The notes beneath the pieces were generated by a model. The model saw only the letters and a program-made list of their open reading frames with translations. It searched no databases and had not been told where the DNA came from. Positions 1-38,950 of a stretch of DNA of 38,950 nt are shown in pieces. The DNA is from Spirogloea muscicola (Eukaryota > Streptophyta > Zygnematophyceae > Spirogloeales > Spirogloeaceae): positions 285,240-324,189 of the forward strand of contig WELB01000118.1 of the NCBI GenBank assembly GCA_009602725.1. Direction: 5' to 3'. Numbering within the stretch: position 1 is the first letter of the stretch; every line of letters starts with the position of its first letter. The translations under genes were made by a program, and so were the position numbers.

Positions 1-116
1 CTTTCCGCCCCCCCCCGCCTCGTTCCGCCAAGCCCGCCCGCCAGGCCGCGTCTCTGCCGCCGCCGCCGCCGCAGCCTCCCGGCGCCGCTCCGAGCCGATC
101 CACCCCCGCCGCCACC
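1..116 (+). other. 5' leader of UGD
   Basis: This stretch precedes the UGD start codon. It opens with a pyrimidine-rich run including a long C tract, followed by a CCG-repeat tract and a GCCGCCACC context directly before ATG. The start context is close to the strong eukaryotic consensus. I see no TATA box; the promoter probably lies left of the window or overlaps the pyrimidine tract. The 5' end of the transcript cannot be placed. Confidence 0.5.
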
Positions 117-3100
117 ATGGTTCAGATATGCTGCATTGGCGCCGGCTACGTCGGCGGGCCCACCATGGCCATGATCGCCTACAAGTGCCCCGACATCAAG
201 GTCATCGTCGTGGACATCAGCAAGCCCCGCATCGCTGCCTGGAACAGGTGGGCGTGGCCCCATGAGCTCTCGATGCCACCTCAAGGCTTCCCTCGCAGCA
301 GTCCTGCTTGATCACCAGTCCAGATTGCCTGCTGAACCAGACAGATCTAGATCAAGTACGTGTTCGTGGCATCCTACCCCGAAAGAGCTTCACGAACATC
401 CTGGATCTGCAAATATGTGCAGCAATTCTTGCCGAGATCGATAATTAGTAGACGATCTCACTCACCCTTGCCGTTGCTTCACCTCAACTTGGCGACCTTT
501 GCCTGTCTACACGGGGCCTTCGAGAAGCCGAGCTTGCTGATCCGACTACGAGCACTAGATCAAGCTTGGAACACGCAATTGCGCGTCACGTCGGCTTGCA
601 TTGCCTCAGTATTGGTGGATCTGACACCTGCTTGTCTGTTTACCAGTGATGAGCTCCCTATCTATGAGCCGGGTCTCGATGATGTGGTCAAGGAGTGCCG
701 TGGCAAGAATCTCTTCTTCTCTACTGAAGTCGAGAAGTATGTCGCGGAGTCCGACATCATCTTCGTATCCGTCAACACTCCCACCAAGACCAGGGGACTT
801 GGAGCCGGAAAAGCTGCTGACTTGACCTACTGGGAAAGTGCGGCTCGGATGATCGCCGATGTGTCCACCTCTGACAAGGTATCTCAATTCGTCTATGAAG
901 AAGTATGGATCTAGCTGCCATCGAGCGAGACAGTTGTGCCTTGCCTCAGGCATGACCTTGCAAAGCTAAATTGCTCTTGTCAAATGTCTGAGATGTGCAA
1001 TCATCCTATGAGACTAAGTATGATATTACATCCCATCCTGCAAGTTAAGTCTTGGTGGCCGTAGTAAGGGTCTGAGCAATTTCGTTACTGCTGGCCTTGG
1101 TCAGATTGTGGTAGAGAAATCAACTGTTCCAGTCAAGACTGCCGAGGCCATTGAGAAGATCCTGACCTGCAACAAGAAGGGGATCAACTTCCAGGCGAGC
1201 TTGGCTTGCTAATCTGCATGATGTGATTTAAATTACGCGCAACAGGCGTACCTGCATTAGTTACTCAACAGTCAGAGGGCTATGCCTCACCTCCTATGCA
1301 TCGGAGCTCTGTGCAAGAGCACCTGACCAAGATGTCTCACTCATAAACCTCAAAGTCTCCTCAATCTTGCCCTTGAGCCTTACTGGCGATGTTGTGTTTA
1401 TGATCGCTACGATGCGCATATACTGTTAGTAGCAGATGTGATATCTGTGCCGTCAGACTGTCGGCAATAAATTGCGCTGGATCTCACAAGCAAATCTTGT
1501 TATTGTCCATGCAGATCCTTTCCAACCCGGAGTTTCTGGCTGAGGGCACAGCCATTGAGGATCTCAAGGCCCCTGACCGTGTGCTCATTGGTAAGGAGCT
1601 AGTCACCTCAAATGTGCAGAAGTATTTGAAGTGCTCTCTTGATGCTCGTGATTGCACATCAAATTCGCTACACTACTGCAGCAACTGTGCGGTGCATACT
1701 TATGCCAGATCACTGCAGCAACTGCACCCTAAAGTCGTGATAGCCGTCTACAACATTGTTCATGTCCTTCCTCTGGTCAGCAGCCTTCTTGTTGTTAGCA
1801 TTTTGAGCTAAAATCCTCACTTAATTTGGTAATGTTTAGGTGGACGCGAGACTCCGGAGGGGCAGAAGGCTGTTGCTGCTCTCAAGGCTGTCTATGCTCA
1901 CTGGGTGCCAGAGGCTCAGATCCTTACAACTAACCTCTGGTTAGCAACTTGAACTGCTGCACATAACTTCCTCTTCAGCTCCTCTGCATTGTGGTTGCTT
2001 TGAGCTCGACTTCATTCATTAGCACAATCTGTCTCGGCTTTGCCTCTCTTTCATACCAAGTGCACCGCGTGCCTTTCCTCGCAGTCATATTCTTTGAGCT
2101 GGTTTTGCACCCGGCAGAATGGGAACATGTGAACAGCTGTCTGCAAGTTAGGCCTTTCTCATTGGGTTGATGCCTTATCTTAGCAACTCTGCCGTGACAA
2201 GCCGTCTCCTGTGGACGTCTCTCAATGCCTGCCACCACTCCTTATCTTGTCGCAGGTCCGCCGAACTCTCCAAGCTGGCGGCGAATGCGTTCCTTGCTCA
2301 GCGTATCTCTTCAGTGAATGCAATCTCTGCCTTGTGCGAGGCAACCGGTGCCGATGTTTCTGAGGTTGCCTATGCCATTGGCAAGGACTCCCGTATTGGG
2401 CCCAAGTTTTTGGGAGCCTCTGTCGGTTTCGGTGGCTCTTGCTTCCAGAAGGTAAGGGCCTGTCAGCCCGCAGGGTAGCAGCACCAGTGTTCCTCTTCAA
2501 GCCAGCTGTCCTTGCCCCTTCCGAGGGCGCATTGATGATTCTGAGCGAGAACTTTACTCCCCAATTTAAGTGGAGTTGCCACAGTTCAGGTTCATGTAGC
2601 AAGATGCCTGGCTTGGTGGAGCTTCAAATTGCAAGAAGAATCTAATTGTAAGTCATGCTATCATCCATCACTACCTGACAGTAGCAACTTTTCACTTGGT
2701 CAGGACATTCTCAACTTGGTGTACATCTGTGAGTGCAATGGGCTTCCTGAGGTCGCTCACTATTGGAAGCAAGTCGTTTCCATCAACGACTACCAGAAGT
2801 CTCGCTTTGTCAAGCGTATTGTCTCATCCATGTTCAACACTGTCTCTGGCAAGAAGATAGCCATTCTGGGCTTTGCTTTCAAGAAGGATACGGGCGATAC
2901 CCGGGAGACCCCTGCCATTGACGTGGCTCATGGACTGCTCGGTGACAAGGCTCTCCTGAGCATCTATGATCCCCAGGTAATGCTTGCTTTGAAGGTCCCC
3001 AGGAAGGCACTGTTCCGTCCCTCCTCGCTGACATTGATGACCACCTTATCATAGCACGACACTTGCTTGTCAAGTTAGACAGTGATGCCTGCCTTTTCAA

Positions 3101-3997
3101 TGCTCAGAGTCAGAAAGCAAAATAATACTTCCTGTGCATTTAGCATGAGCAAGCTCAATAATTATGTCTTCAGAGTAGTGGCCAGATGTACTCAAACTGA
3201 CATGTACCCATGCATCTACCAGGTTACTGAGGACCAGGTCAGGAGGGATCTGTCAATGAACAAGTTTGACTGGGACCACCCCCAGCACTTGCAGCCGGTC
3301 TCCCCAACTGCCCACCAGAAGGTACTAGCTAAGTGAAATTTTGGCGTCCAGCACTTACTTGGCGCCCAGCTGTCGGGCTTGAAAATTATCCAGTTGGGGC
3401 TTGCGGCTTACAGAATAAATCGAGGGAGGTCACAGAGAGTCGCACAGTCGAGCCATTCGACTGCAGGGGGTTGTAAATGGTGGTGACACTTGTGGATAGC
3501 GGTGTATGCTCATGACTGTGAACCTTGCACATTTGCAGGTGAGCGTGGTTTGGGACGCGTACGCCGCTTCCAAGGACGCACATGGTGTCGCTGTCATCAC
3601 CGAGTGGGAAGAGTTCAAGACTTTGGACTGGCAGGTGAGAGTTTGGCGGCTGCATGACCTGAGGCTCTTGATGCATTTGTCAACTCCTTGCAGTGAATGA
3701 CATTGCTTGGCTTGATCCCTCATCCACACCCCTAGACGTGCACATTTCTGCTCCCCCCCCCAATATCTCCCCGTGCCCCTCTACTTTCCCTACTGCGCTC
3801 AACCTGACTTGCTGATATGTTCGCCTTTGCTTGGCACAATGCAGAAAATCTATGACCAGATGCAGAAGCCCGCTTTTGTGTTCGACGGCCGTAACATCCT
3901 CAACGTCGCCAAGCTGCGCGAGATCGGCTTCATTGTGTACTCCATCGGCAAGCCCCTCGACCCGTGGGTCAAGGACCTGCCAGCCGTGCCTTACTGA
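117..3997 (+). CDS. UGD: UDP-glucose 6-dehydrogenase, complete 10-exon gene
   Basis: Cytosolic enzyme that oxidises UDP-glucose to UDP-glucuronate in two NAD+-dependent steps, feeding wall polysaccharide and glycan synthesis. Exons that join in frame are 117-247, 647-878, 1105-1194, 1515-1590, 1840-1939, 2256-2451, 2704-2976, 3223-3321, 3539-3634 and 3845-3997. They give 481 codons, the usual plant length (about 480). Seen directly: the N-terminal nucleotide-binding GAGYVGG (residues 8-14), the NTPTKTRG loop, the [11 protein letters not shown] motif, the catalytic-cysteine motif GGSCFQK (Cys about 272) and [12 protein letters not shown] in the C-terminal UDP-binding domain. All introns are GT-AG except intron 3, which starts GC. 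The frame is unbroken, so the gene looks functional. It converges on the PPR gene with about 700 bases between stop codons. Identity is near certain from motif order and length. Confidence 0.97.
1195..1514 (+). other. GC-AG intron 3 of UGD
   Basis: Exon 3 ends CCAG and the intron begins GCGAGC. The exon 4 acceptor is TGCAG before ATCCTT. Joining 1194 to 1515 restores the conserved residues [10 protein letters not shown] in phase 0. No nearby GT donor keeps the conserved residues. This is a non-canonical U2-type GC donor. Confidence 0.85.
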
Positions 3998-4691
3998 GCA
4001 CGGCACAACTATTCTTTGTGTAGACAAGGCCTGATGGAGCCAGTGGTAGTAGCGGTGGCGGTAGTGATGGCAGCGGGAGTAGTCCTCATCCCGCTCTCCA
4101 GAAACCCTCGCCTGCGACCTTCAGTGCCCCTCTCTTCCAGTCCAAGCGACCACCATTCTTTTGTGTCTCTAGGCTCGTCTCTGTGTGTGCTCCCAGGAAC
4201 AGTGGAATCTCAATATCCCCTTTTCTGTGCTGGTCGTGCTCTAAATGGTTACCTCAATTATGTTATGAAAGAAACCACGTCAAATTCCTTAGTTGCGCCT
4301 CTGCACTTTTATCTGTATTCACCCCAACCATGCAGCGCAGGACAGCAACAGCCACTCGAGTCGTCAGTAGCACCTCCCACCTGGCAGCGTAACCACCGCG
4401 CATTGAGTCCATGGATGCAATCACTTAGCACAGACACCGCCGACAAAAGACTGAAAACACACGAGGCTTGGCATCTATTGAAGCTATTCCCAACTGGAAC
4501 AAGTGTCTCAGCAGATCTCAGCTGCCTTTCCACATGAGCTGCTCTGCTCAGAAAGTGCACAATATTTGCTATGCTGCCAATAATAGCTACCCTCTGCTAA
4601 GCACTGCTGTGTAACCTTGAAAATGAGTAAGCTAGATAAGCCACTGGACCCCTTGTTCTGAGCATGAAAGCACAGAACCACTAAACGGCCA
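3998..4691. other. convergent intergenic region, no gene seen
   Basis: This lies between the UGD stop and the PPR stop and should contain both 3' UTRs. I see no coding similarity, no retroelement piece and no clear AATAAA-type signal that I could assign. Confidence 0.5.
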
Positions 4692-7600
4692 CTAGGTGCG
4701 CCAGTCCCACTCCCGTCGGTAGTAGTCATTGGGGAGGCCCAGCCAGAACTTGAACTGTTCCAGATGACGCGCCCACTCCAAAGCCCGCTCCCCACTCTGT
4801 GGTGTAGCTGCCTCCTGCTCGATGCGTTAAGGAACAGGTCAGGCTCCTGCTCTCTGCAGGTCCCCCCCCACTCGAGCTGCACATGCTCCTACGCCTTGAT
4901 ATCAGTCTTGGAAAGCAACAAGCAGCTGTCAATGATGTTAGAGAGTCGAAGCATGCCCACCGTGATCGCCTTGGGGTAGAGGTCGGAGTAGAGCTCGATG
5001 AATGTGCGCTTGTACTTGAGCTTGTCGGCTGGAATGCCTGCTCCCTCCATACAAGCCACAATCTCGAGCGCCCGCTGTGATAACACAGAGACAGCATTCT
5101 TAACGTCCAGTAAAAATGTTTGTATAATGCTGTTGTTGAGACCACGATGGCATCTGGCAGCTTGCACTCCGCCTCCATTGTTAGATATGACCTGAGGAGG
5201 TGCTAAGACAACAACAGAAAACCTTTGCTAACATACAGCACAATCTGCTGGCTTTCGCCCAGCGTTTCGATTCTCACAGCAAAGTAACCGGCTCGCACAC
5301 ACGCATCCACCAGGCTGTCAAATAATGCCTCATCGGGCACAAGATCCTCCTCGCTGGCTTGCTTCCACCCGCCGCCGTGCTGCCTCTGAAGACCGTCAAA
5401 TGCAGCGTGGGCTTTAGACCAGGCCCAGAGAAACCACTTCTGACAATGCAGTTGACCTGGAGGACATCCTGCTGCAGCAAAGCCAATCCGACGTGCTACT
5501 AACCTTACTACAACATAGACTACAAAGTCAGGCGGAAGCCTTGAATCTCACCTCCTTCATGCGCTGTTCGATCTCCCGCCAAAGGAGGAGAGCTTCAGCC
5601 GCAGTCCCCCGCTTTGCGTGGCCCCTGACGAGGCTCCCATACGTTGCCAAGGAGGGTCTGAAGCCAGCACACTTCATCTTCTCCAGCAACTCGGTGGCCT
5701 CTGCCATCCTCCCGGCCCGGCTGTGGGCATCAATCAACGCACTCCAAGCTGCCCTGTCAACGCTGACTTTCCCGTCCTGCAAACAGGAGACTCTGTCAGT
5801 AAGTAACCCAGATGGGGTTCCACTGCAGATTGTGGAAGACAAGGATAGTGCACAACTGGCTAAGCTACTCACATGCTTGTAGCAGCAACAGTCTGCACGA
5901 ACACATCCATCACCTTGCTCATCTCTTCAAAGACCCTGGCTGCCAGACGAGGCTGGCCATTGCGCCCGAAGGCCTTGATCAACGTGGTGTAGCTGGAATG
6001 ACAACAAGAACAAGCTGAATGGCAGTATGCGAAGTTGGCATAACAATGTGGATACCAATGCACATAGTAAACAGCACCATGCAAGCTGCACAATGTCACA
6101 CTCTCATGCTTGAGAGCCACAGCCTCTGTGGCGAGTATGACAACAAGCTCTACAATCAGTTCCAACTATACCTACTCCAGATCTGGCAAATTTATGTGCC
6201 TTGTACCTACAATCAGACTTACAGATACAGTTATAGGTGCATCCGCCAGACACACCTGATGACGGAAGGGAAGAGACCAGCTTGACGCATGTGGCGGAAG
6301 GCATCCAGGGCTGCAGCGCCATCTTCGCATCGTACACAACCGTCAATCAGGGTGTTGAAAGTTGCGGCTGTAGGGTCGACGTTAGCTGCCCGCATGTCTT
6401 CAATAAGTGTGTACGCCGATGCCAGCTGCTTGGCTCTACAGTAGCCCCGCAAGAGGCTGTTGTAAGTGACGGCATTAGCTGGTACTCCCTTGTCGGCCAT
6501 TTCTCTGCAAGAGTATTCAAGAAGCAGGTACAATGTAGGTAACAAGAAGACCCTTTCTTTTGCAGCCTGTATTGCAGTACTGACCAAGACTACCCTTCAG
6601 CACGTGCTTTAGAGCGACTGTCTTGTGGGTGCTACATTCAAACCCTCGCACTGAAAGGGTATCAGAGATCATCAAGGCTGCAAAACACTTATTGCAACAC
6701 TGAAGGAGAATCAAAGATCATCAAAGTTGAACTTAACTCAAGGCCACTGAGTGATACAAAAAATACCTCAAAAAGTTCTTGGCTATGTCCATTCTCCCGG
6801 CCTTGACACATCCATCAATGATGATTGAGTATGTTACTTCATTGGGGCAACTGTCCCTGCAGCTTTCCTACATAGATACTATGATAGAGTCAGATTCTAG
6901 CGGTGCAATCTTTCAATCTGGAGTGATGCTAAAATATAGTCATTTATACACGTTCCCTTATGTACAAGAGGTACTACAACTGCACGATGGCAACACAATC
7001 TGCCGCAGCAACACTCGACAACCAATGAAGGTACCCAGGGCTGACCTGCATCTTCCTCAGTAATTGCATGGCGCTGGCCATTCTACCAGCCTCCACATAA
7101 CCCTGCATGCAGTGTCAACTATTTCGCTGACTTTCGCATGACAACCAATCACATCCATGATGTCAGGTCACAATTTTGCCACTTACATTGCCGTGCTGGA
7201 GATTCGGTGCTGCTGACAAATTACAGATTCCGAGATGTCTGCTAACCTTTAGTATGATGGTGTACGATCGCACATTTGGCTGACAGGTAGGGCCCTGTTA
7301 AGATTGTCAACTTAAATTGTCAACTCACAGACGTGCATGGCACATAGAATCTGCACCTTACTAACATAGAGAAAGAAGTATGCAGATGATGCAGAAAGAG
7401 GTAGTCTCATCAGTGCCGAGATCATGTGACCAAGAAGCCTTCCAAATCAACCTCAGAGAGAACAGCCTTGGCAGATTGAGATTAGCAAAGGCTGCAATGT
7501 ATACCTTATGTCTCATGTCCTCAATCAATCTCTCAGCTGACGAAAAATCCTTAAGGGCGACGTGGATGGAGATCATTGAGTTGTAAGTTGCAACATCAGG

Positions 7601-9980
7601 TTCCAAGCCAGCCGTCGTCATCTGATTCTTCATTCCAAGCGCTTTTCCTGTTTCACCTCTTGCGGCATGCCCTACAGCGCAAAGTCAAAGGTTCCTATAT
7701 CAACACCTAAATCACCAATTGTGTGCAAGACTTTATCTATGCAAGATGCTGCCTTGGAAGGTCCTACATCCAAAGGCTCTCATGACAATCGACTGCAAAT
7801 ATAAGCATTTGTGTTGCGACAGCACGTACATATATCAAGGACTCTGCGTCCTGCCACACAGCTGTACCTTTTAAGATGATGTTAGACGTAACAGTGTCTG
7901 GGAGAAAACCATCATTGTGCAGATCTTGCAGCAGCTGCAAACCATTTGACAAGACCATGACTGGTTAGACAATGCAGATTGCTGCAATTTCAGTACGAGA
8001 ACAATTAGTACCAAAGAATCAGTGCAAGAAGAGTCCTTATTGTCCTATCTGTATCAGCTGCTGATAAAGCTGGCACTGCTTCTCCAATCCTACTACACTA
8101 CTAAGCTGGACAAGCACAGGCACTCCTCTATTTTCCAGATGTCCCAGAATACACGACTGTAATTAAAGGTGTATTCTGATCACCTGTTCAGTCTTGCCTA
8201 AATCACCTATTGTTATGGCAGCATTGAGGGCTGCATTATAGGCATACAAATCTGCTTTTGGGGAGAGCTTCCCAACTTCAAGGCTGACAGGTGCAACAAG
8301 ATAAGATAAGCATCCCATCTCACGTAGCCAAGGACGCAGATAGGCCAGACAAATACATTCACAACAAACAGGAACTGCCAAGGTTGTCTTCCAGCACATA
8401 TTTGTAGGCAACTTACTATGTGCAATAGCCGTAACATGAGGATGCAATCACTTGAAGGACTTGGTGAGCAAGACATACCTTCTGAAGAGATCTCTACATC
8501 TGTGAAAGATAGTAAGAGCTTGAGCAGCGGTCTCACTAGACTGACCAAGCCGGCTTACAACGAGGCTCCATGTTGCCACTCGCGGCTGCTGTGCCCTCTG
8601 CAGAAAATGAGGTGGATTAATATACAAGCTTTAAGAAAGACATGGTGGAGCGTAGTAATACTGTCTTTCATGCTTGCTTTTCACAACAAGCAGGCAGAGG
8701 AGGTGCCCAGGTACGGATGAGCTTGAGGTGAGTTGGCAACTAAAGGTCAAGCAGGCCTTCACAGCCTGCGTGCCTGAGTAGGAGTCTTCAGTAAGTCACA
8801 ATACCTGGAGCATGATATCGAGGAGCTGTGCTCCAAGTAAGGCCTCGCCCGACTTGCACGATTCAGAAACCAGAAGGCCCATGGCATCCTCATCCAGCTG
8901 CGAGCAGAATGACAACAGAATTTCAGTGCAAATAAATTAGTATCTCTAGTACTATCACTTTTTGTAGGTGAATGCATCTAGCTCACTACAGCCAATTGTT
9001 AGCGCTGTCCTAATGGCATCTTATGATCTGCACGAGATTTCAGTCGCCAGAGTGCTGGACAACAATGATCGTACCTCTAGTCCTTCAGAACCTTCTATGT
9101 CAAAGAACAGCTGCCGCGCCTCCCCAAACTTCCTTTTGAGGCACAGCTGCGCTACCAACCGGCTGTAGTGTGCAGCAGTGGGCAATCGTTTGCCCTTTCT
9201 GAGCTCCTGTACCAATGTCAAGGCATGCATTGTCCTCCGTTGCTTCAAAGCCAACTGGATCCTGGTATCAATGTCAAAGTCCTTGGGTGACCTCTGATCA
9301 TCTGGATCCTGATATCCAGTGGGCTCCTTCACGAGCTTGTTACTTCCTGCTACCTCCAACTCTCTGGTCCTCGGTGCTGCTGATTGGTGACTTCTCTTCC
9401 GCTCTTCCAACAACTCATCACCACCCTCACCTGAAGCTTGCACATCGCAGCCTAGGACTGATGTGGAGGTAGAGAAGGTCTCCTGCTGCTTCTTTCCAGT
9501 CCTGTGCTTGGACTCTGCAACCTTGGGCTTGTGCGAGACAATGGAAGCCAGCTTTGGAGTCTCATCCTCGGCTTGAGCGAGAAGCTCCAGAAGCTGGTGC
9601 TCGAGAAGTTGCTCGGGAGCTGGGAGGGACTGGAACGTTTCCCGGTAGCCTGGGACCAGCTTGGGCCTCTGCGGCACGCCCCTCACCTGCCAGCTGCCCT
9701 CTCTAGTCCTGGTCTTTACTCCCACGCGGGGGCCAGTCTCAGTCCATTGCGGACCTGGAGATGAAGATGGTAGCATCCCCGGCATATTTAGACCAGGTAC
9801 AAGGCAGATGTTACGAGGAGCTGCTCCAAGTCGAGGGGGGCTGATCACACTGGTGCCTGCTGACATCATCCGCAGGCAGCACACCACAACACGAATGTCA
9901 ACTCTACAGATTGATAGCTGAGCCTGACAATTGCAGCAGTCGCGCGATGAGGGGGCAAGGCGGTTCTTGTGGCACGTCAA
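4692..9980 (-). CDS. P-class pentatricopeptide repeat protein, about 15 exons
   Basis: Probable organelle RNA-binding protein acting in RNA processing, stability or translation. Exons on the minus strand, from the 5' end, are 9980-9075, 8897-8805, 8597-8479, 8283-8184, 7934-7868, 7671-7505, 7294-7247 (acceptor uncertain), 7102-7035, 6856-6767, 6504-6256, 5992-5914, 5776-5552, 5385-5278, 5074-4961 and 4814-4692. All join in phase, giving about 850 codons. Exon 1 encodes an Arg/Pro/Gln-rich leader and the first repeat. Later exons carry degenerate 35-residue PPRs, for example VTYNSLLRGYCRAKQLASA, TFNTLIDGCVRCEDG and WSALIDAHSRAGRM. The protein ends in FKFWLGLPNDYYRREWDWRT; from memory a similar tail ends some land-plant PPR proteins. 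No PLS, E or DYW motifs are seen, so an editing role is less likely. The start codon is uncertain and an upstream exon with a targeting peptide may exist; the 3'-most splice pair is also less certain. Confidence 0.88.
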
Positions 9981-10617
9981 GCACTATCTCTTCTCCAAGA
10001 ACGGCGGCAGGCTGCAGACTGAAGGAGGCAGGTGATGCAAGTGCATCGTGAGATGGCAGAGGACAGGCACAAGGAATAAGAGGACGCACCATGGCGCTCA
10101 GGCAAGGCGTGCTGTAGGTCCTTAGGGCTCGTCAGTGCCGAAGGCAAAGCTTCTGCAGTCCGCCACTGCACAAGGCCAGCCATGTCTGCCTACCCCCGCT
10201 GCAGCGCTGTGCGCTTTCCTTGGAGCCTCCGATTTCTGCCTTCTGCTGGCCGAGCAGAGGTCTATGGTCAACTAGCGCGTCGAAGGTCCCTGCGTCGGCG
10301 TCCTTGCCTGGCGGTAGCAGGCTGGAGCTGCCACCGCTGGTTTGGCACCCGAGCTGATCAGGTGTTGCAGCCTCGAGCTGAGCCTGTACAGCTTCTCAGC
10401 GAATGTTGGAGCTCAAGAGTGCGACGCCGAGAGAAGCAAGGTCTTCGAGGCCGCGCCGCAGGCGCCGGCGCGGCGCTGCGCGGTGGCGAGCCGGGAGGCC
10501 ACGGAGGCGGTATGAGAGAGAGCGGAACAAGAACGTTGCCGCTGGTATTGCTGCGGCCTCCGGCTTCCGTCAGGGGGATACAGGCTATTGTTCGGCGGTC
10601 GGGTCCGCCCGGGGCGC
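9981..10617. other. upstream region of the PPR gene, GC-rich
   Basis: This probably holds the PPR 5' UTR and promoter, perhaps also a first exon encoding the targeting peptide. Two short minus-strand frames (10183-9977 and 10092-9904) are rich in Ser, Ala and Pro, but I cannot splice either to exon 1 convincingly. Plus-strand frames across 10.2-10.6 kb run into a retroelement tail and are probably chance GC-rich frames. Confidence 0.4.
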
Positions 10618-10945
10618 TGCCCGGCTTCAACGCCGCCGGGTCGCTCGCCCAGGTCTTTCGCATGCGCTTGGCGGTATCGTTCCAGCGATCCCTTGCCCAC
10701 GCTGTCCACACGCGCGCAGGACGCGCTCTGGCCGCGGCCTCCGGGTCTCGGCGGAGTGCCTCCTTCCCTGCCTCGAGCTACTCGGACCTGATGTTGCTCA
10801 CTCGCGGGTACTGAGCTTCCCTAGTATGTTGTCGTGATTGGTAGAGTAGAGGAGTCCTTCCTCGGCTTCTCATTCTTCGGCTTTGGACATTGTCCATTCT
10901 TTTTGGGCTGGCTTTGCCAGCCCCTCTTTCTTTATGGGCGAGCCT
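10618..10945 (+). mobile_element. family A LINE, 5'-truncated 3' end
   Basis: The last 65 or so codons of the family A protein are open: NAAGSLAQVFRMRLAVSF, then HTRAGRALAAASGS, ending SDLMLLTRGY and TGA at 10812-10814. The 3' UTR follows, with a GTGATTGGTAGAG block, ACATTGTCCATTC and a perfect 8-bp hairpin at 10905-10923 (arms GGGCTGGC/GCCAGCCC, loop TTT), then ATGGGCGAGCC. It lies upstream of the PPR gene in the opposite orientation. Confidence 0.85.
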
Positions 10946-11185
10946 TCCCCCCCGATACTGTAGTTTCCCGGCAGCTAGTCTGTCGGATTAAGAAGAAGGT
11001 GCTCGCCCAGAGAAGAATTTGGGGCTTCGTAGCTGCTTAGCTGCTAAGCAGCAGCTAGCGCTTTAGGCCCGCACGATTCGTTTTCTCTTTTCTTAGCGCT
11101 TCCCCTGGCTCCCTTCTCGTACTTTGTCCTCCTTTTTTGGGCTGGCTGTTCCAGCCCCTATCCTCAATGGGCGAGCTCTTTCTTC
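10946..11185 (+). mobile_element. stacked family A tail pieces
   Basis: Immediately after the preceding tail sits a short piece of another A 3' coding end (around 10966-10992, reading PAASLSD-like). An A 3' UTR at about 11070-11180 follows, with the boxes TTAGCGCTTCCCCTGG and CTCGTACTTTGTCC, the hairpin 11139-11157 and CAATGGGCGAGC. The order suggests repeated insertion next to existing tails. Confidence 0.7.
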
Positions 11186-11407
11186 TGCTGATATTGGAAG
11201 AGCGGCTGTAAAAGCCAGCCAGGTGCATAGAGACACACGAAAGCCAAATGGCCAAGTACAAAAGCAAGCACATCTGAAGACCTACATAACCTACAGCAGA
11301 TTGACCCGCTCAGTAACCACTGGTGAAAATAGAAAGGTCGCAATTCGATGCCTGAATTCTAGATGGCAGATACGAAGCCCTTCTGCTACCAACTAGAGCT
11401 CGCCCAG

Positions 11408-11751
11408 CTTTCTGGTGACTTTTCTGCAGCCGGGTCGCTAGCGCAGGTGTACCGTATGCACTTGGCCGTCTCGCTGCAGAGGTCTATGGCCCGCGCGCTG
11501 CACCTGCGTGCTGGCAAAGCCCTCGCTGCCGCCTCTGGCTCTGGCCAGGGGACCCGCTTCCAGGAGCCCAGCTTCTCTGACCTGAGGCTGCTTAGCAGGG
11601 GTTACTGAGTGCTTCGTAACTTTGTTTCTTTTTGTGCTTTGTTTTCTTAGCGCTTCCCCTGGCCCCCTTCTCGTACTTTGTACAACCGTTTTTTTGGGCT
11701 GGGTTTTCCAGCCCCTATCTTCAATGGGCGAGCCCTTCTCTCTTTCTGGTG
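11408..11751. repeat. 10-bp target-site duplication around nested A insert
   Basis: CTTTCTGGTG occurs at 11408-11417 and again at 11742-11751, directly flanking the A element. The empty site, as the reverse complement CACCAGAAAG in continuous B sequence, is present in the B copies at about 33503 and 37855. Two copies plus a known empty site are strong evidence for insertion with duplication. Confidence 0.85.
11418..11741 (+). mobile_element. family A LINE, 324-bp nested insertion with exact ends
   Basis: A 5'-truncated A element inserted into the family B copy. It starts within the coding region just before AAGSLAQVYRM and reads through ALHLRAGKALAAASGS to SDLRLLSRGY and TGA at 11606-11608. 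The 3' UTR has TTAGCGCTTCCCCTGGCCCC, the hairpin 11696-11714 (7-bp stem) and CAATGGGCGAGCCC. The target duplication fixes the 3' end at about CCCTTCTCT, a pyrimidine tail with no poly(A). Confidence 0.88.
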
Positions 11752-12278
11752 CAAAGCATTAGCCTGAGCACGCTGCAAATAGGCCAAAACTCGTCGTTGC
11801 AAGAACGACACATATGCAGCTGGCAAGCCCATCTCAGCCGGGAACACATCTGCATGTCATGTGTAGCCTAGATTGGCAATATTCTGAAGGAGAGTGTGGA
11901 AACGAGGACTAAACAGCCAAAGATGTCGACTGCCACTGGCAGGAGCTGATCGCATTGGGGGTAATCGGAATAGCGCTGCAGCTTTCTTTGTTCTGCACCA
12001 CCCACTGCGTGGCCAGCGATGTGCGTCGATGCTGGACCTTTATAGGCCTCCGTAACAACATCAACGAAGGCCCGTGGTCCTCCACCAGGTTGCACGCCCC
12101 CAATGTTAAGTGTGCGGCGATGATGACGTCGTGGTGATAGGCATGATGTTGTTCACTTCCACGAAACACAGAGAGGGTGTTCATGACTGTATTAGCGAAC
12201 CCAAGCGAGAAAGGAGAAAGGAGCACTGTCAGAGACATTGCTGCTTTGCTTCTTTGTGCTTTGTGCTTTGTGGCAATG

Positions 12279-12384
12279 AGTTCGCGGCCCTTCCGATCGA
12301 CGTGCACGGGGCCTTCGACAGTCGCCGGCCGGACCTTCTGCAGCGGCTTGCCGGGCAGGCCATCGAGCGTCGGCCGGCTCAGCC
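12279..12384 (+). mobile_element. family A fragment (nuclease region)
   Basis: The frame EFAALPIDVHGAFDS followed by PDLLQRLAGQA corresponds to EFFPLAIDTHGALGARW in better A copies. It is short, without start or stop, and abuts the reversed B 3' end at 12388. Confidence 0.65.
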
Positions 12385-12387
12385 ACG

Positions 12388-12600
12388 GGAACGTGTGTAT
12401 TAAGAGATGGGGAGGCCATGTGTGGCCAAGTACAAAGGCAAGCACATTGACAAATGTACGTGACCTGCTGCTAAGCTGACCCGCTCAGTAACCACGAGTC
12501 AGCACATAGAGGTCGCTAACTGATGCTCGAATACCGGAGGGCAATCGACAAGCTCTTGAACTACCAGCCAAGGCTCGACCAGCTTTCTGATGCAGGGGAG
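12388..12600 (-). mobile_element. family B LINE 3' end
   Basis: The B 3' UTR occupies about 12388-12484, with the GGCCA-CACA-TGGCC inverted repeat and the terminal CTTAATACACACG. The last 38 or so codons occupy 12485-12600: LHQKAGRALAGSSRACRL to SDLYVLTRGY. The coding piece breaks at LHQ, where a plus-strand A piece begins. Confidence 0.8.
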
Positions 12601-12655
12601 CTGCCCGGCTTTCTACGCTGCCGGGTCGCTTGCCCAGGGCGGACTCCGCTCGTGG
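12601..12655 (+). mobile_element. short family A piece head-to-head with B
   Basis: Sequence corresponding to the A segment GFNAAGSLAQ, here with a shifted frame, lies directly against the 5' break of the reversed B piece. No matching duplication was found, so the mechanism is open. Confidence 0.45.
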
Positions 12656-12687
12656 CACAGAAAGAAAGCTACAGAGAAAGAAAGAAA

Positions 12688-12857
12688 GAAGTGGCACTCC
12701 CAATGGGGGCAAGGGCTGCGAAAAGCCAGCCCAAAAAGACTTCACAAAGGTTCAGAGGGGCCTAAGAGCGGTGAGCAGCTACAAAGGGGCCTGAGGATGC
12801 AATGGTAAAACAGGGGGAGGATGGATCACTCAATAAGTACGAGTGAGGAGCCTCAGA
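12688..12857 (-). mobile_element. family A 3' UTR, near-identical copy of 16715-16884
   Basis: A 170-bp A-type 3' UTR on the minus strand, with the variant hairpin at 12713-12732 (GGGCTG/CAGCCC) and a (TTTC)n tail at its 3' end. By eye it differs from 16715-16884 at about two positions. Here it is detached from any coding sequence, whereas at 16.7 kb it follows an A coding region. Confidence 0.8.
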
Positions 12858-12935
12858 AACAGCTACAAAGAAAGGGCTCGCCCATAGAGAAGAGGGGCTG
12901 GCAAAGCCAGCCCAAAAAGAATGGACAAAGAGGCC
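12858..12935 (-). mobile_element. family A terminal hairpin piece
   Basis: A second, separate A tail on the minus strand: CCATTCTTTTT, the perfect 8-bp hairpin 12895-12913 and ATGGGCGAGCCCTTTCTTTG. It carries no coding sequence and sits next to the 170-bp 3' UTR. Confidence 0.75.
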
Positions 12936-12939
12936 AAGT

Positions 12940-13262
12940 ACACAGACGACCCGGAAGGGGACGAGATCGTCCCACTGGTCGTGTGCACGGGGCTTTCAAG
13001 TCTCAGCGGCTTGACCTGTTGGGCCCGGCTTACGCGACGAGCTGTGTCCGGCGGGCGAGTCGAGCAGGCCGACCCAAATGCCGCTGTTTCGAGCACAGGT
13101 TTTTTGCCAATGCCTGTCCATATCATTTCAACGTTACAACGCCCACGCCTTGCATCTGTGTGCTGGCCGTGCGCTAGCTGCAGCCTCTGGCATTCGTCAA
13201 GGGGATTGCTTTGCGGTTTCTAGTCGTTCTGATTTGCGGCTCCTCATTTGAGGTTACCAAGT
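12940..13262 (+). mobile_element. degenerate family A fragment
   Basis: Frameshifted traces of A: KYTDDPEGDEIVPLVV (matching KYADHPPADEFFPLAI), then ALHLCAGRALAAASGI and SDLRLLI, followed by a stop within the usual LLTRGY ending. Several frame changes show decay. Confidence 0.7.
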
Positions 13263-13455
13263 GAGAGTCTATCGGGAGAGATCTGGGAATGCGCTTTTGG
13301 CCCCTCTGGACCCTGATAATTTTTTCCGGGCTGCCTGTTCACAGTCTGTTCACAGCTCTAGTTGGTGGCAGAAGGGCTTCATATCTGACATCTAGTATTC
13401 TTGCATCGCTTAGTGACCTCTATGTTTTGACCCGTGGTTACTGAGCGGGTCCATT

Positions 13456-13604
13456 TGCTGTAGGTTATGTAGTCCTTTTCCGGCACCTCTTTCTTTGGCT
13501 TTGGCATGTATCAGGTCTTGCTGGCATGTTCCGTCATGTCTGTTTTCTATATAGGACATTGTCCATTCTTTTTGGGTTGGCTTTGCCAACCCTCTGCTCT
13601 AGAT
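13456..13604 (+). mobile_element. family A tail module inside B 3' UTR, hairpin with compensatory change
   Basis: About 145 bases of A-type 3' UTR without coding sequence: TCCTTTTCCGGCACCTC, GGACATTGTCCATTC, then the hairpin 13574-13592. Its arms are GGGTTGGC/GCCAACCC, so the usual C-G pair is replaced by T-A with pairing kept. No clear target-site duplication was found. Confidence 0.75.
13574..13592 (+). repeat. terminal hairpin with compensatory base pair
   Basis: GGGTTGGCTTTGCCAACCC has an 8-bp stem. The common form (10905-10923, 12895-12913) is GGGCTGGC-TTT-GCCAGCCC. The fourth pair changed from C-G to T-A on both sides, so pairing is kept. Confidence 0.85.
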
Positions 13605-13699
13605 GTGCTTGCCTTTGTACTTGGCCATTTGGCCTTCGTTTGTTTCAAATACACGAATTTTTTCAGAGAGCCACATTCTTGTTGCGACTGCTGGCCCTT

Positions 13700-13770
13700 G
13701 AAATCTTTTCCTGGGCTGGCCAATCCCAGCCATCGCCCCCTATTGAGAGAGTCTTTCATTTTACAGACCT
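13700..13770 (+). mobile_element. family A terminal hairpin piece
   Basis: A-type terminal sequence with hairpin 13714-13731 (GGCTGG/CCAGCC), then CGCCCCCTATTGAGAGAGTCTTTC, matching the CCCCCAT..GAGAGAGCCAC..TTTC variant seen near 20060 and 25120. No coding sequence is attached. Confidence 0.6.
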
Positions 13771-13859
13771 GGTTAAATTTCTATGGGCTGGCTTTTCAAG
13801 GACCTTTGACAGGCTTTTCCAAGAGCTCACTTCTTTTGGGGTTACTAAAAGAGAGAAAG

Positions 13860-14035
13860 AGGTCTTCCAACGTAAGGCACTGGCTGTGTCAGGCCAGCCT
13901 TTGTCCAGAATGGACGAAGCTCGGGGCCAGGAAAGCGCTAACGCACAGCAGGGCCAGGAAAGCGCTAACGCACAGCGACTCAAGTGGCCACTGGGTGCTC
14001 AACACCTCCTGTTGAGCAGCCGCAGGTCATAGAAA
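13860..14035 (-). mobile_element. family A LINE 3' end (minus strand)
   Basis: Read on the minus strand, GACCTGCGGCTGCTCAAC matches the terminal DLRLLNR codons. TTGAGCACCCAGTGGCCAC and the box TTAGCGCTTTCCTGGCCC follow, then a degraded hairpin near 13888. The 3' UTR carries an internal 27-bp tandem duplication. Confidence 0.7.
13924..13976. repeat. 27-bp tandem duplication in A 3' UTR
   Basis: GGGCCAGGAAAGCGCTAACG plus CACAGC is present at 13924-13949 and again at 13951-13976, identical over 26 bases with one spacer base. It duplicates the conserved AGCGCT box of the A 3' UTR. Confidence 0.9.
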
Positions 14036-14995
14036 GAGATTGGTTTCTCCTAAGAGAAACAGCTCTTTCTATGGTACAGGTGTTGTAAGTGATGCTTGTC
14101 AAGGAGAGGAGCAAGTGGTGCATGAATACAACTGCTCAGGTCGCTTGATCAGCCACTTGTATGGATGGACACCCCAGCACATGGGCATGAAGCTAGTAAA
14201 GGTCACACACACACATTTAAAATGAAAGAAAAGGGCACAAAATTGAGCAGAGAGCTATTGCGAGCATCAGCAACGTGAACAACTGCAGCCCTTGTCCTCG
14301 TACATGCAAACAGCCCTTCCACAATCTATGAATGGGACTGGCAGATAGCATGTTGATCAAAGATGACCGCAACGGGTGCACTACAACATCACCTTGCCTA
14401 TAAGCCTCCCCAAAGCGAGCGGATTTGCAGAAGAGGCCAGCAAATGGCACAATGAACAATTTTCAGCCATGCACCTTGCCAATGTCTTGCTGTACTGTTC
14501 TGGATTACGCACAATCATCAAGATAGACCTGGGAAAGCCAGACAAGTAGCAAGTGTACAAGACTGCTTTCACCTGTTTCTCTCACAGGCATCTGTGCCGT
14601 TCAAAATGACAAGAAGATGGCCGGGATCCTTGTCAAGGCACCATGCTTTGCCAAGATAGATGTTGTTGCAAGTTCTACAAGACTATCAGCTCCGGTAGCC
14701 AGCATAATCTCCAGATTCGATGCAAACAATGTAGTATTGAAAAGTATGACGACTGGACAAAGAGTTATCTCTCAAGAGCTTGCTCAAAGGGTCAAAGGTG
14801 CTCTGAGGTAAGGCCTTTCTTACTTATGCAGGTGTTTCGGGCACCGTTGAAGTGGAAGCCGCGGCTACAGTTGCAGGATGTCATAAGGTTGCCCCTCACA
14901 GACCGCGCACGGCAGGTGGCTCGCACATCGCCCCCAGCAGTGCAGAGAGCGGGGTTCAGCGAGCACGGATTTGCTGCAGCAGGTGCAAATTCCAG
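14036..14995. other. no recognisable gene
   Basis: Short frames on both strands show no recognisable family. A plus-strand frame at 14643-15023 is locally Cys-rich (CCCKFY, CKQCSIEKYDDW), but I cannot assign it. A short (CA)n tract lies near 14207-14216. Confidence 0.4.
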
Positions 14996-15655
14996 AGGAT
15001 ATTACCAGAAATGTGCAGTGTGATGGCCTCGTACACACATACAATGCCGACCACTGCAGGCTTCAAACCTGTCACTGTGGGAGAGCAACACAGTACCTTT
15101 ACACGAGGTCCCCGTACGAATGTAGCCGGCACTACACTGGCACTTTGAGGTGAGCTGGCCTTTCTTGGACTTGGCGATGCACACGGCCAGGGTATCGCCG
15201 TTTGCATTGCAAGGAGGAGGCACAGCAGCGCAGGGATTGGCTGCAGGGTGTAGACAGGACATGTGGAGCTGAACAAATTGGCATTCCATCGAACCCCTGT
15301 CAAACTTGCTGGCATCAGAAGGTGGCTTCATGGGGGGTATGACTGGCATGGAAACGCACCAATGCAGGTGCCGCGGCTCCGAACAAAGCCAGCACTGCAG
15401 ATGCAGCTGTATACGCCCTTACGAGAAAGTGTACTTGCAGCCAGCATTGACATCTCCACCGTTACGGCAGACGCCTTGGGTGCAGGGGTTGGTAGAGACG
15501 GGGGTGGGCACAGGCGGAGGAGGGGAGGCCGCTGGGGCTGGAACAGGCGGCGGGGGCGAGGCGACAGGAGGAGGAGGTGAGAGGGGCGGAGGAGGAGGCG
15601 AGTGACTGGGAGGGGGGGGGTGCCGGTGTTGTTGGAGGGGAGGCATTTGCACATA
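14996..15655 (-). pseudogene. Pro-rich / EGF-like extracellular protein remnant
   Basis: On the minus strand, a tract of SPPPP-type blocks (about 15485-15640) is followed by a Cys module NPCTQGVCRNGGDVNAGC continuing as SCICSAGFVRSRGTC (about 15484-15370). A second, similar module is NPCAAVPPPC..KCQCSAGYIRTGTSC (about 15240-15095). SPPPP blocks are typical of hydroxyproline-rich wall and pherophorin-type proteins of green algae; the modules look EGF-like. The reading frame shifts near 15420 and back near 15345, so this is either a decayed gene, a misassembly or an unusual small-intron structure. No start with a signal peptide was found. It lies inside the retroelement block. I infer an extracellular matrix origin and no more specific function. 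Confidence 0.5.
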
Positions 15656-16020
15656 TATTGTAGGATGAGCTCAGCAGCAAGTTCTTCTGGTATTCCAGAG
15701 GAGCTTGCTCGTGATGCTGCCTTCAGTCGACTGTTCCAGCAACGAAATCTTCACAGTGCTGGCTACGTCAGCAATGTAGTCGCTAAGCCAGCAATACCGT
15801 GACAGATTGTGACGAGCTAAGGCACTGCGTTACGCCTGCATGATCTCGAAATCCCACCATGGGCGGTGCATTCTGCGTCGCCTGGAGTGTGGACGTCATG
15901 GGGATTTCCTCCACAAACAGAGGTGTAGTATCCGCCTACCGCGCCCGGGCTGATCCCGTACGAGTGCACCTGTGAGTTCGCCAGGAAATTGGAGTGTGCA
16001 TTGAGTGATCAAGGGCCTGG
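15656..16020. other. no recognisable gene
   Basis: A plus-strand frame (15671-15802, beginning MSSAASSSG and ending VVAKPAIP) is open but matches nothing I know. It could be an exon fragment or chance. Confidence 0.3.
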
Positions 16021-16023
16021 GTG

Positions 16024-16135
16024 GCCAAGTACAAATGCAAGCACATTGACAGATGTACATCACCTGCTGCTGAACTGGCCCGTTCAGTGACAATGAGTCA
16101 GCACATAGAGGCCGCTAATTGACGGCAGAGCCAGA
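16024..16135 (-). mobile_element. family B LINE 3' end
   Basis: The B 3' UTR (TGTGCTTGCATTTGTACTTGG, CAGCAGGTGATGTACAT) and the final codons PSISGLYVLTHCH end at the stop at 16084-16086. LTHCH replaces the usual LTRGY, so the copy is diverged. Confidence 0.75.
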
Positions 16136-16714
16136 GCAAGCGGAGCGGCGGGGTGAGGGGGGATCAGGCAAGCCAATGCCGGCGTGGCCGCAGCAACAAC
16201 ACGAGGCCGGCGGCAGCGGCGGCGAGTACCAACCTCATCGTTGCAGAAGCAGCTGGAGTCGATGAGTTCGTGGACCACGCTGCAGCACGCGCCGTGGGGG
16301 GGCCGAGGGGTACAGCAGTGCTTCCACCCTGGGCATGCAGCGAGTGTGGAAAGGCCTTCCCGACACTGCAGCATGGCCACCGCGGCCGCGTCAGTCGGCG
16401 GCCGAGCAGGCGGCTCTCGGGGCGCGCCGCGCAGTCGTCTCGTCGAGAGAGGGCACCACGAAGGCCGTCGCGGGCGAAAGCAGCGCCGCCAGTGCCAGCG
16501 CCGCGACGGCGATGTCGGCAGGCACTGCGCCACGGCCAAAGGCAGCCCCGCACTGGCGGCGCTGGCACGGAGAAGCCATCGTAGGCAACCGCCAGGACGC
16601 GCTCTCCTAGAAGGCACTGCCCGTCGGCGGGGGGGGGCTGCCGCGCCACCCTCCCTATTGCTACTCGCCACTCCCCCCGGGCCCCCCCTTCCCCGGGTGG
16701 TTACTGAAGAAGAA
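16136..16714. other. GC-rich block with one zinc-knuckle-like motif
   Basis: This very GC-rich segment has long overlapping frames on both strands. The plus-strand frame 16153-16584 contains WACSECGKAFPTLQHGH at about 16330-16380, which resembles the first half of a C2H2 finger of the kind found at LINE protein ends. No other family signature is visible, and the minus-strand frame merely runs into the B 3' end. It may be unrecognised LINE sequence. Confidence 0.3.
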
Positions 16715-17290
16715 GAAGTGGCACTCCCAATGGGGGCAAGGGCTGCGAAAAGCCAGCCCAAAAAGAATGCACAAAGGTTCAGAGGGGCCTAAGAGCGGTG
16801 AGCAGCTACAAAGGGGCCTGAGGATGCAATGGTAAAACAGGGGGAGGATGGATCACTCAATAAGTACGAGTGAGGAGCCTCAGATCCGACAGACTAGCTG
16901 CCGGGAAGCTATCACCCTGACGAAAGCCAGAGCCCGCAGCGAGAGCACGGCCAGCTCGCAGATGCAGAGCGTGGGCCATGATGGACCGCTGCAGGGATAC
17001 AGAGAGGCGCATCCGATATACCTGAGCCCACGAGCCCGCGGCGTTGAAGTCGGCTGGCTCGCCGCGTCTGCGGGACACAGCCCGCCGCGCAAGCCTAGCC
17101 AATAGGTCAAGCCACTGGGACCCAAGAGCCCCGTGCACGTCCACCGCCAAGGGGACGAACTCGTCGGCAGGTGGGTGATCGGAGTGCTTGGCCGCCTTGC
17201 AGCGAGCGGCCTTCGAGGCAGCGTGGCCGGCCCGCGAGGCAGAGAGCCCCAGGTTGGAGCGGTCGACCACATCGGTGGTGACTACTGAGC
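16715..17290 (-). mobile_element. family A LINE, nuclease to 3' UTR
   Basis: The coding part 17290-16857 reads VVTTDVVDRSN, KAAKHSDHPPADEFVPLAVD, VHGALGSQWLDLLARLARRA, DFNAAGSWAQVYRMRLSVSL and SDLRLLTRTY, then a stop. The nuclease core DVV plus Lys/His-Ser-Asp and the FVPLAVDVHGALG strand are intact. The 3' UTR 16856-16715 is the 170-bp type with hairpin 16740-16759 and a (TTC)n tail. It is one of the better A copies. Confidence 0.88.
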
Positions 17291-17405
17291 GGGTTACTGA
17301 GCGGGTCAATCTGCTGTGGATGCCGTACGTCACCAGATGTGCTTGCCTTTGTAGTTGGCCATTTTGGCCTTCGTTTGTTCCAGATACACAAAAGTCCTTC
17401 CCCGC
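17284..17405 (+). mobile_element. family B 3' UTR fragment
   Basis: ACTGAGCGGGTTACTGAGCGGGTC contains the B stop context twice, followed by AGATGTGCTTGCCTTTGTAG, GGCCATTTTGGCC and TTCGTTTGTTCCAGATACAC. It is joined head-to-head to the reversed A copy. Confidence 0.7.
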
Positions 17406-17454
17406 GCGGACTCCACAGTCCGACTCTTGGCTGCACCTGTCGCCGCTTCCCAGC

Positions 17455-17645
17455 CTCTTCTGTCACTGGCCGTCGACGTGCACCGGGCTGCTGGCCCGGG
17501 GCTACCAAGCTCCCATTCGCTGTCGTGTCTTGCACAGCTGTGTGGATTTGGCGCCTTCACGCCGCGTTCAGAATGCCCGACGACGCCTTCTGCACAGCCG
17601 TACACCACCTCGGCCTCCATCCACCCTGCCTCGGTGGCGTCAAGC
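17455..17645 (+). mobile_element. rearranged family A pieces
   Basis: Two A segments are in inverted order. SLAVDVHRAAGPG (17457-17500) derives from the nuclease strand. MPDDAFCTAVHHLGLHPPCL (about 17568-17645) derives from upstream of the Cys knuckle, compare [21 protein letters not shown]. The order is opposite to intact copies, indicating separate insertions or rearrangement. Confidence 0.6.
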
Positions 17646-18690
17646 GAATGCGTGTATATCAAGAGATGGGGAGGCCATGTGTGGCCAAGTACAAAGGCAA
17701 GCACATTGGACAAATGTACGTCACCTGCTGCTAAGCTGACCCGCTCAGTAACCACGAGTCAGCACATAGAGGTCGCTAGCTGACGCTCGAATACCGGACG
17801 GCAATTGACTAGCTCTTGTGCCAGCAGCTAAGGCTCGACCAGCTTTCTGATGCAGAGCATACGCCTGAGCTCGTTGCAGACAGGTTGACACTCGACGTCG
17901 CAGAAATGACAGATAGGCTGCCGGCATACCCATCTGGGCTGGGAGCATATCCTCGCGTCGTGCATATCCCAGACTCGCTATGTTCTCGAGTAGGGTATGG
18001 AAGCGAGGACCCAAGCAGCCGAAAGTGTCGATTGCGGCCGGGAGGAGGTGGTCACTGCGGGGGTAGTCTGAGTAGTGTCGGAGCTTTTTCTGCTCAGCAC
18101 CTCCCACTGCGTGGCCAGCAATGTGTGTGGATGCGGAACTCTTGTATGCCTCAGTCACCACCACATCAACCAAAGCTCGTGGGCCTCCGCCAGGTTGTAC
18201 ACCCACACTGTCCAGGGTGCGACGGTGATGGCCTCCCTGGGAATCCGTGGTGATGGGCATTACATTGCTCACTTCAACGATGGCGCGGTAGCCGGCGTCG
18301 CACATCAAGCCCGCCAGGGCGTCCCGTAGAAGATTGTGGACGCCCACCACCTCAGGGCCTGTGGGACACCGCAGCATGTGGGTGGCTAGGTCTCCGCCCT
18401 CCGCACGGAAGCCACACACTGAGTTACTCCAATCAGGCAGGTCGGGGGCAGGCCCAGGAACAGCTGGAGTAGCGTCCGGAATGCTTCAGGGCTGACTTTG
18501 AAAGCGTTGTGGATTGCGTGTGTGGTGAGCCAATCCGTTGCCCCAGGCATTGCGAGCGATGTGAGACGTGCCAGACTCCTTGGATTGGTCTTGATATCCG
18601 GCATCGTCCTCAACGCCTTGCGACGCTCGTCCTCAACTGCCGCAACGAGTCTGGCCTGTGCCGCTGTGTCTGATGCTTGAGCAAGCGCTG
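17646..18690 (-). mobile_element. family B LINE, best-preserved copy (Cys knuckle + RLE + 3' UTR)
   Basis: From 18690 the minus strand reads AQARLVAAVEDERRKALRTM, LARLTSLAMPGATDWLTTHA, FRTLLQLFLGLPPTCLIG. After one small frameshift near 18422 the long frame 18419-17745 follows (224 codons). It contains CGFRAEGGDLATHMLRC, giving with the preceding Cys a C-x-C-x11-H-x3-C knuckle. Next is a nuclease core with D70-x14-D85 (LDSVGVQPGGGPRALVDVVV), K111-K112..Y116, and PAAIDTFGCLGPRFHTLL, ending SDLYVLTRGY. The 3' UTR 17744-17646 carries GGCCA-CACA-TGGCC and ends CTTGATATACACGCATTC. The arrangement matches restriction-like-endonuclease LINEs; the reverse transcriptase core is absent by 5' truncation. 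Confidence 0.9.
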
Positions 18691-18774
18691 AGAAGGGGGT
18701 GAGGAGGGGGTGACAAGCGGTGTGAGCGCGGCGAGCGCAGTCCAGAGACGCCTGACGCGGCGTCTCTGGCGGCC

Positions 18775-19275
18775 CTTATGCTCCGGTGCGCGCGGGGAGG
18801 GGAGCGGACCGGCACTCACGACCTGCTGCGGAATGCAATGTACGCATTTTCGTGGAGGCAGGTTACATGTGGCACTGGAAAACTCCAGCTCGGCGCGCCG
18901 GTCTCGTCGCCAGCGCTGGGCGGGGTGCCCCAGCTCATTGCAGACGTCGTCACCACAGACTGAATCGATTCCAGGAGCGCCCAAAGCTCGTCTTATTAGG
19001 AGGCGGGCTACGCAGTCCGCCAAGCGGCGGGCGTCAAAGAAAGGGAATGCTCCGATCACCCAGCGGGCGACGAGTTTGTCCTGCTCGCCGTCGACATCCA
19101 TGGAGCGTTTTGGATCCGGTGGCTCCACCTCCTGCAGCACCTTGCGAAGCGTTCAGTGGTTCGCCGCCAAGGGCAGCAGAGCGTGCAGCCCGGCTTCAAT
19201 GCCGCCGGGTCGCTTGCTCAAGTGTTCAGGATGCGCCTGGCCGTCTCTCTGCAGAGAGAAGGCGCGCGGTGCGCA
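18775..19275 (+). mobile_element. family A LINE fragment (knuckle to C-terminus, frameshifted)
   Basis: MLRCARGGERTGTHDLLRNA (18778 on) matches HVLRCSLGGERTAARDHLSDA. GGVPQLIADVVTTD is the second acidic strand. After a frame change, DHPAGDEFVLLAVDIHGAFW, LLQHLAKRSVVRR, GFNAAGSLAQVFRMRLAVSL follow, breaking off at 19275. There is no 3' UTR. Confidence 0.8.
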
Positions 19276-19487
19276 GGAAATTCAAAGGGAGGCCTACTCT
19301 AGGCTTACAAATGTCCTATTAACTGGGTAATGAGCTGGCTAATGGGGACACGAGTATTCCCGAGTGAGCACATGCATATCTGACAAGCTATACTGAGGAG
19401 CCAAATCACCACCGCGGAAGCCACTAGCCTGGGCTAATGCACGACCAGCACACTGGTGAATCGCGAGGGCCTGGGAGCGCTGCAGAC

Positions 19488-19790
19488 TCAATGATAGCCG
19501 CATTCTATAGCCTGCAGCATTCTCTTGCCTTTGCCGTCCACCTGCGTGCAGGCCGCGCCTTGGCTGCTGCCTCCTGGTTCTGTCAGGGCGACGTCTTTCC
19601 GCCCTCCAGCTATTCCGAAGTGCACTTGCTGACCAGAGGTTACTGAGAGCCTGCTTGCTGACGTCTTAGCGCTTAGTTATTTGCTTCTTGCGCCATCCGG
19701 CCCTTCAGACCTTGTCCATTCTTTGGGCTGGCTTCTCACAGCCACTGCTGTCAATCTGGAAGCGCTTTTCCCTTTCTTTCCCCGCAGGCG
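19488..19790 (+). mobile_element. family A LINE 3' end with UTR
   Basis: FAVHLRAGRALAAASWFCQG, ending SEVHLLTRGY and TGA at 19644-19646. The 3' UTR has TTAGCGCTTAG, CTTGTCCATTC, the hairpin 19726-19743 (GGCTG/CAGCC) and a CCCTTTCTTTCCCC tail. Confidence 0.8.
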
Positions 19791-19838
19791 AGTTAGGCAG
19801 GCTGACTTCAACGCCGCTGGCTCGCTAGCTCAGGTCGA
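19788..19838 (+). mobile_element. short family A coding piece
   Basis: RRRVRQADFNAAGSLAQV is in frame and begins right after the pyrimidine tail of the preceding copy. It is cut by the reversed A tail at about 19840. Confidence 0.65.
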
Positions 19839-19839
19839 A

Positions 19840-20034
19840 GAAAAGACACTTCCAGAAGAGGGCAGTGGCTGTGAGAGGCCAGCCCAAGATAGTGACTGAA
19901 GAGATGTTCGAAAGGGCCGGAGAAAGCGCTAAAGCACAGAGGGAATTAAGTAGCTACGAAATACTCAGTTACCCCTGTTGAGCAGCCGCAGGTCGGAGAA
20001 ACTAGTCTCTGGGTAGCGGGTCCCCATGTCAACT
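19840..20034 (-). mobile_element. family A LINE 3' end (minus strand)
   Basis: The minus strand reads ACCTGCGGCTGCTCAACAGG (RPAAAQQG in the wrong frame, DLRLLNRG in the A frame), then TAACTGA (plus-strand TCA at 19965-19967). The 3' UTR carries TTAGCGCTTTCTCCGGCCC and a degraded hairpin TTGGGCTGGCCTCTCACAGCC. It lies tail-to-tail with the previous plus-strand copy. Confidence 0.7.
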
Positions 20035-20035
20035 T

Positions 20036-20258
20036 TTTTCGGGCTGGCTTGTCACAGCCTTTGCCCCCATTAAGAGAGCCACTTTCCTGGCCAGGACCAT
20101 CGTATGCGCCTCTCCATCTTCCTCCAGCGGTCCATGGCTCACGCCTTGCACCTGCGTGCTGGCCGTGCTCTAGCTGCAGCCTGTGCTTTCGTCAGGGGGA
20201 TTTCCGGCTGCTAGTCTTTCGGATTTGCGGCTCCTCACTCGCGATTACTGAATATATT
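20036..20258 (+). mobile_element. family A tail plus second A 3' end
   Basis: The terminal hairpin 20042-20059 is followed by CCCCCATTAAGAGAGCCACTTTC. A second A piece then reads RMRLSIFLQRSMAHALHLRA and GRALAAACAF, with a frameshift before the SDLRLLTRDY-like ending at about 20250. Confidence 0.75.
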
Positions 20259-20261
20259 ACT

Positions 20262-21625
20262 CTAAGCAGAAAGGGCTCGCCCATTGAGGATAGGGGCTGG
20301 AAAAGCCAGCCCAAAAAAGAATGAACAAAGTACGAGAAGGGGGCCAGGGGAAGAGCTAAGAAAAACAAGCACACAAAGAAACAAAGCAGCTACGAAGCAC
20401 TCAGTAACCCCTGCTAAGCAGCCTCAAGTCAGAGAAGCTGGGCTCCTGGAAGCGGGTCCCCTGGCCAGAGCCAGAGGCAGCAGCGAGGGCTCTGCCGGCA
20501 CACAGGTGCAGCGCGCGGGCCATAGACCGCTGCAGCGAGACGGCCAAGCGCATCCGGTACACCTGCGCTAGCAACCCGGCTGCAGAATAGTCCACCGGCT
20601 CCCCATGGAAGCTGCGGACGATGGCGTGGCGGGCGAGCTGGTTGAGCAGCTCGAGCCACCGAGCGCCCAACGCCCCATGCGTGTCGATAGCCAGCGGGAA
20701 GAACTCGTCTTCCTGTGGATGATCAGCATATTTGAGCTCCTTGGCCTGAGCGACGCAGGCGACCGCATACCTAGCCTTGGTGGCACATTGGGCTGGGTGT
20801 CAGCGGTCGTATTCGTCAGTGGTCACCACGTCCAGGATAAGATGTGGCCCGCCGGCTTGTGGGGTGGCCACAAGGTCTACGCGACGAGCGTGGAGACCGT
20901 CGGCCCTTTGCTGGAGCGGCATGACGGCGGAGTTCTCCGCTGCCACCGAGAAGCCAGCCTCCACCAGGATGCCATTGATCGCATCCGAAAGGTGGTCTCG
21001 AGCCGCTGTCCGCTCTCCGCCGAGGGAACAGCGCAGAACATGAGCGGCCAGCTCCCCAGGCTTGGCCCCTCGCTTGACACATTCACATTGACGCAAATCC
21101 TGGAGACATGGTGGCGGCAGCCCCAGGAGCCGGTGGACGGCACTGGGGAATACCTCATCCGGGAGAGTGAGGGCGTCGTTGAGGGGGAGGGCCTGGAGCC
21201 ACGCCGCTGCCCCCGAGGAAGAGGCCGAGTGGAGTCTCGCGCGCCCGCGCAGGTCGGCCTCCGGGAGCTGCTGCAAGGAGGTGGTGAAGGCTGCCTTGTC
21301 CATCGCGGCTGCGAAGCGCGCTTGGACGCGCAGGTCGGCGGTGTGCGCGAGGTGCGCAATGGAGACCGCCTGGCCCGCCGATCCGGGTGCGCCGCGAGTA
21401 GCTCCTGGTGGGCGGAGCGTAGCGACGCCTGGAAAGGCAGCACACCCGTGTCTACCTCCACCACCGCCTGCTCCAGCGCACGCCGGCCGTTCGTGGACCA
21501 AGAAAGGCTGGGCCACGGAGGCAGCTGTCTATGCCCAGCTGCCGAGGTACGCCGCCCGGCAGGAACTGACGAGCGGGCGCAAGCCGAGACCGCCGTAACT
21601 GAGGGGTAGCGTCGCCTGATGAAGA
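20262..21625 (-). mobile_element. family A LINE, best-preserved copy (RT end + Cys knuckle + RLE + 3' UTR)
   Basis: A single frame runs from about 21625 to the stop at 20401-20403, broken only by TAG at 21529-21531 and TGA at 20800-20802. In order: ATLPLSYGGLGLRPLVSSCR (GGLGLR, near the end of the RT/thumb region), [27 protein letters not shown], the knuckle C-x-C-x12-H-x3-C (CECVKRG to HVLRC), RRVDLVATPQAGGPHLILDV (D-x14-D, same spacing as family B), AKELKYADHPQEDEFFPLAI (Lys/Tyr strand), DTHGALGARWLELLNQLARH and SDLRLLSRGY. Another A copy has TCC where the TGA lies (near 38763), so the stop is a point lesion. The 3' UTR has TTAGCTCTTCCCCTGGCCCC, hairpin 20294-20312 and GGGCGAGCCCTTTC. This is the reference copy for family A. 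Confidence 0.92.
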
Positions 21626-21644
21626 GCGGCAGGCGACTAAATCC

Positions 21645-21690
21645 TCCCAGTGGCCGCTAGAGTCAGCTGTGTGCTTTAGCGCTTTCCTAG
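21645..21690 (+). mobile_element. family A 3' UTR fragment
   Basis: CCCAGTGGCC followed by TGTGCTTTAGCGCTTTCCTAG matches the A 3' UTR box on the minus strand at 13.9 kb. It has no coding part and no hairpin. Confidence 0.6.
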
Positions 21691-21898
21691 CTGTGCCTGC
21701 GATGGCGGTGGCCCGATTGCCCCCCACTGGGCCGGCTGGCACGCTCGCGCCACCGAGCTCATGGCCGCGCCAGGCCCCGGAGCCCCTTCCGGGCGCCTCG
21801 CCCGCATGCCGAGCTCCCCCAGTCACCCTCGCCCGAGCACCCTCGCCCGAGCAGCAGTTTCCCGCGCCTGCGCCAGCGGCAATTGCTCCGCCCGTCGG

Positions 21899-22272
21899 GG
21901 TGGCAGAAGGGCTTCGTATTCCACCCAGCCCAGTGTGCAACCAAGCCTGGGTATGCGGTCGCCTGCGCCGCTCGTGCCAAAGAACTCAAGTACGCAGACC
22001 ATCCGCCAGCTGACGAGTTCTTCCCGCTGGCCATCGACACACACGGGGCGTTGGGTGCTCGGTGGCTCGAACTGCTCCACCAGCTTGCCCGTCACGCTGC
22101 CGTCGCCCGCCGCTTCCATGGGGAGCCGGTGGACTTCCCTGCAGCTGGGTCGCTCGCCCAGGTGTACCGCGTGCGCCTGGCCGTCTCGCTGCAGAGGTCA
22201 ATGGCCCGTGCGCTGCACCTGCGTGCCGGCCGAGCCCTCGCTGCTGCCTCTGGCTCTGGCCAGGGGACATAC
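21899..22272 (+). mobile_element. B-A junction and family A fragment lacking its 3' end
   Basis: About 24 bases of B (GGTGGCAGAAGGGCTTCGTA, as at 33529) are fused to an open A frame. It reads HPAQCATKPGYAVACAARAK, KYADHPPADEFFPLAIDTHG, ALGARWLELLHQLARHAAVA, AAGSLAQVYRVRLAVSLQRS and RAGRALAAASGSGQGT. At 22272 it stops 15 or so codons short and continues as an A-rich stretch (ACAAAAACAAAAAACACAC). Losing the 3' end is unusual for a LINE copy. Confidence 0.85.
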
Positions 22273-22800
22273 TACACAAAAACAAAAAACACACAGCTAG
22301 GCAGCTAGACAACAAGGCCCCCTTATCTTTGCGCTAGTTTTTGTCTGAACAATGTATTGGCTTGAATTGGCCTCGCTTTAATTTCATGCGCACCGCGCGC
22401 CTTCTCTCTTTTAGAGCTCGATTGTCGCCCATGTGCTACGCCCGGCTTCTGGCCCTGCGATCGGCCAATATCGACGTCTCAGAGTTGCCGGTGACACGAG
22501 GCGCAGATCGAGGGGCGACGTTGCCTCGGAGGCCCAATTCTCAATTCCTGAAGCTCTTCCGCGAAACAAAAGTTGCTACCGACGCAGCCGACATCCAAAC
22601 AAAAGCGGCGGTGACGGCGGCGGCTGCGGCTGCGGCGGCGGCGGCGGCGGCGGCGGCGCGGCAGCAGAGCGAGGAGGCTTGCGGAGGCATTGTGTGAGGG
22701 TCTATAGCGTGGCCTGCGCAGCGGCACTGGTCGTCGGCTGAAACCCAGGGCGCAAGCTCGCATGAGCAGCAACGGGAGCGGGCTAGGGACAGAGAGGGCC
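22273..22800. other. no firm gene; GCG triplet repeat
   Basis: A plus-strand frame ending at 22697 contains about 15 consecutive Ala codons from a (GCG)n tract at 22611-22660. It may be the 5' UTR of a downstream gene. No family is recognised. Confidence 0.35.
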
Positions 22801-22803
22801 ACC

Positions 22804-23327
22804 ATGGCGCTGCGCAAGGCCGCGGGGCTGCCCTGCGGCGAGCTTATGCGAGACGACGCCATGCCGTGCTCCAAGCTCACATGGGCCTGCTCATCCATCA
22901 CTGGCATTGGGGCCGCCATCGTTGCCTGGCCCCTTTGCTTCATCCACTACGGTGTGGCCCTGAGCTTCGTGGCCCTTCCCCGCCTCTCCGCCATCGCTCT
23001 TCGCAGTCCTCTCAGCCTGACATCAACACACCACTTGACATGCAGGAGTGTTGTACTTAGCTCTTGCACTCTCAGGATCAAGATCTTACTGCTGGTCAGG
23101 TTTAGGAATTTGCGAATGATATCGTGTCTTTGATCCGTGTCAGCCATGCTGTTGGGGCTTGCTTTGCACGCTTGGCAGGCACCAGGATCACGTGGCCTCG
23201 GATGTTACGCTGGCAGGCCTGCCTGGGAGTAGCTGGCGCTGCAGTTGCAGCGCTGCAGGTCCAGGCCATGGACCCCGCCTGCGAGCCCCAGAACGTTGAC
23301 GCCTATGACCAACAGCGGCGGAGATAG
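22804..23327 (+). CDS. possible small membrane protein, two exons, unidentified
   Basis: An ATG in the context GCCACCATGG starts a frame MALRKAAGLPCGELMRDDAM with a hydrophobic span SITGIGAAIVAWPLCFIHYG (about 22895-22955). A second open segment (about 23148-23327) has WQACLGVAGAAVAALQVQAM as a possible second membrane span and ends DPACEPQNVDAYDQQRRR and TAG. An intron between them is needed to join the frames; an acceptor GTGTCAG at 23147 is plausible, but the donor is unclear. I do not recognise the family. It may also be two unrelated chance frames. Confidence 0.3.
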
Positions 23328-24823
23328 TTTCTGACGACGAAGAAGAGACCCTCACATACATCCGGCAGACACATGTGTCTTTGTGAAGGACATTATGCAT
23401 GACCTCTGTGCACGACGTGAGCCTGCTCATGCAAGCAAGCTGGTTCTAGGTCGCAGTAAAAGAATATGAAAGGTGAGAAGCTCCTCTCTATCCGTGTCTT
23501 GTACACTGCGCTTATATCTCCTCCTTCTGAAAGTGAGCATTCCAAAAGGACTGTTGGCATGTGCCAGTCTCTGCTTGTACCACTTTCATAGACTTATATC
23601 TGAGGCGACTTTGTTGGAGGCAACTACAGAGTCAGTTTCAGGACAGAAGCTGCTCTATTGGTGTCCTCTCGTTCCCTGTCGCCAAGAGCACGTGTGTCCT
23701 GTGCTTGGTGGCCATGCTATTTTGTAGCATACGCCCACATGTCGCTCGGCCTCGACACCCGCGCGTGGACCAAAATGCAACACAGTAGCACTGTCAGTGT
23801 TGGAGACCTTGTTGTCCGAGATCTTACGCGCTAACTTTGTGTTAATTTTGGTCGTCTTGACTGTACATGAGGTGCCAAGTAATGCCTTATTGTCTACTAA
23901 GACTGCATATCCTCCTTGGTTGGTGCATTTCAGTCGAAGGCTGTCTTCATCCTGGCAAGGCCTTGTTTCTTGCAACCAACCTGGTGATACCAGCCACAAG
24001 TGAGTGTTTCAGATTCTCCATATTCAATTCAGCATGGAGCATGTTCTGTCACAATGTGTGGCTGTGTCATGCTTAGCAGCAGGGATGATCACATTGCTAC
24101 CATCCGATTGCACCCATTGTGGTGATGAGGAGTGCAGAACTTAGCTGTGGTGCTGAGCTGCAAAGGTCACATTGTCACAGGAAGATAGAAATTAAGTGCT
24201 GCCTGCCCTAGTTCTCCTCTGAAGCACTGTGATGAATGCTCAGTTTGAGAGCCCAGCTCTGTGATGAGCTTATACCTCCTACTCATACTGAGTGCTCATT
24301 GAGCAGTGTCATGTGCCTGTTGTGTTGTCTGTAGTTGAGAACTTGTGCACTATCTCTTCTAGTCTTTTTGAGAAATGTTGAGGCAAAAGATGAAACACAA
24401 GATAATGGGTAATTTGCAACTGATTTCTGTGATGCCCAACCTTGGAGACCTGATGCCTCACCTTAGACATCAATTTGTCTGTATTGCTGAGCTCCCATGC
24501 AGCCAGTGTAATCTCGCAGTGGAACTTTGTTGAGCCGTTGGCTGCTGTTGTGCTCATATTGCAGGACTTGAACCTGGCCGGACTTTCTGACAACACATTC
24601 AAGTCAATGTCGTATGTGATGGAGAGCTGATCATATAAGATGGAGATAATATCAGATTATGATATTTCACAAGCTGGTCAACTGGACGAAGATATCTGTG
24701 TTGAAGCGATGGGAATGCAGAGTCATACATGCCCAGAGTGGATGTATTGCAAAGGTTGTCACCTTTCTAGCAAGCTCAAGGTGGCAGCAGAACTGCCGGC
24801 TTGCTGGATGCAGAGCTTACAGA
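23328..24823. other. no recognisable gene
   Basis: The longest frames are short and without family signals. The GC content falls and no LINE pieces were seen. It may hold UTR or an untranslated transcript; nothing supports a specific claim. Confidence 0.4.
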
Positions 24824-25165
24824 ACGGGTGTAGGATGGACCACTCAGTAGTTACAAGTGAGGAGCCTCAAATCCGACAGACTTCCTGCTGGAAAACAATC
24901 CCCCGACAAAAGTCAGAGGCTGCAGCGAGAGCACGGCCAGCACGCAGATGCAAGGTGTGGGCCATGAGATTGTTTTCCGGCAGCTAGTCTGTCGGATTTG
25001 GGGCTCCTCACTCATAGCTACTGGATGGTCCATCCTACACCCGTTCTGACAAAGTGCTTTAGGCCCCTCTGTAATTTTGCCCCTTCGAATCCTTGTCATT
25101 CTTTTCGGGCTGGCTTCACAGCCCTTGCCCCCATAGAGAGAGCCACTTCTTTCTCGAGCTCACTG
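24824..25165. mobile_element. family A pieces forming a fold-back
   Basis: 24824-24965 is a minus-strand A 3' coding end (HTLHLRAGRALAAASDFCRG) with its following bases. From 24966 a plus-strand A end begins (AASLSDLGLLTHSYW) and continues through an A 3' UTR with hairpin 25107-25124 and GCCACTTCTTTC. The arms GGATGGACCACTCAGTAG..GAGGAGCC and GGCTCCTCACTCATAG..ATGGTCCATCC make an imperfect inverted repeat of about 80 bases (24824-24903 with 24967-25050) around a loop of about 65 bases. Confidence 0.8.
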
Positions 25166-25761
25166 CAGTCAGTTCGCTACACCAGTAGAGATACCGGGCA
25201 CAGTGGCGATACTGCTTGCAGAAGTGGCCATGGAGCCGGTGTGATCGAGAGCGCCGCCTGGTGCTCCTTGGTGAACTGAGGGCAAGCGGGGCAGGCACGG
25301 CGTCGGCGTCTGGCGCTAAGGAGTGAGTGTGGCTGGTCCATCAGGACACATGTGGGGTATTTGTGGGCAGCGGTCGTCGGTACCTTGCATGTAACGGGGA
25401 CACAGGGGTGGAAATAGGTCGATACTTAGCAAGCGAAGGGGGCAAGGGTTAGAAATAGGGTTTCTTCGACCGGTCAGCTCCCCCGCCCCCCAGCCACACC
25501 TCGTCCTGCGCCGCCGCCGACGCCGCGACCCGCGCCGCGGGACCCGCGCCGCGGCCTCCTGGCGGCGGCGGCCCTCCATGGCGGCTGCTTGAGCTTGCGC
25601 ACTTTCGCCACTCCGAGCCAGGAGGCGGCTGCTCGGCGAGCGCGGCCGTAGGAGAGCTCTCCCGGTGGCAGGGCGTCTGGCGATACCGGCGGCACTCGCC
25701 CGGGGCCCGTCGCCGAGGTTCCCGGCCGGCCTCCGGCGAGGCCGGCGCCGCGGCGGCCGNC
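25166..25761. other. upstream region of SAC3A, GC-rich, assembly gap
   Basis: This leads from the A fragment to the SAC3A gene. It becomes extremely GC-rich and contains an N at 25760. Long frames on the minus strand here are Arg/Pro/Gly-rich and look like composition artefacts. The SAC3A start codon probably lies here but cannot be fixed. Confidence 0.5.
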
Positions 25762-27288
25762 CCCGCTGCCAGCCTTGGCGGCGGCGGCGCCGCTGCCGGC
25801 ACCGCCGCCGGGTACCACTACGGCAGCGCTGACGGCATCCTGGGGTCCTGGAACGCTCACTACGCCGCGTACGGCGGCGCTGCCGCGTCTGCGCCTCAGT
25901 ACGGGAGCTACGGCTATGGCAGCTACGGCGCCGACTACGACGCCTACCAGCAGCAGCAGCAGCAGCAGCAGCACCATTGGTATGCGGCGCCAGCTGCTGC
26001 GGCCGGCGAAGCTGCCGGGGCCCCTCCTCCTCCGCCACCGGTGAGTGGCCACTGTGGGCGCGGTTCTGAGCATGCCCACTAGACGTTCCAACGTTCCACG
26101 ACCTTCTCATGGCTTCCTTGTGCCTTCTCTCGGTCGTCTGAGGCCCGACCTCGCGTCGCCACGGTCGCTCAGATGCTTGTTTGCTCTGCGGTCACCTCCT
26201 AAACCCTTCTCCTGGCGGCGGCGCCGGCGGAGCCTCTCGTGCAGCCTTTGCCAGCGGATGGCGACGTTGCTTCTGCCATGCCGTCTGCCGCGGCCGGGGA
26301 AGGTGCTACTGCTGCGCAGCCCCCTGCTGCATCCACTCCAGAAGCTTCCCAGCCAAGTGCGTCACAGCCGGCTGCACCAGTGGCTCCTGACGCGCGACCG
26401 CCTGCTGCAGCGGTTGACCGTGGAGGCAACCTCGATGCAACTTATCCGCAGGTTCCGAATGGAAGCCAAGTAAGACTGTCGCTATGGCGCGCTTCATGCT
26501 TGTATCTTGCCTGCTCTCGCAAGATGTCCTCTCTGCTGCTTCTCCTCAGACTGTCCGTGTCATGACCTTTTGGCAAGCCAACCTCACCTGAAGGTGTCTT
26601 CATTATCAGAAAGAGATTACTTAGTGTGAGTCTGAGAAGGATTTGCTCAAGCCAACTTCAGCTTACCTTAGATACGTGGCATACGCACATGCTAATACTT
26701 TCGGTGGTTGGGTAATGAGCACCTGCAGCTCCCTGAGGTTGTCGGCGCCAGTACCGCCCCAGGTGACGAAGCGGCAAGTGGCTCCCAGGACTACGATGCC
26801 GGCGAGCCTGCAGAGGCCAGGACCGCGCCCCCTCCTGCCACAGTGGCGGCTGGCAGCTCGGCCCCGGCCGTGGCGCAGCAAGTGCCCGAGCCGTCAGCCT
26901 TACTTCCTCCCCTGCCGCCTCCTGCTCCTGTCACAGAGCCCCGACTAGAGGACGCTGCTGCCCCCCTTCCGCCGCCATCGGGAGGGACGGACGGCGTTGC
27001 TCACGCCAGCGAGACGGCTGCGTTGGAGGTGGCAGCCCCAAATCCCGCTGATCCGACCTCCTACTATGCAACTCCAGCGACAGCAAGCGATGCTGCATAC
27101 GATCCTGCGGCGGGAGGCTATGTGCAGCAAGCCACTGAGGCTGGTCAGCAAGACTACTACGCCGGGTACGAGGGCTACGCGGACTACTATGGCTCAGGCC
27201 AGGGCTACTCCGCCTCGCAGTACTACCCGACTCAGCAGCCGCAAGCCGAGCAGGCGGTGTACAGCCAAGGGCATTACTACCAGCAGTC

Positions 27289-27319
<31 letters not shown>

Positions 27320-30300
27320 GCGACCTACAACTACGGCACGTCGGCTGCGCAGGCCAGCACGAGCTACTCGAACGACTACCAGCAGAATGCAAGTACGTAC
27401 GACGCCTACGGCCAGTACAACCAGGCGTATCAAGGGTACTCTAGCTACCAATCCTCAGGCGGCCCTTCACAGCAGGGCGCCTATAACCAGGCGGCCCGAG
27501 GCTATGGGTATGGCTACGGTTACTCGCAAGCGCAGGCCCAAGCTCAGCCACGCCTCCCGCCTGCTCGCCAATATGGGTGCGCCTCGTCCTCTTCATCACA
27601 TTCTTTTGATCCCCAGCCCAATGCATCTAGCTTCCTTTCCTTCTGCTCATATCAGCTTCGTATGCTTTGCTGCACAGTGTGAGGGAATGGGTTTGGGGTT
27701 TTACTTCTCACAGAGCCTCGCTGCTGGTCGTCTTGCAGCCCTCCACTCACCGGAGCCAATGCGATCGCAGTAGGCAGCACTTACACTCAGCCTAGTAGCC
27801 ATGGCTCTGCCACCAATTACACTGCCACCACCACCGCCTACAGCCCAAGCGGGGGCTACGCATCAGCCAGCGGCAACTACGTGCCTGCCAGCGGCTACTC
27901 TGCAGCCAACAGCTACAGCGCAGCCAGCAGCTATGCTCCTGCCAGTAATTACACTGCTGCCGCTGGTGCTTATGCACCTGCCAGCGCGTATCACGCAGCC
28001 AGTACTTACACTGCGCCTAGCAGCTACGGCGTGGCCGAAGGCTACAGCCTGGCCAATGGCTACGCTTCTGCTCCTTTGCCACAGTATCAGGAGGTGCATA
28101 CCCGGGCTTCCTCAAGGATTATCGCTAAGTACTTAGAAGGACCTGTAAAGTATGCCAGCTCTTATGACATTGACTTGATTACCGCATGACATGGTAACTA
28201 AGTGACTGGCAACTGCCTGTCTCCTGCAGGAGGCGCCTCCTTCGCCGCCACCGCCGCCTCCGCCGGACTCTCCTCCTGCACCCCAGCCTGTCGCTAGCAG
28301 CGACGTCGGGGGCCTGCCCTCTGCTTCTGGGCAGGTCCAAGCAGAGGCTGCCCCGCTGCCTTGGCAGGCCCCCAAAGCATCTGATGCAGTCACAAAGGAG
28401 CTTGCTGTGCCTGCCGTACTGGTGGCCACCACCAGTGCTGTGAATGTGAAAGTGGCTACAGGCCTTGGGGTTGGAAGCAGTGTGCCACCTTGGCGGAGTC
28501 CTACCACCAAGTTCCAGATTCACACTAATCCTCGCATTGTAGGCTCAGCCAAGCCCGCTTACATAGCCGTGAAGTTGCCGACGGTGACCACTAGCCCCAA
28601 GCTAGCTGGTGCAGAGGCCACTGCCGACAAGGCATTGCAGGTGGAAGCACGTTTCTGACTGATGTGCAGTTGTGCAAGCTTTGTGCCTCCATGCTGCTGC
28701 TCTGGTCGGTGTTGTTTATCTCAGAAATGGAACGTTTGCTAAGATCATACAGTCAAGCAGGAAGGCTCACTTAGGCTCTTAAGTTTATCGGCTTATCAGC
28801 TTGATGTAACCAGACATTTGATCGTCTGCCCAAGCATTCCTGCTCGCAGCCGGGGGCCTTTCCTCCAAGCTTGCGATCGTTCGTGGAGAGGAATCTTCTG
28901 CGGTGCGAGGAAAGCCAAAAGGCTGCGTGTCAAGCCATCATGCGGGAGGTGAGGCTGCCTTGTTCCACGCTTTAGCTGGCCTTGTCATTCAGTGGTTAAA
29001 AGCCGCCTCCAGTGCTCTTTCACATTCGTACTTTCCAACCTTTGGGATCTACTGAGTACGAGTGAGAAAGGCACATCTGGCAGTGATTTAACGTATATAT
29101 GTACTCATCATGCACAACTGTACAATACCTCACGCTCATAATTTGTAACCATGACTGCACACCTTCCACAGATGATTAGCACTGCAGCTAGGAATGGGAC
29201 GCTTTTCAGCAAAAACTGGGACACAGAGCCTCTCTTTCCATTGCCTCCACCGTCAAGGTTTGCAGTAGCTGCCATCATATAAAGCATTGAAGCCCAAGAG
29301 ATTATGCTGCTACACTGCAGTCATGATTTTAGCTTTACAATTCCTATGCAGCTGCTACTATTGCGCGTCCTTGACTACAGTGCACCTTCTCAATTAGAGA
29401 AAAATTTATGAGTATCCACTTACATTGGCTGAGCACGTCTTGTTCATGGAATTGCTTCACATGTGTGCAGCCAAGCTGAGGCTATGAAGGTTGGAGAAGT
29501 TGAGCAGGCAAAGCCTTCAAGCACAAGTCGGTGGCAAGCTCTTTCTGAGCAGGCAAAGTCGCCTCCAAGGACAAACGGTTCCTTGAGTGCCTCTGTAAGT
29601 GGTTGTGACCACCATGAGGCATTCTGATTCGTTACTTGCTGGCTTGTTGTATTATGTGTATCTCATAGAGGTGTTCTGTTTCATTAGAAGCAATCTTGCA
29701 AGAGCTGATATCATCGTTTTTTAGTATCAACCACCACCTGGCTTTGCTGGATTCTGCTGACGTTGCACCAAGGACTTGGGCTTTGTCAGCTCCCTGCAAA
29801 GCAGGAGATTGTGTGGAGGCGGCAGGAGCCCCAGTCCGGCAAAAAGCGGAAGAAGGTGTGGAGGAGGCATGGTGGCAGCGACAGCGAGGAGGATGAAGGA
29901 GAGGACGACACAGCCGGCGCCGGGCGCGGCCGTGAGGAGACTGTCGAGGAGAGAGACAGGCGACTGAAGAGAGCGAAGCGATTCGATCACGCACGGTCAC
30001 GTGGTGGTGGAGTCGGAGGCTCTGCTGGAGAGCGGAGGGCTACCGCCTACAAGGTCGGCAAATTTGGCCGATCCAAAATCTTGACCTTTGCAATATGTAC
30101 TGTAGAACAACCCATTAACTAAGGAAGGCTTATATGAAGTAGAGAAATGACGGTAAGCTGATTGCAATAGTAGAAAGAGCAAGTAGTATCTCCTGCATAT
30201 AGAATTCGAAGTTTCTATGTTATGTTTACTGCTGTTTTATAGGTTGTTGGGGTTACATGAATACACTGTACATCTTTCTGGCAGGTCCAGGTGGTCTGGT

Positions 30301-32522
30301 CCAAGCACAAGCAAAGAGTCTAGTTGTTGGCATCGTCTGCAAGTTAGAAGCAAGTCAGAGCTGAACTCCTGTGTCCCTGCTGGTGCTACCTCTGCAGATG
30401 GCATGGGCCCACCACGCCCTGCAGGCCAGCGCGAATGCGAATGGTGGCGAGGCATCTGTGGAAGACATGGACTGGGATCAGCTCACTGTGAGGGGCACTT
30501 GTCAGGAGATCCCCAAGAAATACTTAAGGCTGACCTCTGCTCCAGACCCCAGCACAGTGAGTTTGTTGCATATTGCATCACAGTACTTTGATTCTGTCAT
30601 TACCTGCTGGCTGTTCTGTCATCTCCTGAGAGGACACAAGAGTGTGTATCTGCCGTGTATCTATTTGTCAAGTGCACATACGTAGCTACTCTGCTTTGTG
30701 TGACATATGCACACCAGTAAATGCATGAAATCCTTTCGCAGGTGAGGCCTGAAGAAGTCCTGAAGAAAGCTCTTACAATGGTCAAGGAGAGCACAAAGTC
30801 GTACCTTTACAAGTGTGATCAGCTCAAGAGTATACGCCAGGATTTGACTGTGCAAAGAATAAGAGATGATTTTACGGCAGAGGTGAGTAAGTGTTATGTA
30901 CATATTAGGGCTCATATCAATCCTTAGTGCACATATAGGTTACACCAGATTAGTTGTGATAAGCTTCTTTGCCTTCGTCGTTGACCTCATTGACCTCATG
31001 CGCTGTCACAAGCTATAAGGTTTGGATCCTGACCTGGTCTTGAAATTATTGCTTGTCAGGTCTACGAGACACATGGTAGATTGGCTCTCGAGGCTGGCGA
31101 CCTTGGTGAATATAATCAGGTACCACCTTAACCTGCACTTTTACATCCTGGAGTTGTATGTGCTATCCTTGCCTTCACCTTGGTTATGCGGGCCAAGCCT
31201 CACATGGCATACTACACTTCTCGTTGTCATCTTGCCAGTGCCAAGCGCAGCTGAAGGGCCTGTACAACGAAGGGATCTCTGGCTGCAAGTGCGAGTTTGC
31301 TGGTAAGCTTGTCTGCCTCACGTTACACTACGATCTCGCATCTTCCTCCACAGTAATGGCATACAGAAACAAGCCGCCCGGAAATTTACAACGTCCTGAC
31401 CGAAGTCAATTTGCTGATAGAGAGATAGAAAAAAATTACCTGAAACGAAACCTGCAGCAGCTCTACATTGCTGGGCAGCACTCATTGTGCCTTTTTATTG
31501 CATGTGCAGCTTACGGCCTGCTGTACACAGTGTTTCAGCATGGCAGCAGCAGCAATGACCTACTTGCTTCCATGGCAGCGTATAAATCTGGACACTGACT
31601 TACATGCTCCGATGTCAAAATCGATTGTGCGATCTGGACCAAGTTGGTGTCTGTATGTTGCTAAGTAGACAATTCTACCGTTTGAATATCGTTGTCCAGG
31701 CTTACCTCTGGAGCCAGGGAAGATCCAGCTGTCAAGCATGCACTGGATGTCAGGCATGCTGTGGCATCTGCAAATTATTACAAATTCTTCGCCCTGTACA
31801 AAACAGCTCCAAATCTTGGGCAACAACTTATGGGTGAGATGTCTGGACCAAGTTTGTAATACATATAATTCCCAACCTCTGAGTTGGTACAAGCTGTCTG
31901 CTTGCCGTGCTACTTGGAACGACCCTCAAAGTACTGAAGCAAGACGATAATGTCTGCGACCAATGTGCAGATCTGTATGCAGACAAGATGAGATACGCTG
32001 CTGTTCATTGCATGACACGAGCATATAGGCCATCTATACCAATTACCTTCATTGCCAGAACGTTGGCCTTTGGTGACATTGAAGCAACTTCAAGAGAAGG
32101 CCCAGATGAATTGCCAGCCAGCGAGGCCGAGGAAGAGTGTTCTGAGTGGCTGAAGGCTCATGGTTGCACGCTCGTTGATACGCCTGTCGTTTCGCTGGAC
32201 ACGAAGGTATGATCTATCCCACTTACCCCAGGGCCCAGGAAGAGTGTAGTTGTTGGCAAATCTGGGCATTGTATGATGCTGTCGGCATTATGGTAGACTT
32301 GATTGTGTTGACCATATGTCCTAGCTTTTATTGCTTACAGTCAATACGTTTTGTTGGCAGACTTGAGGTGCAATGTTAGGCCTATGTAATCAATTAATTC
32401 ACTTGTCGATGCAGGCAAGCATGTCAACGCTGCTCATGCCAGAACCTGAAGCTGTTATTGCGCATGGTGATGCCAACCTGAATCTGGAAGACTTTTTTGC
32501 AAAGACACTAGCAGCAGTCTAG
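25762..32522 (+). CDS. SAC3A: SAC3/GANP domain protein, SAC3A (LENG8/THP3)-like, 5' end incomplete
   Basis: Nuclear protein of the SAC3/THP3/LENG8 group, linked to mRNA export and co-transcriptional processing. In-phase exons are (start unknown)-26040, 26245-26469, 26729-27576, 27739-28093, 28230-28640, 28850-28948, 29172-29257, 29471-29594, 29790-30053, 30398-30556, 30742-30882, 31060-31119, 31239-31302, 31510-31579, 31700-31833, 31971-32206 and 32415-32522, about 1,220 codons. The N-terminal half is Tyr/Gln/Pro/Ala-rich low complexity with a poly-Gln run. Then come [30 protein letters not shown], a basic/acidic linker with KKRKK and [11 protein letters not shown], and the SAC3 domain: [11 protein letters not shown]-type entry (here [12 protein letters not shown]), [55 protein letters not shown] and [19 protein letters not shown] small exon may be missing between 30053 and 30398. 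Introns are GT-AG. Confidence 0.92.
26729..28093 (+). other. Tyr/Gln-rich prion-like region of SAC3A
   Basis: Exons 3 and 4 encode a low-complexity region: [20 protein letters not shown], a poly-Gln run (CAGCAG repeats, 27283-27320), [16 protein letters not shown], then in exon 4 a degenerate repeat of 8-10 residues with Tyr ([39 protein letters not shown]). Such composition is typical of phase-separating RNA-linked proteins. The repeat is in frame and stop-free over about 400 codons. Confidence 0.8.
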
Positions 32523-33004
32523 CTTCTGCATCTTATGCAGGTACATTAGTAACCCTGGGTGCCTCTAAGTGCCCCAATGCCTCATTGCCTCGACCGTTAA
32601 GGGATTCTTTCATTGGTTGACGAGGTGAGCCTATGATGCTGACTAGCAATGTGTGTGCCCGCTGGAGACAGCAGTGCAGCAGAATGTCACACCTAACCTG
32701 GGTAAAAAGCTCGGGATGAGTGCAAAAACAGTGGGACATGCAGTCTGCAGAACGCTAAATGCGAATGCCTTAGTGCATGGAGTTATCATGCGCATAGCCC
32801 AGAGCAAAAACGGGTTGTATGGGCTCAATGTTCGTCTGTATTGCAATAGGTGCTACTGTGTAATTACAGCACAGGCTGAGAACAGCAGCAGCGTGCGCTG
32901 CATCCCCAACTTATTGGCATCAAAAAAGGAGGTTGGATGGTACCAGTAATCTTGATGTAGCTGAGAGAATGTAAAGAACCCTGTTCCAGCTGCTGCAGAT
33001 GACT
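32523..33004. other. intergenic, no gene seen
   Basis: It follows the SAC3A stop and probably contains its 3' UTR. No coding family or LINE piece was seen before about 33005. Confidence 0.4.
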
Positions 33005-33345
33005 CTGGATGCGGTGCTCGGTGGCTTGAGCTCCTGCACTGGCTAGCGGGCACCGCTGTCTTGACATGATCAAGGGGAGCAGGCCGATACCAACGCGGCA
33101 GGCTCTCTCGCCCAGGTGTATCGCATGCGCCTGTCAGTATCACTGCAGCGGTCCATTGGCACACGCTTGTATCTGTGTGCGCTTTGGCTGCAGCCTCTGG
33201 CTATAGACAGGGGACCCGGCGACAAGTTTCTCTGACCTGCGGCTGCTCAACAGCCGGATATTGAGCACCCTTCTCGTACTTTGTTCATTCTTTTGTGGGC
33301 TGGCTTTTCCAGCCCCTATCCTCAATGGGCGAGCGCTTTCTGATA
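33005..33345 (+). mobile_element. degenerate family A LINE 3' end
   Basis: GARWLELLHWLAGTAV begins near 33018. Frameshifted NAAGSLAQVYRMRLSVSLQR and SDLRLLNSRI follow, and a stop near 33263. The 3' UTR has CTCGTACTTTGTTCATTC, hairpin 33297-33315 and CTCAATGGGCGAGCGCTTTC. Confidence 0.8.
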
Positions 33346-33725
33346 CTGAGCACCCAGTTTCATGTTTTCCTGGCCCCTTCGATCTTTACACGTCGTGCAG
33401 ATGTGTTTCCAGTTGAGTTGGGCTTGCCAGCTGCATATCTGTCTTTCTTGCGACGACGTCTTTCGGCCTGTTTGCAGCGTGCTCAGGTTAATGCCTTGCA
33501 CCAGAAAGCTGGCCGAGCTCTAGTTGGTGGCAGAAGGGCTTCGTATCTGACATCTAGTATTCAGGCATCGATTAGCGACCTTTATGTTTTGACCCGTGGT
33601 TACTGAGCGGGTCACTTTGCTGTAGATTATGTAGATTATGTAGGTCTATAGATGTGCTTGCCTTTGTACTTGGCCTTTGGCCTTCGTTTGTTTCAAACAC
33701 ACGAAATTATCCTTCGAACTGTGTT
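33346..33725 (+). mobile_element. family B LINE 3' end
   Basis: A short A-UTR-like lead (GAGCACCCAGT, TTTTCCTGGCCCC) precedes an open B frame: TRRADVFPVELGLPAAYLSF, LRRRLSACLQRAQVNALHQK, AGRALVGGRRASYLTSS, ending SDLYVLTRGY and TGA at 33604-33606. The B 3' UTR follows with duplicated GATTATGTA, AGATGTGCTTGCCTTTGTAC, GGCC-TTT-GGCC and TTCGTTTGTTTC. It preserves the empty target site for the 11.4-kb insertion. Confidence 0.85.
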
Positions 33726-33729
33726 CATC

Positions 33730-33795
33730 CTTTTTTCTGGGCTGGCTGATCACAGCCGTCGCCCTCTACTGGACGAGTCTTTCTTTAGTTTTTCT
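33730..33795 (+). mobile_element. family A terminal hairpin piece
   Basis: TCATCCTTTTTTCTGGGCTGG, hairpin 33740-33757 (GGCTG/CAGCC), then CGCCCTCTACTGGACGAGTC and TTTCTTTAG. It has no coding sequence. This is the last LINE piece before the RPT1 leader. Confidence 0.6.
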
Positions 33796-33999
33796 CCTCG
33801 TTTCTACTTATTGATCGTGTGGAAAAGTTTCTCGTGTCATTTACGGAAGCGAAGAAGGGGCTCGAAAAACCTAACCTAGCCCTTCTCGCCGTGACCTCCA
33901 CGCGCCCGCCGCGCCGCAAGCCCCGGCGGCCCTCGCGGCGGCGGCGGCGGCGCCGNCGCGGCGAGCGCGGAGAGCGCGCCCTGCTCGCGCGCGCCCGCA

Positions 34000-36900
34000 A
34001 TGGCGGACGGGGACTTCGACTCCTCCAAGGAGTCGAAGAACCCGCCGCCGCTGGACGAGGACGACATCGCCCTCCTCAAGACCTACGTGAGCTCCGCGCA
34101 GCCACTGCCCGACGGCGGGCCAGGCCTTGCGCGGCCGTCGAGCGGCCTTCAGAGACTCCACCGTCGCCACCAGATGGCAGCCATGGCCAGGCTTCTGTTG
34201 TTGAGCTCCGCTGCTGCCGTTCATGCCTCTGCGAAGTGAGAGATCTAGACGCGCGGATGGTGACCCTTGCCTTACGCTGCTCTCGGCAGGGGCTCGGGCC
34301 GTATGCGACCGCCATCAAGGACGCGGAGGCGGACATCAAGGAGATGGCCAAGGTGGTCAATGATCTCTGCGGTGACGGCCTGCCCAGTTCCCTTTGCAAG
34401 CTACTGGCACTTGAAAGGGCCTTAACTGGCACTTTAAAGTGCCACGTGTGGACTCCAAGCTTGAAGCTCTGGAATCTTGACAGGAAGCACTTTTCTAAAT
34501 AAGCTCCACGAAGGTGGCCTCGGCGGCAGGCATCAAGGAGCTGGACACCGGCCTGGCTGCGCCTAGCCAATGGGACCTGGTATCAGACAAGCAGATGATG
34601 CAGGAGGAACAACCCCTGCAGGTCTGTCAAACATACTGGAGTTTGATATGCAATTTCTTACGCTTAAACAGAGGCCTAGCAGATTCTTCTCTGCTGTTTA
34701 TGGATTCAGTACCTGGTCCTTGTTGAGCAATCATCTGCTGTGCGCTTGCCTCGTCTGAAGTTGCACGTTGCTGTCTGATAATCCAAAGGTTGCTCGCTGC
34801 ACAAAGATCATCAACGCCAATACAGAGGATGCCAAGTATGTCATCAACGTCAAGCAGATTGCCAAGGTACACTTTGCAGAGGCTGCCCGACATTACAGAG
34901 GTGCCACTCACTTTGTTGTCTGTGCTGTCGCAGGCAACGTAAGTCTCTGATTATGCAACTCTCATTCTTTTCTGCAGTTTGTAGTGGGACTCGGAGATAA
35001 GGTCTCACCAACGGATATTGAGGAGGGCATGCGTGTCGGGTATGTTCCAAGGCGACCACCTTGCAGCCCTTGCACACTTGTCTGTGAGAAGTTGACAGGA
35101 TATTGTTGTGTATTATGCACAAAATATCAATTGTTTGTCTTATGTTACAATATGAATCGCAAAGTCATGGCACTGACAGTCCCCTCTCTACCACTGGCTC
35201 GTTTTTTGGGTCCAAAGTCTCCTTCAGATGTGCTGGCAGTCTCGCAGAGACTCCATCAGTATTTTGCACTTACTCTCTGTGTCTGGATGCCCTAATAGGG
35301 TTGATCGCAACAAGTATCAAATACAGATTCCTCTGCCACCAAAAATTGATCCAAGTGTCACCATGATGACTGTCGAGGAGAAACCAGACGTCACCTACAG
35401 CGATGTTGGCGGCTGCAAGGAGCAGATTGAGCGGATGCGAGAGGTACTTGACAGAGCGAACCTTTGAAGCCTTTGGTGGCATTACACATCATCACATCCA
35501 ATCACACCCTTGGATGAGGTGAAGCAGGCACTATGCTCTATGCACGGTAAAGCTGTGGTGCCTTCGTTCACAATGCGGAAGTGTCATCTTTGTTCACCTG
35601 TAACCAGGTTGTGGAGCTGCCCATGTTGCATCCTGAAAAGTTTGTGAAGCTGGGGATCGATCCTCCAAAAGGAGTCCTATGCTATGGTCCTCCGGGCACG
35701 GGCAAGACATTGCTAGCCAGAGCTGTGGCGAATAGGACAGATGCCTGCTTCATCAGGGTCATTGGGAGTGAGTTGGTGCAAAAATACGTTGGAGAAGGTG
35801 CACGCATGGTTAGGGAGTTGTTTCAGGTGAATATCAAGACTATGGAAAGTGTGAGCAAAGTAGGAGATTATGTGGTCCTTTGTGATTCTCAGGATTCTAG
35901 CAATATGAATTTCACAGTCAAGGTGTGAATGAGAGTGCGCTTGGTTCTGTTCTGAGATAAGAGGTCAATTGCTGTCGGGTCTTCCATCCTCCTCAGATGG
36001 CAAGATCGAAGAAGGCGTGCATCATCTTCTTTGACGAAGTTGATGCCATTGGCGGTGCTCGCTTTGACGATGGTGCTGGAGGTGACAATGAAGTCCAACG
36101 CACAATGCTTGAGATTGTCAACCAACTTGATGGGTTTGATGCCAGGGGTAACATCAAGGTCCTCATGGCGACAAATAGGTTGAAACCCCACTTTATACTC
36201 GTGTAGACACCCTCTTTTAATAGGTTGAATTCGTGCTTGACTTGTTTGTTCGAGCATGGGGATGGCATGCTGTGAATGTGCTACTCTGCGTATGTGTCAG
36301 CTCAGAGCTGAAGCATTGTTGTGCATAGATGTTTCTCAAGTCAAAGGCCGCAGTACAGTACAATGTCCTTCATAGTCAGTATCTGAATTTTTCAGACAAA
36401 TCGAAGCATGTATGCAATGTGGCCCAGTCCACCTTAAATAATTGGTGGTAGAGCTGTCCTGCTGGTCATGCTCTGTTGCTTCTGACTTGGAAGGTGCTCA
36501 CTCACAGGCCGGACACGCTAGACCCTGCATTGCTGAGACCAGGGAGGCTGGACCGGAAAGTGGAATTTGGGCTCCCAGACCTCGAGAGCAGAGCTCAAAT
36601 CTTCCGTATACACACGCGGACAATGAACTGTGATCGGGACATCCGCTTTGAGCTCCTTGCTCGACTTTGCCCGAACTCCACAGGTGAACACTAGATTAGC
36701 AAGACATAGGTCGTGTCATGCTACTTGTTCAGCTTCTTCTCAAGTTGGTATTCTTCATATGAAGTAAAGTATATGCTGCATGCGTTTTGCAAGCCTGCCA
36801 GCTTGATCGTGGTCTGCGTTTAAGTCCGTGTCTTCTTGAAGACTGTTGAGATAAGTCAGATTTGCTTTTAGCCTTCCTAAAATTGGAGCCTGACCTCAGA

Positions 36901-37076
36901 CCTTCTCAACTCGGACAGGTGCTGACATCAGGAGCGTCTGCACAGAGGCTGGAATGTATGCTATCAGAGCAAGGAGGAAAACAGTTACCGAGAAGGACTT
37001 CTTGGAAGCAGTGAATAAAGTCATCAAAGGCTATCAGAAATTTAGCGCGACCCCCAAGTATATGGTGTACAATTAG
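34000..37076 (+). CDS. RPT1: 26S proteasome regulatory ATPase RPT1, complete 10-exon gene
   Basis: AAA+ ATPase subunit of the 19S base ring that unfolds and feeds ubiquitinated proteins into the 20S core, in nucleus and cytosol. Exons 34000-34086, 34290-34371, 34530-34621, 34789-34866, 34978-35039, 35299-35443, 35608-35826, 35997-36178, 36508-36683 and 36919-37076 join in frame to 426 codons, the plant RPT1 length. Seen: N-terminal [13 protein letters not shown], the coiled-coil/OB segment with [20 protein letters not shown], Walker A GPPGTGKT (about 209-216), Walker B IIFFDE (about 264-269), the arginine-finger region RPGRLDRK (about 326-333) and the RPT1-specific ending [14 protein letters not shown]. 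All introns are GT-AG. The leader (33796-33999) is GC-rich and contains an N at 33956. No lesions were seen. Confidence 0.97.
34428..34443. repeat. 16-bp perfect palindrome in RPT1 intron 2
   Basis: GGCACTTTAAAGTGCC is its own reverse complement and lies within intron 34372-34529. A related half (TGGCACTTGAAAG) precedes it by about 24 bases. Function unknown; it could be chance or a short protein-binding site. Confidence 0.8.
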
Positions 37077-37555
37077 CCAGCTTGAGATAGCCTCTTGAGC
37101 AGGACTTGAACATTGAACGTGTACTGTATGTGGCTTCTTCTTAAGCTGCTCGTAAGTTCGCCATTGATTGCTCATGGAGCAATGGCCTGCACTTGCACTG
37201 GTTGCTCTTCGTTGTGTCTCTGAGGTGCATTGCGTCGGCAAACCTGTAAGTCTCTTGTCAATAAGCTGGCATGTCCGAGACAGGCCATCATCTGTGTGAT
37301 TGTACGACTCCTGTGTCTTGGGGAGTCTGCCCAAACGTTGTCACCTGCCAGGCAGGCCGCTGAGCTCCTGGCAAGACCCTGGGCCTCAGTCCACTGGACA
37401 CTGTAATCTTGGCAGCCAGGCAGCTTGTCGTGGACAGCCAAGGCTGCCTTTGATCAACAGCATTTGGTGGAAAAGTCAAATGTGAATCTCACTATGCATG
37501 ACAACTCAGCACAGTTGCCGCTGGAAAGAGGACTTTATATTCTCAAGCTATAAGG
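37077..37555. other. downstream of RPT1, no gene seen
   Basis: Probably the RPT1 3' UTR followed by anonymous sequence. No family is recognised in short frames on either strand. Confidence 0.4.
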
Positions 37556-37559
37556 TAAT

Positions 37560-37715
37560 ATGTATACCTTGTCCACTCCTTTCGGGCTGGCCTCTCTCTC
37601 TAAGGGCGAGCACTTTCTTCTCACCGCCCTCGCCCCCTTTGAAGGACGGGGCTGCTTCCCTTCTGCTAGCCTCTCTTAAGTTGCGGCTGCTTACTAGGGG
37701 TCACCAAGCGACCAT
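37560..37715 (+). mobile_element. family A tail and coding-end pieces
   Basis: CCTTGTCCACTCCTTTCGGGC and GGGCGAGCACTTTCTTCTC are an A terminal region with a decayed hairpin. Then a coding end reading ASLLSLKLRLLTRG with GTCACCAAGC in place of TTACTGAGC, so its stop is lost. Confidence 0.6.
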
Positions 37716-37779
37716 GCTTCGTGGTACTTGCATAGCTGTGTCTTTCAACACAGTCCGCCCCATCAGATATCGTCTGATC

Positions 37780-38145
37780 TTTTTTAGGGGCTGGCCTCTC
37801 ACAAGCCTCGCCCCTCGTCAGCTTGTCTGCAGCGAGCTCAGGCTCATGCGTTGCACCAGAAAGCTGGTCGAGCCTTAGCTGGTAGTTCAAGAGCTTGTCG
37901 ATTGCCGTTTGGTATTCGAGCATCAGCTAGCGACCTCTATGTGCTGACTCGTGGTTACTGAGCGGGTCAGCTTAGCGTACTTTGTCCATTCTTTTTTGGG
38001 CTGGCTGTTCCAGCCCCTATCCTCAATGGGCGAGCTCTTTCCTCTTAGCAGCAGGTGACGTACATTTGTCAATGTGCTTGCCTTTGTACTTGGCCACACA
38101 TGGCCTCCCCATCTCTTAGTACACGCGCATTCTTTCAGGGTTTAG
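37780..38145 (+). mobile_element. family B LINE 3' end, 3' UTR split by an A module
   Basis: After a decayed hairpin (about 37789-37812), B coding traces (with a frameshift) run to ASDLYVLTRGY and TGA at 37960-37962. The 3' UTR GCGGGTCAGCTTAGC is split at 37977, resumes at 38044 with CTTAGCAGCAGGTGACGTAC and continues through GGCCA-CACA-TGGCC (38092-38105) to CTTAGTACACGCGCATTC. Confidence 0.85.
37971..38049 (+). mobile_element. 67-bp family A module with 6-bp target-site duplication
   Basis: CTTAGC at 37971-37976 is repeated at 38044-38049. Between them, 37977-38043 holds only GTACTTTGTCCATTC, hairpin 37998-38016 and CAATGGGCGAGCTCTTTCCT. The empty site GCTTAGCAGCAGGTGACGTA exists in the B copies at 17.7 kb and 12.4 kb (minus strand). 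This is an extreme 5'-truncated insertion that isolates the A 3' terminus. Confidence 0.85.
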
Positions 38146-38160
38146 GGTTTTCGCTTGTAG
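38146..38160 (+). repeat. short telomere-like motif
   Basis: AGGGTTTAGGGTTTT holds two units of the plant-type telomere heptamer TTTAGGG. Two units are too few to indicate a chromosome end; it could equally be a telo-box. Confidence 0.7.
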
Positions 38161-38400
38161 GCCCCTGCGAACCTTTGTCAATTCTTTTTGGGCTGGCTTT
38201 TCGCAGCCCTTGCCCCTAGCGAGAGTGCCACCTTCTTCTTTTAGGAGGATTTGGCCTTCGTTTACTTGATAGTCTTTACTTCTTTCTTCAGACTTGCATC
38301 TCCTGACTCGAGGTTACTGAGCGTCCTCTGGCCTTTGTTCATTCTTTCTTGGGCTGACTTTTCCAGCCCCTATTCTCAATGGGCGAGCCCTCCTCTCTGG
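38161..38400 (+). mobile_element. two family A 3' tails
   Basis: The first has CGAACCTTTGTCAATTC, hairpin 38190-38209 (GGGCTG/CAGCCC) and GAGAGTGCCACCTTCTTC. The second has the coding end DLHLLTRGY with TGA near 38318, TTTGTTCATTC, hairpin 38351-38369 with one mismatch, and CTCAATGGGCGAGCCC. Confidence 0.7.
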
Positions 38401-38419
38401 CTGATGTCTTCGTCCTAGT

Positions 38420-38716
38420 CCAAAGGTATGGCCTGTAGTGTAGTTCTTTTTCGGCACCTCTTTCTTTGGCTTGGGATATTGTCCATTCTTTTTGGGCTGG
38501 CTGCAGCACTACTCCGACTACCCTCAATGCGATCAGCTCCTGCCAGCGGCAATCGACGTCTTTGGTTGTCTGGGTCCTCGTTTCCACACCCTCCTCCAAA
38601 ACATTGCCAATCTAGGCTACACACGTCGTGCAGATGTATTTCCGGCTGAGTTGGGCTTGCCAGCTGCATATCCGTCTTTCTTGCGACGACGTGTTTCGGC
38701 CTGTTTGCGTGATTGG
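38420..38716 (+). mobile_element. A tail module joined to family B coding piece
   Basis: TTCTTTTTCGGCACCTC, GGATATTGTCCATTC and half a hairpin (GGGCTGGCTG) break directly into B: QHYSDYPQCDQLLPAAIDVF, GCLGPRFHTLLQNIANLGYT, RRADVFPAELGLPAAYPSFL, RRRVSACL. It is cut at about 38707, where GTGATTGGTAGAGTAGAG of an A-type UTR starts. Confidence 0.75.
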
Positions 38717-38722
38717 TAGAGT

Positions 38723-38752
38723 AGAGGAAAGTGCGTGTATATTAAGAGAGGA
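38723..38752 (-). mobile_element. 18-bp family B terminal insertion with 6-bp duplication
   Basis: AGAGGA at 38723-38728 and 38747-38752 flank AAGTGCGTGTATATTAAG. On the minus strand this equals the B 3' terminus (CTTAATATACACGCACTT). The empty site GGTAGAGTAGAGGAGTCCTT is at about 10838-10857. If real, it is a reverse-transcription insertion aborted after about 18 bases. Its short length leaves room for chance. Confidence 0.55.
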
Positions 38753-38754
38753 GT

Positions 38755-38950
38755 CCTTGACCGCTCCCACCCAGCCCAGTCTGCCACCAAGGCTGGGTAT
38801 GCGGTCGCCTACGCCGCTCGGGCAAAAGAGATCAAGTACGCCGACCATCGGCCGGAAGACGAGTTCTTCCCGTTGGCAATTGACATCCATGGGGCACTGG
38901 GCGCTCGGTGGCTTGAGCTACTTAACCAGCTCGCCCGCCACGCAATCGCC
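38755..38950 (+). mobile_element. family A LINE fragment, runs off the window
   Basis: An open frame DRSHPAQSATKAGYAVAYAA, KEIKYADHRPEDEFFPLAID, IHGALGARWLELLNQLARHA continues past the end. It carries TCC at the position of the TGA in the 20.8-kb copy. Confidence 0.85.

Follow-up and report, generated by a model that had tools for sequence, protein, structure and literature searches.

Non-LTR retrotransposons (LINEs) that carry a restriction-like (RLE) nuclease are held to have a deeper origin and to be mostly tied to fixed sites, and five RLE clades besides Dualen are named in the same account (PMC4640811). As summarized there, Utopia is reported from Amoebozoa, SAR and Opisthokonta, with Archaeplastida not among the groups given (PMC4640811). 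The LINEs named for green algae in the accounts we drew on are either of L1 type or are Dualen elements, which combine an APE and an RLE nuclease (PMC3636483, PMC8226300), and both L1 and Dualen LINEs are described from relatives of Chlamydomonas (PMC8226300). Within the open-licence PMC literature, we found no description of RLE-only LINEs of green algae.

Here, we analyse a window of 38,950 nucleotides (the whole stretch of DNA studied, C118:285240-324189 of a 153-Mb assembly of 471 contigs) and find that two families in it, A and B, are very probably the dead, 5'-truncated 3' ends of a lineage of RLE-type LINEs, whose intact element has a single frame, most likely moves by target-primed reverse transcription and so far shows no fixed target. 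The kind of element is known; what is new is the spacing of its zinc knuckle, its host and its dispersal. A search of the host genome gave 68 matches to the chlorophyll a/b-binding family, and one host exon strongly matches chlorophyll a/b LHCII proteins; the host is therefore a green (chlorophyll a/b) organism, perhaps one whose green plastid is secondary.

RLE-LINE remnants in the window

The family A copy lies on the minus strand at 20264..21638 and comprises linker, knuckle, RLE and 3' UTR, as established by BLASTN to four longer relatives (L011, L012, L013 and L062) and by tblastn to residues 858-1271 of the A protein. It is 88.7% identical to L011 over 1,374 columns (21638-20268) and 86.6% identical to L013, in which the match extends to 20264. 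The first-pass annotation, which had placed a minus-strand LINE at about 20262-21625, was thus confirmed with slightly shifted ends (21638-20268), as were all of the motifs named for it. From the 5' side of the element these are GGLGLR after the reverse transcriptase (RT; 21577..21594), which is conserved in the RT-to-RLE alignment; the C-x-C-x12-H-x3-C knuckle (21028..21087), also present in the frames of the full-length relatives; R-V-D-x14-D (20830..20883), which by predicted structure and alignment forms beta2 and beta3 of the nuclease; KELKY (20728..20742), a KX2KY motif of R2 type with the predicted catalytic Lys in the second helix, by the same evidence; and the strand motif IDTHGALGARW (20656-20688). 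The protein ends in LLSRGY and is followed by a 3' UTR (20264..20403) with the sequence GGGCTGG..CCAGCCC conserved at 20294-20312 and a CTTTCT-rich 3' end without poly(A), a tail shared by other A copies. Two in-frame stops, TAG at 21529-21531 and TGA at 20800-20802, disable the copy, and its frame is shifted and then restored by small indels, one near 21491 and one near 21380.

The family B copy (17647..18712, minus strand) is also 5'-truncated and matches L009 with 98.5% identity over 1,070 columns, with 4 gap positions and 12 mismatches. Of its earlier description, as a minus-strand element at about 17646-18690, the place (18712-17647), the D-x14-D, the K...Y and the strand motif stand, but the intact C-x-C does not: a 4-bp deletion within the zinc knuckle breaks the window copy and leaves the second half, C-x11-H-x3-C (18366..18416), and L009 and L056 retain the complete motif. 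The alignment places the RLE motif T-L-D-x14-D at 18165..18218 and KKLRHY, with the predicted catalytic Lys, at 18072..18089; IDTFGCLGPRF follows at 18000-18032, all on the minus strand, and the protein ends in VLTRGY. The 3' UTR of about 100 bp (17647..17747) ends near ATACACGCATT and contains GGCCACACATGGCC at 17673-17686. A GGLGLR-type RT end had been ascribed to A only; this is true of the window copies but not of the families, as B has GGLGCR upstream of the point of truncation.

Further pieces of the same kind surround these two copies. Using eleven frames as tblastn queries we find 23 RLE-LINE pieces covering 6,136 bases of the window, some of which overlap one another or are parts of one copy; one (13598-13684) pairs with a section of the L056 frame upstream of the finger and may be non-element. 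They include the tail of a third family, D (16860..17285, minus strand), for which 150 matches were scored of 19,872 rough candidates in the genome and whose window copy ends in LLTRTY rather than (L/V)L(S/T)RGY; a fragment 49.5% identical to family G (18718..19257, plus strand); a tail 71% identical to family E (19354..19527, minus strand); and a tail 86% identical to A3 (21922..22299, plus strand), on the strand opposite to A. About 300 bp from the latter, at 22613-22662, lies a GC-rich triplet repeat that reads as Ala or Arg runs depending on the frame. Very short tails are also present in the window, and SINE-like elements might be among them.

Full-length relatives, reverse transcriptase and nuclease

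Full-length elements with an RT, which the first-pass annotation had proposed to seek, do occur in the genome. With the C-terminal part of A as query, 150 scored matches were listed of 5,418 rough candidates, and with that of B 151 of 16,584. The longer relatives have a single stop-to-stop frame, mostly of 1,270-1,430 residues. Family B is represented by L009 and L010, whose 1,267-residue frame belongs to an element about 3.95 kb long; frames of exactly this length recur in 9 of the listed matches to the B C-terminal part, and 12 of the 108 RT matches of B are identical across all 380 residues. Over 3,954 bp the identity of L009 to L010 is 99.8%, and the spread of B is therefore recent. Relatives of A are L011 (1,338 residues), L012, L013, L062 and L061, and the same layout is found in families E (L058, and the shorter L059 with 1,166 residues), F (L060), B' (L056) and H (L063, 952 residues, which stops before the knuckle). 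For family D, two loci were retrieved as possible full-length copies, L054 and L055, and both consist mostly of N.

The shared layout runs from one or two N-terminal fingers (C-x2-C-x(11-12)-H-x3-C) through a conserved stretch of predicted helices, the RT, a GGLG-like motif, the linker, the knuckle, D-x14-D and K...Y to the (L/V)L(S/T)RGY end. The knuckle, C-x-C-x(11-12)-H-x3-C, is present in all ten frames that reach that region, and each of its four ligands in 23-24 of the 25 rows of the RLE alignment that cover it. All knuckle-reaching frames close with (L/V)L(S/T)RGY save L012, whose frame continues past it, so that the knuckle and the RGY end, proposed earlier as a mark of the group, hold as such, with the LLTRTY of the window D copy as a variant. 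In the two full-length frames scanned against Pfam, PF00078 (RT) matches at E 1e-18 and 3.3e-16, C2HC/C2H2 fingers appear below the cut-off, and neither a Myb nor an APE model matches at E up to 5. An APE upstream of the RT would have spoken against the first-pass reading; genome-wide, PF14529 gave no matches and PF03372 gave 10, with a longest open frame of 552 aa, in a type of search that weak or missing repeats can escape. On these scans an APE-type or dual-nuclease LINE was rejected as an identity for A and B.

The view of A and B as two sister families had to be given up. They are 44-45% identical in the RT-to-RLE alignment and lie furthest apart in a midpoint-rooted tree of 11 frames. 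In that tree the two B rows have a branch of 0.84 to themselves, with support of 100/100; A falls together with A3 and G, E pairs with H, and F, whose row is long, has no partner. A separate genome search with RVT_1, in which 150 of 985 candidates were scored, was set aside; among the scored candidates we noticed none that coincided with an A or B copy whose position was known, and three of its strong matches (L064-L066) are by eye Gypsy-type LTR elements with frames of more than 1,000 residues. Neither IMG/VR contigs (queried with part of A) nor phage records (queried with B) contained relatives, a result that says little because these collections hold few eukaryotes.

The LINE identity of A and B is borne out by the RT of the longer relatives. 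When ten RT-to-RLE frames are combined into a profile, its best matches are R2Tg (2.6e-11) and the R2 of Platysternon (2.8e-9), and it is thus closer to the R2 of two vertebrates than to LINE-1 (1.8e-5); R2Bm follows at 6.1e-5, a retron-type RT at 0.0091 and a group II RT at 0.027. Taken alone, the A protein has R2 proteins as its three best matches (4.8e-7 to 1.6e-6). Two results speak against an R2 affinity: group II and retron-type RTs are the best PDB matches of the B protein alone, and NCBIfam group II RT models match below cut-off, at E 1.1e-10 (B), 2.9e-4 (A) and 5.5e-8 (F).

For the nuclease we turned to structure because searches by sequence alone had given nothing useful: the RLE region has no PDB match at E up to 10, and against Pfam only four families matched, each in one of 28 members, at E 0.04-0.22. 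An AlphaFold model of the domain predicted from 28 copies has a mean pLDDT of 66, rising to 82-91 in the nuclease core, and is ordered as helix, strands, helix and strand. All seven Foldseek matches with E <= 0.001 are R2. In VIA-align, seven R2 chains align at Z 14.8-16.5 (rmsd 2.8-3.9 over 193-221 residues), the next chain reaches Z 8.0, and Prp8 is at Z 7.9. In model numbering, E185 is present in 28 of 28 copies, D205, the first Asp, in 27, D220, the second, also in 27 (the remaining one being a gap), and K250, the first Lys of KX2KY, in all 28, with the Tyr of that motif in 21. These Asp and Lys positions fit those that the literature names for R2-type nucleases (PMC5678591). By prediction, then, the nuclease is of the R2 restriction-like type with a PD-(D/E)XK fold; the R2/RLE layout suggested by the first-pass annotation is upheld by fold, structural matches and residues, and the C-terminal similarity to PD-(D/E)XK nucleases, whose absence would have counted against it, is found in the model. 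A longer model of RT, linker and RLE is weak (pLDDT 56): Foldseek lists seven R2 chains first with TM-scores of only 0.16-0.18, and VIA-align gives R2 11.4 vs 11.1 for G2L4, leaving R2 not separated from other RTs. The predicted RLE is better judged from the domain model.

Tails, insertion sites and spread

None of the 3' UTRs that we looked at has a poly(A). The exact A-type tail pattern has 1,764 matches in the genome and the exact B-type 23-mer tail 1,734, and the reversed patterns have none; together with the 150 and 151 listed protein matches and the 23 tblastn pieces in the window, this bears out that the resemblance goes beyond chance. The exact-tail places that were listed, first places only, lie on C1-C5, and protein matches of A and B are found on many contigs. 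The tails of A, G and A3 with the GGGCTGG..CCAGCCC element fold better than shuffled sequences (z -3.3, -2.4 and -3.0, respectively), an advantage that the B tail lacks (z -0.92). Across 44 A- and D-type tails, picked by eye from 125 candidate stretches of which many were non-tails, the six-pair stem is nearly unchanged and the hairpin contains 0 compensatory pairs; since the stem has no compensatory change, an RNA structure of the tail is not proved.

A similar tail, TTGTYCATTC-T(n)-GGGCTGG-loop-CAGCC, often with a CTTTCTTCT end, is common to several families, with examples in the window at 10880-10954, 11114-11188 and 37973-38047. The B-type tail at 38044-38131 stops three bases short of TTCAGGGTTTAGGG at 38134, which resembles two telomere (TTTAGGG) units apart from a single mismatch (window 38044-38147).

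Junctions were examined in 25 copies, 20 fetched in pieces (L014-L053) and five as longer loci (L009-L013); at least one end is readable in 24 of them and both ends in 12. Compared among themselves, the flanks of the 24 copies differ from one another apart from shared upstream stretches. No position of 15 is fixed in the 9 of 9 B copies and 11 of 16 A copies aligned for a target motif. A T occupies position 3 in 9 of these 11 A copies, which we think reflects slippage at the tail. The longest word common to both flanks of a copy has a mean length of 5.9, vs 4.7 for 60 mismatched pairs. The target specificity that the layout had suggested to the first-pass annotation is thus not supported, as far as tested: no shared motif was seen and the 3' flanks of copies differ.

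Only one target duplication was compared with an empty site. On C195, an A copy is inserted inside the 3' UTR of another A; it is flanked by the 8-bp duplication GAAACAAA, its 5' junction carries 22 additional bases, and other A copies show the site uninterrupted (21 listed matches, of which some come from overlapping loci). Some A copies share sequence beyond their usual 5' end (loci L071, L072, L011, L069 and L070): those on C135, C66 and C453 have 349, 349 and 314 bp of upstream sequence in common, and those on C20 and C338 have 1,346 bp, with different 3' flanks in both groups. These stretches look as if they were read-in transcripts (5' transduction) or segmental copies. Two smaller features of B flanks may be recorded here: the 5' leader of one copy (L014, C151:304449-304909) contains some 28 bp that look like the F tail and are accompanied by a repeat of 4-5 bp, and TTTAGGGTTTAGGG occurs at position 757 of the upstream flank of L009.

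How could such elements move? The intact element comprises, in order, a short 5' leader, one or more C2HC zinc fingers, the RT, a linker with the C-x-C zinc knuckle, the R2-type nuclease and a short 3' UTR without poly(A). Its nuclease would nick the target DNA, and the freed 3' end would act as primer for the RT, with the element RNA copied from its 3' end; the conserved tail may aid recognition. Synthesis would frequently halt early, and a second nick would leave a short target duplication. Catalysis, the order of these steps and the part played by the tail are what we infer.

Comparison with described LINEs

Where do these elements belong? It is quite possible, though short of probable, that they represent a further clade, as yet undescribed, made up of RLE-only LINEs of green (chlorophyll a/b) organisms. 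Its marks would be the C2HC fingers, the C-x-C knuckle and the (L/V)L(S/T)RGY end; it would have dropped target specificity and, with seven or more families (A, B, D, E, F, G and H), would have become an abundant dispersed repeat of the host. That they belong instead to a named RLE clade (NeSL/Utopia, HERO, R4, CRE or R2), in a host previously unreported for it, is a reading to which we give a little under an even chance. The described layout of Utopia, with zinc finger(s) at the N terminus followed by RT, a single zinc finger and RLE, agrees with it, HERO includes many non-specific elements (PMC4640811), and the solved structures nearest to both RT and RLE are those of R2, the sole RLE LINE that we met among them. 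The knuckle, however, has the spacing CX1CX11-12HX3C in 10 frames and does not match the published consensus CX2-3CX7-8HX4C (PMC5678591), the reported range of Utopia is confined to the three groups named above, and the flanks of 24 of the 25 copies, compared with one another, differ. The knuckle spacing bars a plain filing under the published consensus; it does not bar an R2-like way of working.

Two other explanations carry far less weight for us. Elements like Dualen/RandI, with both APE and RLE, would suit a host with chlorophyll a/b light-harvesting genes, and Dualen families were present in every species compared in one account (PMC8226300), but with no APE in the two full-length frames scanned and the genome-wide results for PF03372 and PF14529 given above, sensitive though these are to weak or missing repeats, we regard this as very improbable. 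That the sequences are domesticated or cellular genes, with a Prp8-like RT plus RLE, is almost certainly wrong: Prp8 does combine RT, linker and RLE (PMC5678591) and aligns with the RLE model at the Z noted above, but the Z of R2 is about twice as high, and the truncated copies, which are very numerous, are at odds with a single conserved locus, as are the nested insertions, the target duplication and the near-identical long copies.

An undescribed clade or not, RLE-only elements that were recently active, number many hundreds of copies and have no visible target can be used to ask in what way the target of an R2-like nuclease is lost, and whether site-free RLE LINEs have had more than one origin. 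They may also be a source of natural R2-like proteins with relaxed targeting for study. Similar predicted RTs with knuckle and KX2KY presumably occur in land plants and cnidarians as well, which we take as a lead only.

The closest system with solved structures is R2 of Taeniopygia, Platysternon and Bombyx (PDB 9dou, 9nl3, 9nl2, 8gh6, 8ibw, 8iby, 8ibz), the R2 of these three animals being the only RLE LINE proteins that we met in the PDB. It has the same order of N-terminal zinc finger, RT, linker, knuckle and C-terminal RLE, and the likeness extends to the predicted RLE fold and the first Lys of KX2KY in every row. In contrast, RLE identity is just 15-18%, the elements described here have C2HC fingers without a Myb model match and a differently spaced knuckle, and the R2 clade proper inserts at one 28S rDNA site, whereas the flanks read here differ among copies. 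Utopia and NeSL share the one to three N-terminal fingers, the RT, and the finger with RLE (PMC4640811), but insert at U2, spliced-leader or other fixed targets, and the 9 B and 11 A copies showed no common target; HERO elements, RLE LINEs of which many are without a fixed site (PMC4640811), are similar by description. Among the LINEs of green algae, Dualen/RandI bears an RLE as here but carries an APE too (PMC3636483, PMC8226300). Zepp and ZeppL show nested insertions and many short 3' tails, as here, but are L1 elements clustered at centromeres (PMC8226300), whereas the elements of the present host are of RLE type and spread over many contigs.
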